A stretch of 64,000 bases of DNA, from the NCBI GenBank assembly GCA_963575745.1, contig CAUYUJ010017904.1, positions 546,961 to 610,960 of the forward strand, read 5' to 3'. Made by a program: the position numbers and the translations under genes. This document shows positions 1 to 64,000 of this stretch, in pieces; position 1 is the first letter of the stretch; every line of letters starts with the position of its first letter. This stretch comes from Prorocentrum cordatum. Its lineage: Eukaryota; Sar; Dinophyceae; Prorocentrales; Prorocentraceae. Under the pieces are notes generated by a model. That model was not told the origin of the DNA and searched no databases. It saw only the letters and a program-made list of their open reading frames with translations.

Positions 1-413
1 CATGACAGTGGGAACGTCGGGGATAACGGTGAAGATAAGTAGACGCTGTTGCCAATGTAGAGGTTGGACCGCATTGTTGAGTAACGTGATTGGCGCAAGG
101 GCTACTAGTATCCATTTCCCCGCGCAGAGTACTTGCGAGGCGCAAGGAACCCAGGAACGATAAAGGCCCAACCCCCAACAAAGCAAGCCAGAAAGTGCGA
201 GGAGCCCCACGTATGTCGGAAACCCACATGGTTCTAAAAGCAATGGTGCGTAAGGGTGGTGTGAGATTGCATGCGCAAAAGGCGCCCTAGCAAACCCGAC
301 CCCCCCCAACGTCGGCTTCAAGAAAGCGCCTTAATGAACCGGACCCCCGTGCCTCCTCCCCAAAAGGCGCCTCAAAAGTTGAACCCGAGGGACGATTATG
401 AAGGGATCCGGAG
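1..413. repeat. unassigned sequence with a dispersed repeat copy (231-413)
   Basis: No gene is supported here. Positions 231-413 resemble 46441-46636: both contain GGTGGTGTGAGAT, GCATGCGCAAAAGGCGC and then AACGTCGGCTTC with similar spacing. Both copies can be read as a short basic peptide starting MRKRR with a KPDPP motif. The two copies differ by indels and the second is interrupted by a poly-A run, so this is treated as a dispersed repeat rather than a gene. Confidence 0.5.
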
Positions 414-472
414 TACATACATACATACATACATACATGCATGCATGCATGCATGCATGCATGCATGCATAC
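414..472. repeat. (ACAT)n / (GCAT)n microsatellite
   Basis: Tetranucleotide array changing from ATAC/CATA units to GCAT units. Apparent frames through it read as YIHT or MHAC repeats and are not genes. Confidence 0.95.
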
Positions 473-480
473 CTATACGA

Positions 481-745
481 CCACACTTCGGGTGATAAGG
501 AGGTTCGGGGGGGGTGGAACCAACGTCTCACTCGATCGGTCTCACTATCGATCTCAGTATCGGTCTCGCTCGATCGATCTCCCTCGATCGATCTCACAAT
601 CGATCTCACTCGATCTATCTCACAATTGATCTGACTATCGATCTCACAATCGATCTCACAATCGACTTCACAATCGATATCACAGTCGGTCTCACTATCG
701 ATCTCACTATCGATATCACAACCGCTCTCACAATCAACGTCATCA
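481..745 (+). repeat. composite repeat copy 1: header plus TCGATCTCAC array
   Basis: A header with CTTCGGGTGATAAGGAGG followed by a G run (481-520) leads into a degenerate 12-bp array of TCGATCTCACAA/TCGATCTCACTA units. The same header and array recur at 35690 and 36285, so this is a dispersed composite unit rather than a local expansion. Confidence 0.85.
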
Positions 746-1352
746 TCATCATCAACATCAACATCAGCATCAGCATCATCATCACCAACATCAGCATAAT
801 CGGGACACCGTCCTCATCATCAACACAAACATCATCATCATCATCACGGTCATCAACATCATCGGGACACCACCATCATCATCATCATCATCATCATCAC
901 CATCATCACAATCATCATCATCAACATCATCATCATCATCAGCAGCATCGGGACACAGTCATCGTCATCATCATCATCATCATCAGCAGCGTCATCATCG
1001 GGACACCATCATGATCACCATCGTTATCATCATCGTTATCATCATCATCATCATCATCATCATCGGGACACCATCATCATCATCATCTCATCTTGATCAT
1101 CGACATCGTCATCATCATCATCAGCATCATCAACATCATCATCAGCATCATCATCATCGTCATCACCGGGGCACCATCATCATCATTACAAACATCAGCA
1201 TCAACATCATCATCATCATCATCATCATCACCATCGGGACGCCATCATCATCAACAACATCATCATCATCACAATCAGAATAATCATCGTCATCATCGGG
1301 ACGCCATAATCATCATCAACCTCATCATCATCAACATCATCATCATCGGGAC
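745..1352 (+). repeat. CAT/ATC array punctuated by CGGGACACC
   Basis: About 600 bp of imperfect CAT/ATC trinucleotides. About nine times the array is interrupted by CATCGGGACACCATC or a close variant (for example near 800, 870, 950, 1003, 1065, 1168, 1237, 1297 and 1347). The GGGACACC word also forms arrays at 2666-2820 and 36850-36965. His- and Ile-rich frames here are artefacts. Confidence 0.9.
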
Positions 1353-1429
1353 ACAATCATGGCCAGGGCCAGGCCAAGGTCCAGGCTTATCCAGGCCAAG
1401 GTCCATCGGCACTTACGGTCGGTTCGTAT

Positions 1430-1994
1430 GGCTGCCACTCCACTGTTGTGTCTGAGTGTACGGATATCGAGGTGGTTAGTTGCAGCATCTCTCGAGGATA
1501 TGTTTCGTCTGCGGACTAGATTGCGCGCAGTGGAGCGTGCCACGTGCACCCATCTGGCAACCAACGTTCTCCGTGTACTGTCCAGGGGCGTTTGTACTTC
1601 GGCACGTTTTCATGCGAATGACCGTGGGTGCTGCTTTGGGTGTGTGGCCCCCGATGACCTTCACCACTACAAAATCTGTGATCGATTCCGTGACCTGGGA
1701 CTGCGCCGTCTCCCTGGGTTGGAAGTTTTACCCACGCCGTGGAGGGAGATGTGGCAGCACCGAGATACCTGGCTTACCTGTCTATGTATGATGGGACCTT
1801 CTTGGGGGCTCGACCGCGACGTTGCCTGTGCTGCCTTCATCGATGCGTTTCTTAAGACACACGCCCATCATCGGCGCTTGACACAGGTCCCCTCGTCCCA
1901 GGTCTTCGTGGCCCGATTGCGTCTACTGGCTCGTCGGTATACTGGTGTTGCACGACAGTTCAGGGCACGGCGTATTGTGCGGGCTGCCACGTGA
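1430..1994 (+). pseudogene. LINE-type reverse transcriptase C-terminal remnant
   Basis: The open frame here ends with a stop at 1992-1994 and has no recognisable start. What is seen: a segment with CTSARFH followed by CCFGCVAPDDLHHYKIC, that is Cys-x2-Cys-x6-His-His-x3-Cys. Known of the family: the C-terminal ends of non-LTR retrotransposon proteins, including those in dinoflagellates, carry a CxxC...H...C knuckle of this kind after a short helix rich in R and T. Upstream sequence is repeat, and no endonuclease or polymerase motifs are present, so this looks like a 5'-truncated copy, the usual outcome of LINE insertion. The last 70 bases of the region are duplicated downstream at 2132-2201. 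A host zinc-knuckle gene fragment is the alternative. Confidence 0.5.
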
Positions 1995-2201
1995 AGTGAT
2001 GTCGTCGGAGTGTACCTCGGTATCTCACGGGTGAACGAAGATCTGCCTCCCGTTGTGCACTCGCGTCCATTACATGCGCGGAGAGTAAGTGGGACACCGA
2101 GCAGATCCTTGACGCCATGCGTGATTTGATTGTTGCACGACAGTTCTGAGCACTGTGTATTGGGTGGGCTGCCTCGTGAAGTGATGTCGTCTGAGTGTGA
2201 C
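1947..2201 (+). repeat. direct repeat pair at the LINE remnant 3' end
   Basis: 1947-2014 and 2132-2201 match closely: both have GTTGCACGACAGTTC, then GGGCTGCC and CGTGAAGTGATGTCGTC. The spacing is about 186 bp. The first copy overlaps the end of the open frame, so the duplication includes coding and 3' flank. Confidence 0.75.
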
Positions 2202-2660
2202 CGCCCCCTCTCATCTCTCGCGCGTGTGCTCTAGTGCGTGTCTCTTTGTTCCCTTGCCTCTCCTGTCGCTTGCTGTCTTCCGTCTCCCTGCCTCTGCCGC
2301 TGCCCCTTCCCTGCGGGGTGGGCGTTGTTGGGTCCTCGGTTTTTCCCGCCCCTGCCTTTCCCTCTTCCCCCTGCCTTTCTCCCGGCCCGCCCCCTCGGTC
2401 CTCCTGCTGCTTGCTCCTCCGTGCGTGTGCTGGTGCTGCTGGCGTTGGGCCCCCGCCTGGCTGGGGGAGTGCGCGCGGGGGCGTGCGTGCACCCGCCCCG
2501 CCGCTCCCTGCCGCCCCCGCCGCCCGCCCCGTCGACGGCCTGTTCAACTGTGCCCGTTGCGCCTCTCTGGGAGGTAGGGTGCCTGCCTCTCGATTTTGTC
2601 TAGGCGTGTTTCGTGCCTGGGTTGTGGGTCGTGGTGGCGGTGGCCTGGGTTGCAAGCGCC
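2202..2660. other. pyrimidine-rich unassigned stretch
   Basis: C- and T-rich on the plus strand, with open frames in several registers caused by base composition. No domain is recognised. Confidence 0.4.
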
Positions 2661-3000
2661 CGAGGCGGGACACCGCGGGGCACCGCGGGACACCGCGGGA
2701 CACCGCGGGACACCGGCGGGACACCGCGGGCCACCGGCCGCCCGGAAGGGAGTCATTTGGTCCGGCCGCGCCTCAGCCACACGGGACACCAGCGGGACAC
2801 CGGCGGGACACCGCGGGCCACCGGCCGCCGGGAAGGGAATGATTTGGTCCGGCCGCGCCTCAGCCACAGGAGACTTTTTCTCGCCCGCCCACGCAGCTTC
2901 GCCTCGCCCGCACGCGCGGCACGCACGAACACGAAACCGAAATCGATTTCCCGGTACGGGGGCTGTCCGTTCCACTTCGATTTCACCCCCTCACCTCCGA
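2660..3000 (+). repeat. composite repeat tail: GGGACACC array plus conserved 120-bp end
   Basis: GGGACACCGC units (2666-2820) are followed by a duplicated stretch containing TGGTCCGGCCGCGCCTCAGCC (2757 and 2847). The closing block has CACGCAGCTTCGCC and ACGAACACGAAACCGAAA (2880-3000). The closing block recurs at 36005-36130 and 37020-37150. Confidence 0.8.
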
Positions 3001-3064
3001 CATACATCCTTGCGTACTTCGTACGTGCGTACGTGCCCACGTGGGCCCATGCATACGCGCATAC

Positions 3065-3066
<2 letters not shown>

Positions 3067-3107
<41 letters not shown>

Positions 3108-3243
3108 ACCATATATAATCATATGCAAATAAACACACATACATGCATATATACATCTACATATATGTATATATGTATATGTTTGTTCGGTGTTTACGCG
3201 TATGTGTATAACCTTATGGGTGTTTGTGTGTGTGTGTGTGTGT
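3067..3243. repeat. (TA)n tract, TACATA-rich spacer and (TG)n tract
   Basis: A pure AT run at about 3068-3102, TACATATA-rich DNA to 3180, and a (TG)n run at 3225-3243. Confidence 0.9.
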
Positions 3244-5635
3244 TCCACACCTGTCGCCAAGAGAGTTGGCTGGGCAGTTACTGGCGTTTCTGCGAAGCCC
3301 CTCGGGACAGGGCCCAGATACGTGAGTGTATATATGCGGGGTTCCCATATTTCGTCCCTCCCCCCTCCTTCCGTTGCAACTTCGGGAGGCCTCGTTCGTC
3401 ATGTGAACTGCTGTCCTTTCTGGTGCCCGACGTATGTTCGACGCGGATTCGACGCAAGACCGACGTGGATTTTACACAGATCCGACGCGGATTCGGCAAG
3501 GTCGACGTGAATCCGACGCGGATAGTGGCGCGATGGGAATGACAAGGCCCCCTGAAAATGCAACATAATCTTCATTCCCTCCACTTGTGCATTCTGAGCG
3601 AAATCGGCTAAGTATGAAAGTCGCGCTGAAGGCGGAGATTCTGCTGGGCCCGGGGTGGGCACATGAAGAAGGGCGAGGAGGATGACGATCCCACTGCAGT
3701 GTTAGTTGTCAGTGCGCGGAGGACCTTCCGCATGCCAACAGCTCAAGTGGCGATGCGCCAGCTGAGGACCCTGGGGCCCAAGAAAAGTCGACAAAGGATG
3801 TTCCCCCCCCCTCCTCCCCTCCGCTCCCGTTTCAGAGCGAAAACACCCATAACGCTGCTCGTCCTGGAGTCCTGGAGAGCCCTCGTCACCACTGCTGGCT
3901 CACCGTCGAACTTCTGGTCGGAACGTGCCCCTTGAGAGGTCCTGGGAGTAAGCAGCGGTATGGGATTTTTTAATTCCCCCATTTGTCGACACTGTCGTTG
4001 AAACACTCGCCTCCCTGCCCCCCAGACCTTCCCCCCCTCCAGCCGTCACCCTTCCTCTTTTTTCTGCACCCTCCAGTCCCCCACCGTGCACACCCGTCCA
4101 TTTCCCAGTCTGAAGTTCTCCTCCGACTCCCCTGGGAGGAAGCAGGAGGACCTATGATGATGGATATGGTGATGAATCTGATGGGGGAAGAGGACGTCGA
4201 GGAGGAGCAGAAGAAGGACAAGCTGGAATACGCACATGCAGCAACATCGAACTAACAAGAGGAGGAGCGATCGGAAGGTCGCAATGAGGACGATAAATAT
4301 ATGGTGGAGGTTGAGGCGGAGGAGTTGGAAGAGGGGGCGCAGGCGCAGGAGGATGAACATCTAGAGGACGATGAGGAGGAGGCGCAGGCGGAGGTAGAGG
4401 CTGAGGAGGAGGAGGAGGAAGAGCAGCCCCGGCGCTCTTGGCCCTTCCCATCCGCGTTCCCCTTCTCGACCCCCGCGAGACAGTGTACCGGTGCAACACC
4501 GTGCACGGCACGAGGACCAGCTTCGACTACCCAGCGCCGACAGGCTTCTGCCCCGACCCGGCGGACCCCGAGGTCTGCGGCGGGAGGAGGGCCCCGCGCC
4601 CGCCGCCCCGAAGCCGTCCAGGGGCACCGCAGGCTCTGCGGGCGCCGCGGCCGGAGGGGCGGCCCGCGGGGGGGCCGCGGGCTGTGGCGCGGCGGCAGCC
4701 GGAGGGCGAGGCCGAGGGAGGCGGGGGTGACAGGCGGCGGAGGGGCCTCGGGGCCACCGGCATTTGGCCTTCGGCGGGGCCCCTTTCGTCGCCACGGCCA
4801 GACGCGGTTGTGAACATGTGTGCGGACGGACCCCATGGGGGGGCCTGGGGACCGACTGCGAGCCTATTTTGAGTTCCATGTGTCTCAACTCGCCCTTCGC
4901 CGTGGTAGGTGGGAGTAGGGGACTGCACTTCCATATTGAGGTATCCAACGGGGAGGGGGGGAAGACGGCAATTGGCCGATCAGGATGATAACTTTGCTTC
5001 ACTGGCAGAGATGTCGAGCCCCCTCCAAAAAATAAGATTGCCCTTCGGCCTGGTACCTCAGGGAGAGGAGGAGTAGGCGGAGTCGGAGGAGGCGGAGGAG
5101 GAGGCGGTTACGTTTACCGAATGCCTGAAGGACCCACATATCCGCATCGACATTACAATATCGAATTAGATCCTACGCAGAGCTCTGCCCCGCCATTCAA
5201 CTCGTGGCAACGCGAGCTGCAGCGTCCCACCGAGCGAACGGGAGGCCTCCCGACGGCCCCCTCACAGGCGCACCGCCTTGAGTAAGAGGTGGTGATCGTA
5301 AAGCTTAGGCAGAACGGCGCACAGTGAGAAGACGCGGGGACCGACTGGCGCAGCACGCAACTCTAACGCACTAGAGTCCCATCTAAGATTCGATCGTCGT
5401 CAGCTGTCAGCCGCTCCCAGGTGCGGAGGAGCAGGCGGAGGAGGACGAGCCGCAGCAGCAGCAGCAGAAGCAGCAGAATGAGCACACGCAGGCGGGGGGG
5501 GATGGGCTTGTATTCCACCGCCGCCATCAGTTGGAGGGGGGAGGGACGTGGAGGATGAGGCGGAGAACCCCCTGCCCCTCAAATGATGGTGGTGGCGTTG
5601 GAAAACAAGCCCACCGGGGGCGGGGAAGCTTCATC
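3244..5635. other. mostly unassigned; acidic-repeat DNA and one candidate exon
   Basis: 3440-3535 contains a short run of GACGCGGATT-type repeats. 4140-4430 is GGA/GAG-rich and can be read as a Glu-rich peptide, which is compositional. Apart from the candidate exon at 4482-4578, nothing is recognised. Confidence 0.4.
4482..4578 (+). CDS. candidate exon, function unknown
   Basis: A coding-like stretch reading YRCNTVHGTRTSFDYP, then a Pro- and Asp-containing segment and VCGG. It follows a pyrimidine-rich tract (4438-4475) and an AG that could be a 3' splice site. Residue composition is balanced, unlike the surrounding repeat-driven frames. I do not recognise the family. No neighbouring exon in a compatible frame was identified, so chance cannot be excluded. 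Confidence 0.2.
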
Positions 5636-5765
5636 TTGGCATCGCTCGGACGTGTGCGTTTTTTTCCTCGGCGAGGACCATCGAGGAGCATCCTTGATCA
5701 CTTCGCGAAAAAAACACGCACGAAACCAAACAAAACACAGGGAATGGACGTCCGAGCGATGGCGA
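5636..5765 (+). mobile_element. family B short inverted-repeat element, copy 1
   Basis: About 130 bp. The left end TTGGCATCGCTCGGACGTG is the inverse of the right end, which reads in reverse complement TCGCCATCGCTCGGACGTC. The interior has CATCGAGGAGCATCCTTGATCA and an A-rich stretch. Four further copies are at 19372, 34318, 51721 and 62896. Confidence 0.85.
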
Positions 5766-6031
5766 GTCATCGAGGCTTGGGCCAGCCCGCTGGGTGGCTC
5801 CGCGCCCTGCGGCCCCCTCCCGGGGGGGCGCGAAGGGGGCCGGCGGATTCCTCCGCAGGGCGAGCACGAGGCTGGGGAGCGTCGGCAGCGCAGGGCTCGG
5901 CGTCGTCGGGCTCGGCAGGGGCAGGAGCCTCCTGTCGGAGGGGGTGGGGGGGGGGGACGAATCGAGCAGTGGCGAAGCGTCCAGGCTTACCGAAAGGCCC
6001 ACCCCAAAGAATGTTCTAAGAGCATTTTGTC
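5766..6031. other. GC-rich spacer, nothing recognised
   Basis: Contains G-rich runs. The end (6009-6030) carries AATGTTCTAAGAGCATTTTG, which is nearly repeated at 6219-6239 on the far side of the family C element. Confidence 0.4.
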
Positions 6032-6196
6032 GGGGGTGGACAGACCTCCTACCCTGACACGTCGATTAAGGAATTGGCCGTTTTCGGTTCGCGAGAGGGC
6101 GTCGCGGCCGTCACTTTCGCGGGTCCGGCTCCGTCGGTTTCGGTACCAGGCCGTTTTCACTAAGGGGAGGTCTACTAAAGGGAGGTCTGTCCACCG
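6032..6196 (+). mobile_element. family C short inverted-repeat element, copy 1
   Basis: The termini GGGGGTGGACAGACCTCC and GGAGGTCTGTCCACC are inverted repeats about 165 bp apart. The interior shares GACACGTCGATTA and CCGTTTTCGGTTC with copy 2 at 6559. The flanks are near-identical 20-bp direct repeats (6009-6029 and 6219-6239), possibly a long target duplication. Confidence 0.8.
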
Positions 6197-6558
6197 CCGA
6201 ATTATGTGGTCTGCACGAGATGTTCTTAGAGCATTTCTGGCCGAGACTGTCTCGTTTACGTTCCTTTTGGTATTTGAACACTTCGGGGATCTAGGATCAT
6301 GTCATGGTTGGCCTATTAGGAATGCCGGGACGGTCGGCCCTGCTCGAAACGAGGAGGAGGAGGAGGGGGCGACGAGAGGGGGACGGGCGGGGCAATGCCA
6401 GGGGGGAATAGGCTCGACGGCCGAGGTCTGCTGACGTCTGCGTCGGTTCCCGGTGGCTTCCCCGCCTCGGGGTGCCTTCCAGCGGCTGCGCCTCGCCGAG
6501 AGCGTCCTGGGGGTGCCCAGCCCGTCCCGAACGGCCGAGGAAACCGGAGGCATGGCTC

Positions 6559-6725
6559 GGGGGTGGACAGAACCCCCAACAGCGACACGTCGATTAGTGA
6601 ATTGTCCGTTTTCGGTTCTCGAGAGGGCGTCGTGGCCGCTATTTTCCAGGTCTGCGCCCGCCAGGTTTGGGCCTCAGGTCGTCCTCACTAAGCCACGTTT
6701 TACGAAAGGGCGGTCTGCCCATCCC
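6559..6725 (+). mobile_element. family C short inverted-repeat element, copy 2
   Basis: Begins GGGGTGGACAGA and ends with the approximate inverse (GGTCTGCCCATCCCC). It shares GACACGTCGATTA, GAGAGGGCGTCG and TCACTAAG with copy 1, in the same orientation and about 360 bp away. Confidence 0.8.
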
Positions 6726-7660
6726 CGAATGGCCCGAACACCAAGGGGCAACGTTAGGGGCCCACGGGGGCCGCCTCGGCCCCCAGTCACCCCATTCGTC
6801 GCCGAGGAGGGGCCCGATAGCCCGCCCCGCCCGGGAACGAAAGGATGCGCCATCGCGGGCCACTCGCCGATCTGTCGGCGGTCTCTTCTGCCGAGCTCAG
6901 GTCGAGGTTTCCCGCCCGAGCTGCTTCCCGCCCCCGCCCCCCCCGAATGGTGCCCCTCAGTGGGGCAAGGCGGGGGACGGGCGGGATGCGGAGCGGACGA
7001 GGAGAGTCAGGGAACCGCAACCATGGATTTCGGCGCGTGGATGAGCGACGGGTCCCGTTGCGGTACGGAATCGGCGCGGGTGGTTGCCAATTTAGATGGC
7101 AGTCGTGTCATGATTCCAGTCGTACTTTCCCCGACCCGTGGATCTGGTGCCCACGCGCCAGATCCGCCGATCCCCGGGGAGAGGAGGACGGGAAAGGGAG
7201 AGAATGAAGAGTGCGGACATGGGAAGGACACGAGGTAAGCTAGGATGAGCGAGGGGAGAAGGGAGGCGAAGCGGAGGAGGACAGGAGGAAAGGAACAAGG
7301 AGGCAGAATCAGGGAAGAGGATGATGATGAGGTGAATGGATGATATCAGGAGGAAGAAGGAGGAAGTGGAGGAGGAAGAGGAGGAGGAACGCAGGAGGAG
7401 TTGGAGGAGCAGGACGAGCAGGAGGAGCAGGAGGAGGAGGAGGAGGTAGGAGGGGGTGAGTAGGATGTGTGAGGGGGGCTGGAGGCACTTTGTAAGATGG
7501 GGCGGGAGGAAGCAAGAAGAGGAGGACGGGTGTGGCAGGGGGGAGGATGGAGGTGGGACGGATGAAGGAGGTTGAGACAGGTGGGAGGAGCAGCAAGGAA
7601 TGCAACGGCACAGCGGGCGCTGCGGCTGATCACTGGGTTCGCCAGTTGCAAGGCAAGACG
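6726..7660. other. unassigned; GGA-rich tract 7240-7580
   Basis: 6726-7240 is GC-rich with open frames but no recognised domain. 7240-7580 is purine-rich GGA/GAA DNA on the plus strand, giving Ser/Leu/Pro-rich artefactual frames on the other strand. Confidence 0.4.
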
Positions 7661-8047
7661 AGCTTTCAGATGCCAAGGAAACTGCACCCACACACGAAGG
7701 AATCATTCCGCGAGTCAGCTTTTGCCAAGGCTGTTCGCACCCAGAGACGAGCTAGACCATGACTCTGGAGTTTTCCTCGATCGCGAACTGGCGTGGACGC
7801 ACAAGGCCACAGACGCTCAAGCGCGTCATGCACCCGACCTGTCTCGCCGAGCAAGCCACGGGCAGCCAGTCCGGAGCCGGCGCACACCTGCCTGGCAGGT
7901 CGCCGTCGCGCGGGCCGCTCCTGCCGATTGCGCTGTGGGCCGCACGAGTTCTGTTCGCCACGGGGGGGGAGCGGTCTCCAAAGGAAGGCGAGCCCTGGGA
8001 TGTTTTTCGCAGCGTTCGAGCTCTCGAGGCTCTGCGGTCCCCATGGC

Positions 8048-8305
8048 CGTCAGAGAACGGTTCTGGATGAAAGGGTCGTCCTTGGGGGGGGGGCCCAGGG
8101 TCGCTCCCTCGGGGCCCGCTTGCCCCATGCTCAGGGGCCCGCCTCCTCGGGGTCTCTTCCTCGGGGCCCGCTTCCTCGGGGCCCGCTTCCTCGGGGCCCG
8201 CTCCCTCGGGGCCCACGGCTGTCCGAAAACGGTTCGGGGTGAGAGAGTCGTCCGCTGGGGGGAGGCCCCAGGGTCTTTGCCTCGGGGCCCGCCTGCCCCA
8301 ATGCC
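8048..8305 (+). repeat. tandem duplication enclosing a 15-bp array
   Basis: 8048-8135 and 8222-8305 are diverged copies (AACGGTTC, then GTCGTCC, a G run, CCCAGGGTC and CTCGGGGCCCGC). Between them, CTCGGGGCCCGCTTC is repeated about five times (8140-8215). Confidence 0.8.
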
Positions 8306-8387
8306 AGATTTTGGCGCGCACTGCAGGCATCTGCGCCTGCCAGCGGCCAGCACCCAGGAGGACGATGCCCTGGAAGATCGCTGGGGA

Positions 8388-8660
8388 AAGGAGGAGGAGG
8401 AGTGGAGAAGGACGACGACGAGGAGGAGAAGGACGACGACGACGAGGAGCTGGAGGAGGAGGAGGAGGAGGAGGAGGAGGAGAAAGAGGAGGAGGAGGAG
8501 GAGGAGGAGGAGGAGAAGGACGACGACGACGACGAGGAGCTGGAGGAGGAGGATGAGGAGGAGAAAGAGGAGGAGGAGGAGGAGGAGAAGGACGACGACG
8601 ACGAGGAGCTGGAGGAGGAGGAGGAGGAGGAGGAGGTGGAGGAGGACGAGGAGAAAGTGA
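8388..8660 (+). repeat. GAG/GAC trinucleotide tract
   Basis: GAGGAG runs alternate with GACGAC blocks in a longer period: AAGGACGACGAC then GAGGAGCTGGAGGAG occurs at about 8410, 8515 and 8588. The apparent poly-Glu/Asp frame is repeat-driven. Confidence 0.9.
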
Positions 8661-8864
8661 AGGCAGCGGGAGGAAGGACAAGGACGGGAGCGGGCATCAG
8701 GGATGAGGTCATGGGGTGGCAGAAGACCCAGACTTCCGGCGTCGTTTGTCGTTTGTGCCACGTGTGGGGCCCAAGAAGTCTCGATCGCATCCTGTGGACC
8801 TGCCTTTTTTTTTCGGGCAGTGTTTGGGTGTCCTGGTCCTCCTCGCCCTGCCCCGGCTCCCAGG

Positions 8865-8940
8865 AGCGCCGCCCTGCTGTACGCGTCGGCCACGCGCGGG
8901 AGCGGCGAGTTCTTCTCCCCGGTGGCCTCCCCGTCGGCAG
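8865..8940 (+). CDS. candidate exon, function unknown
   Basis: Reads SAALLYASATRGSGEFFSPV followed by ASPSA. It is preceded by a pyrimidine-rich tract ending GGCTCCCAG, a good 3' splice site, and followed by GGCAG/GCGC, which fits the AG/GC donors used in the channel gene at 52 kb. The family is not recognised, and no partner exon was found. Confidence 0.22.
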
Positions 8941-9369
8941 GCGCCCCGACGCGTGGACCTTGAGGAATCGGCGTCTGGCAGAAGCGCTCAGGAGGGTGAT
9001 CGACGATGCCCAGGAACAGATAGAGAATACGGGAAGTGGGCGGAAGGCGAGCATCAAGACAGTGTGGGGAACTATGAGGTTCACAGGAGGCCCGCCCTCC
9101 TAGGATGAACCCTAACAGCGTCGTGAGGCTTACAAGAGGGTTTCCTAGGATGAGCCTCCGGAAAACAAAGAGCTGCGCACGGGTGCGAATTATCAGGGCA
9201 GGGCGAAAATGAGGAAGAGGAAGAGGACACATGAGGGAAGGGTGACGAAAGACATGCTTACAACGACGATGCCAGAACAGGCCACAACGAGTTATCTCCA
9301 AATGTTCCCTTTGACTTCGACCCCCGAAGACCAACGGGCATGGCGCGAATCGCCCACTCAGTCGTACAC

Positions 9370-9620
9370 GTGTATATATATATACGTATATATACGTGTA
9401 TATATGTATATATACACGTAATTTGTGTATATACAGATATGCACAGACAAGCATACATTCATACCTACAGAACTGCCATCCATAGTACATATATACATAC
9501 ATAGGTACATACCTGCATGCATACATACATACGTACTTACGTACCTACTTACTTACACACCTACATACTTGCCATAGCTACATACATACTTACCATACAT
9601 CGCACATACATACATATCGG
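9370..9620. repeat. TATACGTA and ACATACAT microsatellites
   Basis: An AT-rich island of GTATATATACG units followed by CATACATAC, TACTTAC and ACCTAC variants. Confidence 0.9.
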
Positions 9621-9639
9621 CCACCGTGCTTCAAGGCAC

Positions 9640-10330
9640 GAGTTGGGGTGTCCTCAGGCCCCCTGTAGCAATTCCGATGCTCAAGCTTGAAAATGTGATA
9701 AAGAGGGCTGGGCCCCAAATTCGCTAAAGCTCCCAGGGCTCCTGGCTTGCCTCTCAGGACCCGCCGCGTCTTCTCGCGTCATTTTCTCGGGCGTAAGATG
9801 GCCCGAAAAACGGAACAGGCGGGCTCCAAGAGGCATTGTAGAGGGTGCAGGAGTTCCTCGAGTCGCCGAACGATCGGTCCAAGTCTCTCCAGATGGCCTC
9901 CACAGCTTCCGGCCATAATTGGGCCCTGTTGGGCCGTCTTGGGGCTCCTCCTGGACTGCCTGGATGCCCTCTTGGTTAAGTTTGGGGCGATTGTCTGGCC
10001 TCCTGGGCGGTCTCGTACGCCCGGAAGATCGAAGAACGGAGCATTCCAAACATCATACAAAAACCATGGGGAACCCAAATTTCATGTTTGAGATGCCCCT
10101 TGGAGGTCGTCTTTCGGTCGTCCTCGAGCGTGTGGGTGTCTGGGTTCCCTGTGGGCTCTCGCGGGGCCGTCCTGCCGCCTTCCTGACCGATGTGGGCCCG
10201 CTGCCTAGGCCCAGCAGGGGCTGCACAGGAGCCCCGGAAAGCACACGTGACCGTCTGAGAGGGCCTCCAGGGTGCCTCCGGGGCGGGGGGGGTCGCAGTG
10301 TCCCAGACTATGCAAGCATAGAAAGGGAAT
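9640..10330. other. unassigned GC-rich stretch with GGGCCGTCTTGGGGC words
   Basis: The segment around 9890-10000 resembles the CTTGGGGCC arrays elsewhere in the window. No gene is supported. Confidence 0.35.
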
Positions 10331-10337
10331 TGTTCTG

Positions 10338-10600
10338 TGTATGTATATATTTATATACATACAGACGCATATGCACACATCTATACACATGTATGCATTT
10401 CCCTGTATGTGTATGTATGTGTATACAAATATGTATGCATATAGACACAAACACGTTGATGTGTACACCTGTACGTATATGTGACTCTGTTTTTATATAT
10501 ACAAATAGAGACATACATGTATGCATACATACATACACAACTACATACATACATACATGCATGCATGCATGCATACATACATACATACATGCATACTGAC
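10338..10600. repeat. ACATAC/GCAT microsatellite island
   Basis: TATA, CATACATA and CATGCATG stretches, ending in a CATACATACATGCATGCATG block at about 10540-10590. Confidence 0.9.
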
Positions 10601-12006
10601 CTCCCGTTTCTGGGTGGCCAATCCGCAACCATCAGGACACGCTTTTGGCTACCCTCCCGATTCGCTTCCCAGAAGCGGCCTGGAGAGGCCAAGAAGGCCC
10701 CGAGACTCGACAAGAGAGCCCCAGAAAGCGGTTCAAAGGGTCCAAGAAGCCTCCAAGACAGCCCAAGAGCGTTCCAAAACGAACAAGAGAGCCCCATGAC
10801 GGCCAAGTAGGCCCCCTGCTCCAGCACCCTTCTCTTGGTGCTGTTGGGGCCCAGGTGGACCGGCTACGGCCCCCAGCGATGTCTCCCAGGTGCCGTGCGC
10901 GAGCCGTAACCTCACCGAGCTCGTCTGCATCCACTTGTGCACCACCAACTCGCACCGTCACCTTGGCAGCAGTGCGGCCATGGCCCCTCTCTTCAGCGGG
11001 CCACGCCGCGCTCACACGCAATCAAGCAGCACGCGAGAGCGTGCGCGCGAGGCGCCACTTGCAAGCCGATCTCCATGCGCACGCTCAGCCAACGCAGCCG
11101 CGGTCACAACACCTGGGCTGGGAAGGTGGGTCACACTACGGCACGAAAGTAGTGTGGATGTGGATGGGCACGCCGCTGCTACCCATTAGCATAGCAGCGA
11201 ATTTCGTAACATGTTCGTTGCGTCTTGCATGGGGAGGCGAAGTGTTCTTTCACGCTACGCGCGCTACATGCCGTCGTCTTCGTCATCGCGCATTCGGAAG
11301 TCGTATGCCAGTCTGTATATTATGCATCTTTATGGTAGTCGTTCAGCCTGAGTCGCACTCCGATCTACAGCTTGCGAGCGTAGGCTCGACTTCTGGACGA
11401 CTCGCACGAGCCAACAGCTACGCCACTATGATCACGAACCGTGTGACCAGGCTAGTACGTGTGATACGCACGGCACGACCCATTGCGCAACACCTTTCCA
11501 CTTTGGTTTAGTGTTGCCACACAGCATGGCCCTGGGTGTCCGGACGACCAAGCGTGCATCCACGCGCGCGCAGGCACGCACACGCAGCACTCACCATCCA
11601 AGAGCAGGTCGCCAACAATACAGGCGACTTCCAGCGAGCAACAACGCAATCGTGGCCAAGAATGCCCCTGCGTACGTCAAGGAGCTTCCTGACCTCCAGG
11701 CGGACTCCTGTGCTCAGCCCGTCGTCACCTCGCCCAGGGAATTTTGGGGCGCTGGAAGCGTCCCGAACGGCGGCCTGGGCTCGATCCGCGAGGCTTCCTG
11801 CATGAACATTCATGCACCCTGCCGCATCGCCTCGCCGTGGATACCGACGTGTCGACGCCGCGGCCATCGCCCTCGCTGCGGCCCTCGTGCTGGTGCCATG
11901 CCATACGGTTCTCTCCCAGAACTGTGTCAGCTGCAGCTTCAAGGGCAACTAAAAGCATTGGTGCCTGACCAATCGGTGGTGTGCCTCCCAGTTTGTCTGT
12001 GTCTAG
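10601..12006. other. unassigned sequence, no recognised gene
   Basis: 10690-10800 has CCAAGAGCC-type words. 10860-12006 is less repetitive and more balanced in composition than its surroundings, so it could hide small exons, but I see no family signature on either strand. Confidence 0.3.
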
Positions 12007-12720
12007 TTAGATATCCTGCTCCGAAGCAGCATCCGCATCCAACTTGCGAGCAGGTGCAGTTCCATAATCTTGCTGCGAAGCGCGAGTGACAATAGTGGCG
12101 GCAGCAGTGACACCAACAGTGCCAACAATGGCGAACATACTACGCGGTGTCAGCGACAGTAGTCGCATCAGCGGGCCATCGGCAGTGATAGGAGGATGAT
12201 AGGAGGACTGGGGCGGTGCAAATTGAGACGAATTCGTATCAGCAGCACTCTTGGTCATCAGTGTAGTAGCAACCATCGTGTCCGTGCCAGCGGCAGAAAT
12301 ACCTGTATGAGGAGGAAGAGCCGTGGAAACAGTAGTCAGAGTCGGAGTCATGTGCAGTAGCATCGCTGTCACCAGCTCCGGCAGCAGCTCCAGCAGCCTC
12401 GGCAGCAGCGGCAGCAACCGCAGGAGTGATGACAGCGGAGGTGCTGTCGCAGCCCACAGCAGGCATGCGGCGCTCCACGGGGCTGCCACTGCAACCCTGC
12501 GCCTTCGCCCGCTCCCCATTCCCATCCTGCGGCGTGACGCCGCAGCAGTCACCCCGCCGCCCTGCGCCTCCGACCCTTCCCCGTTCCGTCCTCCGAGTAT
12601 GTTCTTTTGGGCGGAGGGCAAAGGGTGAATTCGGACATGCCGTTTCGATGGACGTTCGAGGCTCGGATCTGCAACAAGCGAACCGCAAGACGGCCTGGTT
12701 GTCGAGGTGCAAAAGCCCAC
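12007..12720 (-). CDS. candidate open frame, function unknown
   Basis: 237 codons open on the minus strand. The second half is fairly balanced (TMVATTLMTKSAADTNSSQF, then PLMRLLSLTPRSMFAIVGTV) and contains one hydrophobic segment. The first half overlaps a GCAGCA-rich stretch and the inverted-repeat element at 12610-12748, so the true limits cannot be those of the open frame. It may be a chance frame. No homologue is recognised. Confidence 0.15.
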   Translation of the reverse strand: MGFCTSTTRPSCGSLVADPSLERPSKRHVRIHPLPSAQKNILGGRNGEGSEAQGGGVTAAASRRRMGMGSGRRRRVAVAAPWSAACLLWAATAPPLSSLLRLLPLLPRLLELLPELVTAMLLHMTPTLTTVSTALPPHTGISAAGTDTMVATTLMTKSAADTNSSQFAPPQSSYHPPITADGPLMRLLSLTPRSMFAIVGTVGVTAAATIVTRASQQDYGTAPARKLDADAASEQDI

Positions 12721-12748
12721 ATGGATTTCGCCCCTCCGCCCTCCGCCC
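12610..12748. mobile_element. short inverted-repeat element, single copy in window
   Basis: Begins GGGCGGAGGGCAAAGGGTGA and ends with the inverse (CGCCCCTCCGCCCTCCGCCC), giving 139 bp. This matches the size class of the other inverted-repeat families. Confidence 0.55.
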
Positions 12749-12922
12749 TCGGAGAAAGCTCAGATCCTGCAGCTCGACGCCGCGGCAGGCACCCCGCCCC
12801 TCCCCCGCTCCATCCAGCAGTTACCAGCCTGGCACATACATCCCTATCCCCATGCTGGGCACCTCCTCCTCGCGATGCCAACCTGAAAGATTTCCCTACG
12901 TTTTGAGGGCGACTCCCTGAGA

Positions 12923-13079
12923 TTCAGAGCGTGAATTACCTACCCCGCTTTCGCTTCCAGGCAAAACCAAGCCATACCACGCGCCTCCTCGTCAAGCGGC
13001 CTGACTGCAATTTGGCATCGTTTGGTATCCCTTGGAAGCGAGGGTGGTCAAAAGCGAGGTAGGTTCGTTTCCCCCCTAG
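12923..13079 (+). mobile_element. family G short element, copy 1
   Basis: TTCAGAGCGTGAATT precedes an inverted repeat: ACCTACCCCGCTTT on the left, and the right end reads in reverse complement ACCTACCTCGCTTT. A second inner pair shares CGCTTCCA. It is nearly identical to 41159-41302 in both orientation and sequence. Confidence 0.85.
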
Positions 13080-13391
13080 AGATTGGCCTCGCCTCTTGGC
13101 GTGCCAATCTTAGGGGCAGGGACACGTTCGAGGCTGGTCATGCAGCTCGACGCCGCCGTATAGTCGCTCCAGCGCGGACGCCCCGGGATGGCCTCCGCGC
13201 CCCGACCTGCCCCGGCGCCCTGGCCGCGGCCGCGGCGGCGCGCCGCGCCCCACGGGAGCGAGCGTATGCGGCGAGGGGGGCGGCCGCCCGAGCGGGGTCG
13301 GCGGGGGCCGCTCGGGCGGCGGGGGCTCCTGCTCGGGAGGGCGCGCCTCGACCTCATCCTCGGCCTCGTCCTCATCCTCATCCTCGTCCTC

Positions 13392-13480
13392 CCCTTCCTC
13401 CTCCTCCTCCTCCTCCTCCTCCTCCTCCTCCTCCTCCTCCTCCTCCTCTTCCTCCTCCTCCTCCTCCTCCTCCTCCTCGT
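13392..13480 (+). repeat. (CCT)n microsatellite
   Basis: About 90 bp of TCC/CCT units, read as poly-Leu or poly-Pro on one strand and poly-Glu on the other. Confidence 0.95.
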
Positions 13481-13583
13481 GGGTGTCCAAAAGGGGGGCG
13501 TCCAAGGGAGGGGGGCGTATCAGGGGCCCCCGAGCAAAAGCATTCTTTTCGGGGAGATGAGACGTCACGGCCCCCGCCATGAG

Positions 13584-13760
13584 ACAGTCAGCCCGCATAG
13601 AAAGGATGGGCAGCCTTCCCCAGGGTACCCTTTGCATCCTTGCCTCCCAGGTCCATCCTTTGCCGCTTGCGTCGGCCGCGCCCCGCTCGAGAAGCCTCGG
13701 AATGGGCGTCCAAGGCCCTTGCAGCCTCACCGCGCATCCTTTACTGTACGGGTTGACTGT
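13584..13760 (+). mobile_element. family E short inverted-repeat element, copy 1
   Basis: Left end ACAGTCAGCCCGCATAG; right end in reverse complement ACAGTCAACCCGTACAG. Shared interior words are AAAGGATG, GGCCGCGCCCCGCTCGA and CGTCCAAGGCC. Other copies are at 48131 and 53919. Confidence 0.85.
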
Positions 13761-14064
13761 GCAGTGCCGTTTTTAGTACATGCTCCGCGTGCGGATCATG
13801 TATGAAAAATGCAGGGCATTAGTATCAAAAGCATCGATGAGTTCATGCATAGATTTATGCATACATTAATCATGTATTAGACATCCTGGAAGTCCGATGT
13901 ATCAAAAGCTGCCCTGTATCCCCACCCCCCTTTCGTCATCACCCCCCTCTTGGCCGCCCCCGATCCTCGGTCGGGCAGGGTGGGCGAGACCGACTCCGCT
14001 CAAGACCGGTCCCCGGACCCCTCCGGGTCCGGCACAGTTTCCCAACCAGGAGCTTGTTTTTTTG
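13761..14064. other. spacer with a partial family D end
   Basis: 13790-13905 is AT-richer with ATGCAT words. 13939-13966 reads ATCACCCCCCTCTTGG then CCGCCCCCGATC, which matches the right end of family D elements, so it is probably a truncated copy. Confidence 0.5.
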
Positions 14065-14071
14065 GATTCAG

Positions 14072-14254
14072 GCAAGTTTACTTGCATGGAGTTCGCCTCC
14101 CCCGCCCCCCCCCCTCCCCCCCCCCTCGCCCCTCTTCAAGCGAATACTAGCGTGCAAGTGCCTTTCGACTTGCGTGATTTCCGCGCCCCCCACCCCCCCG
14201 GGCTTGCTTCAGGCTAAGCTCCCCCTCCCTCCCCGTCCATGCAAGTAAACTTGC
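14072..14254. mobile_element. inverted-repeat element with 19-bp perfect ends
   Basis: GCAAGTTTACTTGCATGGA at 14072-14090 is exactly inverted at 14236-14254. Outside the perfect part the arms continue imperfectly (GGATTCAG on the left versus AGACTCTG read inward from the right). The interior is C-rich. The arms are themselves nearly palindromic. Confidence 0.75.
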
Positions 14255-14327
14255 CAGAGTCTAAAACAAACAGGTTCCTTGCAATGAAGGGGCCCGCTAT
14301 AGCGGAAGTGGAAGGCTCTGGCGAAAT

Positions 14328-14495
14328 CTTCCCGCCGATTTTGGTGGCAGGCTGGGTTCTCCGGGTTCCCGGTTTCCGGGTTCCCGGGTTCCCGGGTATT
14401 GGTGCCGGGCCGATGTCGGTGGGTTTGGGGTTCCCAGGCTCGCGGGTTCCCGGTCGATCTCCTCAGCGAAAGCCATCCACTGATTGGTTTTTTTC
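14328..14495 (+). repeat. family H dispersed repeat (GGGTTCCCGGG-rich), copy 1
   Basis: GGGTTCCCGGG words are followed by GTCGGTGGG, then TCGATCTCCTCA. The same order appears inverted at 59762-59916, with about 150 bp shared. Confidence 0.75.
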
Positions 14496-14506
14496 TCTGG
14501 TGTAGT

Positions 14507-14630
14507 CTGGAAGCCGGGAGGGTTTCTGAGAGCCGCCCTGCCTTCCCAGCAGGGGATCCCGAGGCTCCTGAGCAAGCGTCCTTTTGGAAGCCGGGGGGGC
14601 TTCTGAGAGCCGCCCCGCCTTCTCAGCAGG
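14507..14630 (+). repeat. tandem duplication, period 78 bp
   Basis: TGGAAGCCGGG, TTCTGAGAGCCGCCC and CAGCAGG occur in order at 14507-14552 and 14585-14630, about 90 percent alike. Confidence 0.8.
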
Positions 14631-14639
14631 CCCCCCCCC

Positions 14640-15470
14640 CGCCCTCTTGGAAGGATCCTCCCCCTCGTCTTGACCCTGACGAAGATCCGCCCCACGGGGA
14701 ACCCTTGGCATCTCTTAGGCACCCCTTCCGGCCAATTTTCTGAGCTGTTTCCAGCCGCGGCGGCGAGGGGGGTGTCCCCGAAGGCGAACAACAAACGGAA
14801 AGCCGCCCCCTTCGTGGCGCGCCATCACGGCACGGCCTCGCAAGGGCGCGCGAGCCTTCGGATCTGGCTTAGCACGGTGCGGCAGTCGCCCTGCCCAGGG
14901 GCGGGGTCCCGGGGAGTTCTGGCACTCTTTTGTCCTGGGCCGGCCTTCTCACCTCGAGCGTTTTTTTTGTCAGAGGTCCCAGGCCCAGGCGAGGGCCCCG
15001 AGAGGCCGCAGGCGGCGGACAAACTTTGGATAACACCCTGCTCTTTTCCTGGCGGAGAAGGCAGTCGTAGACTTCTGATGCGCCCTCGGAGGTGCGCGCG
15101 GATTCCCGGACTGGCGCCGTCCCCCTCTCTGGCGGCGCTCGTGGCGCCCCGCCTGCAGCCGAGTTTGCTCAGCAGATCGGCCCTGCCAGATCAGGGGTGC
15201 CCTCGTGTCGTGCGCCCCGTGCCCCATATGTCCTCTGCATTCGTCGGGCAGCGTGGCCCCCGCCATCGAGGACGAAACTAAACTAACACATAAACGTTCG
15301 GAGCTCTGCGCAGATTCCTCGCATCGGCGTCGTGCCCCCTGGCGCGCTCCGCGCGCCTGGGCGCCGGGTCCGCCGCCGGTCCAAGAGGCTCGCTCGGACC
15401 TCCGAAGGGTTACTCTTTCGTCCCCTCTCGTGCCCCCTCCGATCGAACTCGACTCTCCACCGCGCGCAGT
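14640..15470. other. GC-rich unassigned stretch
   Basis: Open frames exist on both strands but none shows a recognisable domain. Confidence 0.35.
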
Positions 15471-15484
15471 CAGACGTGCGGGTG

Positions 15485-15640
15485 CGGGCAGCCGCCCTGC
15501 GCGTCGCAGGGCCACCGAGACCCCGGGGGCGCCGAGGCAGGGTCTCAGGCCTGCGCGTCGCAGGCCACCGAGACGGGGGGCGGGCAGTCGCCCTGCGCGT
15601 CGCAGGCCACCGAGACCCGGGGGCGCCGAGGGGGGTCGGC
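15485..15640 (+). repeat. three-copy CTGCGCGTCGCAGG repeat
   Basis: CTGCGCGTCGCAGG followed by CCACCGAGAC occurs three times (about 15497, 15551 and 15594). The word itself is a short hairpin (CTGCG/CGCAG). Confidence 0.75.
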
Positions 15641-16112
15641 CAATCTCGGAGCCGGCTGGGGGCCTGAGGTGGCACAGCACTGGCTCCGGCCAGCAGGAGA
15701 GGTGGCAGGTTCGAAGTTCTGGGTTCGAGGATGCTTTTTTGCCTTTTTCGGGTCCGGGGGCCGTTGTCGGGTGATAGAACGGATCAAGGGTGAAAAGCTG
15801 CACCAGACGGACCCCGGGATGGGTCCAGGAGGGGATTTTTGAGCGGATTTGCCCTCTTCAAACCTTCCTGACAGGTTTTCTCGAGGCCCATCCGGTTCAG
15901 ACCTCCCGGCCGCCTCCAAGGCCAGTCCCCTCCGATTCCCTTTGGCCCAACTGGGTTTCGCGAGCCGCGTGGGTCATGAGCGGAGATCTGCACATCCGCA
16001 CCACCACAGCTGGGCGCGGACGGGCGTCGCAAGCAGAAGTCGCGACGACATGTTTGTTCCACTTTTTGAAACTTCTGGGACCTCCGGTCGCCGACGAAAA
16101 AGCTCAGAAAGT

Positions 16113-16149
16113 TCCGTAGCCATTTGTGCCGAAGTGATTTTGGCTCAAT
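16113..16149 (+). other. tandem dinoflagellate spliced-leader relic
   Basis: 16113-16134 aligns without gaps to the 22-nt dinoflagellate spliced leader: the first 13 bases TCCGTAGCCATTT are identical and 18 of 22 match overall. The next 15 bases (16135-16149, core ATTTTGGCTCAA) match the last 15 bases of the leader at 12 positions. A full leader followed by its last 15 bases is the pattern expected when a genomic leader relic is used again as trans-splice acceptor (at CCGTAG) and the mRNA is reverse-transcribed a second time. The relic lies 77 bp before the start codon of the vWD-like gene. Confidence 0.85.
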
Positions 16150-16226
16150 CCGTCTGGATACAAGCACCCACACAAATTACACAAGCCCTTTGGAGTGAGC
16201 TGTCTTTTTTTCACGCCTTCCCAGAC

Positions 16227-17165
16227 ATGGGTGTGATGCCGTCCGCCGTGTTTTCCGTGTCGTTTCTGTTGTCCACAGGAGGGCGTTGCGCAACTGGGCT
16301 GAAGACCTACATGGCCCGGACGGACGAGTGGGTGATTGATTCGGCAAGCGCACGCTCCTGCACTGCGATATGCAGCGAGGTCGGCAAGACGTGCACATCT
16401 GCGAGCGAGACGATCATGACTGACGCCGCTGCGTCGGCAAGTGCCCTCCAGACCGCCCTCGGCAAGCAGCTCTCCACCTTCTGCCCAGGTGGTGTCCCGA
16501 GCTCGAATCCCACGGACGACGTGCCCTTTCTGTGGGCCCCGGGCAACTTCTGCGAGCACGGCCGCGACGGCTACAGCTCGAGGTGCGAGACTGTCCCTGG
16601 CCACTCTGGGATACGGCGCATCTGCTACTGCCAGGATGAGGCAGCATCCGCCACAGGGGATCCGCACCTGCGGAACATTCACGGTCAGGCTTTCGACCTG
16701 ATGGAGCCCGGCAGGCACACCTTGCTCCTCCTACCCAGGGGCGTGGGCAGCAACAACTCGCTGCTGCAGGTCGAGGCGTCAGCGCATCGCGTGGGCACGC
16801 ACTGCGGGGACATGTATTTCGAAGAGCTGAGCATTACCGGGGCTTGGGTAGAATCCCAGTGGAGCGGTGGCTTGCACTTTCGTGCTGATGCTGACGGCGA
16901 GGAAGATTCCAAGTGGATGAGCTTCGGGAAGGTGGACTTGAAGGTTGCCCACGGGAGGACTCCACAGGCTACAGCTTACCTGAATTTCTACGTCAAGCAC
17001 CTCGCGCACACGGGTCTGGCCGTGGGAGGCTTGCTGGGTGAGGATGATCACGTGGACGCCGCAACGCCTAGTGTGGAATGCCGCAAGGTCATGGACCTTC
17101 ACGCGACTGGCAATTCAGATGGCTTGGCTCGCTCCGCGTCGATTGCTGAGGCAAGCATGGAGTAG
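16227..17165 (+). CDS. secreted vWD-like domain protein (intronless retrogene)
   Basis: 312 residues. The start is chosen because it is the first ATG after the spliced-leader relic, 77 bp downstream, with no ATG between them. Residues 1-22 are hydrophobic (PSAVFSVSFLLSTGG) and look like a signal peptide. Residues 25-140 are Cys-rich (C45, C49, C56, C86, C109, C120, C133, C135). Residues 144-276 contain GDPHLRNIHGQAFDL, an Asn-containing segment, MYFEEL and then GGLLGEDDH, the order seen in von Willebrand type D-like domains of the large dinoflagellate secreted or surface protein family. A role outside the cell or at its surface is inferred; no enzyme residues are evident. It has no intron, in line with origin from a processed cDNA. 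The frame stays open upstream to 15849 but that part precedes the leader relic. It ends shortly after the domain, so it may be a single-domain member of the family. A short A run follows at about 17410. Confidence 0.8.
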   Translation: MGVMPSAVFSVSFLLSTGGRCATGLKTYMARTDEWVIDSASARSCTAICSEVGKTCTSASETIMTDAAASASALQTALGKQLSTFCPGGVPSSNPTDDVPFLWAPGNFCEHGRDGYSSRCETVPGHSGIRRICYCQDEAASATGDPHLRNIHGQAFDLMEPGRHTLLLLPRGVGSNNSLLQVEASAHRVGTHCGDMYFEELSITGAWVESQWSGGLHFRADADGEEDSKWMSFGKVDLKVAHGRTPQATAYLNFYVKHLAHTGLAVGGLLGEDDHVDAATPSVECRKVMDLHATGNSDGLARSASIAEASME

Positions 17166-18360
17166 GGAGCTTCCCTTCCCTGGCCAGCACAGTATTCTTA
17201 TCGGGAAGCGGCGCTTGCATCACTTGCATATGTCGCATCTCTCTTCCCCTTCTCCTGCTTCTCCATGTCCCGCTCCTGCGATCCATTGATTCCGCTGCCG
17301 TTCACATTTTCTCATGGCCTGGACCTTTCCCTGTCCAGCGACACTTTTGCTTGGGGTGCTGGACATGTGCCACTCTTGTGCCGTTCTGGGAACATCAGCA
17401 CGCCGCTTCAAAAAAAAGAAGGACAACGACATCGCGGACGAATAGGCATCGGCGCTGTTTTATCGAGCGCGCCAGCTGTCCGACCCAACTCCGTTCACGA
17501 TGCGTCGCCGCACTCCTCCAAGGGTCCAGCCTGGCAAGACATCCAGCATCTTGACCAAACCAAGACGGACGTGTTTTTTACTATTTTCGGCCTCTAGGGG
17601 CCGCTTTCGGGCTTCAGGGCCTTCAAGACATGATTCAGGATGAGAAGCCAGCCCTGGGGAAGGGGTCGGGACTTCTGGGGACCCCGTATAGAAGAATCAT
17701 TGTATATTCAGTGTTTTGGTAGGTCTGGGGAGGGAGTTGCCTATCTGCATCGTTCAACGTGCGCCGGCGAGGTTTCGCACCCAGTGGCCGCTGCTGCTGA
17801 TCCTACACAGGGACCTCCTGCCCCAATTCGACGCGAGCACGGTGTGGAGGAGGAGGAGGAGGGGGAGGAGGGGGAGGGGGAGGAGGGTGATCGAAGGTTC
17901 TGGGGTTTGTTCTTTCCTCAACCATTCTGCGTTTCGTTTTCGTTTTGAATGGAGCACTGTTGCCGCCTCCTCCTTTCCCTTCTCTCCTCCCGCCTGTGCC
18001 TCCTACCTCCTTCATGCCTCTTGAATGCCTCCTACATCGCTCCACTGGGGGCTGCCAGTTGTGCAGCCGTCGCCACCCTTGTGAGTTCCTGGGAGCTCCA
18101 GTGGAGTGGTGTCCTGCGCAGATACAAGCGAGACCTCGCTTTTCCTTGGTGCTGCCACGTGCCCAACTGTCAGTGCTGTTTTACGCGGATCAGGTGAGAC
18201 CTCGCCTGCTTAGGGGGGCTGCCGATTGCGGACCTGTTCGACCTCGGGAGGTCCAGCGGGACAGCGCCTCACGGCATGAGGCCTCGCCCTCCGGAGCGTT
18301 GCAGTTTGCGCAACTGCCGCCCCCAGTCGTGAGTCCCCAGGAGGTCCGGTGGAGTGGTGT
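17166..18360. other. unassigned, GGA tract at 17846-17886
   Basis: 3' flank of the retrogene, with an A-rich run at 17409-17418. 18050-18340 repeats GTGAGTTCCTGGGAG/CAGGAGGTC and GGTGGAGTGGTGTCC words (18080-18115 versus 18330-18365), a diverged duplication. No gene seen. Confidence 0.4.
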
Positions 18361-18372
18361 CCTACGTGGATC

Positions 18373-18450
18373 CTTTCCTCCTCCTCCTCCTCCTCCTCCT
18401 CCTCCTCCTCCTCCTCCTCCTCCTCCTCCCCCTCCTCCTCCTCTCCCCAG
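18373..18450 (+). repeat. (TCC)n microsatellite
   Basis: Pure CTCCTC units with one CCC interruption. Confidence 0.95.
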
Positions 18451-18779
18451 GAGGTCAGGCGAGACCTCGCCTGCTTGGGTGCCTGGTTTGCTATGTGCCG
18501 CGCGGTTGTCTTTCGGACCCGCAGTTTGGTGTACCTCTCGGGAGGAGCAGGAGGAGCAAGAGGAGAAGGAGGAGGTGGAGCACCACCCACACGACTCGAA
18601 ACGTATTGTTTGATTTATCCGCAACTGCGGGGCGCTGCGTATAGATGTGTGCGTACGCAAATCTACCACAAACGATAGGGAAAAAGAGGGAGAGAGACAG
18701 AGAGGGGGGCTCGCGGCCCACCCATCGAGAGTTTCACAGAGTCCATCACCTGAGGGCATGCCAGGTGCAGTGTCTCTGC

Positions 18780-19120
18780 CGCCGTCTCCCCTGCCGGGGG
18801 CGGGGCAGCGCGCGCGCGCTCGCCCGCCCCCCCCCCCCCCCCTTGGGGCAGGCGCCGCGCTGCTGCGGCGCGCCTACACGCGGGCCACGGACGGGGACAG
18901 CCCCCAGGCCGTGGAGGAGGGCAGGCTCGACGACGACGACGAGGCCCCCCCCCCCCCCCGGGAGCGCGGCGGATTTTTGGGGGGCGGGGGGCGGCGCTGG
19001 TCCGCCGACCCCGCCCACGCGCTGGGCCGCGGGCCCTTCCAGGGCGGGGGCCGTGGCAGCTCCGCGGGGGCCGCACTGCCCTTTGGCAGCCCGATCGTCG
19101 AGGGGAAACAAGACGAAGCG
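18780..19120. other. GC-rich stretch with C runs, weakly coding-like
   Basis: One frame reads LLRRAYTRATDGDSPQAVEE then an Asp-rich segment (18860-18940), but long C homopolymers on both sides make the frame unreliable. No family recognised. Confidence 0.2.
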
Positions 19121-19251
19121 TGATGATACGATGAAGGCGTGGCCTCCCCGAATTTCCTTGTTTTTTTTGCACTGGGGCCAATGAAGTACGGGCGGTTGGG
19201 TTCGATGCATCTGCAGGCAAGACCCCCTATTCCCATGGATCCTGGCCCTCC

Positions 19252-19355
19252 CCTCCCCGAGGGTTAGAGGTCCTTTTACGCCTATTCGTTCGATGGCGCA
19301 GTGCCTCCCCGAGGGTTAGGGGTCCTTTTACGCCTACTCATCCGATGGCGCAGTT
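19252..19355 (+). repeat. 52-bp tandem duplication
   Basis: CCTCCCCGAGGGTTAG, GGTCCTTTTACGCCTA and CGATGGCGCAGT occur twice in order, with only a few mismatches. Confidence 0.9.
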
Positions 19356-19371
19356 CCCCCCTCCCGTTCCC

Positions 19372-19504
19372 TTGGCATCGTTCGGGCGTGCGCATTTTTT
19401 GTCCGGCGAGAGCCATCGAAGAGCACATTGGATCATCTCACGAAGCGTATTTGCACGCGCGAAGCCGAACACCGCACGGGGAGTGGACGTCCAAGTTATG
19501 GCGA
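19372..19504 (+). mobile_element. family B short inverted-repeat element, copy 2 (diverged)
   Basis: Left end TTGGCATCGTTCGGGCGTG, interior CATCGAAGAGCA, right part GAGTGGACGTCC. The right inverted repeat is more decayed than in the other copies. Confidence 0.75.
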
Positions 19505-19865
19505 GGTTCCTGCTCCCCGGGGCAAGTCATGTGAACCTCGTCTGTTTTTGCAACTCCGTCCGTAGTGTGTAGCAGCCGGCGCTGGCGTCTGGCGATGGAT
19601 GGGGAAGCCCCGGTAGGGCGTCGATTTGGCGTCGACTGGCGTTGGCTGGCGTCGGCTCGCAAGAGCCAGCGCGATGGTATGGGAGGCTCCCATGCGTTGC
19701 CACCAGACCTACACCTCGGCCCCTTCTTCCTGTTTCCCGAAGCCTCGGCAAAAGGTCACGTCCGTGGCGTCGTGCTCGATGCGGGACTCCGCCGCCTCGG
19801 TGCTAGAGGCGACCGGTTGGGTGGGGTGGGTTGGGGGGGGGGGCGCATGGGAGACGGAGGACTTG

Positions 19866-19932
19866 AAGGAGGAGGAGGAGGAGGAAGAGGAGGAGGGGGA
19901 GGAGGAGGAGGAGGAGGAGGAGGGAGGGGGGA
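19866..19932 (+). repeat. (GGA)n microsatellite
   Basis: GGAGGAGGAGGA with GGGGGA interruptions. Confidence 0.95.
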
Positions 19933-20070
19933 AATGGGGGATGGGGAGAGGGTCTGTTGTCCGAGGCTCGAGATCTGTGCTGTCTCGCGTGCGCACGGTC
20001 GCCGGTGTCGTGGAGGGTCTCCTCGTTCTGAGCGTGCTTCGCCGCCCGCGGCGTCCTGCTCCCCCACCCC

Positions 20071-20221
20071 TCGGGAGGGAACAAAAGCACACAGACACAA
20101 TGAATCATTCAATTCCCCAGGAAGTATGGGGAGCATATGGGAAGTGGGTGGGGATAAAATTCTGGAAATATGGTGAATCCTGTTATTTGTGTGTGTATTG
20201 ATTTGTGTGTCGCAGGGCCCC
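20071..20221 (+). mobile_element. family A element, copy 1
   Basis: GGGAGGGAACAAAAGCACAC at the left, GGGAAGTGGGTGGGGA in the middle and TTTGTGTGTGTATTGATTTG then GTGTGTCG at the right. The ACACACA-rich left end and GTGTGT-rich right end are imperfect inverted repeats. Confidence 0.85.
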
Positions 20222-20784
20222 GTCCACCCCCCCCGCGCCCCACCACTGCCCTTGGGCCGACTTCGGCTGCGAGGCATTCCTCGCCTGTGTATACCGCTCC
20301 TTCGAATCTCTACGTGTTCGGGGTGTTTCCATCTTCTGGTCGCGCTCCAGCGGCTGTCCCTCTGCTGATCACCTTCAGGAGGGGGCGGGGGAAGGGGCGG
20401 GATGAGGGAGGGGGGTAGATGAGGGAAGGTGTACGAGCAAGGAGGAGGAAGAAGTTGATATTGAAGCAGAAGGCGGAGGATGTTGAAATGATGATGATGC
20501 TGATGATAATGAAGATGATGATGATGATGATCAGAATGCTGATACTGACGCTGATGAGGATGAGGAGAAGGAGGTGGTGGTGGTGGTGCTCAGTTGGGGG
20601 CCATCAGTCTGTCATCCTGCAGCTGAGCGTGGCCCCTCCGTTGAATATGGAGGCTGGGCCGCCTGCAAAGCAGCAGGCCGCCACGGCATGAGGCGACGCG
20701 GCGGTGCAAAGACTGCGCGCGATGCCCCGTCGGCGAGGAAGATCCCGCGGGGGATATGAAGAAGAGGAGGGAGGAGACAAAGCC
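20222..20784. other. unassigned; GATGAT-rich segment 20485-20580
   Basis: Contains ATGATGATGAAG-type repeats. 20590-20760 lies beyond the LINE 3' end and shows no gene. Confidence 0.4.
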
Positions 20785-20794
20785 TCTAGGCTAT

Positions 20795-20810
20795 CCCTAG
20801 CTGGCTAGGG
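20795..20810 (-). other. 3' UTR stem-loop of the LINE
   Basis: CCCTAG/CTAGGG pairs across a four-base CTGG loop, and the flanking AT and GAT extend the stem with a bulge. It lies about 30 bases past the LINE stop codon. By analogy with other LINEs it may be the RNA end recognised by the reverse transcriptase; that is inference. Confidence 0.5.
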
Positions 20811-20837
20811 GATGCCTTGGGGCTGAGCCTCCTCCCC

Positions 20838-21095
20838 CTATAATGCGATATCGGGAGCGGCGCCTGCTGCCTCTCTGGGAGGCGCGCCGTTGCCGCCAGG
20901 GGCGGCATCTCGTCTAATATTGTCAAATTGAAGCGTATTCTGCAGTGAGCTGCGATACTCTTTCACCTGCTGCAAGAGTCTGCTAGCATGCTCACTGCCA
21001 CCTGCTACCATGCTGCGAAGCGTCTGCTGTCGCCTCGGGTCGTGTGCAATATCTACAATCACTTGACCGTACCTACGTCTCAGCTCCTCTTCAGC
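20838..21095 (-). pseudogene. LINE protein, extreme C-terminus (second register)
   Basis: Reads EEELRRRYGQVIVDIAHDPR, then a helical segment containing HASRLLQQVKEY, and ends PDIAL at a TAG. It continues the sense of the 21096-21830 segment only after a minus-one register change within AAACAGGGAACGC (minus strand). The frame upstream of this point in the same register is open but reads as a low-complexity Arg/Gly sequence, so it is not the coding register there. Confidence 0.7.
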
Positions 21096-21835
21096 GTTCC
21101 CTGTTTGATCAGCTGCTTCAGCTGAGCCTCTACTACCCTCTCCAACTCTGTCTTCGGTCCCGCTCCCATTGGCATCACACCTTTCTGCAGGAACCACGCG
21201 TGGTTCAGCGCCTCTCGAAGAAGCGCTGGCTGAAATTGGCGTACCTGTGCGATGACCTCCGAGGACGCCTCCGCCAAGCGCAGCGCCGTCTTGAAGTCGA
21301 CCAGCGGCCGGATGCCGAACATGACCTTGTACATCTCCTCCAGGTCCGACTCGCGCTGGTAGGCCTTCTTGATCCTGAACATGCTGAAGGTCGCGTCCAC
21401 GAGCCTCTGTCCGTGCTCGCCGCTGGCCGCCCCGACCCACTCCTTGAGCAAGAGCTTGCTCTCCGCCTGCCACTTGTCTTGCTCGTCGAGCACCTCCACC
21501 GCCTTCTCGACCACCGCCATCGCGATGTGCACATGCGGCGGCCCCTGCCCATGGCCCTTCCCCAACCTCTTCACCGTGTTGTTGTAGTCGAGGCCTGTGT
21601 CGGCCCCTGCTGTGACCATTGCCGACGATCCTGGGACCAGCCAGAAGTCGAATATGCCGTTCATCATGTCGCGGTTCTCCTGGCTGTTGCGCAGCACGAG
21701 CTTCTGCACGGTGACCAGGGCCTCCCTGATGTCCGTGCTCTCGCCGTCCTTCGCCTTGCCGCCCTTTCCTCGAGCTCCACCCTCTTGTCGTGCCTCCTTC
21801 TTGTCTCGTTCTAGGCCAGGCTCTCCTCCTGGTGG
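21085..21835 (-). pseudogene. LINE protein, C-terminal helical domain (first register)
   Basis: Includes a basic linker (LERDKKEARQEGGARGKGGK) followed by a mostly helical, charged domain: VTVQKLVLRNSQENRDMMNG, FDFWLVP, later FSMFRIKKAYQRESDLEEMY and FGIRPLVDFKTALRL. The domain has no known enzymatic motif that I can identify, but its long, ordered sequence argues for a constrained function in the element, perhaps RNA binding or multimerisation (inference). It ends at a stop immediately after the register change point, so the last 80 residues are supplied by the other register. Confidence 0.7.
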
Positions 21836-23305
21836 TGCCCTCTTCACTCTCCACGACATCCTCGTCCCCGCAGTCTCGATCGGCAGCCTCCACCACCGAG
21901 TGTGGTCCTGGCAAGTGCTGTCGGACGTGCTCCTGAAAGCTCTCGAAGTTTTGAGCCGAGAAAGCACATACGCGGCAACTCAAGTCATCGGGGACCTGCA
22001 CTTCGTGGCTCCACTTCGAGTGATCTACGAAGCACTTTCCAAACCTCAAGGCTGCCCTGCGACCATGGTCCAAGGCACCTGCTCTATTCACGAAACAGCT
22101 TCTGCACCAGGGGCACTGGTTTGTGATGATAATCTTACTCAATAGAGGTGTCACACCGTGTGCCTCACGACGATGGGCGATAAGGCCTGTTGCACTCAAA
22201 AACCTTTTGCCACAGGTCGTTTTTTCTCCTCCCTCCTCCTCCTTCGTGTGATCACACCAATAGGGTCTGTAGTACTCCTCCATCGCCTGCTCCTCCTCCT
22301 CCTCTATATCAGGTGACACCTCCCCGTACCTCTCGACTGCATTCAAGTACGACGGGTCCGTTTGCAGAAACCTGTCGTTCTCTGGGCTCCCTCGTTTCAA
22401 TATGCTGATATCGTCGCTTCTCGCATGGTACCACTCGGCGAACTCGGGGTCGACGGAAGCCAAATGATCGAGGTCGGACACGAATTGTTTAGCCCAGGGG
22501 GTCGACTCGCTGTGCACTCTGAAGTCTTCGGATAATCTGGGAGCCTGGTCCATCCAAGCTGTGCCAAACACCGCAGCTACCACCGCCTGATGATCATCTG
22601 GATACTTCGCCCAGCGGAGGTAATTTCGAATCCTTCGTACTCTCAACTGTGTAGCACATCTAGGTATCTGCCATGCTCTGAAAACAAACTTCGTGGACCT
22701 GCACCTCCTCTCCCCCTCCTCCGTCACCCAGCTCATCTCTCCTTTAGATAGCACCCTCAAAAACTTCCCCAGGGTCTGGTCTAGGATGCTGACAAACTTA
22801 TCAGGGATGACGAAGGCAGATAATCCACTAAGAGCGGCTTCCACTACGAAGGCCTGAAACATCGCCCGTCGTATACATTTAGCTGTGGAGGACGTCCAGA
22901 AGCACCCGCATTGTCGCCAAGCCTGTCTGGCAGCTTGACTTCTCCTGAGTACCTCGCTCAACATGCCCTGCTCACTCGGTAAATGCGGACCTAATACACG
23001 CATCTCTCGAAGGGCTTGACCCTTCAGCTCTTTACTACGTCTCAAGCGGCGTGTAGTCTGGTAGTGTCGAGCCCCCCGTAGATCGAGTAGATGGTTAGTT
23101 TTGCTGGGGTTGAGCGTCCACTGCCCTTTGGCCAAGCAACTTTCCAACCTAGATGTGCTGCCGTTCAGTATCTCGGTGACCTTAGCCGCCGATGCCCCCT
23201 CCTCAATGACCGTGCTCTTCGTAATGTCGTCCATGAACACACTCAATTGGGTATCTATAGGGGGTAGGTCAGGGTGACGAGGATCTGTGGTAAAGAACCA
23301 TCTCC
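21830..23305 (-). pseudogene. LINE protein, reverse transcriptase motif C, thumb and zinc fingers (second register)
   Basis: Begins with GRWFFTTDPRHPD, then LSVFMDDITKS, where FMDD is the catalytic motif C of reverse transcriptase. The thumb region carries NPSKTNHL and GPHLPSEQ. Three finger-like motifs follow: CGKRFLSATGLIAHRREAH, CPWCRSCFVNRAGALDHGRR and CRVCAFSAQNFESFQEHVRQ plus H. Such fingers after the polymerase are known in several LINE clades and probably bind nucleic acid. A Glu-rich stretch (SPDIEEEEEQAMEEYYRPY) precedes the fingers. The reading continues from the endonuclease/polymerase segment after a minus-one change near 23300. Confidence 0.85.
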
Positions 23306-25930
23306 CATCCTCCACTCCTCCACCTCCTTGTTGTATGTATTGATAAAATCTCTGGGAGCTGTAGTAAATCCCATCTGAGTACCTGTGGTGGACCTGATAT
23401 CTAATGTACCGTCTGACGTCTCCATGGTCATCGTCTGTTGTCTCACCGTCGCGATAGCAAATGGTACGTCCTCGGGGCATGCATGTTCCTCTGCTTGGAT
23501 CTCAAGACGTTCTCTTTCTGTCGCTGCGAAAGCATTGGTACAATCGTAGTTGCTCACGATGAGACTCTTCTTATTGCACTCCGCCCTCCACTTGTTACAC
23601 ATGATGATGGTGATGATGCTCTCTCTGCTTCTGTGTGCTATCCCCCCCTGTGCCCATGTAGGCGTCCATACTTTCTGTGCTCGGTAGGGTATCCCCGAGT
23701 GCCAGGCCATGGAGAATGCATCATAGCAGTGCATGATGCGCTTGCCACTTATGTTGTTTTTGCCATTTGCCTTGTCACTCGAGAAGCTCAGGGACCTGTA
23801 ACTGCAGAGGGGCATGGCTTGACACCGACGGATGTGTACTAAATAATCCTGCAGCACCTTCTCAAACGCGTACGTTTCGGCGCACAACTCCGTACTCCCC
23901 AAGCCTGCCCTTTCCTCCCGACGAAACTGCCACAAGTCGCCCACCGGCGGCTCCTCTGGCGGTCGAGCGGCGCCGTCAGGTCCAGGCGCCCCGAGTCCCT
24001 CTCCCCTGGTCCACCCCATCTTCTCCAGTAGCCTCCTGCCCACTCGGTACGTAAACTCCGCAGTGAATCTCTCCATCTCCTCCTCCTCCTCCATTTTTTC
24101 AGCATGTCTAATCTGCCTTTGTTCATTCAACTCGCTCAACTTATTAGGAGACTCCATGTTGACATTCGGCTGCAATAGTAACCACACTGCTTCTGTGGGG
24201 AGGCCCCAGCTGGGATAAGCACGTCTTTTTGCCGCCCTGCGGCAATATCTGAGCATCGAACGTCGGTCTTTCTGTACTAGATGGAGAAGGTCAGCATCAA
24301 CATAGGCAAGTTCGTAGTCTTCACAGTCGTACCTATAATGACTGAGCTCGTCGTTCCAGTTTATAGCTACACCTGCCAATCCTCCATCCTTTGCCGCCTT
24401 CCCCAACTCCTCCTCCCATGTCCTGTTGTTCCATCCTGTTCTGGGGCTGTAATAATACCGACGCTTGGGCCCCCTCCCGTTGCCCTGGTAGAGTACTCTC
24501 AATTTGTGCATGTCCGAATAGCGTTGTTCCACATAAGCGTTCCAAATCTGGCTTGCGAGATCCGCTCTCTTCCGAAGGAGGTACTGCTTTCTGATCTTTT
24601 TCATGCATGCTGTGATTTCCTTAAGATCCTCGCAGACGTCCAAAAACTCCTCCTCCCCCTTGCAGTCCACCATCTTCTCCCTCAGCTCCCTCCTCCTGCC
24701 CAACATGTGCATGCGGTACGCGCGCATGTGCTCGTACACGTTGTCAACGTACAGGGGCTGCTCTGGGAACGTGTCTAGTAGAGCCTGTCTCACACACAGG
24801 CCGAAGATGCCCCAATATGCGTCTGGTGATTTTTGCAGAAGAGCTTTTTGGAAAGAGTCTTCTCCTACCTCCGATAGGTTCTTGTCAACATTCTCGAAGA
24901 AGTCTCTCCTCTTGTAGCCTCTGGTCAAACATCTCATCAGGGCACTGCGGTCTGGGCGCTCTTCTTTTTGCCTCTTACTTCGATGATGGAAAAGACTGAC
25001 ATCCAAGTCGAGACCAACAGGGACGTGATCTCGATGGCCTCGTGCTTTGATCGTTTGCAACCTTTTTCCAGCTGTCGTAAGTGCTGCACACGCTCGTAGC
25101 TGGTGTCTTGCATTGACTGGGAACGCTATGTGATCGATACGGCTTTGTCCACCAGTGGGGCCGAAAAAGGTGTCGTTGACTTTACTGCTGGCCGATGCTA
25201 TGAATAACTGGTTGCGCTCGCAGAACTCTCTGAACTCGAGACCGTTCTGGTTCTCAAGTTTCGGGCGATGGCCTCCTAAGCTGATACTCTTCGTAGTGTG
25301 GACGCTGCCGTCGCGGTCTCGAGAGAGACCGAAGTCCGAGTTGACGTCACCACCTACGATACTGTTGGTCCTCACCCCCAGCTTGTCTATCTGGTCATCC
25401 AACCACTTAGTTATTTTACGAGCTATCTCACCATGTCGTTGCACCGAGGTGGGGGCAAAATATACACCGAAAATCGCCGTGTCGATCTGTGCTGTCTGCA
25501 GTCGGATGCCTGCTACTCTACCTTGGAGTTCCGAGGGGGGTCTCATCACCGTGTGGAGGGACTGCGTGGGCAGGTTGCTTTTGACAAGAAAACTGACCCC
25601 ACACGCCGTGCTCGTCAACCTGCCCTTCTTATAACCAAGCTGCACTCCCCAATGGTGTCCGAAATGGTGCTGCTGTGCTGGCTGGTCTTCGAGGGCACGA
25701 TTGCTCGTACCGGTGAGGATGATGACTTCCCAGTCCTTTAATGCAGTACTGATGTCAATGATCCTATCGTGGTACGCGGCGTGCATGGGGTTGTAGGTGG
25801 CCACGCGCATGCTGTCGTACGTGCCGTACGTGCCGCTCACCACGATGTGCTGCGCGCGCCACGCATGCCACCCCTCCCTTCCCCGCGGCCCCCTGCCCTG
25901 CTGCGGCCCCGCGACTAAACGCGGTAGCAC
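23295..25930 (-). pseudogene. LINE protein, endonuclease and reverse transcriptase motifs A-B (first register)
   Basis: Counting from 25930, residues 42-310 are an apurinic-type (EEP) endonuclease: ATYNPM (about 44-49), GGDVNSDFG (193-201), SRIDHIAF (263-270) and GHRDHVPVG (298-306). The usual catalytic Glu after the first strand is not obvious, since the segment reads ILTGTSNRA (71-79). Residues about 640-880 are the start of the reverse transcriptase: GGIAHRSRESIITI, then motif A SNYDCTNAF (Asp at about 796) and motif B GTQMGFTTAPRDF (850-862). The frame ends at 23255 before motif C, which lies in the other register, so this copy would need frameshifting or is broken. The codon at 25930 is GTG and the frame is open beyond it, so the true start is not fixed. 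Confidence 0.9.
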
Positions 25931-26144
25931 GTCGGGCTCGCCTCGCGCGCCGAAATCCCCCCCCGCGCTGCGAAACGGCGGCTGAGGAGAAGGAGGAGGA
26001 GGAGGAGGAGGTGGACGAGGATCGGAAAAGGTTAGAGGATGAGTAAGATGGGAACGAGGAAGATGAGTAGGAGGAAAAATATGGAGGAGGTGGAGGAGGA
26101 TCTGACGGTGGGGGCAGGAGGCGGAGCAGAGGGATGCATGATAC

Positions 26145-26310
26145 GGACTAGGAGGAGGACGAGGAGGAGGTTGAGGAGGAGGAGGAGGAGGAGGAGGAGG
26201 CGTTCGAGGAGGAGGAGGAGGAGGAGGAGGAGGAGGAGGAGGAGGAGTCGGTGGAGGCGTTCGAGGAGGAGGAGGAGGAGGAGGAGGAGGAGGAGGAGGA
26301 GGAGAGCCAA
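26145..26310 (+). repeat. (GGA)n microsatellite tract 1
   Basis: GAGGAGGAGG with two interruptions reading GGCGTTCGAGGAGG. Confidence 0.95.
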
Positions 26311-26599
26311 ATTGGTCCGCTCACGCATCGTCGAGAGGATCTTCCCGTTCCTTTCCTCGTCTTGGCTCCCCACCGTCCCTCTCCCCCCGATCCTGTCCCC
26401 ATCCCCTCCCCTCTCGGGTACATGCCGACATCAAACAGATCTCGACGGATCTCGCTCGTGGGCGCCAGATCCACGGATCGTGGGAGGCACCCACCGACAC
26501 GTGAGGCCAGTGCCGCCCGATCTTGCGACGGAGCACACCGATGCCGTACGGAAGCGGGGCCCGTTCCCAATCCACGCGTCGTTAGTCCATGTTTGCGCT

Positions 26600-27125
26600 T
26601 CCCATCCAGGAGGAGGAGGAGGAGGACGAGTGAGATGAGGAGGAGGAGCAGGAGGAGGAGAAGGAGGAGGAGGAGGAGGAGAAGGAGGAGGAGGAGGTGG
26701 AGGAAGGAGGTCGAGGAGGAAGAGGTGAGGGAGGAGGAGGAGAAGGCGGAGGAGGCGGAGGAGGAGGAAGAGGAGGAGGAGCAGCTGCATGGATGGAGGG
26801 AGGGGGAGGGAGGGGGAGGGAGGAGGAGTAAGAGGAGAACCAGAGAGAGGAGGAGGTGGACGAGAAGCAAGAGGAGAGGGATGAGGGAGGAGGAGGAGCA
26901 GGAGGAGGAGGAGGAGGAGGAGAGGAGGAGAGATGAGGGAGGAGGATGAGGATGAGGAGAAGGAGGAGGAGGAGGAGGAGGAGGAGGAGGAGGAGGAGGA
27001 GGAGGAGGAGGAGGAGGAGGAGGAAGGGAGGATGAGGCGGAACAGGCGGAGGAGGTGGAAAAGGAGCCGGAGGGAGGGAGGGGGGGAGGAGGCCGAGGAG
27101 GAGGAGGAGGAGGGAGGAGGAGGCT
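26600..27125 (+). repeat. (GGA)n / (GGAGGGA)n tracts
   Basis: Almost continuous purine-only DNA for 500 bp, with GGAGGGAGGGGGAGGG blocks. Glu/Arg frames on this strand and Ser/Leu/Pro frames on the other are artefacts. Confidence 0.95.
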
Positions 27126-27483
27126 CCCCCCCCCCTGCCCCCGTCCCCCCTCTCTGCTGCCCTGCTCTGGGCCGCGGGCCGGCGGGGTCCCTCGGGCAGG
27201 CGCTGGCGTCCCGCTGCGTGCTCCTGAGGCGCCGTCGACGGGCGGCTTCCCGGCGGATGCAGCTCATGCTGAACATCGCGCGCGCCCTATCGGATGAGGT
27301 GATCCGGAGGAGGGCGGGTCGAGACAGCCCCCAGGCCTGCTCGAGTCAGGAGACAATCCAGACGGGAGGTCCTCTCGCGATGTTCGGCCGCCTTGGGCCC
27401 TTGCTGGGCCCCGAGGCCGTCAGAATACCACTGAGGATGCAAAACTGGTCCCGGGGACGGGGTCGATCACCACCCACCAAGCC

Positions 27484-27612
27484 ACCCCAACCCCACCCGA
27501 AGGACCGGATTTGCCCTTCCTGTCAATTGAAAAGGCATGGAGAAACACTGATGAATCCCGTGCACCCTCCCAAAACCGAAATTTGGGACTTCGGGATGGG
27601 TGGGGGTTGTCA
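27484..27612 (+). mobile_element. short inverted-repeat element (CCACCCCAAC ends), copy 1
   Basis: The left end GCCACCCCAACCCCACCCGAAG pairs with the right CTTCGGGATGGGTGGGGGTTG. It shares the arrangement, ATTTGCCTTCC and CGAAAT/TTGGG-type centre with 39130-39250. Confidence 0.7.
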
Positions 27613-27794
27613 TGTAGGTAGTCAGTCGAGACCTCTGGGTGTCGGCATAATGAAACAAGTCATGACTTCGGGGGTCTGGGTCATGCGTGTCGCCTCTCTT
27701 CCCCCCCCAATGCCGGTCAGGGTCCGCCAGTCAGGGTCCGCCCGCCCGACGCGACCGTCCGTTTGCAGGAAAGGCTCGCCTTCCTGAATGTCAC

Positions 27795-28125
27795 TCCCGC
27801 CCGAAGGAGGAGAAGGAGGAGGAGGAGGAAGGGGACTAGGACGAGGACGAGGAGAGGGAGGACGAGGAGGAGGAGAAGGAGGAGGAGGGGGACGTGAACC
27901 AGGAGAGGAAGGACGAGGAGGAGGAGAAGGAGGAGGAGGAAGACGAGGAGGAGAGGAGGAGGAGGAGGAGCGGGACGAGGACGAGGAGAGGGAGGACGAG
28001 GACGAGGAGGAGGACGAGGAGGGGGAGGAGGAGCAGGAGGAGGAGGAGGAGGAGAGGACGAGGAGAGGGAGGACGAGGAGGAGGAGGAGGAGGAGGAGGA
28101 AGAGGAGGAGGAGGAGGATGTGGAC
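27795..28125 (+). repeat. GGA/GACGAGG microsatellite
   Basis: Purine-rich, with GGACGAGGACGAGGAGAGGG recurring about every 130 bp (27838, 27970), so it has a higher-order period. Confidence 0.9.
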
Positions 28126-29215
28126 GGGGCGGACGAGGACGGCCAGGCCTGCTCGGAAGGCTCGGCAGGCCCCCTCCGGCCTTGCGAGAAGCCGTCGGAG
28201 GCCGCCGCGCAGGAGCGGGGCCCCTCAGCAGGTCAGGAGGGGCCTTTTTTCGGGCCCCAACGGGAGGCCTGCCGGGGTCCGATGTGTGCACCCTTCCCCC
28301 CCCCCCTCCCCCAGTCCTCGCCCCCGCAGTGCTCGACGCCCGAGCCTCCTTTTGGAGGGGCCTGCTCCCTTCGCGCGCCGCCGAAGAGGGGCGGTCGGCG
28401 GCGCGAGGAGAGAGAGAGGCGGCGTGGCGTCCGATCATCTGCCTGATCCGCAAGGGGGATCCAGGGAGAGCAGGGTGGCGCATAGACCGACAGAGTCCAA
28501 AGGGAGTCCGCAAAAGAGTCCGAAACGATCCGGTTGGCTTACGAGGGTGTTCCAGTGGGGAGGAGGGAGCGCATCTGGTGCATTCAATTTGGTGTGCAAT
28601 CGATCTGTGGGGATGCAGCAGATTCGGGGCGCGCAGTACATTCTGGTGCGCAGATTCATTGCTGGATTCTCGTGCGCATCACGTTGGATGCACTACAGTG
28701 CAATCTCATTATGGTGCAGTGCATGTGCAATACCGTTCCCCCAACTGTATTGCACCACCCCATGTCAGCTGGACCCCCGTTCAGCTGGCCCCCTTCTGGG
28801 TCAACCAGAGAGAAGCCCCGCCGCCTTCGCAGGAGGCCTGCCCCCCTAATCTCCGAACTCATGCTGAACATTTTTACACATGCCAGCCTTAATTCCACAA
28901 ACAGATTGCTGAACGGGGCGCGGTTGTGATAGGAGCTAACTCCGGCCGAGGGAAATCAAAGCAGAGACGTCCTCAAGCAAATCCCACCAGCCTTCTGGGC
29001 GTCGGTGGTTTAGAGCGTTTCCTCTTCCACCCCTCCTTGTTCCACTTCGGGGAGGGGTTTGCCCCTCCCCCTACCCCCTCCCCATGCACCTGGACAAGGG
29101 TTTTCGCGAGGTGTCGGAGCGTCCAAAACGGCCTCGGCGAGGAATCCAAATCAATTGGTTTCACCATGGTTTTGTCTCCATTTTGGCTTCTTGGGGGGGG
29201 CCCTAATTAAACACC
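28126..29215. other. unassigned sequence
   Basis: 28560-28800 contains several GGTGCAGTGCA/GTGCGCA-like words and is AT-richer than its surroundings. No gene or RNA is recognised. Confidence 0.3.
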
Positions 29216-29990
29216 CCCCCCTCCTGTGATCGATCTCACCCAAGATGGCGCAAATCTAGTCCCCAAGGCCCCCAAGGGTGCCCCAAGAGGGCTCCAAGAG
29301 GTGGCCAGGAAACCCCAAGAGGCCCCCAGGAGGCCCCCAGGATGCCCCCAAGAGGCTCCTAAGAGACCTCCAAGAGACCTCCAGAGGCCCCAAGAGGCCC
29401 CCAAGAGGCACCCAAGACGCACCAAGAGGCCTCGGCGACAATGCCCAAATCGCTGATTTTACTGAGGTTTTGGCCACATTTTGGCCTCCTGGGGGGGGGG
29501 GGGGGGGGGCACTGCTTCAGATGACTCCAGGAGCGCCTGGGAGAGCCAAAGATGATCTCCAATATGGCTCAAGATATCCCAAGATGCCTCAAGATGGCGC
29601 CCACGACGCTCCAAGAGGCCCCAAGACCGCTCCAAGACGGCTCCAAGTGGCCAAAGAGCTCCCCCAGGAGGCCCCGAAGAGGCCAACATCCTTCCAAAAC
29701 CTTTGGACAATCAATGTTTGTGGCTTTACCGCCGAGGCCTCAAGATGGCTCCACGATGGCCCAAGAAGGGTCCAGGAGCGCTCCCAAGGCCCCCAAGAGC
29801 GCTTCAAGAGGGCCCCAAGAGGCGTCCAGGAGGCCCCAGGAGGCCTCAACAGGCGCCCAAGAGTTCTCCAATAGGCTCCCAAGAGACCCCCAAGAGGTCC
29901 CAAGAAGCTCTCCGAGGCACCTGAGAAACTCTAAGAGGCGTCAGGGACCGCCAAGAGGCCCCCAAGATACTCCAAGGGGCCTCCACTGGG
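29216..29990 (+). repeat. CCAAGAGGCCCC-type irregular array
   Basis: Dense CCAAGAGGC, CCCCAGGAGGC and CAAGATGGC words with irregular 10-16 bp spacing. Two boxes share CCATTTTGGC followed by TTGGGG or CCTGGGG and then a G run (29176 and 29472). The complementary words CTTGGGGGCCTCTTGG fill 47030-47490 and parts of 44280, 49750 and 51170. Confidence 0.8.
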
Positions 29991-30272
29991 GGACCCTTCC
30001 TCTGTGTGCTGCCCGCTTCCCTGATCGAGGCAATTCCTTTGGGCATCGTTTCTGGATGGGCTGGTCGGGATTCTTTTTTTCCTCGCGGGCGCAAGCGAAA
30101 GCGCAGGCGCCGTGGTGAAAGGTCCGGGCCGCGGGCCGATCTAATTGCACGCACGGGCGAGGCGGCATAAGCGGACGGCTGCCTAAGGGCCAGCGCAGAC
30201 GGCGGGAGGGGAGGTGCTACGCGCGAGCCTAATTGCACAGCGACCGAGGGTGGGGATTCGCGAAGCGTCAAC

Positions 30273-31375
30273 AATTTGGTGGTCCGGGCCATTTCGCCTG
30301 ATACATCCTCGCAACTCTCGTTTGTGAGTTGTCCGGGATTGGGCGTTTCGCGTCAGACATCCTCCAAACTCTGAGTTCCCAGATGCCGCGCAAGAGGTAG
30401 TCCGGCCCGTTTCGCCTGAGACATTCTCGCAACTCTGAGCTCCCATATGCCGCGCGAGAGGTGGGTCGGCCCGTTTCGCTTGAGACATCCTCTAAACTCT
30501 GAGCCCCGAGATGCCGCCCAAGAGGTGGTCCAGCCCGTTTCACTTGAGACATCCTCTCGCTTTTGCATTCGGATCTGCCGCGCGAGAGGTGGTCCAGCCC
30601 GTTTCATTTGAGACGTCTTCCAAACTCTGAGCTCTGAGATGCCGCGCGAGAGGTGGTCTGGCCCGTTTCGCTTGAGACATCCTCGAAATTGTGAGGTCTG
30701 AGCTGCCGCGCAAGAGGTGGTCCAGCCCATTTCGCCTGAGACATCCTCGCAACTCTGACCTCGGAGATGCCGCGCGCGACGTGGTCCAGCCCGTTTCGCC
30801 TGAGACATCCTCGCAACTCTGAGCTCTGAGATGCCCTGCGCGAGGTGATCCTGCCCGTCCCGCCTGAGACATCAACGCAACTCTGAACTCTGAGATGCCG
30901 TGCGCAAGGTGGTCGGGCCCGTTTCGCACAAGACATTCTCGCAACTCTGAGCTCCCAGATGCCGCGCAAGAGGTAGTCCAGCCTTGGGGCCCAGAAGACC
31001 ACATGTTACATATGCCCCTGGGACCCTGGGAGTCCCAGGAGGCCCATGAGAGAGGCCCCCGCAACTCTGAGCTCTGAGACGCCGCGCTCGAGGTGGTCCA
31101 GCCCGTCTCGCCTGAGACTTCCTCGCGACACGTTTCGCCCGAGACATCGTCGCAACTCTAGGGTCCGAGATGCCGCGCGCGAGGTGGTCCAGCCCGTTAC
31201 GCTGGAGACATCCTCGCAACTCTGGGCTCAGAGATGCCCTGCGCGAAGTGGTCCAGTCCGTCTCGCCTGAGACATCCTCGCAACTCTGAGCTCTGAGATG
31301 CCGTGCGCGAGATGGTCGGGCCCGTTTCGCACAAGACATTCTCGCAACTCTGAGCTCCCAGATGCCGGCCCAGAA
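30273..31375 (-). repeat. 64-bp minisatellite, about 17 units
   Basis: The unit begins ATGCCGCGCGAGAGGTGG, then CCAGCCCGTTTCGCCTGAGA, then CATCCTCGCAACTCTGAG. Since 64 is not a multiple of three, the open frames across it change register each unit and are not coding. Near 30985 and 31368 the array is interrupted by the same CCAGAAGACCACATGTTACA insert. Confidence 0.9.
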
Positions 31376-31439
31376 GACCACATGTTACATATGCCCCTGG
31401 GACCCTGGGAGCCCCAGGAGACCCCAGAGAGCTTCAGGA

Positions 31440-31740
31440 GGCTGCTGGACGCCCAGGACAGGCCCCAGGGGTCCACAGGAGATTCCCAGGAAGCTCCCAG
31501 GAGGCCCCAGGAGGCCCCCTATCAGAACGTGTCAAGTTAATACACATCCGGTGCCGATTCGATGATTGTTCCTGCTCCTGTGGCCCCCCCCCCGTTCGGG
31601 GGGGCCCGACGGTCACATGCATGTTATATATCCCCACCTGGGAGCCCCAAGAGGCTTCAGGAAGCCCCAGGTGGGGTCCAGGAGGCCACAGGAGGCCCAG
31701 GAGGAAGCCCCAGGAGGTCCCCAGGAAGCCCCAGGAGGCC
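31440..31740 (+). repeat. CCCAGGAGGC array between minisatellite blocks
   Basis: CCCCAGGAGGCC and CCCAGGAAGC words, with a short C/G-run hairpin at 31583-31612 (GGCCCCCCCC then GGGGGGGCCC). Confidence 0.75.
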
Positions 31741-31744
31741 CCAC

Positions 31745-31940
31745 GATGCCCCCGCAACTCGGAGCTCTGAGACGCCGCGCTCGACGTGGTCCAGCCCGTC
31801 TCGCCTGAGACTTCCTCGCAGCACGTTTCGCCCGAGACATCGTCGCAACTCTAGGGTCCGAGATGCCGCGCGCGAGGTGGTCCAGCCCGTTACGCTGGAG
31901 ACATTTTCGCAACTCTGGGCTCCGAGATGCCGTTCGGGAT
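31745..31940 (-). repeat. minisatellite block 2, a segmental copy of 31057-31240
   Basis: The sequence matches 31057-31240 almost base for base (GACTTCCTCGC, CATCGTCGCAACTCTAGGGT and CGTTACGCTGGAGACAT in the same order), so a 190-bp segment of the array was duplicated about 690 bp away. Confidence 0.85.
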
Positions 31941-31999
31941 GAAGAGGTGGAGGAGGAGGGGGAGGAGGAGGAGGAGGAGGAGGAGGGATGTTTTAACAT

Positions 32000-32985
32000 G
32001 CCTTGCCAGCCCGCACTGCACGGGCACGCAATCGACCTTGGAGACCGCAGTGGGTTTAAAAACCTTGTTTGGGGATACAGCACTGCAGCTATAATGCGGT
32101 TGCGGAGTCATGGGGCAGTTTCTCGCCAGAGTCTCTGCCTCCAGTTCCGCAGCCCATGTGGTGTTGAGCTTGAGTCCGCCAAGGACGACAGCGCTACTGA
32201 ACTGCACCAAGCGTTTCAGACATCCCTCTTTCATCGAGCGCGTTCCATTCCTCGTAAAGTGCATACTCGCAAATGCCCGACGAGCACATGTCACATCTGC
32301 TTCGATGTACTGGATCGTAGAGCCCGTGCGGCGGATCCGGGCCATTTGCGGACAAGAGGCGGCCGAAGTGCCACCATGCCGTTCTCCAGAAATGCCCCAG
32401 ATTCCCAGCAGCTGATGTGCTGATGTGGGAGGCGCGGGACTGCGAGCGTAAACGGTATGCCCGGCAACAGGGCTCTTCACACTTTTTTCCACTGGTTCCG
32501 CCATTACAGCGCAAGGCAAGCGAGTGGGCCATGCCCCAAAGTGACGCGCCCCTCATACCACTACACGCACACATCGCATCTGGAGACACCTCCGGGTGCC
32601 CTTGCCACGAACAAAAAACATGCGAGTAGTTCCTCTGCGTGACGTGGAACGCGCCTGTTGACTACAGTCGGGGCCCTGAAGAAGGAACCCTTTTCGTTGG
32701 GGAGGGGCTCCGTGTTCCTTAATTATTTCACAGCTTGCCTCAGGATTTCCTTTTGTTTTCGATACGAAAACGAAGGTTAACTTATGGAAAACAGGGGCCT
32801 CGTTCCTTATTTAGGGTCCCTTAGGTCAACGCCTCGACTGTATTCACGAGAGTTCCCCCCCCGAAGGGTTCGCGGCCTGCGGCGGATGCGTCAGAGGAGA
32901 CGGGCAGGGAGGCGGCCCCCTCTGCTCTCCCCCATCAGGATGCGGCTCGTGCTCGGCTGTGACCTCGTCCTCGCCCTCGTCGTCG
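32000..32985. other. unassigned, lower-GC stretch
   Basis: After a short GGA tract (31945-31985) this kilobase is more balanced in composition. Open frames occur on both strands (for example 32194-32589 minus, Cys-containing) but no family is recognised. Candidate for a hidden gene or an old element. Confidence 0.3.
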
Positions 32986-33234
32986 TTCGTTCATCCTCAT
33001 CCTCGTCCTCGCCCCTGACCTCGTCCTCGTCGTTGTTCTCTCGTCCTCCTCCTCGTCCTCGTCCTCGGTTTTGGCCTCGTCCTCGTCCACGTCGACGGTG
33101 GGGAGCCTGCAGCTTGTGAGTCGAGTCAGGAGAGGCGGCGGAGGGGGGGGGCCTGGGCCCTGCCCCCGCGCCGGCCCGAGGTGTTGGGCAGCCACGACGC
33201 GTGCATCGAGCGGCTCATCGCCGCGCCCAGGCAG

Positions 33235-33325
33235 CGGCGGCCTCCTCCTCCGAGGAGAGGAGGAGGAGGAGGAGGCGGAGGAGGAGGAGGAGGACGAGGA
33301 GGAGGAGGAGGAGGAGGAGGAGCTG
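33235..33325 (+). repeat. (GGA)n microsatellite
   Basis: GAGGAGGAGG with a GGCGGAGG interruption. Just before it, 33181-33234 reads VLGSHDACIERLIAAPRQ, a short coding-like stretch with no assigned function. Confidence 0.85.
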
Positions 33326-33696
33326 CAGCTGGTAGCCGTGGGCTATCTCTCGGGACGGTCAACCTGGGTACGGTCGGGCCGAGGTATACGATCGAGGTCG
33401 CTTCGGACAGGGTGTCCCCTGATGTTCGTCGCTGTTGCGGCATGCTCTCGTGCACCCCGGGGGAGGCTGCCCCCGAGGAGTCTGCGTGCTTGGGGTGTCC
33501 TGGCCGGTGGAGGGTCTTCTGTTCTTGATGGCTGCTCTTCTGCCCTACGTAGGTCCGACCCAGCTGGTGGCTGTGAGCTACATCTCGGGACGATCGGAGT
33601 GGGCACGGAAGTAATGGGTACAATTACCGACATAATGTCCTGTGCATGTTGAACCGGATTCGCTGTCGGTGCCGCCGCGGGCCTTGTCTCCGCCGG

Positions 33697-33850
33697 TCGT
33701 CTGTGCCGACATCGGCGCGTAAGCTGCCCGCGTAAGGTCGCGCGTAAGGTGCCCGCATAAGCGGCCTCATCTCCAATGCAGCGGGCCGCGCTGGCGGCCC
33801 GCGCAAGCCGCGGCGTAAGGTCGCTACATCGTCTCGCGTAAGATCCGTTT
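33697..33850 (+). repeat. CGCGTAAG dispersed repeat, copy 1
   Basis: GCGTAAG words, then CCAATGCAGCGGGCCG, GCAAGCCGCGGCGTAAG and ATCGTCTCGCGTAAGATC. The same order is seen at 50305-50412 and 61486-61620. Confidence 0.7.
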
Positions 33851-34317
33851 TTGATCGTCGCTCACTTGAGACAGGAGTCCGCCTGCCCAACAGCGGCCTC
33901 TTGTCCGTGCTGGACAACAGTTGCAATTGGGCATCGTGCTAGCCGACGCAGCCATCCCCACCCGGGGGCGATTGCACCTGGGGGGGCAGCCAACCTCAGG
34001 GGCCTCACATCACACGTGTCTCTTCGAGCGCGTATTCACGGGACCGCGTTTCCACAAGATGTGGGCATGCTCGGCGATCGTGACCCTGCCTGCTCCTCCT
34101 GCCAGTGCTGTGGCGGTCCGTGACCCCTCGGTGGTCGGCGGCACGGTGCTGCAATCGTCGCCTCGCGTCGCCACGCTGGGATTCCCACGGCGTGCGCTGC
34201 AGTCTTCGGGGCGGCCGGGGCCGCTGTCGTGCACGGCCGTCGGCTGCGGCCGGGGGTGTGCCCTCCCTGCCTCCCGCAGGAGTCCCGAGGGCCCGCCCCG
34301 CACCCGAGCACGCCTGC

Positions 34318-34446
34318 TTGGCATCGCTCGGACGTGTGCGTTTCTTCCTCGGCGCGGACCATCGAGGAGCATCCTTGATCATTTGGCGAAAAAGCCACGC
34401 GCGAAACCGAAAAAAACACAGGGAATGGACGTCCGAGCGATGGCCA
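34318..34446 (+). mobile_element. family B short inverted-repeat element, copy 3, with target duplication
   Basis: Left end TTGGCATCGCTCGGACGTG, right end in reverse complement TGGCCATCGCTCGGACGTC. The hexamer GCCTGC flanks both ends exactly (34312-34317 and 34447-34452), a likely target-site duplication. Confidence 0.85.
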
Positions 34447-35090
34447 GCCTGCACCCGCGGCCTGCGCTGTCCCACCGCAGGCCGCCCAGGATGCCGGGCA
34501 CGGCCGCAGACATCCGGGCCGGGCGAAAGGGGGGGATTGGGAAAGGGGGGGTTACGAAATTTGCTGCATGCAGCTGGTTTCGGCCTCACCGAGGGGCCCA
34601 TTCCTCGAGACATGGCCGCCTCCGGCGCCGGGAGGCGCCGGGAAAGTCAGCTACGTGAGCTGATTCTCAAGCCCCCCTTTTGCCATTCCCCCCTTTCGCC
34701 CGACTCGAGACATCTGGCGTCTCGAGCTTTCCGAGACGCGGCCCCCCGACCGTTCCCTCGAGGTCCTGGCGTCTCGACGTCTTCGAGCCGGGCGGGTTCG
34801 CCGTTCTGCTGGCCCCGGGACACTCACGGATCGATCCGGCTCGAAAGATGGCGGAGGGAGATGGGGTTTAGGGCTCTGGGCGTGATTTTTACGATGCCGT
34901 GTTTTTGTTTGCCATGTAGGATCTCAGGGTCGACCACTTTCCCGGAACCAGTTTCTCATCCCAAGCCGCTTTCCAAAGGTCCCGAGGCCCAGCAGGGGTT
35001 CCCAGAGGGCGAGCACTAGGAAAGGCCTCGGTCTCGATGTTTGCGAGACGACGCCAGGACGTCTTGGTTCGCGCCGCTGCACGTCCTCGC
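34447..35090. other. unassigned sequence
   Basis: 34680-34830 has GGCGTCTCGA words repeated three times. No gene seen. Confidence 0.3.
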
Positions 35091-35091
35091 G

Positions 35092-35093
<2 letters not shown>

Positions 35094-35131
<38 letters not shown>
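35094..35131. repeat. (TA)n microsatellite
   Basis: A 38-bp uninterrupted AT run. Confidence 0.95.
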
Positions 35132-35133
<2 letters not shown>

Positions 35134-35211
35134 CACACGAGCGGGTGGTCGAGGCCTCAGCGAGAGCGTCGGCGCGGCGCCCTCTGGCAGCGGGCGCCAC
35201 CTCTGACTACG

Positions 35212-35266
35212 AGGAGGAGGAGGAGGAGGAGGAAGAGGAGGAAGAAGAGGAGGAGGAGGAGGAGGA
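35212..35266 (+). repeat. (GGA)n microsatellite
   Basis: GAGGAGGAGGAGGAAGAGG, purine only. Confidence 0.95.
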
Positions 35267-35385
35267 TCTGGCGCGGGACTCTGATGTGGATGCCGCTGTC
35301 CCGTGGAGGCCCTGCTGGCCTGCCGAGTTCTGCCGATTCGGCGTCGCCCGACCTGGCTGCCGCTTTCCGCCGATGATCCAATGCT

Positions 35386-35580
35386 CGGGGGCGGCCAAGA
35401 GGGGGGTGGTGACTAGGGGGTGTGGATTTCCTGGCGCGGGCCATGATTTTTCCTCAGATTTCATGGCGCCTCTTCTTGTTTCATTACGTCCCTGGCCCCC
35501 CCCCCCCCTTGGGCCGCGCACATGCCGCCGGCCATGATTTGCACCCCCCCTCTTGGACACCCCCTCCTTGGCCGCCCCCG
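35386..35580 (+). mobile_element. family D inverted-repeat element, copy 1
   Basis: 195 bp. Left CGGGGGCGGCCAAGAGGGGG; right in reverse complement CGGGGGCGGCCAAGGAGGGG. The interior has GGGCCATGATTTT, TTCTTGTTTCA and GGGCCGCGCACATGCCGCCG. It is about 85 percent like 55184-55379. Confidence 0.85.
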
Positions 35581-35689
35581 AAATACGGTGGCCGTTCCGA
35601 CTCATCGACTCGATTCATGGCTCGCCGGTTCCTGGAGGGGAAGAGCCGGCGCGGGCAGCGTTCGTATCCACGGCCCATGCCTCTAGGAC

Positions 35690-36130
35690 GTGTCGTCGGA
35701 TGATGAGGAGGTTCGGGGGGGGGAAGCAGCGATTCACTCAATCGATCTCACTCTCGATCTCACTCTCGATCTCACTATCGATCGCACCATCGATCTCCCT
35801 ATCGATCGCACTCTCAATCTTTCTACCCATCTCGCTATTGATCTCACTATCGATCTTCTTATCGGTCTCACTGTCGTTCTCACTGTCGATCTCACTTTTG
35901 GTCACACTATCGATCTCACAACCCCCGCGGGCCACCCCGTGCCACCGCCAGACATCGGGGGGCGGGGCGGTCGCTTGGCCCAGCGGCGCCCTAGCCAGAG
36001 GAGGGTTCATTCCTCGCGCCCGCCCACGCAGCTTCTCCTCGCTGTCCCGCGTGACACGAACACGAAACAGAAACCGGTTTCCCGGTGTGGGTGTTCTCCG
36101 TTTTACTGCGATCGCACCCCCATTCACATC
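35690..36130 (+). repeat. composite repeat copy 2
   Basis: Header GATGAGGAGGTTCGGGGG, a TCGATCTCACTA array (35732-35925), a short GGGCCACC remnant, then the tail block CACGCAGCTTCTCC and ACGAACACGAAACAGAAACC (36005-36130). Confidence 0.85.
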
Positions 36131-36284
36131 CGATCCGCTGCGTCTTGGACTCTCTAGGAAGTGGCGCCAAAAGGGAACACTCGAGTCTCACGAGGCCAGA
36201 TGTATATGCATATCCACTGCGTCTTTGATTCCTGAGGAAGAAAATCCGAAACTCCAAGACGCAGTGGGATATGGATGTCAACAC

Positions 36285-37150
36285 GACCACCCTTCGGGTG
36301 AGAAGGAGGTTCAGGGGGAAGAAACTACATCGCCTTCAATCGATCTTTCTATCGATCTCACTATCGATCTCCCTATCGACCTCCGTATCGATCTCACTAT
36401 GGGACCCACATCGATCTCACTATCGATATCACTATCGATCTGACTATCGATCTCGCTACCATCGACTATTCGATCGATTCCTATCGATCTCACTGTCGAT
36501 ATCACTTTAGATTTGTCGATCGATCTCACTCTCGATCTCACTATGGTTATCACTATCGTTCCCACTATCAATCTCACTATCGATCTCAATATCAATCTCA
36601 CTACTGGACGCCGACGGGACACCGACTGGACATGACTATCTATCTCAGTGTCGAGCTCACTCTATCGATCTCACAACCCCTTTCACTATCGGTCTCATTA
36701 TCAGTATGGTTGCACCATCGATCTCACTATCGATGTCACTATCGATCTTACTACCGGCCTTACTGTCGATGTCACTGTCGATCACACTATCGGTCTAATG
36801 ACTGAGCTCACTATCGGTCTCACTATCGATCTCACAGTCGTCCCCACCACGAGACACCGACGGGACACCGACGGGCCAACGACGGGCCACCACGGGACAC
36901 CAAGGCACACCACGGGACACCATCGGGACACCACGGCGGGACACCACGGCGGGACACCCCGCGGCCACCGCCCGCCACGCGGTTGGGGGGGGTGGAGTTC
37001 TGCCTTCGCCGTGCCCTGACCAGAGGAGGCTTCATTCCTCACGCCGCTCCAAGCAGCTTCGCCATGCCCGCACGCACAACACGAACTCGAAGCCGAAACC
37101 GACTTCGGTGGAAGGGTCTTCGTTCCACTTCGATCTCCCACCCCGATCTC
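36285..37150 (+). repeat. composite repeat copy 3, the longest
   Basis: Header CTTCGGGTGAGAAGGAGG (36292-36315), an array of TCGATCTCACTA units (36333-36840) interrupted by two GGGACACCGAC spacers, a GGGACACC array (36850-36965), then the tail block AAGCAGCTTCGCC and ACGAACTCGAAGCCGAAACC. Confidence 0.85.
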
Positions 37151-37161
37151 CGACACATCTT

Positions 37162-37327
37162 TCAGGAGGGACAAAAACACGCAGACACAATTCATCGACG
37201 ATTCCCTAGAGCATCTGGGAAAATATAGGAAGCGGGGGGGGGAAGACGAACATCCGAAAAATATGAGAAGATATGGGGAGTCCTGGGGTTTGTGCGTTTT
37301 TATTGGTGTGTCCCAGGGTCCCTTCAA
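37162..37327 (+). mobile_element. family A element, copy 2
   Basis: TCAGGAGGGACAAAAACACG at the left; GGAAAATATAGGAAGCGG in the middle; GTGTGTCCCAGGGTCCCTTC at the right. It directly follows composite repeat copy 3. Confidence 0.85.
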
Positions 37328-37425
37328 TCCTGCCCGCAGCAAGTATTCATATGACTCGCTGCCGTTGGAAGGCCGTCAGCGTGTGTTGCCCCCTCGTTGC
37401 TGCTGTTTTTTTCTCCCGCGGCAGC

Positions 37426-37934
37426 ACGCCGATGGGTCCCCCCGCCGCTGGCCAATGGTGATGTTTGTTCTGCTCCCCTAACACGGGTGGCGGATCCTGT
37501 GCCGGACCCCAGATACCTCCGAGTCTGCTCGCGAAGATACCGAGACGGCCCAATTATGGCTCCTAGAGGCCCCCAAGAGGCCTCCACGACGGCACCAGTG
37601 GCCTCCAAGAGGTCCTCCTGGAGGGCACCACGATGGGTTCCCCCGCGGCTGGCCAATGGTGATGTTTGTTTAGCTCCCCCAACAATCGCCGGCTAACATA
37701 GGTCATGGCCGTGAATGAGCGTGCGTTAAAAAACAAAGAATTGAACAATTAATGATGTACGAAACCGAGAAACGGATTTACCAGTTGCGCCGTGTAAACA
37801 GACTAAGACACAGCATCGTTTAGTAAACGCAGCAGCCGGTTTACTACATTCAGAGACGGATGTTCTAAATCCGGTACCGTTACCATTACCATGACCTGAG
37901 AAGTTCGATCAAATAAGGGTGGCGGATCCTGTGC
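37426..37934 (+). repeat. nested direct repeats around an AT-richer insert
   Basis: GCTGGCCAATGGTGATGTTT occurs at 37447 and 37645. GGGTGGCGGATCCTGTGCC (19 bp, exact) occurs at 37485 and 37916. The intervening 37690-37910 segment is markedly AT-richer than its flanks. Confidence 0.8.
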
Positions 37935-38845
37935 CTGCCCTTTATGTTATTGTTCGCGTCTTTTCCTTTGCACGCCGTGCTGCGCAGATCGTTCAAACTT
38001 GGCCTCCTGCTCCGCCTCTGCTGCTCTGTCGTCGTCGTCGCCACACTCCAGCAGAAGGGAGGAGGAAGGGGGGGGGTCACGTCGAGGAAGGTCTTGAATA
38101 TGCCGAGGCAGCGGTGTGGTCGTCCTCCTACCTCATCCCTTCTGTTCCTCAATGTCTCCCTCCCCTCGTCGTTTTCTTCCTCCCCCATCCTCTCTCCTCA
38201 ATCTCAGGGAGGACAAGAGGAGGTGCAGTGAAGAAAAGAAATGATGGGACGAAGGCGTACTGCAGATCCCCGAGAGGAAGGGGGGGCGCTCCTTCCATTT
38301 TCCGCGAGGCTCTTCATAGCGTTCAGCCAGGAGGAGGAGGCGCTGCAGTTCCTCATAGGCCCCGCGGTGTCATCTGCGTAACCCAACAGGGCGTGCAGGG
38401 CTTGGTAGCAAACAGTTCGGTGGCACTGACGTATTTGTGACAGTTTCTTATTCCTTGTTTTGCTGGTTGGCGCGGGCTTCGCACCCCCTCCTCCCGCCCC
38501 CCCCATGCAGTGGATCTTGGCTGTTTTTGGTTCCTGTTTCGACCAGGTGGAGGCTCCCCCATAATACACGACCTGTTGTTAACAGTCGTGGTAAGCAGAG
38601 GTCCAGGGCCGGACCCCCCCTCCCTCCTCCCCCCTTCCGCCGAATGTTGAAACGCCGAACAGGGAAACGCTCACATATTTGACGGCCCCGGGTCATTTCG
38701 CCCTTCCCAGCCGTTCGTTGCAGCGCGTGCCTCTGCAAACGTCCCTGGGGCACGAATAAAGAGCTGCGGCAGACGGCGGATGGGCGCCCTTCGAAGCGTG
38801 GTGGAAGACTTCGGCGGCCCCTCGGCAACATTACAGTTCAGACCC
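37935..38845. other. unassigned sequence
   Basis: No gene recognised. Several C-rich stretches; frames are short. Confidence 0.3.
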
Positions 38846-39013
38846 ATGCCAAGAAACACCCTGCTTGCCTCCGGATCCAGGGTGCTCTCGGTTTCGTGGG
38901 TTTCGATTGTTTTGCCGTGGAAAGCGCGACGTGCCCATAACAAAAATCAATGGACGTCCTGGGGTCTCCGGGTTGGGCTTCTTGTGGAAGGTTTCTTGTG
39001 GTCGGGCCCCTAG
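38846..39013 (+). repeat. dispersed repeat, copy 1 (pairs with 40459-40625)
   Basis: CCCATGCCAAGAAACACCCT then GCTTGCCTCC opens both copies and GACGTCCTGGGG, CCGGGTTGGGC and AAGGTTTCTTGTGGTCGG close both. About 165 bp, same orientation. Confidence 0.85.
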
Positions 39014-39129
39014 TGTAGTCTCGTCGAGCGTTGGCGCGCTCGGCTTGGAGTGCTCCGTGTGGCAGGCATCGCGCGCGGATGACGCACTTCAAATGTATGG
39101 CACACGGCCAACTGTCACCATCCGGCAAA

Positions 39130-39250
39130 CCACCCCAACACAACTCGAAGGCCTCAATTTGCCTTCCATTTCCAGTGAAAAAAACGCACATAGAACCCGT
39201 CCCCCCCACCCGAAATTCGGGTCTTCGGGTTGGGTTGGGGTGGCCTAGTA
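39130..39250 (+). mobile_element. short inverted-repeat element (CCACCCCAAC ends), copy 2
   Basis: AACCACCCCAACACAACTCG at the left is inverted at the right (CGGGTTGGGTTGGGGTGG). A related copy is at 27484-27612. Confidence 0.8.
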
Positions 39251-40458
39251 GGTCGTCAAATTGGATTGCAAATGCACGGCGCCAGGACATTTCATTGCAT
39301 TTTATGGCGGCGATCGCTTTTGCGCGCAACAATTGAGCATTACGCTTGCATCCCTGAACATGTTGCACGATTCAAATATACTGCGGCAGCCCAAATGCAT
39401 TGCAATGGATTGCACCTGGCGGGTTGCGTTGCTGTGCCGCGCTGGCCGATTGCGGCGTGAGTGTTCAGATGTTTTGATCGCCTACTTACCGAGCCTGCGA
39501 CCAGGGGACGTGGCTAAAAGCGTGTGCCGATTCCGATGGCGGAATCGAAAGCCCGATCGCAGCGAATTGGCGGGACTTGGCACCTCAAATTCGCACGAAG
39601 ATTCAAGACCCCAGCAATAAGAATTCGTGGTGCGAATTATTGCTGACAGTCACATCATGCGAATGCGTCGTTGAAGCAAATCAGATCCAAACTCCAAAAG
39701 CACCACCCCCTTTGACCTGGACCCCCCTTTGGGCTGCATCAGTTGCAGGAAACAGTGAGAGGGCAGATTGGAACGGGGGCCGATTCGACACCGAGTCGCA
39801 ATTGTGATGTCGGTCCTGTGCCACGGAGCCAAACAACTGGCAGATTATCATCCGGAGCGAAAGGAGGGCGCACACGCACGTGAAGCCACGCTGGCTCCGA
39901 GAGTACCCATTGCGCAGATGTTCGTATGACGCGGCCAGCCTCGCGGATCGAGGGGCCGCGCTCATGTGCATAGCTGGGCGCGTGCGTCCTTTGTGGGCTC
40001 CCTGAGATTGTGCTGGCGACCTGTTGGCAGCACCCCCGCGGCGCCCGCGGACCCCTGCCGTGCCGGCACCTCGGCGGCGGGCCAACCGCCCGGTGGCCCG
40101 CTGGGCCTTGCCGCTGAACCCGCAGGGCGAGGGGCCACGACGCGGGATGGAAACCGTGCACAGTCGAGACGCCGCCCTCAGGTTCTTCCAACGCACAGCG
40201 CATGCCAGCCCGCATCAAGCGAGCTGCACCGTTGTAGCGACAGGCCATGCTACTCAGCAGGCAAGAGGCAGTTGGACACTGCAGCGACGAGCAAGGAATG
40301 TACTAATCTTTTCGCGGGTACGGCGGTACCAGTCAGGGCTTCGGTGTTGCTGGTGCGGTCGCACCCGCCACACGTGGATACTCCCCACCTTTGAAACCAT
40401 TTTCATCCGTAACCGCTCCCATGTCGTCGTAAAAAAGTCGAGACGCTGCACAGGGGAG
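39251..40458. other. unassigned, includes a balanced-composition segment
   Basis: 39250-39840 has ATTGCA- and TTGCGC-containing sequence of near-average GC, unlike the rest of the window. No homology is recognised on either strand. Confidence 0.3.
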
Positions 40459-40625
40459 GCCCATGCCAAGAAACACCCTGCTTGCCTCCAGGGTGCTCTG
40501 GGCTTCTTGGGGGCTTCGATGGTTCCTGCCATGGGATGCGTGACGCTGCCACACCAGACACCGACGGACGTCCTGGGGCTTCCGGGTTGGGCCTCTTGTG
40601 CAAGGTTTCTTGTGGTCGGCCCCCC
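40459..40625 (+). repeat. dispersed repeat, copy 2
   Basis: See the copy at 38846-39013. This copy lacks a 7-bp GGATCCA stretch and differs in the centre. Confidence 0.85.
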
Positions 40626-41158
40626 GCTGCAAGGACAAGGTATCTTGTGCCTCAGCTGGCCCTGGCAACTCCAGGGCCAGGTCTTTGCTGTTTCCGCTTT
40701 TCCCCTTGGTTGCCGGCTCCGGCGCCGTGTTTTGCCCCGTCTTGGTCGCCGCTTTTGCGTGCGGGCTCCTGTTCCAGATCCAATCCTGGAGCAACGTTTG
40801 GCTGGCAGGGGCAGCTTGCCCGACACGGCAGGAAACAACGGCCCTGCCATTTTTCCGCGGCCAGCTAAGCCACGTTGGCTGTCAGCGGCCTCTGGAGGCG
40901 AAGGCCTGGGGGCCTCCACGGGCCGCGCTGGAGCCTCCGACCCGTGACAGGCCCACGGCTGTCCGGCAAAGCTGCGGCGGTGACGCGGCGCGGCCCCTCC
41001 TCTGTGGTGATCGAAACTCGGAGGAGGAAAGGTACCCATATCGCCAGCATTCCCTCGCTGTATCATGTTTCGGCCTCCCTCGCCTCCGCCGCTGGATGCG
41101 ACTCGCAATTCGGGTCAGAGCAGATGTTCTGAGCACCCCGCTACACCGTGGCTGGGTC

Positions 41159-41302
41159 TTCAGAGCGTGAATTACCTACCCCGCTTTCGCTTCCAGGCAA
41201 AACCAAGCCGTACCACGCAGGCTGCAATTTGGCATCGTTTGGTATCTCTTGGAAGCGAGGGTGGTCAAAGCGAGGTCGGTTTGTTTTCCCCCTATGGGTT
41301 GC
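41159..41302 (+). mobile_element. family G short element, copy 2
   Basis: TTCAGAGCGTGAATTACCTA to CCCCCTA, with ACCTACCCCGCTTT inverted as AAAGCGAGGTCGGT. It is about 20 bp shorter internally than copy 1 at 12923. Confidence 0.85.
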
Positions 41303-41408
41303 ACTACCAGCCGCAGCGTTGGGGGTGTGCGCCAGAGCCTGCGCCACGCCGCGCGGCGCGGGCGCCGCCGAGAGGGCGCGGGCGCCCTGGGCGGCCTCGG
41401 TGCTAGTC
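41291..41408 (+). repeat. paralogous GC-rich repeat, copy 1 (filled site)
   Basis: AGCCGCAGCGTTGGGG opens and CCTGGGCGGCCTCGGTGC closes. The same block is at 42927-43050. Right of it copy 1 carries the foldback insertion and then rejoins at AGCAGCGCGACCC (41568-41580). Confidence 0.8.
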
Positions 41409-41563
41409 TGGGGGGCCACATGCGAACCCTACCCCTGCCCCCCACGATTTCTGAGGGGGAGGGTGGGGATCACTTCGTTCGGGACCTCCCGAGCGAAGTG
41501 AACCCCACCCTCCCCCTTAGAAATCGTGGGGGGGTAGGGGTAGCGTTCGCACGTGGCCTCCTA
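41409..41563. mobile_element. foldback element, about 145 bp, with visible empty site
   Basis: 41414-41558 is one long inverted repeat: arms of about 70 bp, starting GGCCACATGCGAACCCTACC, continuing CACGATTTCTGAGGGGGAGG, and closing on TCGGGA/TCCCGA with a two-base loop. Only a handful of mismatches separate the arms. The related repeat at 42927-43072 reads straight from GCTAGTC into GCAGCGCGACCC, so this is an insertion. Confidence 0.85.
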
Positions 41564-42445
41564 TAGTAGCAGCGCGACCCAGCATCGGGCGAGCAACGGG
41601 GTGGGCTCGGGCGGGTCAACTCCCGAGCGCCTGCCTGCGCAGCGCCGCCGTGGGTGATTGCTGCGCGCGGGGGTGGGGCGGGGCGCGGATCGGTGCGCAT
41701 CGCCTGCGGTGCGCCGCGGCGCGCGCGAGCGGTGCAGCGGCGCGGTGACCGCTCGCGGTCCTGCGTCCGCCGCGCGCCCCTGGCAGGGCTCGTTTCGGTT
41801 CCTCCGGTTCGATTCGATTCGATTTCGATGGCTTCCGATTCCGATTCGATTCGACTTCGGATTCCGATTTGGGCTCCGATTTCTTATTGGAGGCACACCA
41901 GCCTGCCGATGTCCGCCGATTCGGCTTCTCCCGACTCGGCTGCCGATTTCCGCCGATCCGACTCGTTTCGATCGCCGGTCAGGCTTGTCGATTCGACTCT
42001 GGGGGCGCCTGCCCTAGGGGCCGGTGAGCGTGTGCGGTGTCAGGCCGGCGCGACCCCAGTGCGAACATTAAACATTGTGGTTCTGTGTGTTGCACGATGT
42101 CAGGTTTTCCGTTGGATGTTTCAGAGTTGGTCGGGTGCCGGGCGCGGGTTAGCAACCGATCACCGTGGGCATCGCCGCCTCTTCCTTGCCCGCCCCTTGG
42201 TGTCTTTTCTCGTGCGTCATCCTGCCGACACTGCGACAGTGAGTGTGCCAAGTTCCGGGGGCAGTGCGTACGCGGAGAGACGCCGCGACGTCTCGAAGGA
42301 GAAACGCAATGACCTTGCGCGGCGCTCCGTGTGGAGACGGGGATCTTGATTGTCATGTCGGGCCCTCGTCGAGCTGCCCGGCTGTTCGCGGGAAGCGCGT
42401 GCGCCGCACACTCGGATCGCCTTGGCCATTGAGTTGCGGCTTTGA
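41564..42445. other. unassigned; TTCGATTCCGATTCG-rich segment 41800-41990
   Basis: Short TTCCGATTC/TCGATTCG words repeat irregularly. No gene seen. Confidence 0.35.
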
Positions 42446-42605
42446 TCAGGAGGGAAAACAACACAGGCACATTTAATCGTCGACTGCCCGGAAAATATAG
42501 GAAAATGTGGGAAGGGGGGGGAAGGCGAAAACCCAGAAAACATGGAAACATATGGGGAATCATTGAATCTGTGTGTATTTCTTTGTGTGTCCTTGGGCCC
42601 CTTGA
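42446..42605 (+). mobile_element. family A element, copy 3
   Basis: TCAGGAGGGAAAACAACAC to TTTGTGTGTCCTTGGGCCCC. A coding-like frame opens immediately after it (42606) behind a CTGGCAG acceptor-like sequence. Confidence 0.85.
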
Positions 42606-42618
42606 TTTGACCTGGCAG

Positions 42619-42887
42619 AGCGGGACCCTCCTGCCATCGCAGCCATCGCGCGAGGGCGCCCGCCGCGCGTGTCGGAGGCGTTCGACGAAGGGCCCCCCGA
42701 AGCAGTGGAGCGCTGCGACACTTCGTCCGTCGCGTCCGCGGACGCCGCCAGCCTGCGCGTGTCGGGGGCGTTTGACAAGGGCCCCCCCGAAGCATTTGAG
42801 CGCTGCGACATTGCATCCGTCGCGTTCGCGGACACCGCCCGCCTGCGCGAGGAGACCTGGAGCGAGCAGCTCGCTCCACACCGCTAG
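42619..42887 (+). CDS. candidate terminal exon with two 30-residue repeats
   Basis: Open to a TAG at 42885-42887. Two consecutive 90-bp repeats (42669-42758, 42759-42848) each encode a 30-residue unit with the pattern S-x-AFD-x-GPPEA-x-ERCD, then SVA-x-AD. Differences between the units are mostly single-base and many change residues conservatively (E/K, V/F, T/I). The frame starts directly after a family A element and a CAG, which would fit splicing out of that element (inference). Family unknown. It could be a repeat read in a lucky frame. Confidence 0.3.
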
Positions 42888-42926
42888 GACTCGAGCGCCC
42901 CGCTCGCCCTCTTGGCTGGCTTGCGC

Positions 42927-43072
42927 TGGCAGCCGCAGCGTTGGGGATGCGCGACGAGGCCCGCGCGCGCGGGCCCCGCCGCGCGGCGCGGCGCGCGCGC
43001 CGCGCCCTGCGGCGCGGGCGCGGGTGCCCTGGGCGGCCTCGCTGCTAGTCGCAGCGCGACCCACTGGAATGA
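42927..43072 (+). repeat. paralogous GC-rich repeat, copy 2 (empty site)
   Basis: AGCCGCAGCGTTGGGG to CTGGGCGGCCTCGCTGC, then uninterrupted GCTAGTCGCAGCGCGACCC. It gives the pre-insertion state for the foldback at 41409-41563. Confidence 0.8.
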
Positions 43073-43154
43073 TGCGACCGGCGACGGGCGCCGCCTGCCC
43101 GCTGCGCGCGCAGTGCGCGGCGCTCGGGCACCTGATGAACGGTCGCTACTACTC

Positions 43155-43300
43155 TCAGGAGGGAAAAAAACACACAGATTCCCAGGAAAATATGGGAAAA
43201 TATGGGAATTGGGGGGGAAGACAAAAACCCAGAAAATATGAGAAAATATGGGGACTATTTTTATTTGTGTGTATTTATTTGTGTGTCCTAATTTCCCTTT
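43155..43300 (+). mobile_element. family A element, copy 4
   Basis: TCAGGAGGGAAAAAAACAC to TTTGTGTGTATTTATTTGTG. The middle has the full GGGAAAATATGGGAATTGGG. It lacks the ACAATTAATCGTCG stretch found in other copies. Confidence 0.85.
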
Positions 43301-43950
43301 ATACTCGATATGCTTGAGCTGCTGCGGAAGCTGTCCGAGCTGTCGGACGTGGCTTTGCGCGCGGCCTTCCTTCGCTCGCGCTTGGCCCGGCCGCGGTCGG
43401 CCTTGGCGAGGCAGGCGTCCGACGCCCGGCCTCTTCGCCCGGCAATCGGCGCGCCCACTCGACCGATGTCGTCGGCGGCCCCTCTGACTCCGCAGCGCCG
43501 GCGAATGAGCGGGTGCGACGCGCCGCTTTGAAGATCGCGCGTCGCGGCCTTTGTATGTCGGGCATGCCGAAGAGGAGAACTGCTGGTCACCCCTAAACTG
43601 GACAACAGGGACCGCAGGGTCCGCTTGGCATCCGATCCTGGGAACTGCGCAAAGGGCTCAGCGCCGATAGTTGCATCGCGCAGCAGTGGCGGCAGCGCGT
43701 CTCCTGCGCGCGACGCGGCGCGCGCGCGGCGCCATCGACGTTGGTGAAGCAGCGACGCAGTCGGCCTGTTCTTACGCCTGGGCAGCCAGTAGCGGAGCCT
43801 CGTCAGCCTGCGGCTCCGCCTGGCGCGGCCGCCCCGCGCGGCGGGCGCCCTCGCGCGGGCGCGCTGCGAAGCGGCGCGGCGTGTTGTTCTGTCGCGCAAC
43901 AGCGCGGTGCCGCGTCGCCAGGTGCGTAGGCATTCCGATGGTGGACGAAC
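43301..43950. other. GC-rich unassigned stretch
   Basis: 43311-43530 reads MLELLRKLSELSDVALRAAF in one frame, right after the family A element, followed by an Arg/Pro/Ala-rich stretch. It is coding-like but unassigned. The opposite strand is also open. Confidence 0.2.
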
Positions 43951-43954
43951 CATC

Positions 43955-44179
43955 AGAGCCCCGAACCATCAGGGGTAACTCGGGCCAGGGCTAACTCGGG
44001 TTCGCTTTTCGGGATTCCGAGCCCGAGTTGCCCCGGGCCCGGGTTACCCCGCATAACTCGGGCGTCCAGAGCCCCAAATCATCGGGTAACTCGGGTCAGG
44101 GCTATCACGGGCTCGTTTCTCGGGAATCCAAGCCCGAGTTATCCCGGGCCCGAGTTGCCCCGGACAACTCGGGCGCCCA
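43955..44179 (+). repeat. 113-bp tandem duplication with internal hairpins
   Basis: 43955-44067 and 44068-44179 both run AGAGCCCC, GTAACTCGGG, CAGGGCTA, then CCCGAGTT, CCCGGGCCCG and AACTCGGGCG. CCCGAGTT and AACTCGGG pair, so each copy can fold. Confidence 0.85.
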
Positions 44180-46440
44180 AAACCAGGAGCGCGCGTGCCA
44201 TTATCAGGAACATGGCGGGTGCCGCCTGCGCGGGCGCTGGGCGAGGAGGGCTCAGATGTCAGTTCGTGCTCCCATCCATGGGGCCCCTCTTGGGGCCGCC
44301 GGAGGGCCTCCTTGGGGTCCATCTTGGGGTCTGTTGGCCCGTCTCTGCGGCGTGGCTTGGCGCTTCTTCTGGGCCGCCCTGGACGCTCGGAGGACCGAAC
44401 AGGCGGTCGTGCGAAGGCTACACCTTAGGCGATGCTTAAGAAAACTCAAATTTTCGGCCAGAGTCTCGATTATTCTTAATGTTTCAGTGCAAATCCTACA
44501 AATGTGGTAGAAATTTGGAGTTTTTATTCAAATTCTGAGACTATGAATTTCTTAACCCATGATTTCTTAAGCATTTCGCAGGGTGTATGCTAGAGCACCA
44601 GTTGATTCTGGCGACTTGGGCATCCTGGGACCGCCGCGCGGCGGTCTCGCCTTCTCTGCCTCGCGGCGCGCAGGCAGGCGCAGAAATTGCGCTGTCATTT
44701 CGTCGCGAACGAAGCGCGGCACGCGCGGCGCGTGCCCGCCGCGCCGCACGACGACTGCCTCGGCCTTCCTGGGCGCGCGCCGCGCGGACTCGCGCGAGCA
44801 TGCTCTGGCACTCGACACCTGAGCAGTCGTTGGTTGCAACGTGCGCTCGTGTCTGGACGCATCACCTCACACGCGGCTGGCGCGTGCCTGCAGTAATTCG
44901 GGAACGTGCCCGTGCACGAGAAGGCGCCTGACCTGCTCAGAAGATCGCCGCGGGCGCGCGGCGCCGACGCGCAGGGGGGGCGCGCGTGGGCGGGCGGCCG
45001 CGCGGGCCCGCGGGCGCCGCAGGGGGCCGCGCAAAGGCCCCGCGGGCCGCGCAGAGGGGCCGCGCAGGGGGGCCGCGCCTGAGTGGGCGGCAACGGGAAC
45101 GCCCGTTCACGCCCGAGCACTTCCGTGGCGAAACCGAGCCAGCAGCGCACACCGCATGTCCAAGATTGCCAGGTCGACGACATTGTGCGTCCAAGTGGGC
45201 GCGATCAGCCCAATCGTTCTGCTCCTTCTGCGATGGCAGGAAGCTCCGGGCCCCCTGCGCGTTCCGACGCTTTCCAACGGGCACTGGTGGCGACTGCGCA
45301 CGAGGACGCGCTCGTACCCATGCGGGCGCAGGTGCTGGAGTCGGCACGCGCGCTGGAGATCAACTCCTAGCATCCCGTTGCTCGCGGCCAGGGTTCCCGC
45401 GCCGCACATGCGAGCGTGATGCGCTTGCAGGGGTGACGGCAGGGGTTGCAGCTCCGCGACGTTTTGCAGTTGAGACCCCTCGAGATCCTGATGAGTCTCG
45501 AACCCCTGCCCCGCCAGCGCTCTGGCCGCGCGCGCAATATCGCGGTCTGCGCCTGCGCACCGCTGGGCGTGGATGCACGAGCGGGAGCGCCGGCCCAGCA
45601 GCCGGTTACCCCGCACTGGCGAAGATCGCGGGCGAGCTGATCCGTTTCGATATCCCCTGCGCCGCGAAGAACAAGCGCCCCTCTCGCGTGCGTCGCGCCC
45701 CCGGACAGCGCTGCGCGCCGTTGTCTGTTTGCTGGCTTGTCGCGTCGCGCGGCGGAAGTGACCCTGGGGGCAGTTGGGCCTGCACGGCCACCCCTGCCAG
45801 CCGCACGAGTTGCTGTTCATTACGCAGCTCTTGCCTCATCCCAGTCAGTCCAGCTGGCGAAGTTGCCGCCAGCCGCACGTACGTTTGACGCCGCCGCTGG
45901 ATTTGCCCCGAAGTTTTGACCAGAACGCACCCCAAGAAAATACACAAAGTCCGACCGAACTTCCGATTCACTCCCAAGTGGCAATATTCGGCCCTCTTGG
46001 GGCCCTCTTCAGCCCTCCTTGCGCATTCTGGGTGTCCTCGCCTTGCAATTTTTTTGACGCCCAGAAGACCTAGAGTCTCCTGGCCCTCTTGAGGCGTTTT
46101 TGGGGCGCTCGCGGAGGTCGTCAGGGCTGTCTTGCGGCCGCTTGTGGGCTCTTTAGGGGCTTTCCTGGGCGATTCTTAACCCACGCTGGGGCTTCAAAAG
46201 ACTAGCGTGACCGGAATGACGAGAAGGCATGCATCATTGATCAATCTGAGTTTGTTAAAGCACGGTGTCCTCCCAGGGGTATCCTTGGGAGGCTCAGTCA
46301 GTGACCACTTGGAGCCGTCTTGGAGCGGACTTGGGGCTTTTCGGGGGCATGTGGGATGCCATGTCGGGCCATCCAGTGCTATCCAGAAGGCCGCAAGGGA
46401 GTCCAGGGGCGCACAGAGCTGGGCCGACGATGATTCCAGA
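44180..46440. other. GC-rich unassigned region with CTTGGGGCC words
   Basis: 44270-44400 and 46080-46420 contain CTTGGGGCCGTC-type irregular repeats. 44430-44580 is an AT-rich island with TTTTCGG and TTCTTAA words. 44950-45090 repeats GGGGCCGCGC. No gene supported. Confidence 0.35.
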
Positions 46441-46636
46441 AGTGTTGACTTTGGTTCAGAAGGCCATGGTGCGCAAGGGTGGTGTGAGATGCATGCGCAA
46501 AAGGCGCTTTGATAAACCGGACCCCCCTGAACGTCGGCTTCGAGAAGACGCCTTTAAAAAAATGACCCGCTCCCCCCCCTACACGACGCCTTCAACAAGT
46601 GGACCCATGGGGGCGTTTTTATAGGGATCTGGAGTG
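46441..46636 (+). repeat. dispersed repeat related to 231-413
   Basis: GCGCAAGGGTGGTGTGAGAT, GCGCAAAAGGCGC, GAACGTCGGCTTCGAGAA and GGGATC follow in the same order as in the other copy. Confidence 0.7.
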
Positions 46637-47019
46637 CCTTGAGAAAAGCCAGGACTCAGTGTCATCTTCAGCGAAGACAGCTGCGGCGATTCACAGCCGC
46701 CCCCTGCCTCTCTGGAAGCGCGTAAAGGTATGTGGCCGAGCACTGCGGGCAGAGCGCGGCCGAGCTATCGGGCCAGGTGACCCACCAGCCGTTCTGGAAT
46801 ATCTTCGGGGAGCACGTAGGGTTAAGTCGAGCATGTCCCTCTACAGGGGGGAATATCCAATATGAGTGTAAAACATAGTATGGGGATGCTAGTATTTTGG
46901 AATATGTTTAGTTGTTCATCCAAAAGCCGCCTGTAGCGGGACATGTCCGACCTACACGTAGGGGGGGGAAACACGAGGAGAAGAAGGATGCCCTTTTGGG
47001 AACCTTTGGGGGCACTCTT

Positions 47020-47490
47020 GCGCCTTCCTGGGGGAGTTTCCCGGGGGCCTCTTAGGGGGCCTTTGGAGGTTTTTTGGGGCGGCTCTCTGGCCGTGTGAGG
47101 GCGTCCCTGTTACGTTTACATTGTCGGACGCCGCGCTACACTTGGGGTCTCTTTGGGCCGAGTTGGGGACTTCTTGGGGCGCTTCAGGGCCGTGTTGGAG
47201 GTCATTTTGGGCGTCTTGGAGGTCTCTTGGGCCGTCTTGGGGCCCTCGCGGGGCCGTGTGTTGGGGCCTCTGTTGGGGGCCTCTTGGGCAGCCATTGGGC
47301 TATCTTATACGCATCATGGGCGATCTTGGGGGCCTCCCGGGACGTCTTGAGCCGTCGGAAGGCCGAGAAACAGGACATGCCAACATTTGTCAAAACATGT
47401 GGGCCACCAATGCGTGCATCATCTTCGAGCCTTCCTGGAGGACCTCTTGGAAGCCGCTTGGGCCGTCTTCGAGGCCCATTTAGGACCTGT
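47020..47490 (-). repeat. CTTGGGGGCCTCTTGG-type irregular array
   Basis: The reverse-complement equivalent of the 29216-29990 array: TCTTGGGCCGTCTTGGGGCC, CCTCGCGGGGCC and similar. Confidence 0.8.
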
Positions 47491-48130
47491 TGGGGCCGTC
47501 TGGGGGCATCGCGCGAAAGGCGTTGGGAGCAGTCGGCAGGCATCGGCCGCGTCCAGCATCGGAGGGTGCGCGGCCTTGAAGGAACCGCCTCCAGCCATGC
47601 AGTGTCAACGCGGGCTCATTTTTCTCTCACAGCAGCAGCGGCTGTAGGCCAGATCGCGCCCACTTTCGTGCCAGAGGCATGGCGGGGGAGCCCCACTGTC
47701 TTGTGCTCTGATTTGAAGGATCGGGGCCAGTGTCTCTCTTTGGTACTTGTTTCGGCTTCTGCTAGCCTGGCGTTTCTTTCGCGTCGCCTGGATCCTCGCC
47801 CGGGTTGGCGTTCGTCGAGTTCTCGAGCGACCTGTCCATGGATCCGAGATCCCTTTGCGCTCGCACGATTGCGATGCCTTCCGTTCGTCTCCCCGTTCTC
47901 TCGCCTTCATGATTTACGGCTGGCATTGCTCTCAATTTAACAAGTTTCCAGGCCTTTTCGGGGGATAGTGCGAGAGAGCGGGGCGGCAGGATGGAGAAGG
48001 AGATTGTGCATGGTGGGTTGGGCCGATCCTGGCTCCCGGCCCCCGCTTGGTCCCCACGCGCACTTCCAGCCAGCCCACCGCCGTGCTTGATGGGCCCCTG
48101 TGTACGCCCGCCCTTGCCATCCTTCCTGTG

Positions 48131-48303
48131 CAGTCAACACGGATGCGCAGTAAGGATGAGCGATGTTCCAAGGTTCTTTCGCATTTCTCCCGTTCGGCCC
48201 ATCTTGGGCCACTTTCGCTGGCCGCGCCCCGCTCGAAGCGTGTCGGCGTGGCCGTCCAAGGCCCGTGCATCCTTGTCGTCTATTCTCGCTTGCGCGTTGA
48301 CTG
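48131..48303 (+). mobile_element. family E short inverted-repeat element, copy 2
   Basis: CAGTCAACACGGATGCGCAG at the left, right end in reverse complement ACAGTCAACGCGC. The interior has GTAAGGATGAGCGATG, GGCCGCGCCCCGCTCGA and CGTCCAAGGCC. Confidence 0.85.
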
Positions 48304-48317
48304 TAACGGCCCCCGCA

Positions 48318-48400
48318 GCAATGCTGCTGGATCTGGACACCAAGCAGATGATGAGCCACTTCGACCGCCTCCAGGAGCGTCGCGCGGCTCGTCGTCCTGC
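48318..48400 (+). CDS. candidate exon, function unknown
   Basis: Reads AMLLDLDTKQMMSHFDRLQE then RRAARR, an amphipathic helical composition. It begins after CCCCCGCAG, an acceptor-like sequence, 14 bp past a family E element. No family or partner exon is recognised. Confidence 0.22.
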
Positions 48401-48905
48401 CTCTGTGATCAAGGTCATCTCGGGAGGGCCATGCCATCGCAAGGTCGACCTCCGGATCCGCTGGCCTTCGACGCAGATTGCTTCCAGTCACTCGTGTACT
48501 GCTGCCTCTGGTGCCCAGCTATACTTCCCTCAGCGCGATGCCTTAAAATGCGCAGAGCGCAAAGACACAGTATCGCTTTACTGTCAACGTGCAAAGACTA
48601 GCGTTCCATCTTGAGTACGGGTGGTGATGCGTAGTAATGAGGGAGGTCCCGCAGCGAGGGAGAGAATGAGACAGCGAGCGCGAGAGAGAGAGAGAGAGAT
48701 GAATGAAATGCCATTGCAGTCGAAACGGACGTTGTACGCTTCTCCTACGCCTCCAGCCTCTCTAAACGTTGGGCCGGTGTCCTGCAGTGCTATTGGGCTG
48801 CGTGCTCCTGCAGCCGTTCTGAACACCTGTGGGGGGGAACACTTGCGTGGGAGGAAGACGTGGTGATGCGAGTGAGGGGGCGGGGAAATTGGTGGAACAG
48901 GAGGC
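48401..48905. other. unassigned, (GA)n at 48684-48700
   Basis: GAGAGAGAGAGAGAGA at 48684-48700. No gene seen. Confidence 0.4.
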
Positions 48906-48907
48906 GT

Positions 48908-49056
48908 CTTGAGGAGGAGGAGGAGGAGGAGGAGGAGGAGGAGGAGGAGGAGGAGGAGGAGGAGGAGGAGGAGGGGGAGGGGGAGGGGGAGGGGAGGGGG
49001 AGGAGGAGGAGGAGGAGGAGGAGGAGGAGGAGGAGGAGGAGGGAGGAGGAGGAGGA
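48908..49056 (+). repeat. (GGA)n / (GGGGGA)n microsatellite
   Basis: About 150 bp purine-only. Confidence 0.95.
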
Positions 49057-50304
49057 TGCCTTTAAGGTCCTGGGCCCGTCGTGGGGCCAGCTCGGAGGCG
49101 TCCGGGGACCCGCCTTCGGACGTCGAGGCCCCCAGGAGGCGATCGTGCGACGTCGATGGAACGAACCAGTGGCAAGCAATGATGTTGGCCTCCTGTCGGG
49201 GGAGCGTAAGACCCGGGTTTGCCAGGACTCGGGTTCGCCATCGTCTTTTGACGACCGCGCCTCGGATTTTGACGAGGAGGAGTTTCGTGGGATGTCTGCA
49301 GCGGGAGGCCTCGTCAAAATGCAGGCTCGGCCTCGTCATTTTTTGACGACCTCGTCGGGGATTTTCGAGTCCCCTGTACCCAGGTCTTACGTCCCCCTGG
49401 TCCTGGAGAGAGTCTTGGGTCGTCTTCAGGTCATCCCAGATCGTCTTAGAGCCGTCTTCCCAGATCGGGATCACATCTCGGCCGTTTGGAGTCGCCTCGG
49501 GCCGTCCATGGGGCCGTCTTGAGCCGCCTTTGGCAATCTTGGAGGCGGATGAAACACCTTTGCACCGGTCTTTTCGTATTGCTGGTTGCGTGTGCCGAGG
49601 CCCCACTGGACATGCTGGAGATGTTTTGAACACGCCAAAACCTCGGCACGCCAGGCAACCACTGTGGACAGATCACAGGGGGCGGCGGATGCAGTGGCCA
49701 GTGGCGCATCCCGCCACTGGGTGTCGGTCGTTGACCAGAAGCAGCTTGGAGATTTCTGGGGGGGCCTCTTGGGGGATCGTGGGGACCTCTTGGGGTCTCT
49801 TGGGGGCCTCTTGGGAACCTCTTCTGGGCCTCCTGGAGTCGGTCTTCTGGACGGCATGCGGAGGCCCGCTGGCGGTCCCGAGGGCCATCAGGGGTGCAGG
49901 GGGCGCTTCCGGGGCCCGTTCGCTGTGATCTTCGTGGGTATCTCTTGGAACGTTGATCGAGGCGCATGGCAGAAGTGATACCGTGAGACGCCACACTGAT
50001 GACCTGCACCTCCCCAATGCCCTGAGAAGACGAGACACCGAAAGCAACCGTTCAGGTGCGGGTAAAAGGACACGGGTTCAACCGAGAACCGGGGGGTGAC
50101 ATGGTCACGTGGTTCGATGTTGCTTGCCATCGCACCCATAAGAGAGCGAGGATAGCACAAGTCGACACCCATCATTGCCGAGTACTACGCACACCTGGGC
50201 GACTACTGAACAGTTTTGCCCTGTTCGATTCCTTCTTTCTGCGGACGGCACTCGAGAGACGCGCAGAATCTAGGCCTCCTTAGATAGGGTCGGAGGATCG
50301 CGCC
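49057..50304. other. unassigned; TTTTTGACGA and CTTGGGG words
   Basis: 49235-49360 repeats TTTTGACGA three times (49245, 49268, 49340), flanking GCCTCG. 49390-49520 and 49750-49840 hold GTCTTGGG-type arrays. No gene supported. Confidence 0.4.
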
Positions 50305-50412
50305 ACATCCCCGACGCATCGCCCATGCGGCCCTATGTCTCCAGTGTGGCGTGCCACGACGGCGACCCGCGTAAGCCGCGGTCGCTAAGCCATCTCGCGT
50401 GCGGCCCGGTTT
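50305..50412 (+). repeat. CGCGTAAG dispersed repeat, copy 2
   Basis: CTCCAGTGTGGCGTGCC, then CGACCCGCGTAAGCCGCGG and CCATCTCGCGTGCGG. Partial relative to the other copies. Confidence 0.6.
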
Positions 50413-50796
50413 GCGTCGTCGCTCATGTGTGAGGCGTCGTCGATCCTCGACCCAGGAATGGGCACTGTGCTTCGTCTTGTCGGCCCCCAGAGCAAGAAAC
50501 TGATGGCACGGTCCCGCGCAGGGGCGGGGCCCGAAGGGCGTCCAGGCATGGGGTGGTGCATGCGCACCGTCCTCGTACACCTCCCGTTCGGGCACGTCCC
50601 CCTGCGAGCTTCCTCCTGCTCCTTCGATTTCTCGTCCTCGTGGCGCTGTCAGCCTCCGTGCTTCATCTCTCTGCCTCCCCACCTCTTCGGAGTGGTGCCT
50701 GGCAGCGCCTGGCGGCAAGGGAGCCCTCTCTGCCACTTTATGTCCGCTTCTCCTGCTCTATGCGTCCTTCATATTCTTCCCTATCTGCTCCGTCGT

Positions 50797-50885
50797 TGTT
50801 CTCTCTCTCTCTCTCTCTTGTTCGCCTTTTCTCTCTCTCTCTCTCTCTCCCGCGCGCTCTCTCTCTCTCTCTCTCTCTCTTTTTA
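50797..50885 (+). repeat. (TC)n microsatellite
   Basis: CTCTCTCTCT in three blocks separated by TTGTTCGCCTTT and CCGCGCG. Confidence 0.95.
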
Positions 50886-50944
50886 CCTCTTTCTCTCACT
50901 CTATCCCCCTTCCTATCGTTGTTTTCCTCACCCAAGCTCGCCGA

Positions 50945-51015
50945 ACTTCGCATATACATATATACGGCTCGATCGATATATCTATACATATGTATCTATA
51001 TATATATATATATGT
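50945..51015. repeat. TATA-rich microsatellite
   Basis: TATACATATATACGG followed by a (TA)n run at 50995-51012. Confidence 0.9.
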
Positions 51016-51395
51016 GTACACACATGGTCCCAGTGAAATCACTACTATTGATGGTTGCACTACCTGCCTTGATGTTGTGTTCTCTAGTGGCCTTCGGCCC
51101 ATAACGCCATCGTGCCTGGGTTGTCGGTCCGAGGCCTCGGATATCTATGAGCATCTCCTGGGAGGCCTCTCGGAAGCCTTTTCGATGTGGTGTTTGATGT
51201 GTTTTGATGCGTCTCGGAACTCCTCTCTGGGCCTCTTGGGGCCTTGAGGCCCTGGTGGGCCTTCTTGGAGCCTCTGGGGGGCACCTCGGGGACTCTGTGG
51301 ATGCCTTGGGGCCATTCTTCGGTGAGCCCCCATCTCGGGCGTCCAAGACTGGTCCAGGCGGCGCCCAGAAGGGCCCTCGGGACGGGCTTCTGAGC

Positions 51396-51532
51396 GAGGG
51401 CTGGGCCCAAACGCTGTTCTGCTGGACTTCGGCGGTAATATGTTGTTCGTTTTTTTTTTTTTTTTTTTTCCTCAGGAGGGTTCAGGAGAATAGGAACATC
51501 ACAACGAAAAGCAACGTTTAGGTCCAGCCCTG
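51396..51532. mobile_element. family F (introner-type) element, second copy
   Basis: Left GAGGGCTGGGCCCAAACGCT; right in reverse complement CAGGGCTGGACCTAAACGTT. These ends match those of the intron at 52318-52461 (CAGGGGTCGACCTAAAC) in layout, and both share AACGAAAAGCA or CACGAAAAGCA before the right end. 137 bp, with an internal poly-T run at about 51450. Confidence 0.65.
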
Positions 51533-51682
51533 CTCTGGGCCGACTCGTGCCATGCTGGACGCGCATGTCCGGAACAGCGCGCCCTTAGCCTGTTGAGCAG
51601 CGCGCGCGCGCGGGAGCGCCCAAGAGCGCCCGGTGCTCTGGGCTGTGGGCCTTTTCTCGAACATAGCTCGCGGTGTGATGAC

Positions 51683-51881
51683 AGGGAGCCCCACGCAGAC
51701 CCGCGGACACTCCATTTCGCTTGGCATCGCTCGGACGTGTGCGTTTTTTCCTCGGCGAGGAAGGACATCGAGGAGCATCCTTGATCATTTGGCGAAAAAG
51801 CCACACACGAAACCGAAAAAAAACATGGAATGGACGCCCGAGCGATGGCCAGGGAGCCCCACGCAGACCTGAGGACACTCC
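51683..51881 (+). repeat. 31-bp direct repeats flanking family B copy 4
   Basis: AGGGAGCCCCACGCAGACC then GGACACTCC at 51683-51713 and 51851-51881 match at 29 of 31 positions and enclose the family B element. Confidence 0.85.
51721..51850 (+). mobile_element. family B short inverted-repeat element, copy 4
   Basis: Left TTGGCATCGCTCGGACGTG; right in reverse complement TGGCCATCGCTCGGGCGTC. The interior has CATCGAGGAGCATCCTTGATC. Confidence 0.85.
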
Positions 51882-52069
51882 TCCATGTCGTGCCTCGGAG
51901 CACGGCGGCGGGGTTTGCCAACGTGGTGCTATCAGAGTTCCGCCCTCTGCCCCCTCCCCCCCCATTCTGCCCCTGCTTCTGCCGATCCTCTCCCCCCTCG
52001 CCTCCGCCTGCCGCCACGCCTCCCTTTTCCTGCCCGTTCCCGCTCTCCCGGCGGGGCCGCCGCCCCGAG

Positions 52070-52312
52070 GAGCAGCTGCAGCGCTTCATCCGGTACCACA
52101 CCAACCCGCTGTTCAGCTGCCTCCGGCTCACGGCGGCCGTCAGCAAGCTGTGCAAGCGGAGCAGCCTGGCCCAGGACATCTGGCACGGCGAGCACGCGCG
52201 CCTGAAGCGGGCCGCGGTCCAGATCTTCGAGCTCCTGCCGCAGGACGCCTTCGACAGGATCTTCGAGAACACCGCGAAGCGCCAGACCTTCATGTCGCTG
52301 GCCTTCCACGAG
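52070..52312 (+). CDS. TRPM-like cation channel, exon with pre-membrane domain part 1
   Basis: Open frame reading LQRFIRYHTNPLFSCLRLTA, then AAVQIFELLPQDAFDRIF and TFMSLAFHE. A pyrimidine-rich tract (51945-52055) precedes several AGs at 52068-52081, one of which is the likely acceptor. The exact start is uncertain. The end is fixed at GAG (phase 0) because splicing there to 52468 restores an uninterrupted HEAAECLEMM. The pattern T-x3-LA-x2-A, continued in the next exon, matches the region just before the first membrane helix of TRPM channels. Expected product: a multi-pass cation channel; this part is cytosolic. The family match is by eye and moderate. Confidence 0.6.
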
Positions 52313-52467
52313 GCGGCCAGGGGTCGACCTAAACGGTGTTTGGGCGATTTTGTGGGCCGTTTTCGTTTCGACTTCGTTTTGCAGCAGAGGCGGATTGAAG
52401 GCAGAGCGAGGGAAAACGAAAACAACACGAACACGAAAAGCACTGTTGAGGTCGACCCCTGCACGAG
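52313..52467 (+). other. intron 1 of the channel gene, GC-AG, created by an introner
   Basis: 155 nt, donor GAG/GCGG and acceptor CACGAG/GCC. Both splice sites lie inside the two copies of the target duplication, so removal regenerates the uninterrupted coding sequence. The intron body is the inverted-repeat element at 52318-52461. Length is not a multiple of three, and retention shifts the frame. Confidence 0.8.
52318..52461. mobile_element. family F introner-type inverted-repeat element
   Basis: 144 bp. Left CAGGGGTCGACCTAAACGGT; right in reverse complement CAGGGGTCGACCTCAACAGT; 19 of the first 21 bases pair. The interior is TTTTCGTTTCGACTTCGTTTT then an A-rich GAAAACGAAAACAACACG. It has no coding capacity, so it would be moved by another element. 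Confidence 0.85.
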
Positions 52468-52592
52468 GCCGCCGAGTGCCTCGAGATGATGGACGCGCCG
52501 CGCTTCCAGGACTACCTGCGCACGCGGTGGAACGGCGCCCTGCCCCTGCTCGAGGACGTGCAGACGCCGGAGGACTACGTGGAGTACTGCAG
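52468..52592 (+). CDS. TRPM-like channel, exon with pre-membrane domain part 2
   Basis: 125 nt, phase 0 in and phase 2 out: AAECLEMMDAPRFQDYLRTR, WNGALPLLEDVQTPEDYVEY then C and the first two bases of an Arg codon. The R-F-x2-YL-x3-WNG-x-L segment corresponds in TRPM proteins to the F-x6-Q-x2-L-x3-W-x-G-x-L motif. Donor TGCAG/GCCAGC is again AG/GC. Balanced codon use and an open frame that stops soon after the donor support a real exon. Confidence 0.65.
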
Positions 52593-53104
52593 GCCAGCAC
52601 CACGCACGCTTTTTCTTGTCGGCGGATTCTCGGGTCAGAGTCGCTGTCAGGTCTCGGTGTGCTCAGGACGGTTGCGCCACTCAAACCGAAGAAAAACAAA
52701 AACCGGCATAAACATAAACTTTGGCGCTCCGCGCGAATGTCTTGGATCCGCGCTGGGCCCCGCCAGGCGGCGCCTCCAGCGCCGCCTCCGGCGCGGCCAA
52801 TCCAAGAAATCCAAGACATGTGCTCGGAGTGGCAGAAACGTTTGTTTCTGCTGCTTCTAGTCAAGTCTGAGTGTACTCAGGATGGTGGCGCCATTCAAAC
52901 CTAGTCCTGTGATGTGTGCGTCGGGCCTGCAAAGGCGACGCGCACGCTCCGACATCTTACTGTATGAGTGCCGCGGCGGGCGCTTCCTGGCCGTAGAGCT
53001 TCGAACACGACAACACTGCAGGCCTTATGTATTACATGGCCGTGTCGTACGTGCGCCTCCAACATCGGCACATCGTATCGGTATGTCCCTATCCGTCCCA
53101 CCAG
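52593..53104 (+). other. intron 2 of the channel gene, GC-AG, holding a direct-repeat pair
   Basis: 512 nt, from GCCAGC to CCACCAG. Inside, 52647-52687 and 52861-52901 are direct repeats (34 of 41 identical, both ending GCGCCA or GCGCCACT then TCAAACC). Between them is an inverted repeat, TGTCTTGGAT with ATCCAAGACA near 52738 and 52810. It looks like a second, older inserted element or two. Confidence 0.6.
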
Positions 53105-53291
53105 GTCTTGGCTCGATCCGAACACCCTCATATTCAGCCCGAAGCTGCGCGTGATGTTCCACGCGCTGTCTTTCGTGCTGTTCACTGTGTTCCTGCAGCT
53201 GCTGCCCTCAGATTTTTTCGTTGTCTGCACGCTACAGCCCAGCGCCACCCACATCCTGCTGTGGACCACGGTGTTGGGGCATGTGTTGCAG
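53105..53291 (+). CDS. TRPM-like channel, exon with membrane helices S1-S2
   Basis: Enters at phase 2 and joins the previous exon as EYCRSWLDPNTLIFSPKLRV. Then follow helix one, FHALSFVLFTVFLQLL, and helix two, HILLWTTVLGHVLQ. The F-x-SPKLRVMFH approach to a membrane helix parallels the APxVKF motif before S1 in TRPM channels. The exon end is set at TTGCAG/GCGGGG, the third AG/GC donor in this gene; a GT donor 9 bp later (GGGTCG/GTAC) is possible. No alternative soluble protein explains the hydrophobic pattern. Confidence 0.6.
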
Positions 53292-53389
53292 GCGGGGTCG
53301 GTACTGGTGCGCCTCCTCCACCCTCATGCTCCTCTTCCCCCACCCGCTTACTCCTACCATCCTCCTGTCCTCCTCATGCCCTCCTCCCC

Positions 53390-53475
53390 CTCCCGTCCTC
53401 GTCCTTCTCCTCCTCCATCTCGCCCTCCTCGTCCTCCTCCTCCTCCTCTCCTCCTCCTCCTCCTCCTCCTCCTCC
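53390..53475 (+). repeat. (CTC)n microsatellite
   Basis: CTCCTC-rich tract downstream of the channel exon. It could act as a polypyrimidine tract for an acceptor at CACAG (53522), but no convincing exon follows. Confidence 0.85.
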
Positions 53476-53479
53476 CGTT

Positions 53480-53918
53480 TACCCTGATCCTCCCATCTTT
53501 CTCCTGCCGCCCGCTGAGCACAGGTGCGGAGCAAGCGCCTAGATCCGCATGCTGCCTGCCGCCCTGACTGTTTCCTCTCTGCTTCTCCGTCCCTGAACCT
53601 CCCTCCTGGGCCTTGGAAACGCCCAAGGTGCTTCTTTACAGTTTCCAGCTCTCACGTCTTATGAGTCAACAGCGGGGACCTTGACACGGTAAGAAAACGG
53701 CACTTGGAGATTCTACAAAAGCGGTTCCGCACGATCATGTGGATGTTTATTGAACGAACCGGCGCAAATTGGAAACGATAAGGAAACGCCAACACGAAAG
53801 TTCTAATAGCACGTGTTGGCGAACATTGGGCATTGGGCACACACCAGAGTGCCGATGAGACGGCGCAACGGGCATCATCAGCAGCAGGTAGTGCCAGCAG
53901 GCAGGATCAGCAGGCAGC
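53480..53918. other. intron-like sequence, no gene seen
   Basis: AT-moderate, with GAAAACGG/GGAAACG words at 53690-53790. GGCAG/GCAGCA repeats lie just before the family E element. Confidence 0.35.
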
Positions 53919-54064
53919 ACAGTCAACCCGCATTGTAAGGATGAGCGATTTTGCCAGGCGACCTCGTTCGAAAATCGCTGGCCAATCTCGTTCGAAAATC
54001 GCTTACGTGGCCTTCCAAGGCTCTTGCATCCTTACCGTGCATGCTTCTTTTACGGATTGATTGT
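53919..54064 (+). mobile_element. family E short inverted-repeat element, copy 3
   Basis: ACAGTCAACCCGCATTGTAA at the left; right end in reverse complement ACAATCAATCCGTAAAAGAA. The interior repeats TCGTTCGAAAATCGC twice. The words AGGCAGCAC on both sides may be remains of a target duplication. Confidence 0.8.
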
Positions 54065-54548
54065 AGCAGCGCCAGGCAGCACAGGAGGAAGGTGGCGGCT
54101 GCAGCGGGCAGGAGGTGCCACGGAGAAGCCTTTTGGAGAGAGCGCTCGAGCTGTGATTGCGCGTCAGCTGCCAGTCGCTGTCCCACCCACCAGAGCTGGT
54201 GGCTGGAAACGCAAGGAAAACGAACACCGGAAACGTTCTGAAAACGCTTTGAAACGGGCAACATCGACCCTCGGCCCAGGGGAGGCGGAGCCATGGAAGG
54301 ATACCACCGCCGCCGCTGAAGCCGCCGTACCGACGCCGCCGCCGTGATGTCACCGTCGATGCCTCACACTCTGACGCGCACTCCGGGTGGTCGGACAGCG
54401 GTTGAGGGGCAACGCTCGATAAGGACTCACCGTTCTCTCCAGACAAAGGCTTGTCCGGTGCACGTGCTGCCCGCTGCTGCCGCCAACTTCCTGCTTAGTC
54501 GTGTCTGCCGTTCCCTGCTGCGTGCTGCTATTCGCTGTTTGTTGTTTC

Positions 54549-54550
54549 TG

Positions 54551-54588
<38 letters not shown>
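54549..54588 (+). repeat. (CTG)n microsatellite
   Basis: About 12 CTG units. Confidence 0.95.
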
Positions 54589-54802
54589 TGGCGGTGGCTC
54601 ATTCGCGCGCGGTGATCTCCGATGCATGCCCAGACAAAACAAATACTGGACACAAGGGAGCACGTGGCGAGGCAGACCTGGAAACCGATGGAACAACGAC
54701 GCTGATGCGTAAGTTTTTTTGTAAAAACAATTACAGAAAAAAAAAGAATAAATACACGTCATTTCGGATTGGCGTCGGAACGATTAAGGTGTGGCGTCGG
54801 AG

Positions 54803-54804
<2 letters not shown>

Positions 54805-54870
<66 letters not shown>

Positions 54871-54926
54871 GTATGTATACATATACATTTACATATACAT
54901 ACACACATATATATATATATATATGA
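54805..54926. repeat. (TA)n microsatellite
   Basis: About 58 bp of pure AT, then TATGTATACATATACA variants and a second AT run. Confidence 0.95.
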
Positions 54927-55183
54927 ACCCCATGGAGACTTAGAAACGACCAAAACGGCAGCCCGAAACTATTGAACAACGAGTTTTGTCCCATCCACCC
55001 CCCCTCCCGCGGAGGAAGACCCACCGCGCTCGCGCAGGCAGGATGGCAGGATGCCGCCCCAGGCTGCGCCTCCGGTTGCGACGGCGACTCCTCGCGAGGT
55101 CGGTCCCCAGAAGGGGGCGCGCGGCGAGGGCCGAGGGCCCCGGCCGGCGCGAGCTCGCCGAGCGGGGTGCGCGCACCGACGTG

Positions 55184-55379
55184 CGGGGGCGGACAAGAGG
55201 GGGGTGACGACCAGGGGGGGGTGGATATCATGGCGAGGGCCATGATCTTTTCCCAGATTTCAGGGCGCCCCTTCTTGTTTCACCACGTCCCCCGCCCCCC
55301 CCCCCTGGGCCGCGCACGTGCCGCCGGTCATGATTTGCACCCCCCCCCCTCTTAGACACCCCCCTCTAGGCCGCTCCCG
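55184..55379 (+). mobile_element. family D inverted-repeat element, copy 2
   Basis: CGGGGGCGGACAAGAGGGGG at the left, GGCCGCTCCCG at the right; the interior shares GGGCCATGAT, TTCTTGTTTCA and GTGCCGCCGG with 35386-35580. Confidence 0.85.
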
Positions 55380-57458
55380 ACAACGAGCGGCGCTGCCAAA
55401 AAGGCGCTTCTGTCATCCGCAACCTCACGCTGGCAGCCCCGAAGGCCGGCGCGGCCCCCCGTTCGTTTTGTTTTTTCGGTGGCGGGTGGGCACACTTCAT
55501 CGCCTGGAGCTGACAGCGTATAGTCTATGGCCCAAGGTGCCCCCCAGGATTTCCAAGGAGGCCTTCACGGCCTCCAGAAGATGCGAGCAATCATCGGCGG
55601 CGAGCGAGGGGGGAAGCGAGAAGGCGCGGGCCTGTTCAGAAGGCGTGGACGTCCGCCAGCCTTCTGATTGGTTTTCGAAGCCTTACCCGAAGACACAAAA
55701 ACTTGGTTTCGGAAGGCGCGAGGGCTTCTGAAAAGCCCCGCCGCCATCTGACAATGCTTTCTCCTTTTTCATTTCCCCCCTGCACTCGCTGCCAAATGAG
55801 TGGAGATTCGTTGTTCGACAGGCTCCGAACCTCTCCAAAATTGTTTGCAGAGCGCCAGTCAGGAGTCAGGACGCTCTGCCTGGCCATGCTGGGCCTCGGG
55901 CTCTGCCACCGCCGCCGGAGCCACGGAGATGGTCTCTTGCATCCACCGTGCTCAGGGGGCCGCCGCGGCGTCCAGAACGCCGCCTCACGATTAAAGTCCC
56001 AGAGGCTTCAAGATTGGGCGGAATCTTGGGGGGCACCTTGGGCCAGGACCCCATCCAGGCAACGCCCGACGCGCGGGCCCCGCTGGGCGTTGCCCACGAC
56101 TTCAGGGAGCGAGCGATTTGCAGTTGCCCGCGCCCTCCGCACAGGCGCCGTCCACACATTGCCCATAGGATCTGAGAGCGAGCTCCAGAGAAGCCGCGCA
56201 GACGCTTGCGGCGCGCCGCGCAGTCCAAAACCCCGGCGGCCGCGGCGCGGCCGCGGCGCGCCGCTCGCGCGGAGCGCCGCCGTGCACGCGCGGCCTGTGC
56301 GCCGTTGGCCTCGGCCCGTCGCCGGGGCCGCGCGGCCCGCCTGCCCGCCGCGACAGGTCGGCGGCGCTGTCGTTGCCGACGCGGTTTGGCAGTGGCGGCC
56401 CGCTCGGTCGAACAACCCGGGCTGCGGCGACGCGAATTGCCCCGCGCGAAATGGGGAAGGACAACAAAAACAAGAAGCGGCCGCAGAGAATGGATGGGGG
56501 GGGGCGGGCGCTCTCCCGCGGCGGCGCCGCGAGGGGCGCGCGGGGCAGCCTTGGGCCGCGGCGCGGGGCGACGTCGCGGTCGCGCCCAGGGGCGGGGCCA
56601 GCAGCCGCGGCGCGGGCAGGGCCCGCTTAGCTGGGATTGGGATGGGTCCCCCGTGGGCCAGGTCGGTTCGCTGGGACGCGTGCCTCCTTGTCGCTTCCCA
56701 TCTGCCTGGCTCTGGCGGCCCTGTTGTGGCTGCCGCGCTGCGCGCCGGTCGACATCCAAGGCGCGGATGCGGCATGCGGCGCAAATGTCGTAGTTGGCGT
56801 CGGCCAAGTCGGCCAGGAAGGCACACTTGAATCCGTCGTGGCCGAGGGGGTCGCAGGCCCCTAAGCCGCGGAGTTCCCGCCTCGCGCGTCGCAGGCTCTG
56901 TTCCAACGTCCTACGAAGAGCGCGCCGCAGGCTGCTGCCGGGCTGTCAATGATCTCGGACCAGGTCTCGAATCACCCCTCCGCGTTTGTCCATTCCAGCG
57001 CCCGCCTGACGTTGCGTCCAGGCGTCTTGCGCAGTCGATATCCAGGGCCATCCCGCGCCCTCCGCGCAGGGGCCTCTCCGGCTGCTCCCCGCGCGCCCCA
57101 GCTCCGCGACCGCCCGCGCTGGCTGCCCCTCCCCCGCGAGAGTTTCACAGCGGCCGACGGCTAGCCCAGTCGGGCTCAGACCGAGTCGAGAGTCGAGGCG
57201 TCCGCGTTGCCGCCGCGACGCGCGTTGTCAATTATCCGGGAACGGGCGGGCGACGACAGCAGCCGAGCGTAGCGGTTTGGCCAGGGCCGCTTCGGCTTCG
57301 CCCAGGGGTCCCCGCTCTCGCGCTCCTGGAAGGCCATGCCAGGGCGGTGCTGCTGGGCGCATCCAAGATAGACTCCTGAACGTCCTGGGTATGCCCTAGG
57401 CGGGGGGCATCCACGGCGCCTCGCCAGCACGCGGCGGCATGGAGGTTTAGTTCACGTC
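55380..57458. other. GC-rich unassigned region
   Basis: Multiple frames are open on both strands through 55860-56900 because stop codons are rare at this GC content. Arg/Ala/Pro-rich translations give no recognisable motif. No repeat family of the window is present. Confidence 0.3.
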
Positions 57459-57938
57459 GTGCTGGAGGAACTGAAGAAGAACTTGGCCAGTTCCTTTGCC
57501 GCCGCTACCTACCGCGGTGGATCTGGATGCAGGTCCACAGCTTCAGGGGTCCACGATGTACTGGAAGGTTGCCGAGCTGCTGCTACAGGGCGCAGAGGGC
57601 ACTGGCGACGACTGCGCGGTAGACGCTGCGCGAGGGCGTCACCGTCGAGTGCGCCAGCGATGTTGACGCCGGTCGCACGGGACGCCGGTCGCACGGGCGC
57701 GTCGGTCGAGCAGCGGCAGCTGCGCATCTACCTCACACTCTCGGGCGCCACGCGCATGAGTAACATGATGATCCTGCGGCCTCCCGCGCGAGACTTCCTG
57801 GGCTGCGGGCCGCTGGCGCCCGCGCGCGAGGCGCCCGAGGAGTTCGACAAGAGAGCGTTGAACTCCAGGGACGAGGCGGAGCAGCTAGCGGCAGAGCTGG
57901 GGCTCAAGCTGCCCCCCCCTGAGCGCGGCAACCATTAG
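57459..57938 (+). CDS. candidate coding region, possibly frame-disrupted
   Basis: The frame begins at a GTG and ends at a TAG. Its last third reads RQLRIYLTLSGATRMSNMMI, then EEFDKRALNSRDEAEQLAAE and GLKLPPPE, which is balanced and protein-like. The first part reads VLEELKKNLASSFAAATYRG. In between, coding-like text sits in the other two frames (MYWKVAELLLQGAEGTGDD; LREGVTVECASDVDAG). This suggests a gene with small introns or with frameshifts. I do not recognise the family. Confidence 0.28.
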   Translation: MLEELKKNLASSFAAATYRGGSGCRSTASGVHDVLEGCRAAATGRRGHWRRLRGRRCARASPSSAPAMLTPVARDAGRTGASVEQRQLRIYLTLSGATRMSNMMILRPPARDFLGCGPLAPAREAPEEFDKRALNSRDEAEQLAAELGLKLPPPERGNH

Positions 57939-58186
57939 TTCGAGACCTGCGGCGTTGTCACAGCGGCTGGCGCCGGCGCCCCAGCGGCTCGCGGGTCTGG
58001 CCCAACGGCCTCGCCCGCAGGGCTGCCCCGACGGCTTCGCGATTCGGCCATCGGATAACGTGCCCATGCAGCCCGCAGCCACATCGTCGTCGAAGAAAAT
58101 CGCCCTGCCTTGACAAGGAGCCACAGGAGGTGCTTGGGCGGAGCAGACGTAAGGAGGATAAGGGAGGGAGAATGAGTAGAAAGGCG

Positions 58187-58275
58187 TGGAGGAGGAGGAG
58201 GAGGAGCAGGAGGAGGACGAGGGGGAGGAGGAGGAGGAGGAGGAGGAGGAGGAGGAGGAGGAGGAGGAGGAGGGC
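58187..58275 (+). repeat. (GGA)n microsatellite
   Basis: GGAGGAGG with GCAGG and GACGAGG interruptions. Confidence 0.95.
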
Positions 58276-59222
58276 GCAGATGACGGAGGGCGCAGATGAC
58301 GAGGAAAAGGAGGCGCAGCAGAGAGCGCGAGGATAACATCCGCCGTGGCGAACAGGAAACCACGACGGGCAAGTTACATAGATTGTCGCGCGGGGGGGCT
58401 TACCGCCGGGCTAATTTTATCCTTTGGCGAGTCGCGGCTGTCACCGCCGTCCCCCCGCCCCACCCCTGTTAACGGTGACGAGCGTACGTGCGGGGAGGGC
58501 CTGGGACTTTCCAACCCCACCCCGTTTGTATCCGCTGCTTGCTGCCCCCGTGCGGGTGGCGCGGGCGTCGCCTCGCGCACCCGGGGGCTGGTGCTCGGGG
58601 TCGCGCTTGTGGGAGGAGGTCAGAGCCAGAACGCGCGGCGCCAGGCGCTGCCAATGTTTTGGGGGGCGTCCAATGGCTGGACATCGCCGCGCAGTATTGG
58701 CGATGACGCCGCACGCTGGCCACGCACACGTTGCACTGGAACTTGTTTTTGGTGAAGCATGGGCGATAACTGCCGTGATCGGTCCTTCCCCCCTCTCGGA
58801 CCACTCCACATCATATGTCACGTTTGCAAAGATGGCCTACGGATTTTCCGAACAGTTTTTCATAATGTTGGCGGCCTTTTTTCGTGATTGATCGTAATGT
58901 CCGAATTCCCACCCATCCCTCATCACCCCCGCTACCGCGAATAATAAGAAACTGGCTCTTGATCGGTACAATACGAAAATAATCCCATGGAAGAGCACAC
59001 AAGAAGCGGCTTGTCAACTACCTCGATGAAGCGGCATGTGAAAATTGGGGGGAACACCGCGGCCAGTGCCGCTTTCCTTACTTGGCGGCGGCGGGCTCAG
59101 AACGCGGCCGCGGCCGTCGCGCTTTCCGCCCAGGCGCCTCACAGATGACGTCTCGCCCCCCAGCCCCCGAGTTGCCCACCGTTCTGGGTCCAGCCGAACA
59201 CCCCCAATCGGAGATCAGAGTT
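58276..59222. other. unassigned sequence
   Basis: 58780-59040 is AT-richer. No gene or RNA recognised. Confidence 0.3.
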
Positions 59223-59375
59223 TGAAGGGGCCCTGGGACACACAAATAAATACACACAAATAAAAAGATTCCCCATATTTTCTGGGTTCTTGCCTTCCCC
59301 CTCACTCCCCATATTTTCCAACATTTTCTTGGGGATCGACGATTGATTGTGTCTGTGTGTTTTTGTCCCTCCTGA
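59223..59375 (-). mobile_element. family A element, copy 5 (inverted)
   Basis: Read on the minus strand it runs TCAGGAGGGACAAAAACAC to TTTGTGTGTCCCAGGGCCCC, the only minus-strand copy in the window. Confidence 0.9.
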
Positions 59376-59597
59376 GAGTTGCCATGCCAGGCGTCAGCGC
59401 AGGCCTCCGGGCCCCGATCGGCTCCTCGCCAGTGGTGCGCGCAGCCGGTGCGGGCACGCGGCGGACTGCTCGGCGGCGTGCGAGGCGGGCGGCGCCCGGG
59501 CTTGTCCCGGGCCCGCTGCGTCGCGCGCAGGGATCGTCCCCGGGCTCGAGGTCTGTTGTGCAACGTTGGGACAAAAAGAGAACATCAGAGAAAAACG

Positions 59598-59759
59598 CAG
59601 GAGGGAAAGAAACACACAGACACAATTAACTGTCGACTCCCAGGCAAATATGGGAAAATATGGGAAGTGGGGGGGAAGACAAAAACCAAGAAAATATAGA
59701 AAAAGATGGGGAATAATTTTCTTTGTGTGTATTTATTTGTGTGTCCTTGGGCCCCTTGA
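59598..59759 (+). mobile_element. family A element, copy 6
   Basis: CAGGAGGGAAAGAAACACAC to GTGTGTCCTTGGGCCCCTTG. It lies 220 bp from copy 5 in the opposite orientation, so the two could pair. Confidence 0.9.
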
Positions 59760-59761
59760 AA

Positions 59762-59916
59762 AACCCCAATCTGCAAATGGTTCTGGGTGAGGAGATCGAC
59801 TGGGCGCCCGGGAGCCCGGGAACCCAGAGCCCACCGACACAGGCCCGGTTCCAATAACCGGGAACCCGGATACGGGAACCCGGGAACTCTGCTTGCTACC
59901 AAAGTCGGCGAACATT
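59762..59916 (-). repeat. family H dispersed repeat, copy 2 (inverted)
   Basis: On the minus strand: TTCCCGGGTTCCCG, GTGTCGGTGGG and GTCGATCTCCTCA, as in 14328-14495. It abuts family A copy 6. Confidence 0.75.
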
Positions 59917-60237
59917 TTTTCTCAATGTCCGCTAGGACCCCTTCAGTGCAAGCACCGATTGGGGAACATCAGCAGTCCGATGACGGGGCTTGTAGGGCCT
60001 CAGTGCTCATGGCGCCCGCAAGCACGACGATGGGGCAATGAGTTCCTGCTGTTTGTGTTCTGTCAACGTCGCGTCTTTTCTTCGAGACCGTCGGGCGTCG
60101 CGTGGGATGCTACCGCCTCCTACACCTCGTCGCCGTTTCTCCCCTTGCTTCTCCTGGGCCTCCTCGTCGTCCTCCTCCGCCGGTGGCTTTCCCGTGCTTG
60201 CGCAGCTTTGCCTCTGCGTGCGGTGCTGGTGCCGCAG

Positions 60238-60325
60238 GTGGCGGCGGGCCAGGCCCGCAGGTTCGAGCTGTTCCTGGTGCTGCTGTACCTCGTCCGCGGA
60301 GCCTTGCGGCACACCGCCCGCGCAG
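60238..60325 (+). CDS. candidate channel exon, membrane helix S3-like
   Basis: Between GCCGCAG and GCGCAG/GAGG it reads VAAGQARRFELFLVLLYLVR then GALRHTARA. It starts in phase 0, the phase in which the S1-S2 exon at 53291 ends. R-FELFLVLLYLVRGALR resembles the WN-x-xD-x3-I-x2-F-x3-G-x2-CR pattern of TRPM helix S3. The implied intron would be 6.9 kb, which is long but tolerable. The exon end is phase 1 with a GA donor, and I did not find a convincing next exon in phase. It could instead belong to another membrane protein. Confidence 0.35.
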
Positions 60326-60382
60326 GAGGAGGAGGAGGAGGAGGAGGAGGAGGAGGAGGAGGAGGAGGAGGGAGGAGGAGGA
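60326..60382 (+). repeat. (GGA)n microsatellite
   Basis: GGAGGAGG run immediately after the candidate exon. Confidence 0.95.
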
Positions 60383-60643
60383 GGCCTGAGTTTCCCCCGT
60401 CCACAACGGGACCACCCCACTGCCCCCCTTGTCCACAGGCGGGACCCCCAGGCGGCAGGCCACGACCATCCAAGGCGCTGGGGAGTGGCGAGCGTGCGTG
60501 CTGGGCTCCGTCGCAGGAGGGAAACACGCTTTTTGTTTCGTCGGCGGCGAGGCAGAGCCAGCCCGCTCCAGCGTGTGGCCAATCTGGGCAGCCGAAGAGC
60601 GAATTATCTCGCGTGCAAGGGGGAATTAGACGAGGGCGGCCGC

Positions 60644-60804
60644 GCAGGGAGATACAGCACACATATACAAATCATAGCCGATTCCCAGGAAAGTGTGGGA
60701 GAGCATGGAGAGTGGGCGGGAAGGCGCAGATCCAGAACATATGGGACAATCTTGGGAATCTTGGTGCTCGTGTCTGTTTATTTGTGTGTTTGGGGGCTTT
60801 TTCA
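60644..60804 (+). mobile_element. family A element, copy 7 (diverged)
   Basis: GCAGGGAGATACAGCACACA to TTTATTTGTGTGTTTGGGGG; the middle GGAAAGTGTGGGAGAGCATG keeps the spacing of the other copies. Confidence 0.7.
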
Positions 60805-61106
60805 AGTCGTCCTCTCTGCTCTTGCACTTCGTGGGCGGTTGGGTCCGCCAACTACGTATGTGCTTGCCTTGGCGTTTTCCGGGTGTTTCTCTGCCTCGTA
60901 TCTCGGTCGTTTCGTCGTCATTGTCGCCTCCTTCCTGTCGTTTTTCTTCCTCTTCCCTCTGCTGAGTTCTAGTTTTGCGGCGGTTCCTCAAATACAGCCG
61001 CACGTCGCCAGGATGCATCGGCCTTCCCTTGTTTCTTCTATCCCTGCCACTGCCGCCTCCGCTTCCTCATCGTACCAGTACTCTTTGGTGTTGGGTGCTC
61101 ATTCAG

Positions 61107-61320
61107 GTCACCGCCCTCACTGGGTCCGTGCTCGTATTTGGCATGTTTCTTTCTGCAGTTGAGAATTGTAGAGTGTTGGTTGAGTTCGAAACGGTGCCGT
61201 GACAACCTCTTGCATCCACATTGCCCTTTTCTCGTCTCTGTTCCCAGACCTCCTTGTCCGCGCTGCCATCGTTGTGCTCGCGATTGTTAGTTGCGCGGGT
61301 GCCATAAACTGGCCCGTCTA
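61107..61320 (+). other. two hydrophobic coding-like segments (possible S4 and S5 exons)
   Basis: After CATTCAG, 61109-61200 reads VTALTGSVLVFGMFLSAVEN then CRVLVEF. After CTGTTCCCAG, about 61250-61320 reads LLVRAAIVVLAIVSCAGAIN. The order and hydrophobicity fit S4 and S5 of a channel, but the splice phases do not join cleanly to each other or to the exon at 60238, so they are not called as coding. Confidence 0.25.
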
Positions 61321-61485
61321 CGCGCGCGCGGGGTTTCTCTTCTCTCGTTTCCCCGCCTCCCTGTCTATGTTGGCCTGCGTTCGCCTGGAAACAGCAGGAG
61401 TTTTTCCAGCCACGCTTGCAGCACAGCCCCCTTGCAGAGTTGTCGTGCGTAGCTGTTTGAGCGACGCAAACTGAGGGGGGTGGTT

Positions 61486-61620
61486 GCGCCGACGTGCGAG
61501 GCTACGCCTCCCGCGTAAGATGGCGCGCCAGCGCCACTCGCTTCCAATGTAGCGTGCCGACCTTTCGGCCCCACGTAAGCCGCGGCGCAAGATCGCTGTG
61601 CCATCCTGCGCAAAACCCCG
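61486..61620 (+). repeat. CGCGTAAG dispersed repeat, copy 3
   Basis: CCCGCGTAAGATGGCGCGCC, CTTCCAATGTAGCGTGCCG, CACGTAAGCCGCGGCG and TGCGCAAAACC, in the order of the copy at 33697. Confidence 0.7.
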
Positions 61621-61892
61621 CCTCTTCGGCTTCAAGTCATGGGAGCCTTGGGTACCCTCTTAATTCCGTCTTCCGAGTGCGCTGGCGTCGATTCGCGTTT
61701 GGTCATCGATGCTTTCGTGCCGATGACCGTCCATTGCCGTCGATGCAGCGGCGACCAGGGTCGATCAGCGTCGATTCGCAAGAGCCGGCAAGATGGTCTG
61801 GGAGGTTCCTGTTGTTGCTCATGTGCACCGCACGGTCCGGCGCGCCCACTCTCCGCGGGCCGATCGCCGGGCCCGAGGCGGGCCCCACGCGG

Positions 61893-61931
61893 CGGCGGAG
61901 GAGGAGGAGGAGGAGGAGGAGGAGGAGGAGG
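61893..61931 (+). repeat. (GGA)n microsatellite
   Basis: GGAGGAGG run of about 39 bp. Confidence 0.95.
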
Positions 61932-62032
61932 GTCTCGAATCTCGCCGTCCCTCTTCAGCGTGGCGCGCACGGTGCCCGAGGCTCGCTCCCCTCTTGCTGT
62001 CGGCGGCCGCTGCCGCCGTCCCTGACGCTACG

Positions 62033-62310
62033 AGCGGGTGCGCTCGGCAGCCTGCGCAAGAAAGCAGCAGGATCGGCAGCTGCAGGAGGACGGGGACCAG
62101 GCGGAGGAGCAGGCCCGGATTCGGGCGGCCTCGAGCCGCGGTTCGGCTTCTCGGGCATGGGAGGCACGACGAGCTCCCGGGGGGCCCCCTGTGGTAGTCC
62201 CGCGCCCGCGCTCCTCGGCCTGCGGCAGGACAGTCCGCACGCGCCTTCGCGCGCCCAACATGGCATCGAAGATCCAGGGCATGGTCAAGGCCATACGCTT
62301 TCGGTCGTAA
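62033..62310 (+). CDS. candidate exon, helical, function unknown
   Basis: Reads RKQQDRQLQEDGDQAEEQAR then IRAAS near the start, a likely coiled coil, and APNMASKIQGMVKAIRF near the stop. A pyrimidine-rich tract ending CTACGAG precedes it. The middle is Arg/Pro/Gly-rich and less convincing, so two exons with a short intron are possible. Not recognised. Confidence 0.22.
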
Positions 62311-62895
62311 AAAGTAGGTATGTTTGGATTCCCAGATTCCAGTCTACTTCCAGCGCCTCCCTACTTCAATGATCGAGTGTCTTTACCTTTGCCGTCCTCC
62401 TTAGGGGGCGGGCGGACACCCGATCTACTCTCAATGCCCTCCTAATTCATGCTTCTACCTGCTTCTTCTGGCCGATGGGCACACTATCGGAGCTCCGCGC
62501 GGCTCCCTTCGATGGGAGGGAGGAGAAGCGACACCAACACCACCAGGGGGCCCACCTCCAGCGAGGAGGTCCACGAGGCCTCCCCGAGCTGGAGGCTGGG
62601 GATGTCTCGAGCGAGAGGGGGGGACCGAGACCCCAATGCTCCTCGCATCTCCTCGCCCTGGTGGTGTTGGTGTCGCCTTTTCTTGTTCCTCTTCGATCGG
62701 CGATGGGCGCCCGAGCCAGACGCAGCACCACCCGGCCCGTGCGCGAGCCTCTCCGCCTCGCGCTCCGCGCCCGCGCGCTCCGCTCCCGCGCGCGCGCGCG
62801 ATCGGAGTGTCGCCGAGACAGCGAGGCGCTGCTCGAGCCTGGAAGGGTATCGCTGCTCCTATTGGGCCCTCTCGTGGCTGCTGCTCCAGCGCCCC

Positions 62896-63024
62896 TCGGC
62901 ATCGCTCGGACGTTTGCATTTTTCCTTCGGCGAGGACAATCTATGAACATCCTTGATCACTGGGCGGAAAAACCACGCACGAAATTGAAAAAAACACTGG
63001 GAATGGACGTCCGAACGATGGCCA
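62896..63024 (+). mobile_element. family B short inverted-repeat element, copy 5
   Basis: Left TCGGCATCGCTCGGACGTT; right in reverse complement TGGCCATCGTTCGGACGTC. The interior has AACATCCTTGATCA and an A run. Confidence 0.85.
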
Positions 63025-63118
63025 GGGACGGCTTGGAGGCCACCAAGGGGGGCTCGCCCCCGACTTGGGGCGTCCCTTAAGCGGCAGCCGTCCGGCTGCA
63101 CTTCACGGCGGCCGCCGG

Positions 63119-63245
63119 ACCCTCTGGCGGGGCGCGCGGGTGCTGCTGCTCCACTGCGCGGCGCCGCGGGTGGTGCCGCTGCTGGGGCTGCACGGCGACC
63201 CGCTCATGAGCCGGGATGCGGTGGAGATGGTGTGGGGCTTTGCAG
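63119..63245 (+). CDS. candidate exon, function unknown
   Basis: Reads WRGARVLLLHCAAPRVVPLL, then GLHGDPLMSRDAVEMVWGFA, and ends at TTTGCAG/GTGG, a regular GT donor. It lies 95 bp after a family B element. No family recognised. It is on the same strand as the channel exons but does not resemble a channel pore. Confidence 0.22.
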
Positions 63246-63249
63246 GTGG

Positions 63250-63705
63250 ACGGCCGGGGCGGCGGGGGAAGGAGCGCGGGCGGAGGCTAAAACGACGCGA
63301 AGATCGGGACAATATCGGATCGGGATAAATCGAAATCTCTGAGAATCGGCGGGTTTGGAGGATGTATTGGGCGCCGCGGCCGCTCCAGAGCGTTCCGGAA
63401 CGTTCTGAGAGCGCTGCGGAACGCTCTGGAGCGATTTATCCCGATCCTAGCTTTGTTTTAGAGGCACCGGGCGCGTCCGAGAGGGGTGGTCGCTTTCGGA
63501 GGTGCTCGGGCGCCGGGGTGGTTGCCAGCGGGGTGTTTTTTTGCAGCAGGTGGGCCCCGTCGAGGACGTTCTGGGGAGGCCAGGTGCGTCCCCAACGGCC
63601 GCCGGAGGTCGAGATCTGGCCCGAAAATCGCCGGGCATGGACGAGGGGGTGAAGACTAGGTGAGTGTATGTATATACGTGTTTGTCGGCCGGCTGCTGCG
63701 AGACC
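63250..63705. other. unassigned sequence
   Basis: 63390-63435 carries GAGCGTTCCGGAACGTTC and similar self-complementary words. No gene seen. Confidence 0.4.
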
Positions 63706-63707
63706 CT

Positions 63708-64000
63708 AAGCGGTGTGTGTGTGTGTGTGTGTGTGTGTGTCTGTGTCTGTGTCTGTGTCTGTGTCTGTGTCTGTGTGTCTGTGTGTCTGTGTGTCTGTGT
63801 GTCTGTGTGTCTGTGTGTCTGTGTGTCTGTGTGTCTGTGTGTGTGGGTGTGTGGGTGTGTGGGTGTGTGGGTGTGTGGGTGTGTGGGTGTGTGTGGGTGT
63901 GTGTGGGGGTGTGTGTGGGTGTGGGGGGTGTGGGGTGTGGGTGTGGGGTGGTGTGGTGTGGGTGTGGGTGTGGGTGTGGGTGTGGGTGTGGGTGTGGGTG
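63708..64000 (+). repeat. TG-derived satellite running to the window end
   Basis: In order: (TG)n, (TCTGTG)n, (TGTGTGTC)n, (GGGTGTGT)n and (GGGTGT)n, a graded evolution of one simple motif. Confidence 0.95.

What the first reader, a model, noticed from the sequence alone, without database searches (positions are those of the whole stretch)
52307..52472. An intron caught as an introner: inverted repeats, target duplication and both splice sites in the duplication
The 155-nt intron consists of a 144-bp element with 21-bp terminal inverted repeats (19 pairs) flanked by an 11-bp duplication with one mismatch. Splicing GAG/GC to AG/GCC inside the two duplicate copies restores HEAAECLEMM exactly. 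This directly shows how a transposable element became an intron without harm. Introners with inverted repeats are known in dinoflagellates; this family sequence is not one I can place.
Basis: partly seen in the sequence, partly recalled or inferred. Interest (0 to 1): 0.9.

Follow-up and report, generated by a model that had tools for sequence, protein, structure and literature searches.

The report
A jumping-DNA copy that became an intron
A 144-letter hairpin-shaped transposon appears to have landed inside an exon of a dinoflagellate gene and, because the stretch duplicated on landing holds both splice signals, it can be cut out of the message as an intron; some other copies of it sit in other genes in the same way, though most copies looked at are not in exons.

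Summary
Confirmed, and placed. The element at 52318-52461 (144 bp, CAGGG...CCCTG ends) is flanked by an 11-12 bp duplication with one mismatch. Only one splice register gives an accepted donor (GC) with an AG acceptor, both inside the duplication (intron 52313-52467, 155 nt). The flanks read as one frame, GC3 = 1.0 on both sides. The whole element folds back on itself.

The window's assembly (4.13 Gb; fits Prorocentrum cordatum) holds a large family of it; 40 copies are 96-99% like the consensus. Of 100 copies analysed 65 have 8-bp duplications, with CAGGG ends: the hAT pattern. By a coding score 2 of 99 copies fetched by similarity are exonic (Rab1 and SAP-domain genes), besides the window copy; all three carry AG|G in the duplication on the coding strand. 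Strands with a spliceable duplication were exonic in 2 of 11 tests, the rest in 0 of 121 (p = 0.006; p = 0.035 at the laxest cut-off). AGGT-bearing copies include exonic ones in COMT-like, PPR and ion-channel genes.

So: a non-autonomous hAT-like MITE, carrying no splice site, that becomes an intron where its target supplies one. The mechanism is known for introners; I found no description of this family in what I could read. No RNA data.

The parts
52070..52312 (+). Upstream exon (its start, ccccgag|GAG, is inferred), ends ...FHE
   Evidence: GC3 1.00 over 80 codons in one open frame; start by inference
52307..52317 (+). Left copy of the target duplication, CACGAGGCGGC (12 bp if 52318 is counted)
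52313..52467 (+). Inferred 155-nt intron, GC donor, AG|G acceptor
   Evidence: only register of 18 with an accepted donor and AG acceptor; no RNA evidence
52318..52461 (+). 144-bp hAT-like MITE, full-length foldback
   Evidence: family
52318..52341 (+). Left terminal inverted repeat (24 nt, 21 complementary)
52438..52461 (+). Right terminal inverted repeat
52462..52472 (+). Right copy of the target duplication, CACGAGGCCGC
52468..52592 (+). Downstream exon, AAECLEMMDAPRFQDY..., end TGCAG|GC inferred
   Evidence: GC3 1.00 over 41 codons; end read from the sequence, inferred
53105..53291 (+). Next exon (inferred), SWLDPNTLIFSPKLRVMFHALSFVLF..., end TTGCAG|GC inferred
   Evidence: open frame, GC3 0.82 over its best 40 codons; boundaries inferred from the sequence
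51395..51532 (+). Older, diverged relative of the element, same orientation, upstream of the exons
   Evidence: alignment score 68 against a maximum of 39 in 2943 control stretches; no duplication recognised there

Best explanation
A non-autonomous hAT-like MITE (144 bp, foldback, CAGGG ends) was inserted, by a transposase supplied elsewhere, into an exon, duplicating the target. The element carries no splice site of its own. The target held AG|GC, so its left copy now provides a GC donor and its right copy the AG|G acceptor; the spliceosome, which in dinoflagellates accepts GC, GT and GA donors, removes one duplication copy plus the element and leaves the protein unchanged. Copies landing in exons without AG|G on the coding strand would break the gene and be lost. 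Shown: anatomy, family, duplications, reading frames, exonic copies in conserved genes, and an association of exonic location with a spliceable duplication in a small sample. Inferred: splicing itself, a hAT transposase, selection as the filter, and that the hairpin helps by bringing the two sites together.
For: Anatomy. Coding signal on both sides. Family: 39 other copies at 84-90% to the query (40 scored of 4588 candidates); 40 at 96-99% to the consensus (40 scored of 2133). Duplication at exact ends in 100 copies: 8 bp exact 42, 8 bp with one mismatch 23, other lengths 8, none 27. hAT-type ends: PMC4298943 Table 1 prints CAGGGCTTCTTAAAC and CAGGGGTGGCCAACCT as Buster hAT TIRs (passages). 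Exonic copies: Rab1 (no gap in the three PDB alignments shown, best E 1.3e-40; three further Rab pieces beside it), SAP domain (E 1.1e-13), COMT (PDB E 4.8e-20), PPR (9.1e-18) and Ion_trans (1.6e-7). Spliceable duplication and exon location: 2 of 11 against 0 of 121 strand tests, p 0.006; 3 of 3 exonic copies, with the window copy judged on its 11-bp duplication, against 9 of 128 strand tests in copies not called exonic, p 6e-4. Splice types fit P. cordatum (GC donors 51.4%, AGG acceptors 79.7%; PMC10666404 passages).
Against: No transcript. No orthologue or paralogue without the intron was found. The window copy's duplication departs from the family's 8 bp. No autonomous hAT partner was looked at (did not complete). 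Few exonic copies. The coding score rests on base composition and its cut-off of 5 was set after seeing the scores; at a cut-off of 3 two non-spliceable strands (L088, L095) also pass, 2 of 121, p 0.035, and with the junction placed as L073 (4.7) and L095 (3.9) score on strands that are not spliceable. L027's score of 9.4 lies below the 99% quantile of random window positions (10.9), though its SAP match is independent. In the AGGT set 39 of 45 testable copies did not pass as exonic on the AGGT strand.
Confidence: 0.87

Rival explanations
1. The element is an unspliced insertion that has broken the gene; the AG|GC in the duplication is chance.
For: No RNA evidence; AGGT/AGGC/AGGA falls in 48 of 520 11-nt stretches of this gene's coding sequence, about 9%.
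Against: The flanking exons keep GC3 of 1.00 and open frames although the duplication copies already differ at one base; the two exonic copies found by similarity both have a spliceable duplication and 0 of 121 other strands are exonic at the cut-off used (2 of 121 at the laxest).
Confidence: 0.07
2. The MITE inserted into an intron that already existed at this site.
For: The published P. cordatum introns are enriched in elements with inverted repeats (PMC10666404, passages).
Against: The intron is one duplication copy plus the element and nothing else, and the duplication covers exon sequence on both sides up to the splice sites; the Rab1 and SAP copies have the same build.
Confidence: 0.03
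3. The element belongs to another superfamily with longer duplications (for example Mutator-like), not hAT.
For: The window copy and L044 both show 11 bp with one mismatch. That Mutator-like elements make 9-11 bp duplications is recalled.
Against: 65 of 100 copies show 8-bp duplications, and the ends are of hAT type. Here an 8-bp CACGAGGC plus three extra bases is also possible. The hAT length of 8 is recalled.
Confidence: 0.12
4. Removal is not spliceosomal but depends on the hairpin, as proposed for Amoebophrya introners.
For: Strong full-length hairpin with the splice sites near its base; hairpin-based joining is discussed in PMC7789003 (passages).
Against: The sites fit the ordinary dinoflagellate pattern, and exonic copies go with AG|G.
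Confidence: 0.05

Closest known systems
Introners with TIR and TSD in dinoflagellates (Symbiodinium microadriaticum in PMC9860276, section 7 read; Polarella in Roy et al. 2023, known to me only as cited in PMC11453091)
   Same: A short DNA element with TIRs creates an intron and the duplication supplies splice signal
   Different: The Symbiodinium example has a 4-bp TSD and carries its own 3' splice site; here the TSD is mostly 8 bp and the element carries neither site
Florenciella introners (PMC9860276, Fig. 2E legend)
   Same: Neither splice site carried; both taken from the insertion site
   Different: Unrelated organism; the passage read gives no TIR, hairpin or hAT feature for it
Amoebophrya introner elements (PMC7789003, passages)
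   Same: Inverted repeats that can form a hairpin joining exon boundaries; direct repeats at the boundaries
   Different: 3-5 nt direct repeats and highly variable non-canonical splice sites; here AG|G sites of ordinary dinoflagellate type
Introner elements counted in Prorocentrum cordatum (PMC10666404, passages)
   Same: Probably the same genome; introns with inverted repeats near both ends
   Different: Found there by a generic pattern (8-20 nt inverted, 3-5 nt direct repeats within 30 bases of intron ends); the passages read describe no family, superfamily or 8-bp duplication; supplements not seen
hAT MITEs (Buster, PMC4298943, passages)
   Same: CAGGG-type ends, non-autonomous copies in numbers; the 8-bp duplication of hAT elements is recalled
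   Different: Not reported as introns in the passages read; no transposase link shown here

Membership tests
Introner | Element forms an intron bounded by splice sites within a coding exon | tested here: met
   Single GC-AG register and continuous frame at the window; Rab1 and SAP copies. By sequence only; splicing not shown
Introner | Similar sequences form introns in several unrelated genes | tested here: met
   Window gene, Rab1, SAP, COMT-like, PPR, ion channel, by sequence
Introner | Copies biased to genes (expected of a dedicated introner; not part of the definition in the passages I read) | tested here: inconclusive
   2 of 99 copies fetched by similarity are exonic by my score; whether the others lie in introns of genes was not tested
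Introner | Spliced in transcripts | not testable with these tools
   no RNA data
hAT-type MITE | 8-bp target duplication (recalled for hAT) | tested here: met
   65 of 100 copies, exact or one mismatch; the window copy itself shows 11-12
hAT-type MITE | CAGGG-type terminal inverted repeats | tested here: met
   motif in print
hAT-type MITE | Autonomous partner with hAT transposase and the same ends | not tested
   PF05699 searches did not complete
hAT-type MITE | Short, many copies | tested here: met
   144 bp in 84 of 100 copies, the rest 141-148; 4588 first-look candidates, 40 scored

The most novel reading that the evidence does not exclude
An ordinary genome-wide hAT MITE with no splice signal of its own works as an intron factory: in a genome whose spliceosome accepts AG|GC, AG|GT and AG|GA, any exonic target containing AG|G on the coding strand turns into a silent intron, while the full-length hairpin brings the two sites together. 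Intron gain would then need no specialised introner, only a MITE, a permissive donor rule and purifying selection.
Probability: 0.55. Interest if true: 0.65.

Novelty: new member of a known kind. Interest (0 to 1): 0.55.

Why it matters
How new spliceosomal introns arise is a long-standing question. This family offers a natural experiment within one genome: thousands of candidate copies (4588 at first look), many with clean duplications, most of those examined outside exons as an internal control and a few inside conserved genes. It would let one measure how far the target's AG|G decides whether a transposon insertion breaks a gene or becomes an intron.

Tried and rejected
Dead ends. Homologues of the host gene: none in the protein database or genome contigs; only non-significant matches in PDB (best E 0.4) and Pfam (E 0.65). 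A paralogue in the own genome: none, only the gene's own two exons (8 of 8 candidates scored). The TIR pair as an exact pattern in viral contigs: none; one hit of a single end (L001) has no partner within 2 mismatches in that locus and I take it as chance. Rfam at gathering thresholds and ARAGORN on the window: none. The element against plasmids: no match.

Considered and rejected. Frame restoration as proof of splicing (it follows from any duplication). Mutator-like origin from the 11-bp duplication, once the family showed mostly 8 bp. The 44035-44151 candidate is part of a repeat of the GGGTAACTCGGG kind. L158 looks to me like an adenylation-domain tail but had no Pfam match and a score of 0.7, so it is not counted. 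L145 passed the score but is valine-rich and was not sent to Pfam; L125 and L157 passed the score without a Pfam match. The one antisense pass in the AGGT set, L120, also passes on the sense strand. One copy (L141 = L055) is in both the AGGT set and the similarity set.

Full report
Observation. The element, its ends and its duplication are as described. The 24-nt ends match at 21 positions, the outer 13 exactly. The duplication is 11 bp with one mismatch; base 52318 (C) can belong to the duplication or to the element, so 12 bp is equally possible. Of 18 registers printed, only one puts an accepted donor (GC) and an AG acceptor at the junctions, and both then lie inside the duplication. The inferred intron is 52313-52467, 155 nt. 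If kept, it shifts the frame and a stop follows soon after the element. In 60 local dinucleotide shuffles no pair of ends with at least 13 of 14 matches and a duplication score of 7 appeared; with 12 matches the mean was 0.12, at most 3.

Coding context. The left exon has GC3 of 1.00 over 80 codons and the right part 1.00 over 41 codons, in frames that fit if the 155 nt are removed; the element's frames have 0.46-0.60. The host gene is unidentified: no hit in the protein database or genome contigs, no significant one in PDB or Pfam, and in its own genome only its own exons match.

Shape. The element is a hairpin along its whole length: 108 of 144 bases pair, and with flanks it folds at -85.9 kcal/mol, z -8.5, 0 of 200 shuffles as good. 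The consensus search lists 80 matches: 40 on one strand at 96-99%, and 40 on the opposite strand of such places at 70-74%, over nearly the full length.

Family. The window's assembly has 4.128 Gb in 21,875 contigs; P. cordatum CCMP1329 has 4.15 Gb in 22,724 scaffolds and 59.7% GC (PMC10666404, passages), so I take it to be that species. The first search scored 40 of 4588 candidates: the window itself and 39 others at 84-90%. Copies at 96-99% to the consensus speak for recent activity. I fetched 99 copies (20, 19, 20, 20, 20): 39 like the window copy, 29 like the consensus, 31 like the exonic copy L048; 8 full-length hits and 3 partial ones were not fetched. With the window copy, 100 copies: 8-bp duplication exact 42, with one mismatch 23, 11 bp with one mismatch 2 (window and L044), other lengths 6, none recognised 27. 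CAGGG ends and 8 bp are the hAT pattern; the end motif is in print (PMC4298943, Table 1 passage), the 8 bp is recalled. A diverged relative lies at 51395-51532.

Exonic copies. I scored each copy, after removing element and one duplication copy, for codon-position composition through the junction on both strands. Among 3000 random window positions the 95% and 99% quantiles were 3.8 and 10.9; that control includes the window's real exons and triplet repeats. The window copy scored 23.3, L048 14.5, L027 9.4; next came L073 4.7 and L095 3.9, both on strands without a spliceable duplication. The cut-off of 5 was set after seeing this. L048 is a Rab1 gene: the joined protein aligns without gap to the three PDB chains shown (best E 1.3e-40), and three further Rab pieces lie beside it (query recalled). 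Its duplication AGGTACGT gives AG|GTACGT. L027 lies in a SAP domain (E 1.1e-13), duplication GCTGAAGG; there the donor's C is the element's first base.

Test of the mechanism. In the 66 copies fetched by similarity with a clean 8-bp duplication (at most one mismatch; one duplicate flank dropped; window copy left out), strands whose duplication holds usable AG|G were exonic in 2 of 11 cases, other strands in 0 of 121 (Fisher p 0.006). The result is the same at cut-offs 3.76, 5 and 9; at 3 it is 2 of 11 against 2 of 121, p 0.035. Counted the other way, 3 of 3 exonic copies are spliceable, the window copy being judged on its 11 bp, against 9 of 128 strand tests in copies not called exonic (p 6e-4; without the window copy 2 of 2, p 0.0066). 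A pattern search for AGGT before the element end gave 47 matches. Of 45 testable (one duplicate and one short flank dropped) 6 pass the score on the AGGT strand and 1 on the other, the same locus L120; 39 do not pass on the AGGT strand. Three of the six have recognisable domains: COMT-like (PDB E 4.8e-20; no gap at the junction in TLEVDP, though the alignment has gaps elsewhere), PPR (9.1e-18) and Ion_trans (1.6e-7). L125 and L157 have no Pfam match; L145 is low-complexity and was not sent. Because these copies were chosen for AGGT, they test exon location and strand, not the need for AG|G. The AGGC search gave 96 matches that I could not fetch.

Frequency. With 85,849 genes of 2798 bp CDS in 4.15 Gb (PMC10666404), about 6% of the genome is coding (my arithmetic). 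Two exonic copies in 99 is below that, as expected if most exonic insertions are lost; the numbers are too small to prove it, and the 99 are not a random sample. Non-exonic copies may lie in introns or between genes; I did not test which.

Comparison. The mechanism is known: PMC9860276 (section 7) reports introners with TIRs and TSDs and families that take both splice sites from the target (Florenciella); it gives 3-9 bp for duplications of earlier families. Dinoflagellate introners are reported for Symbiodinium (4-bp TSD, same section), Amoebophrya (PMC7789003, passages) and Polarella (Roy et al. 2023, seen only as cited in PMC11453091). My searches showed no description of this family or of a hAT origin for introners, but Roy et al. 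was not read and no supplements were. What is distinctive here is that few of the copies examined are exonic, that the element carries no splice site, and that the family offers its own control group.

Noticed in passing
41414-41558: Near-perfect 145-bp hairpin; with flanks -160.9 kcal/mol, z -20. Looks like a young foldback element; nature unknown.
   Followed up: partly
5635-5766, 34317-34447, 51720-51852, 62895-63025: Four copies of another ~132-bp TIR family (CTTGGCATCGCTCGG), 81-92% alike, with a 4-bp TCAT duplication at the first copy.
   Followed up: partly
42447-42605, 43177-43289, 37156-37327, 20070-20224, 59221-59374, 59598-59761: A ~160-bp repeat family in both orientations, ends such as CAGGAGGG and TTTGAAGGGGCCC.
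   Followed up: no
6030-6202 and 6557-6730: Two copies of a TIR element with TCGGGGGTGGACAG ends; the second has an ATGGC duplication.
   Followed up: no
23258-26320 (-): 1021-aa open frame with a G-patch match (E 5.6e-6) and a sub-threshold endonuclease/reverse-transcriptase match (E 0.0094).
   Followed up: no
30278-31939: Repeat array with an apparent ~64-bp period, 69-91% identity between aligned copies.
   Followed up: no
G000:C15098 107122, 114671, 122266, 129705: Four copies of the MITE at about 7.5-kb spacing, as in a tandemly repeated unit.
   Followed up: no
51682-51713 and 51850-51881: 32-bp direct repeat, 94% identical, around the 51720-51852 element; too long for an ordinary target duplication.
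   Followed up: no
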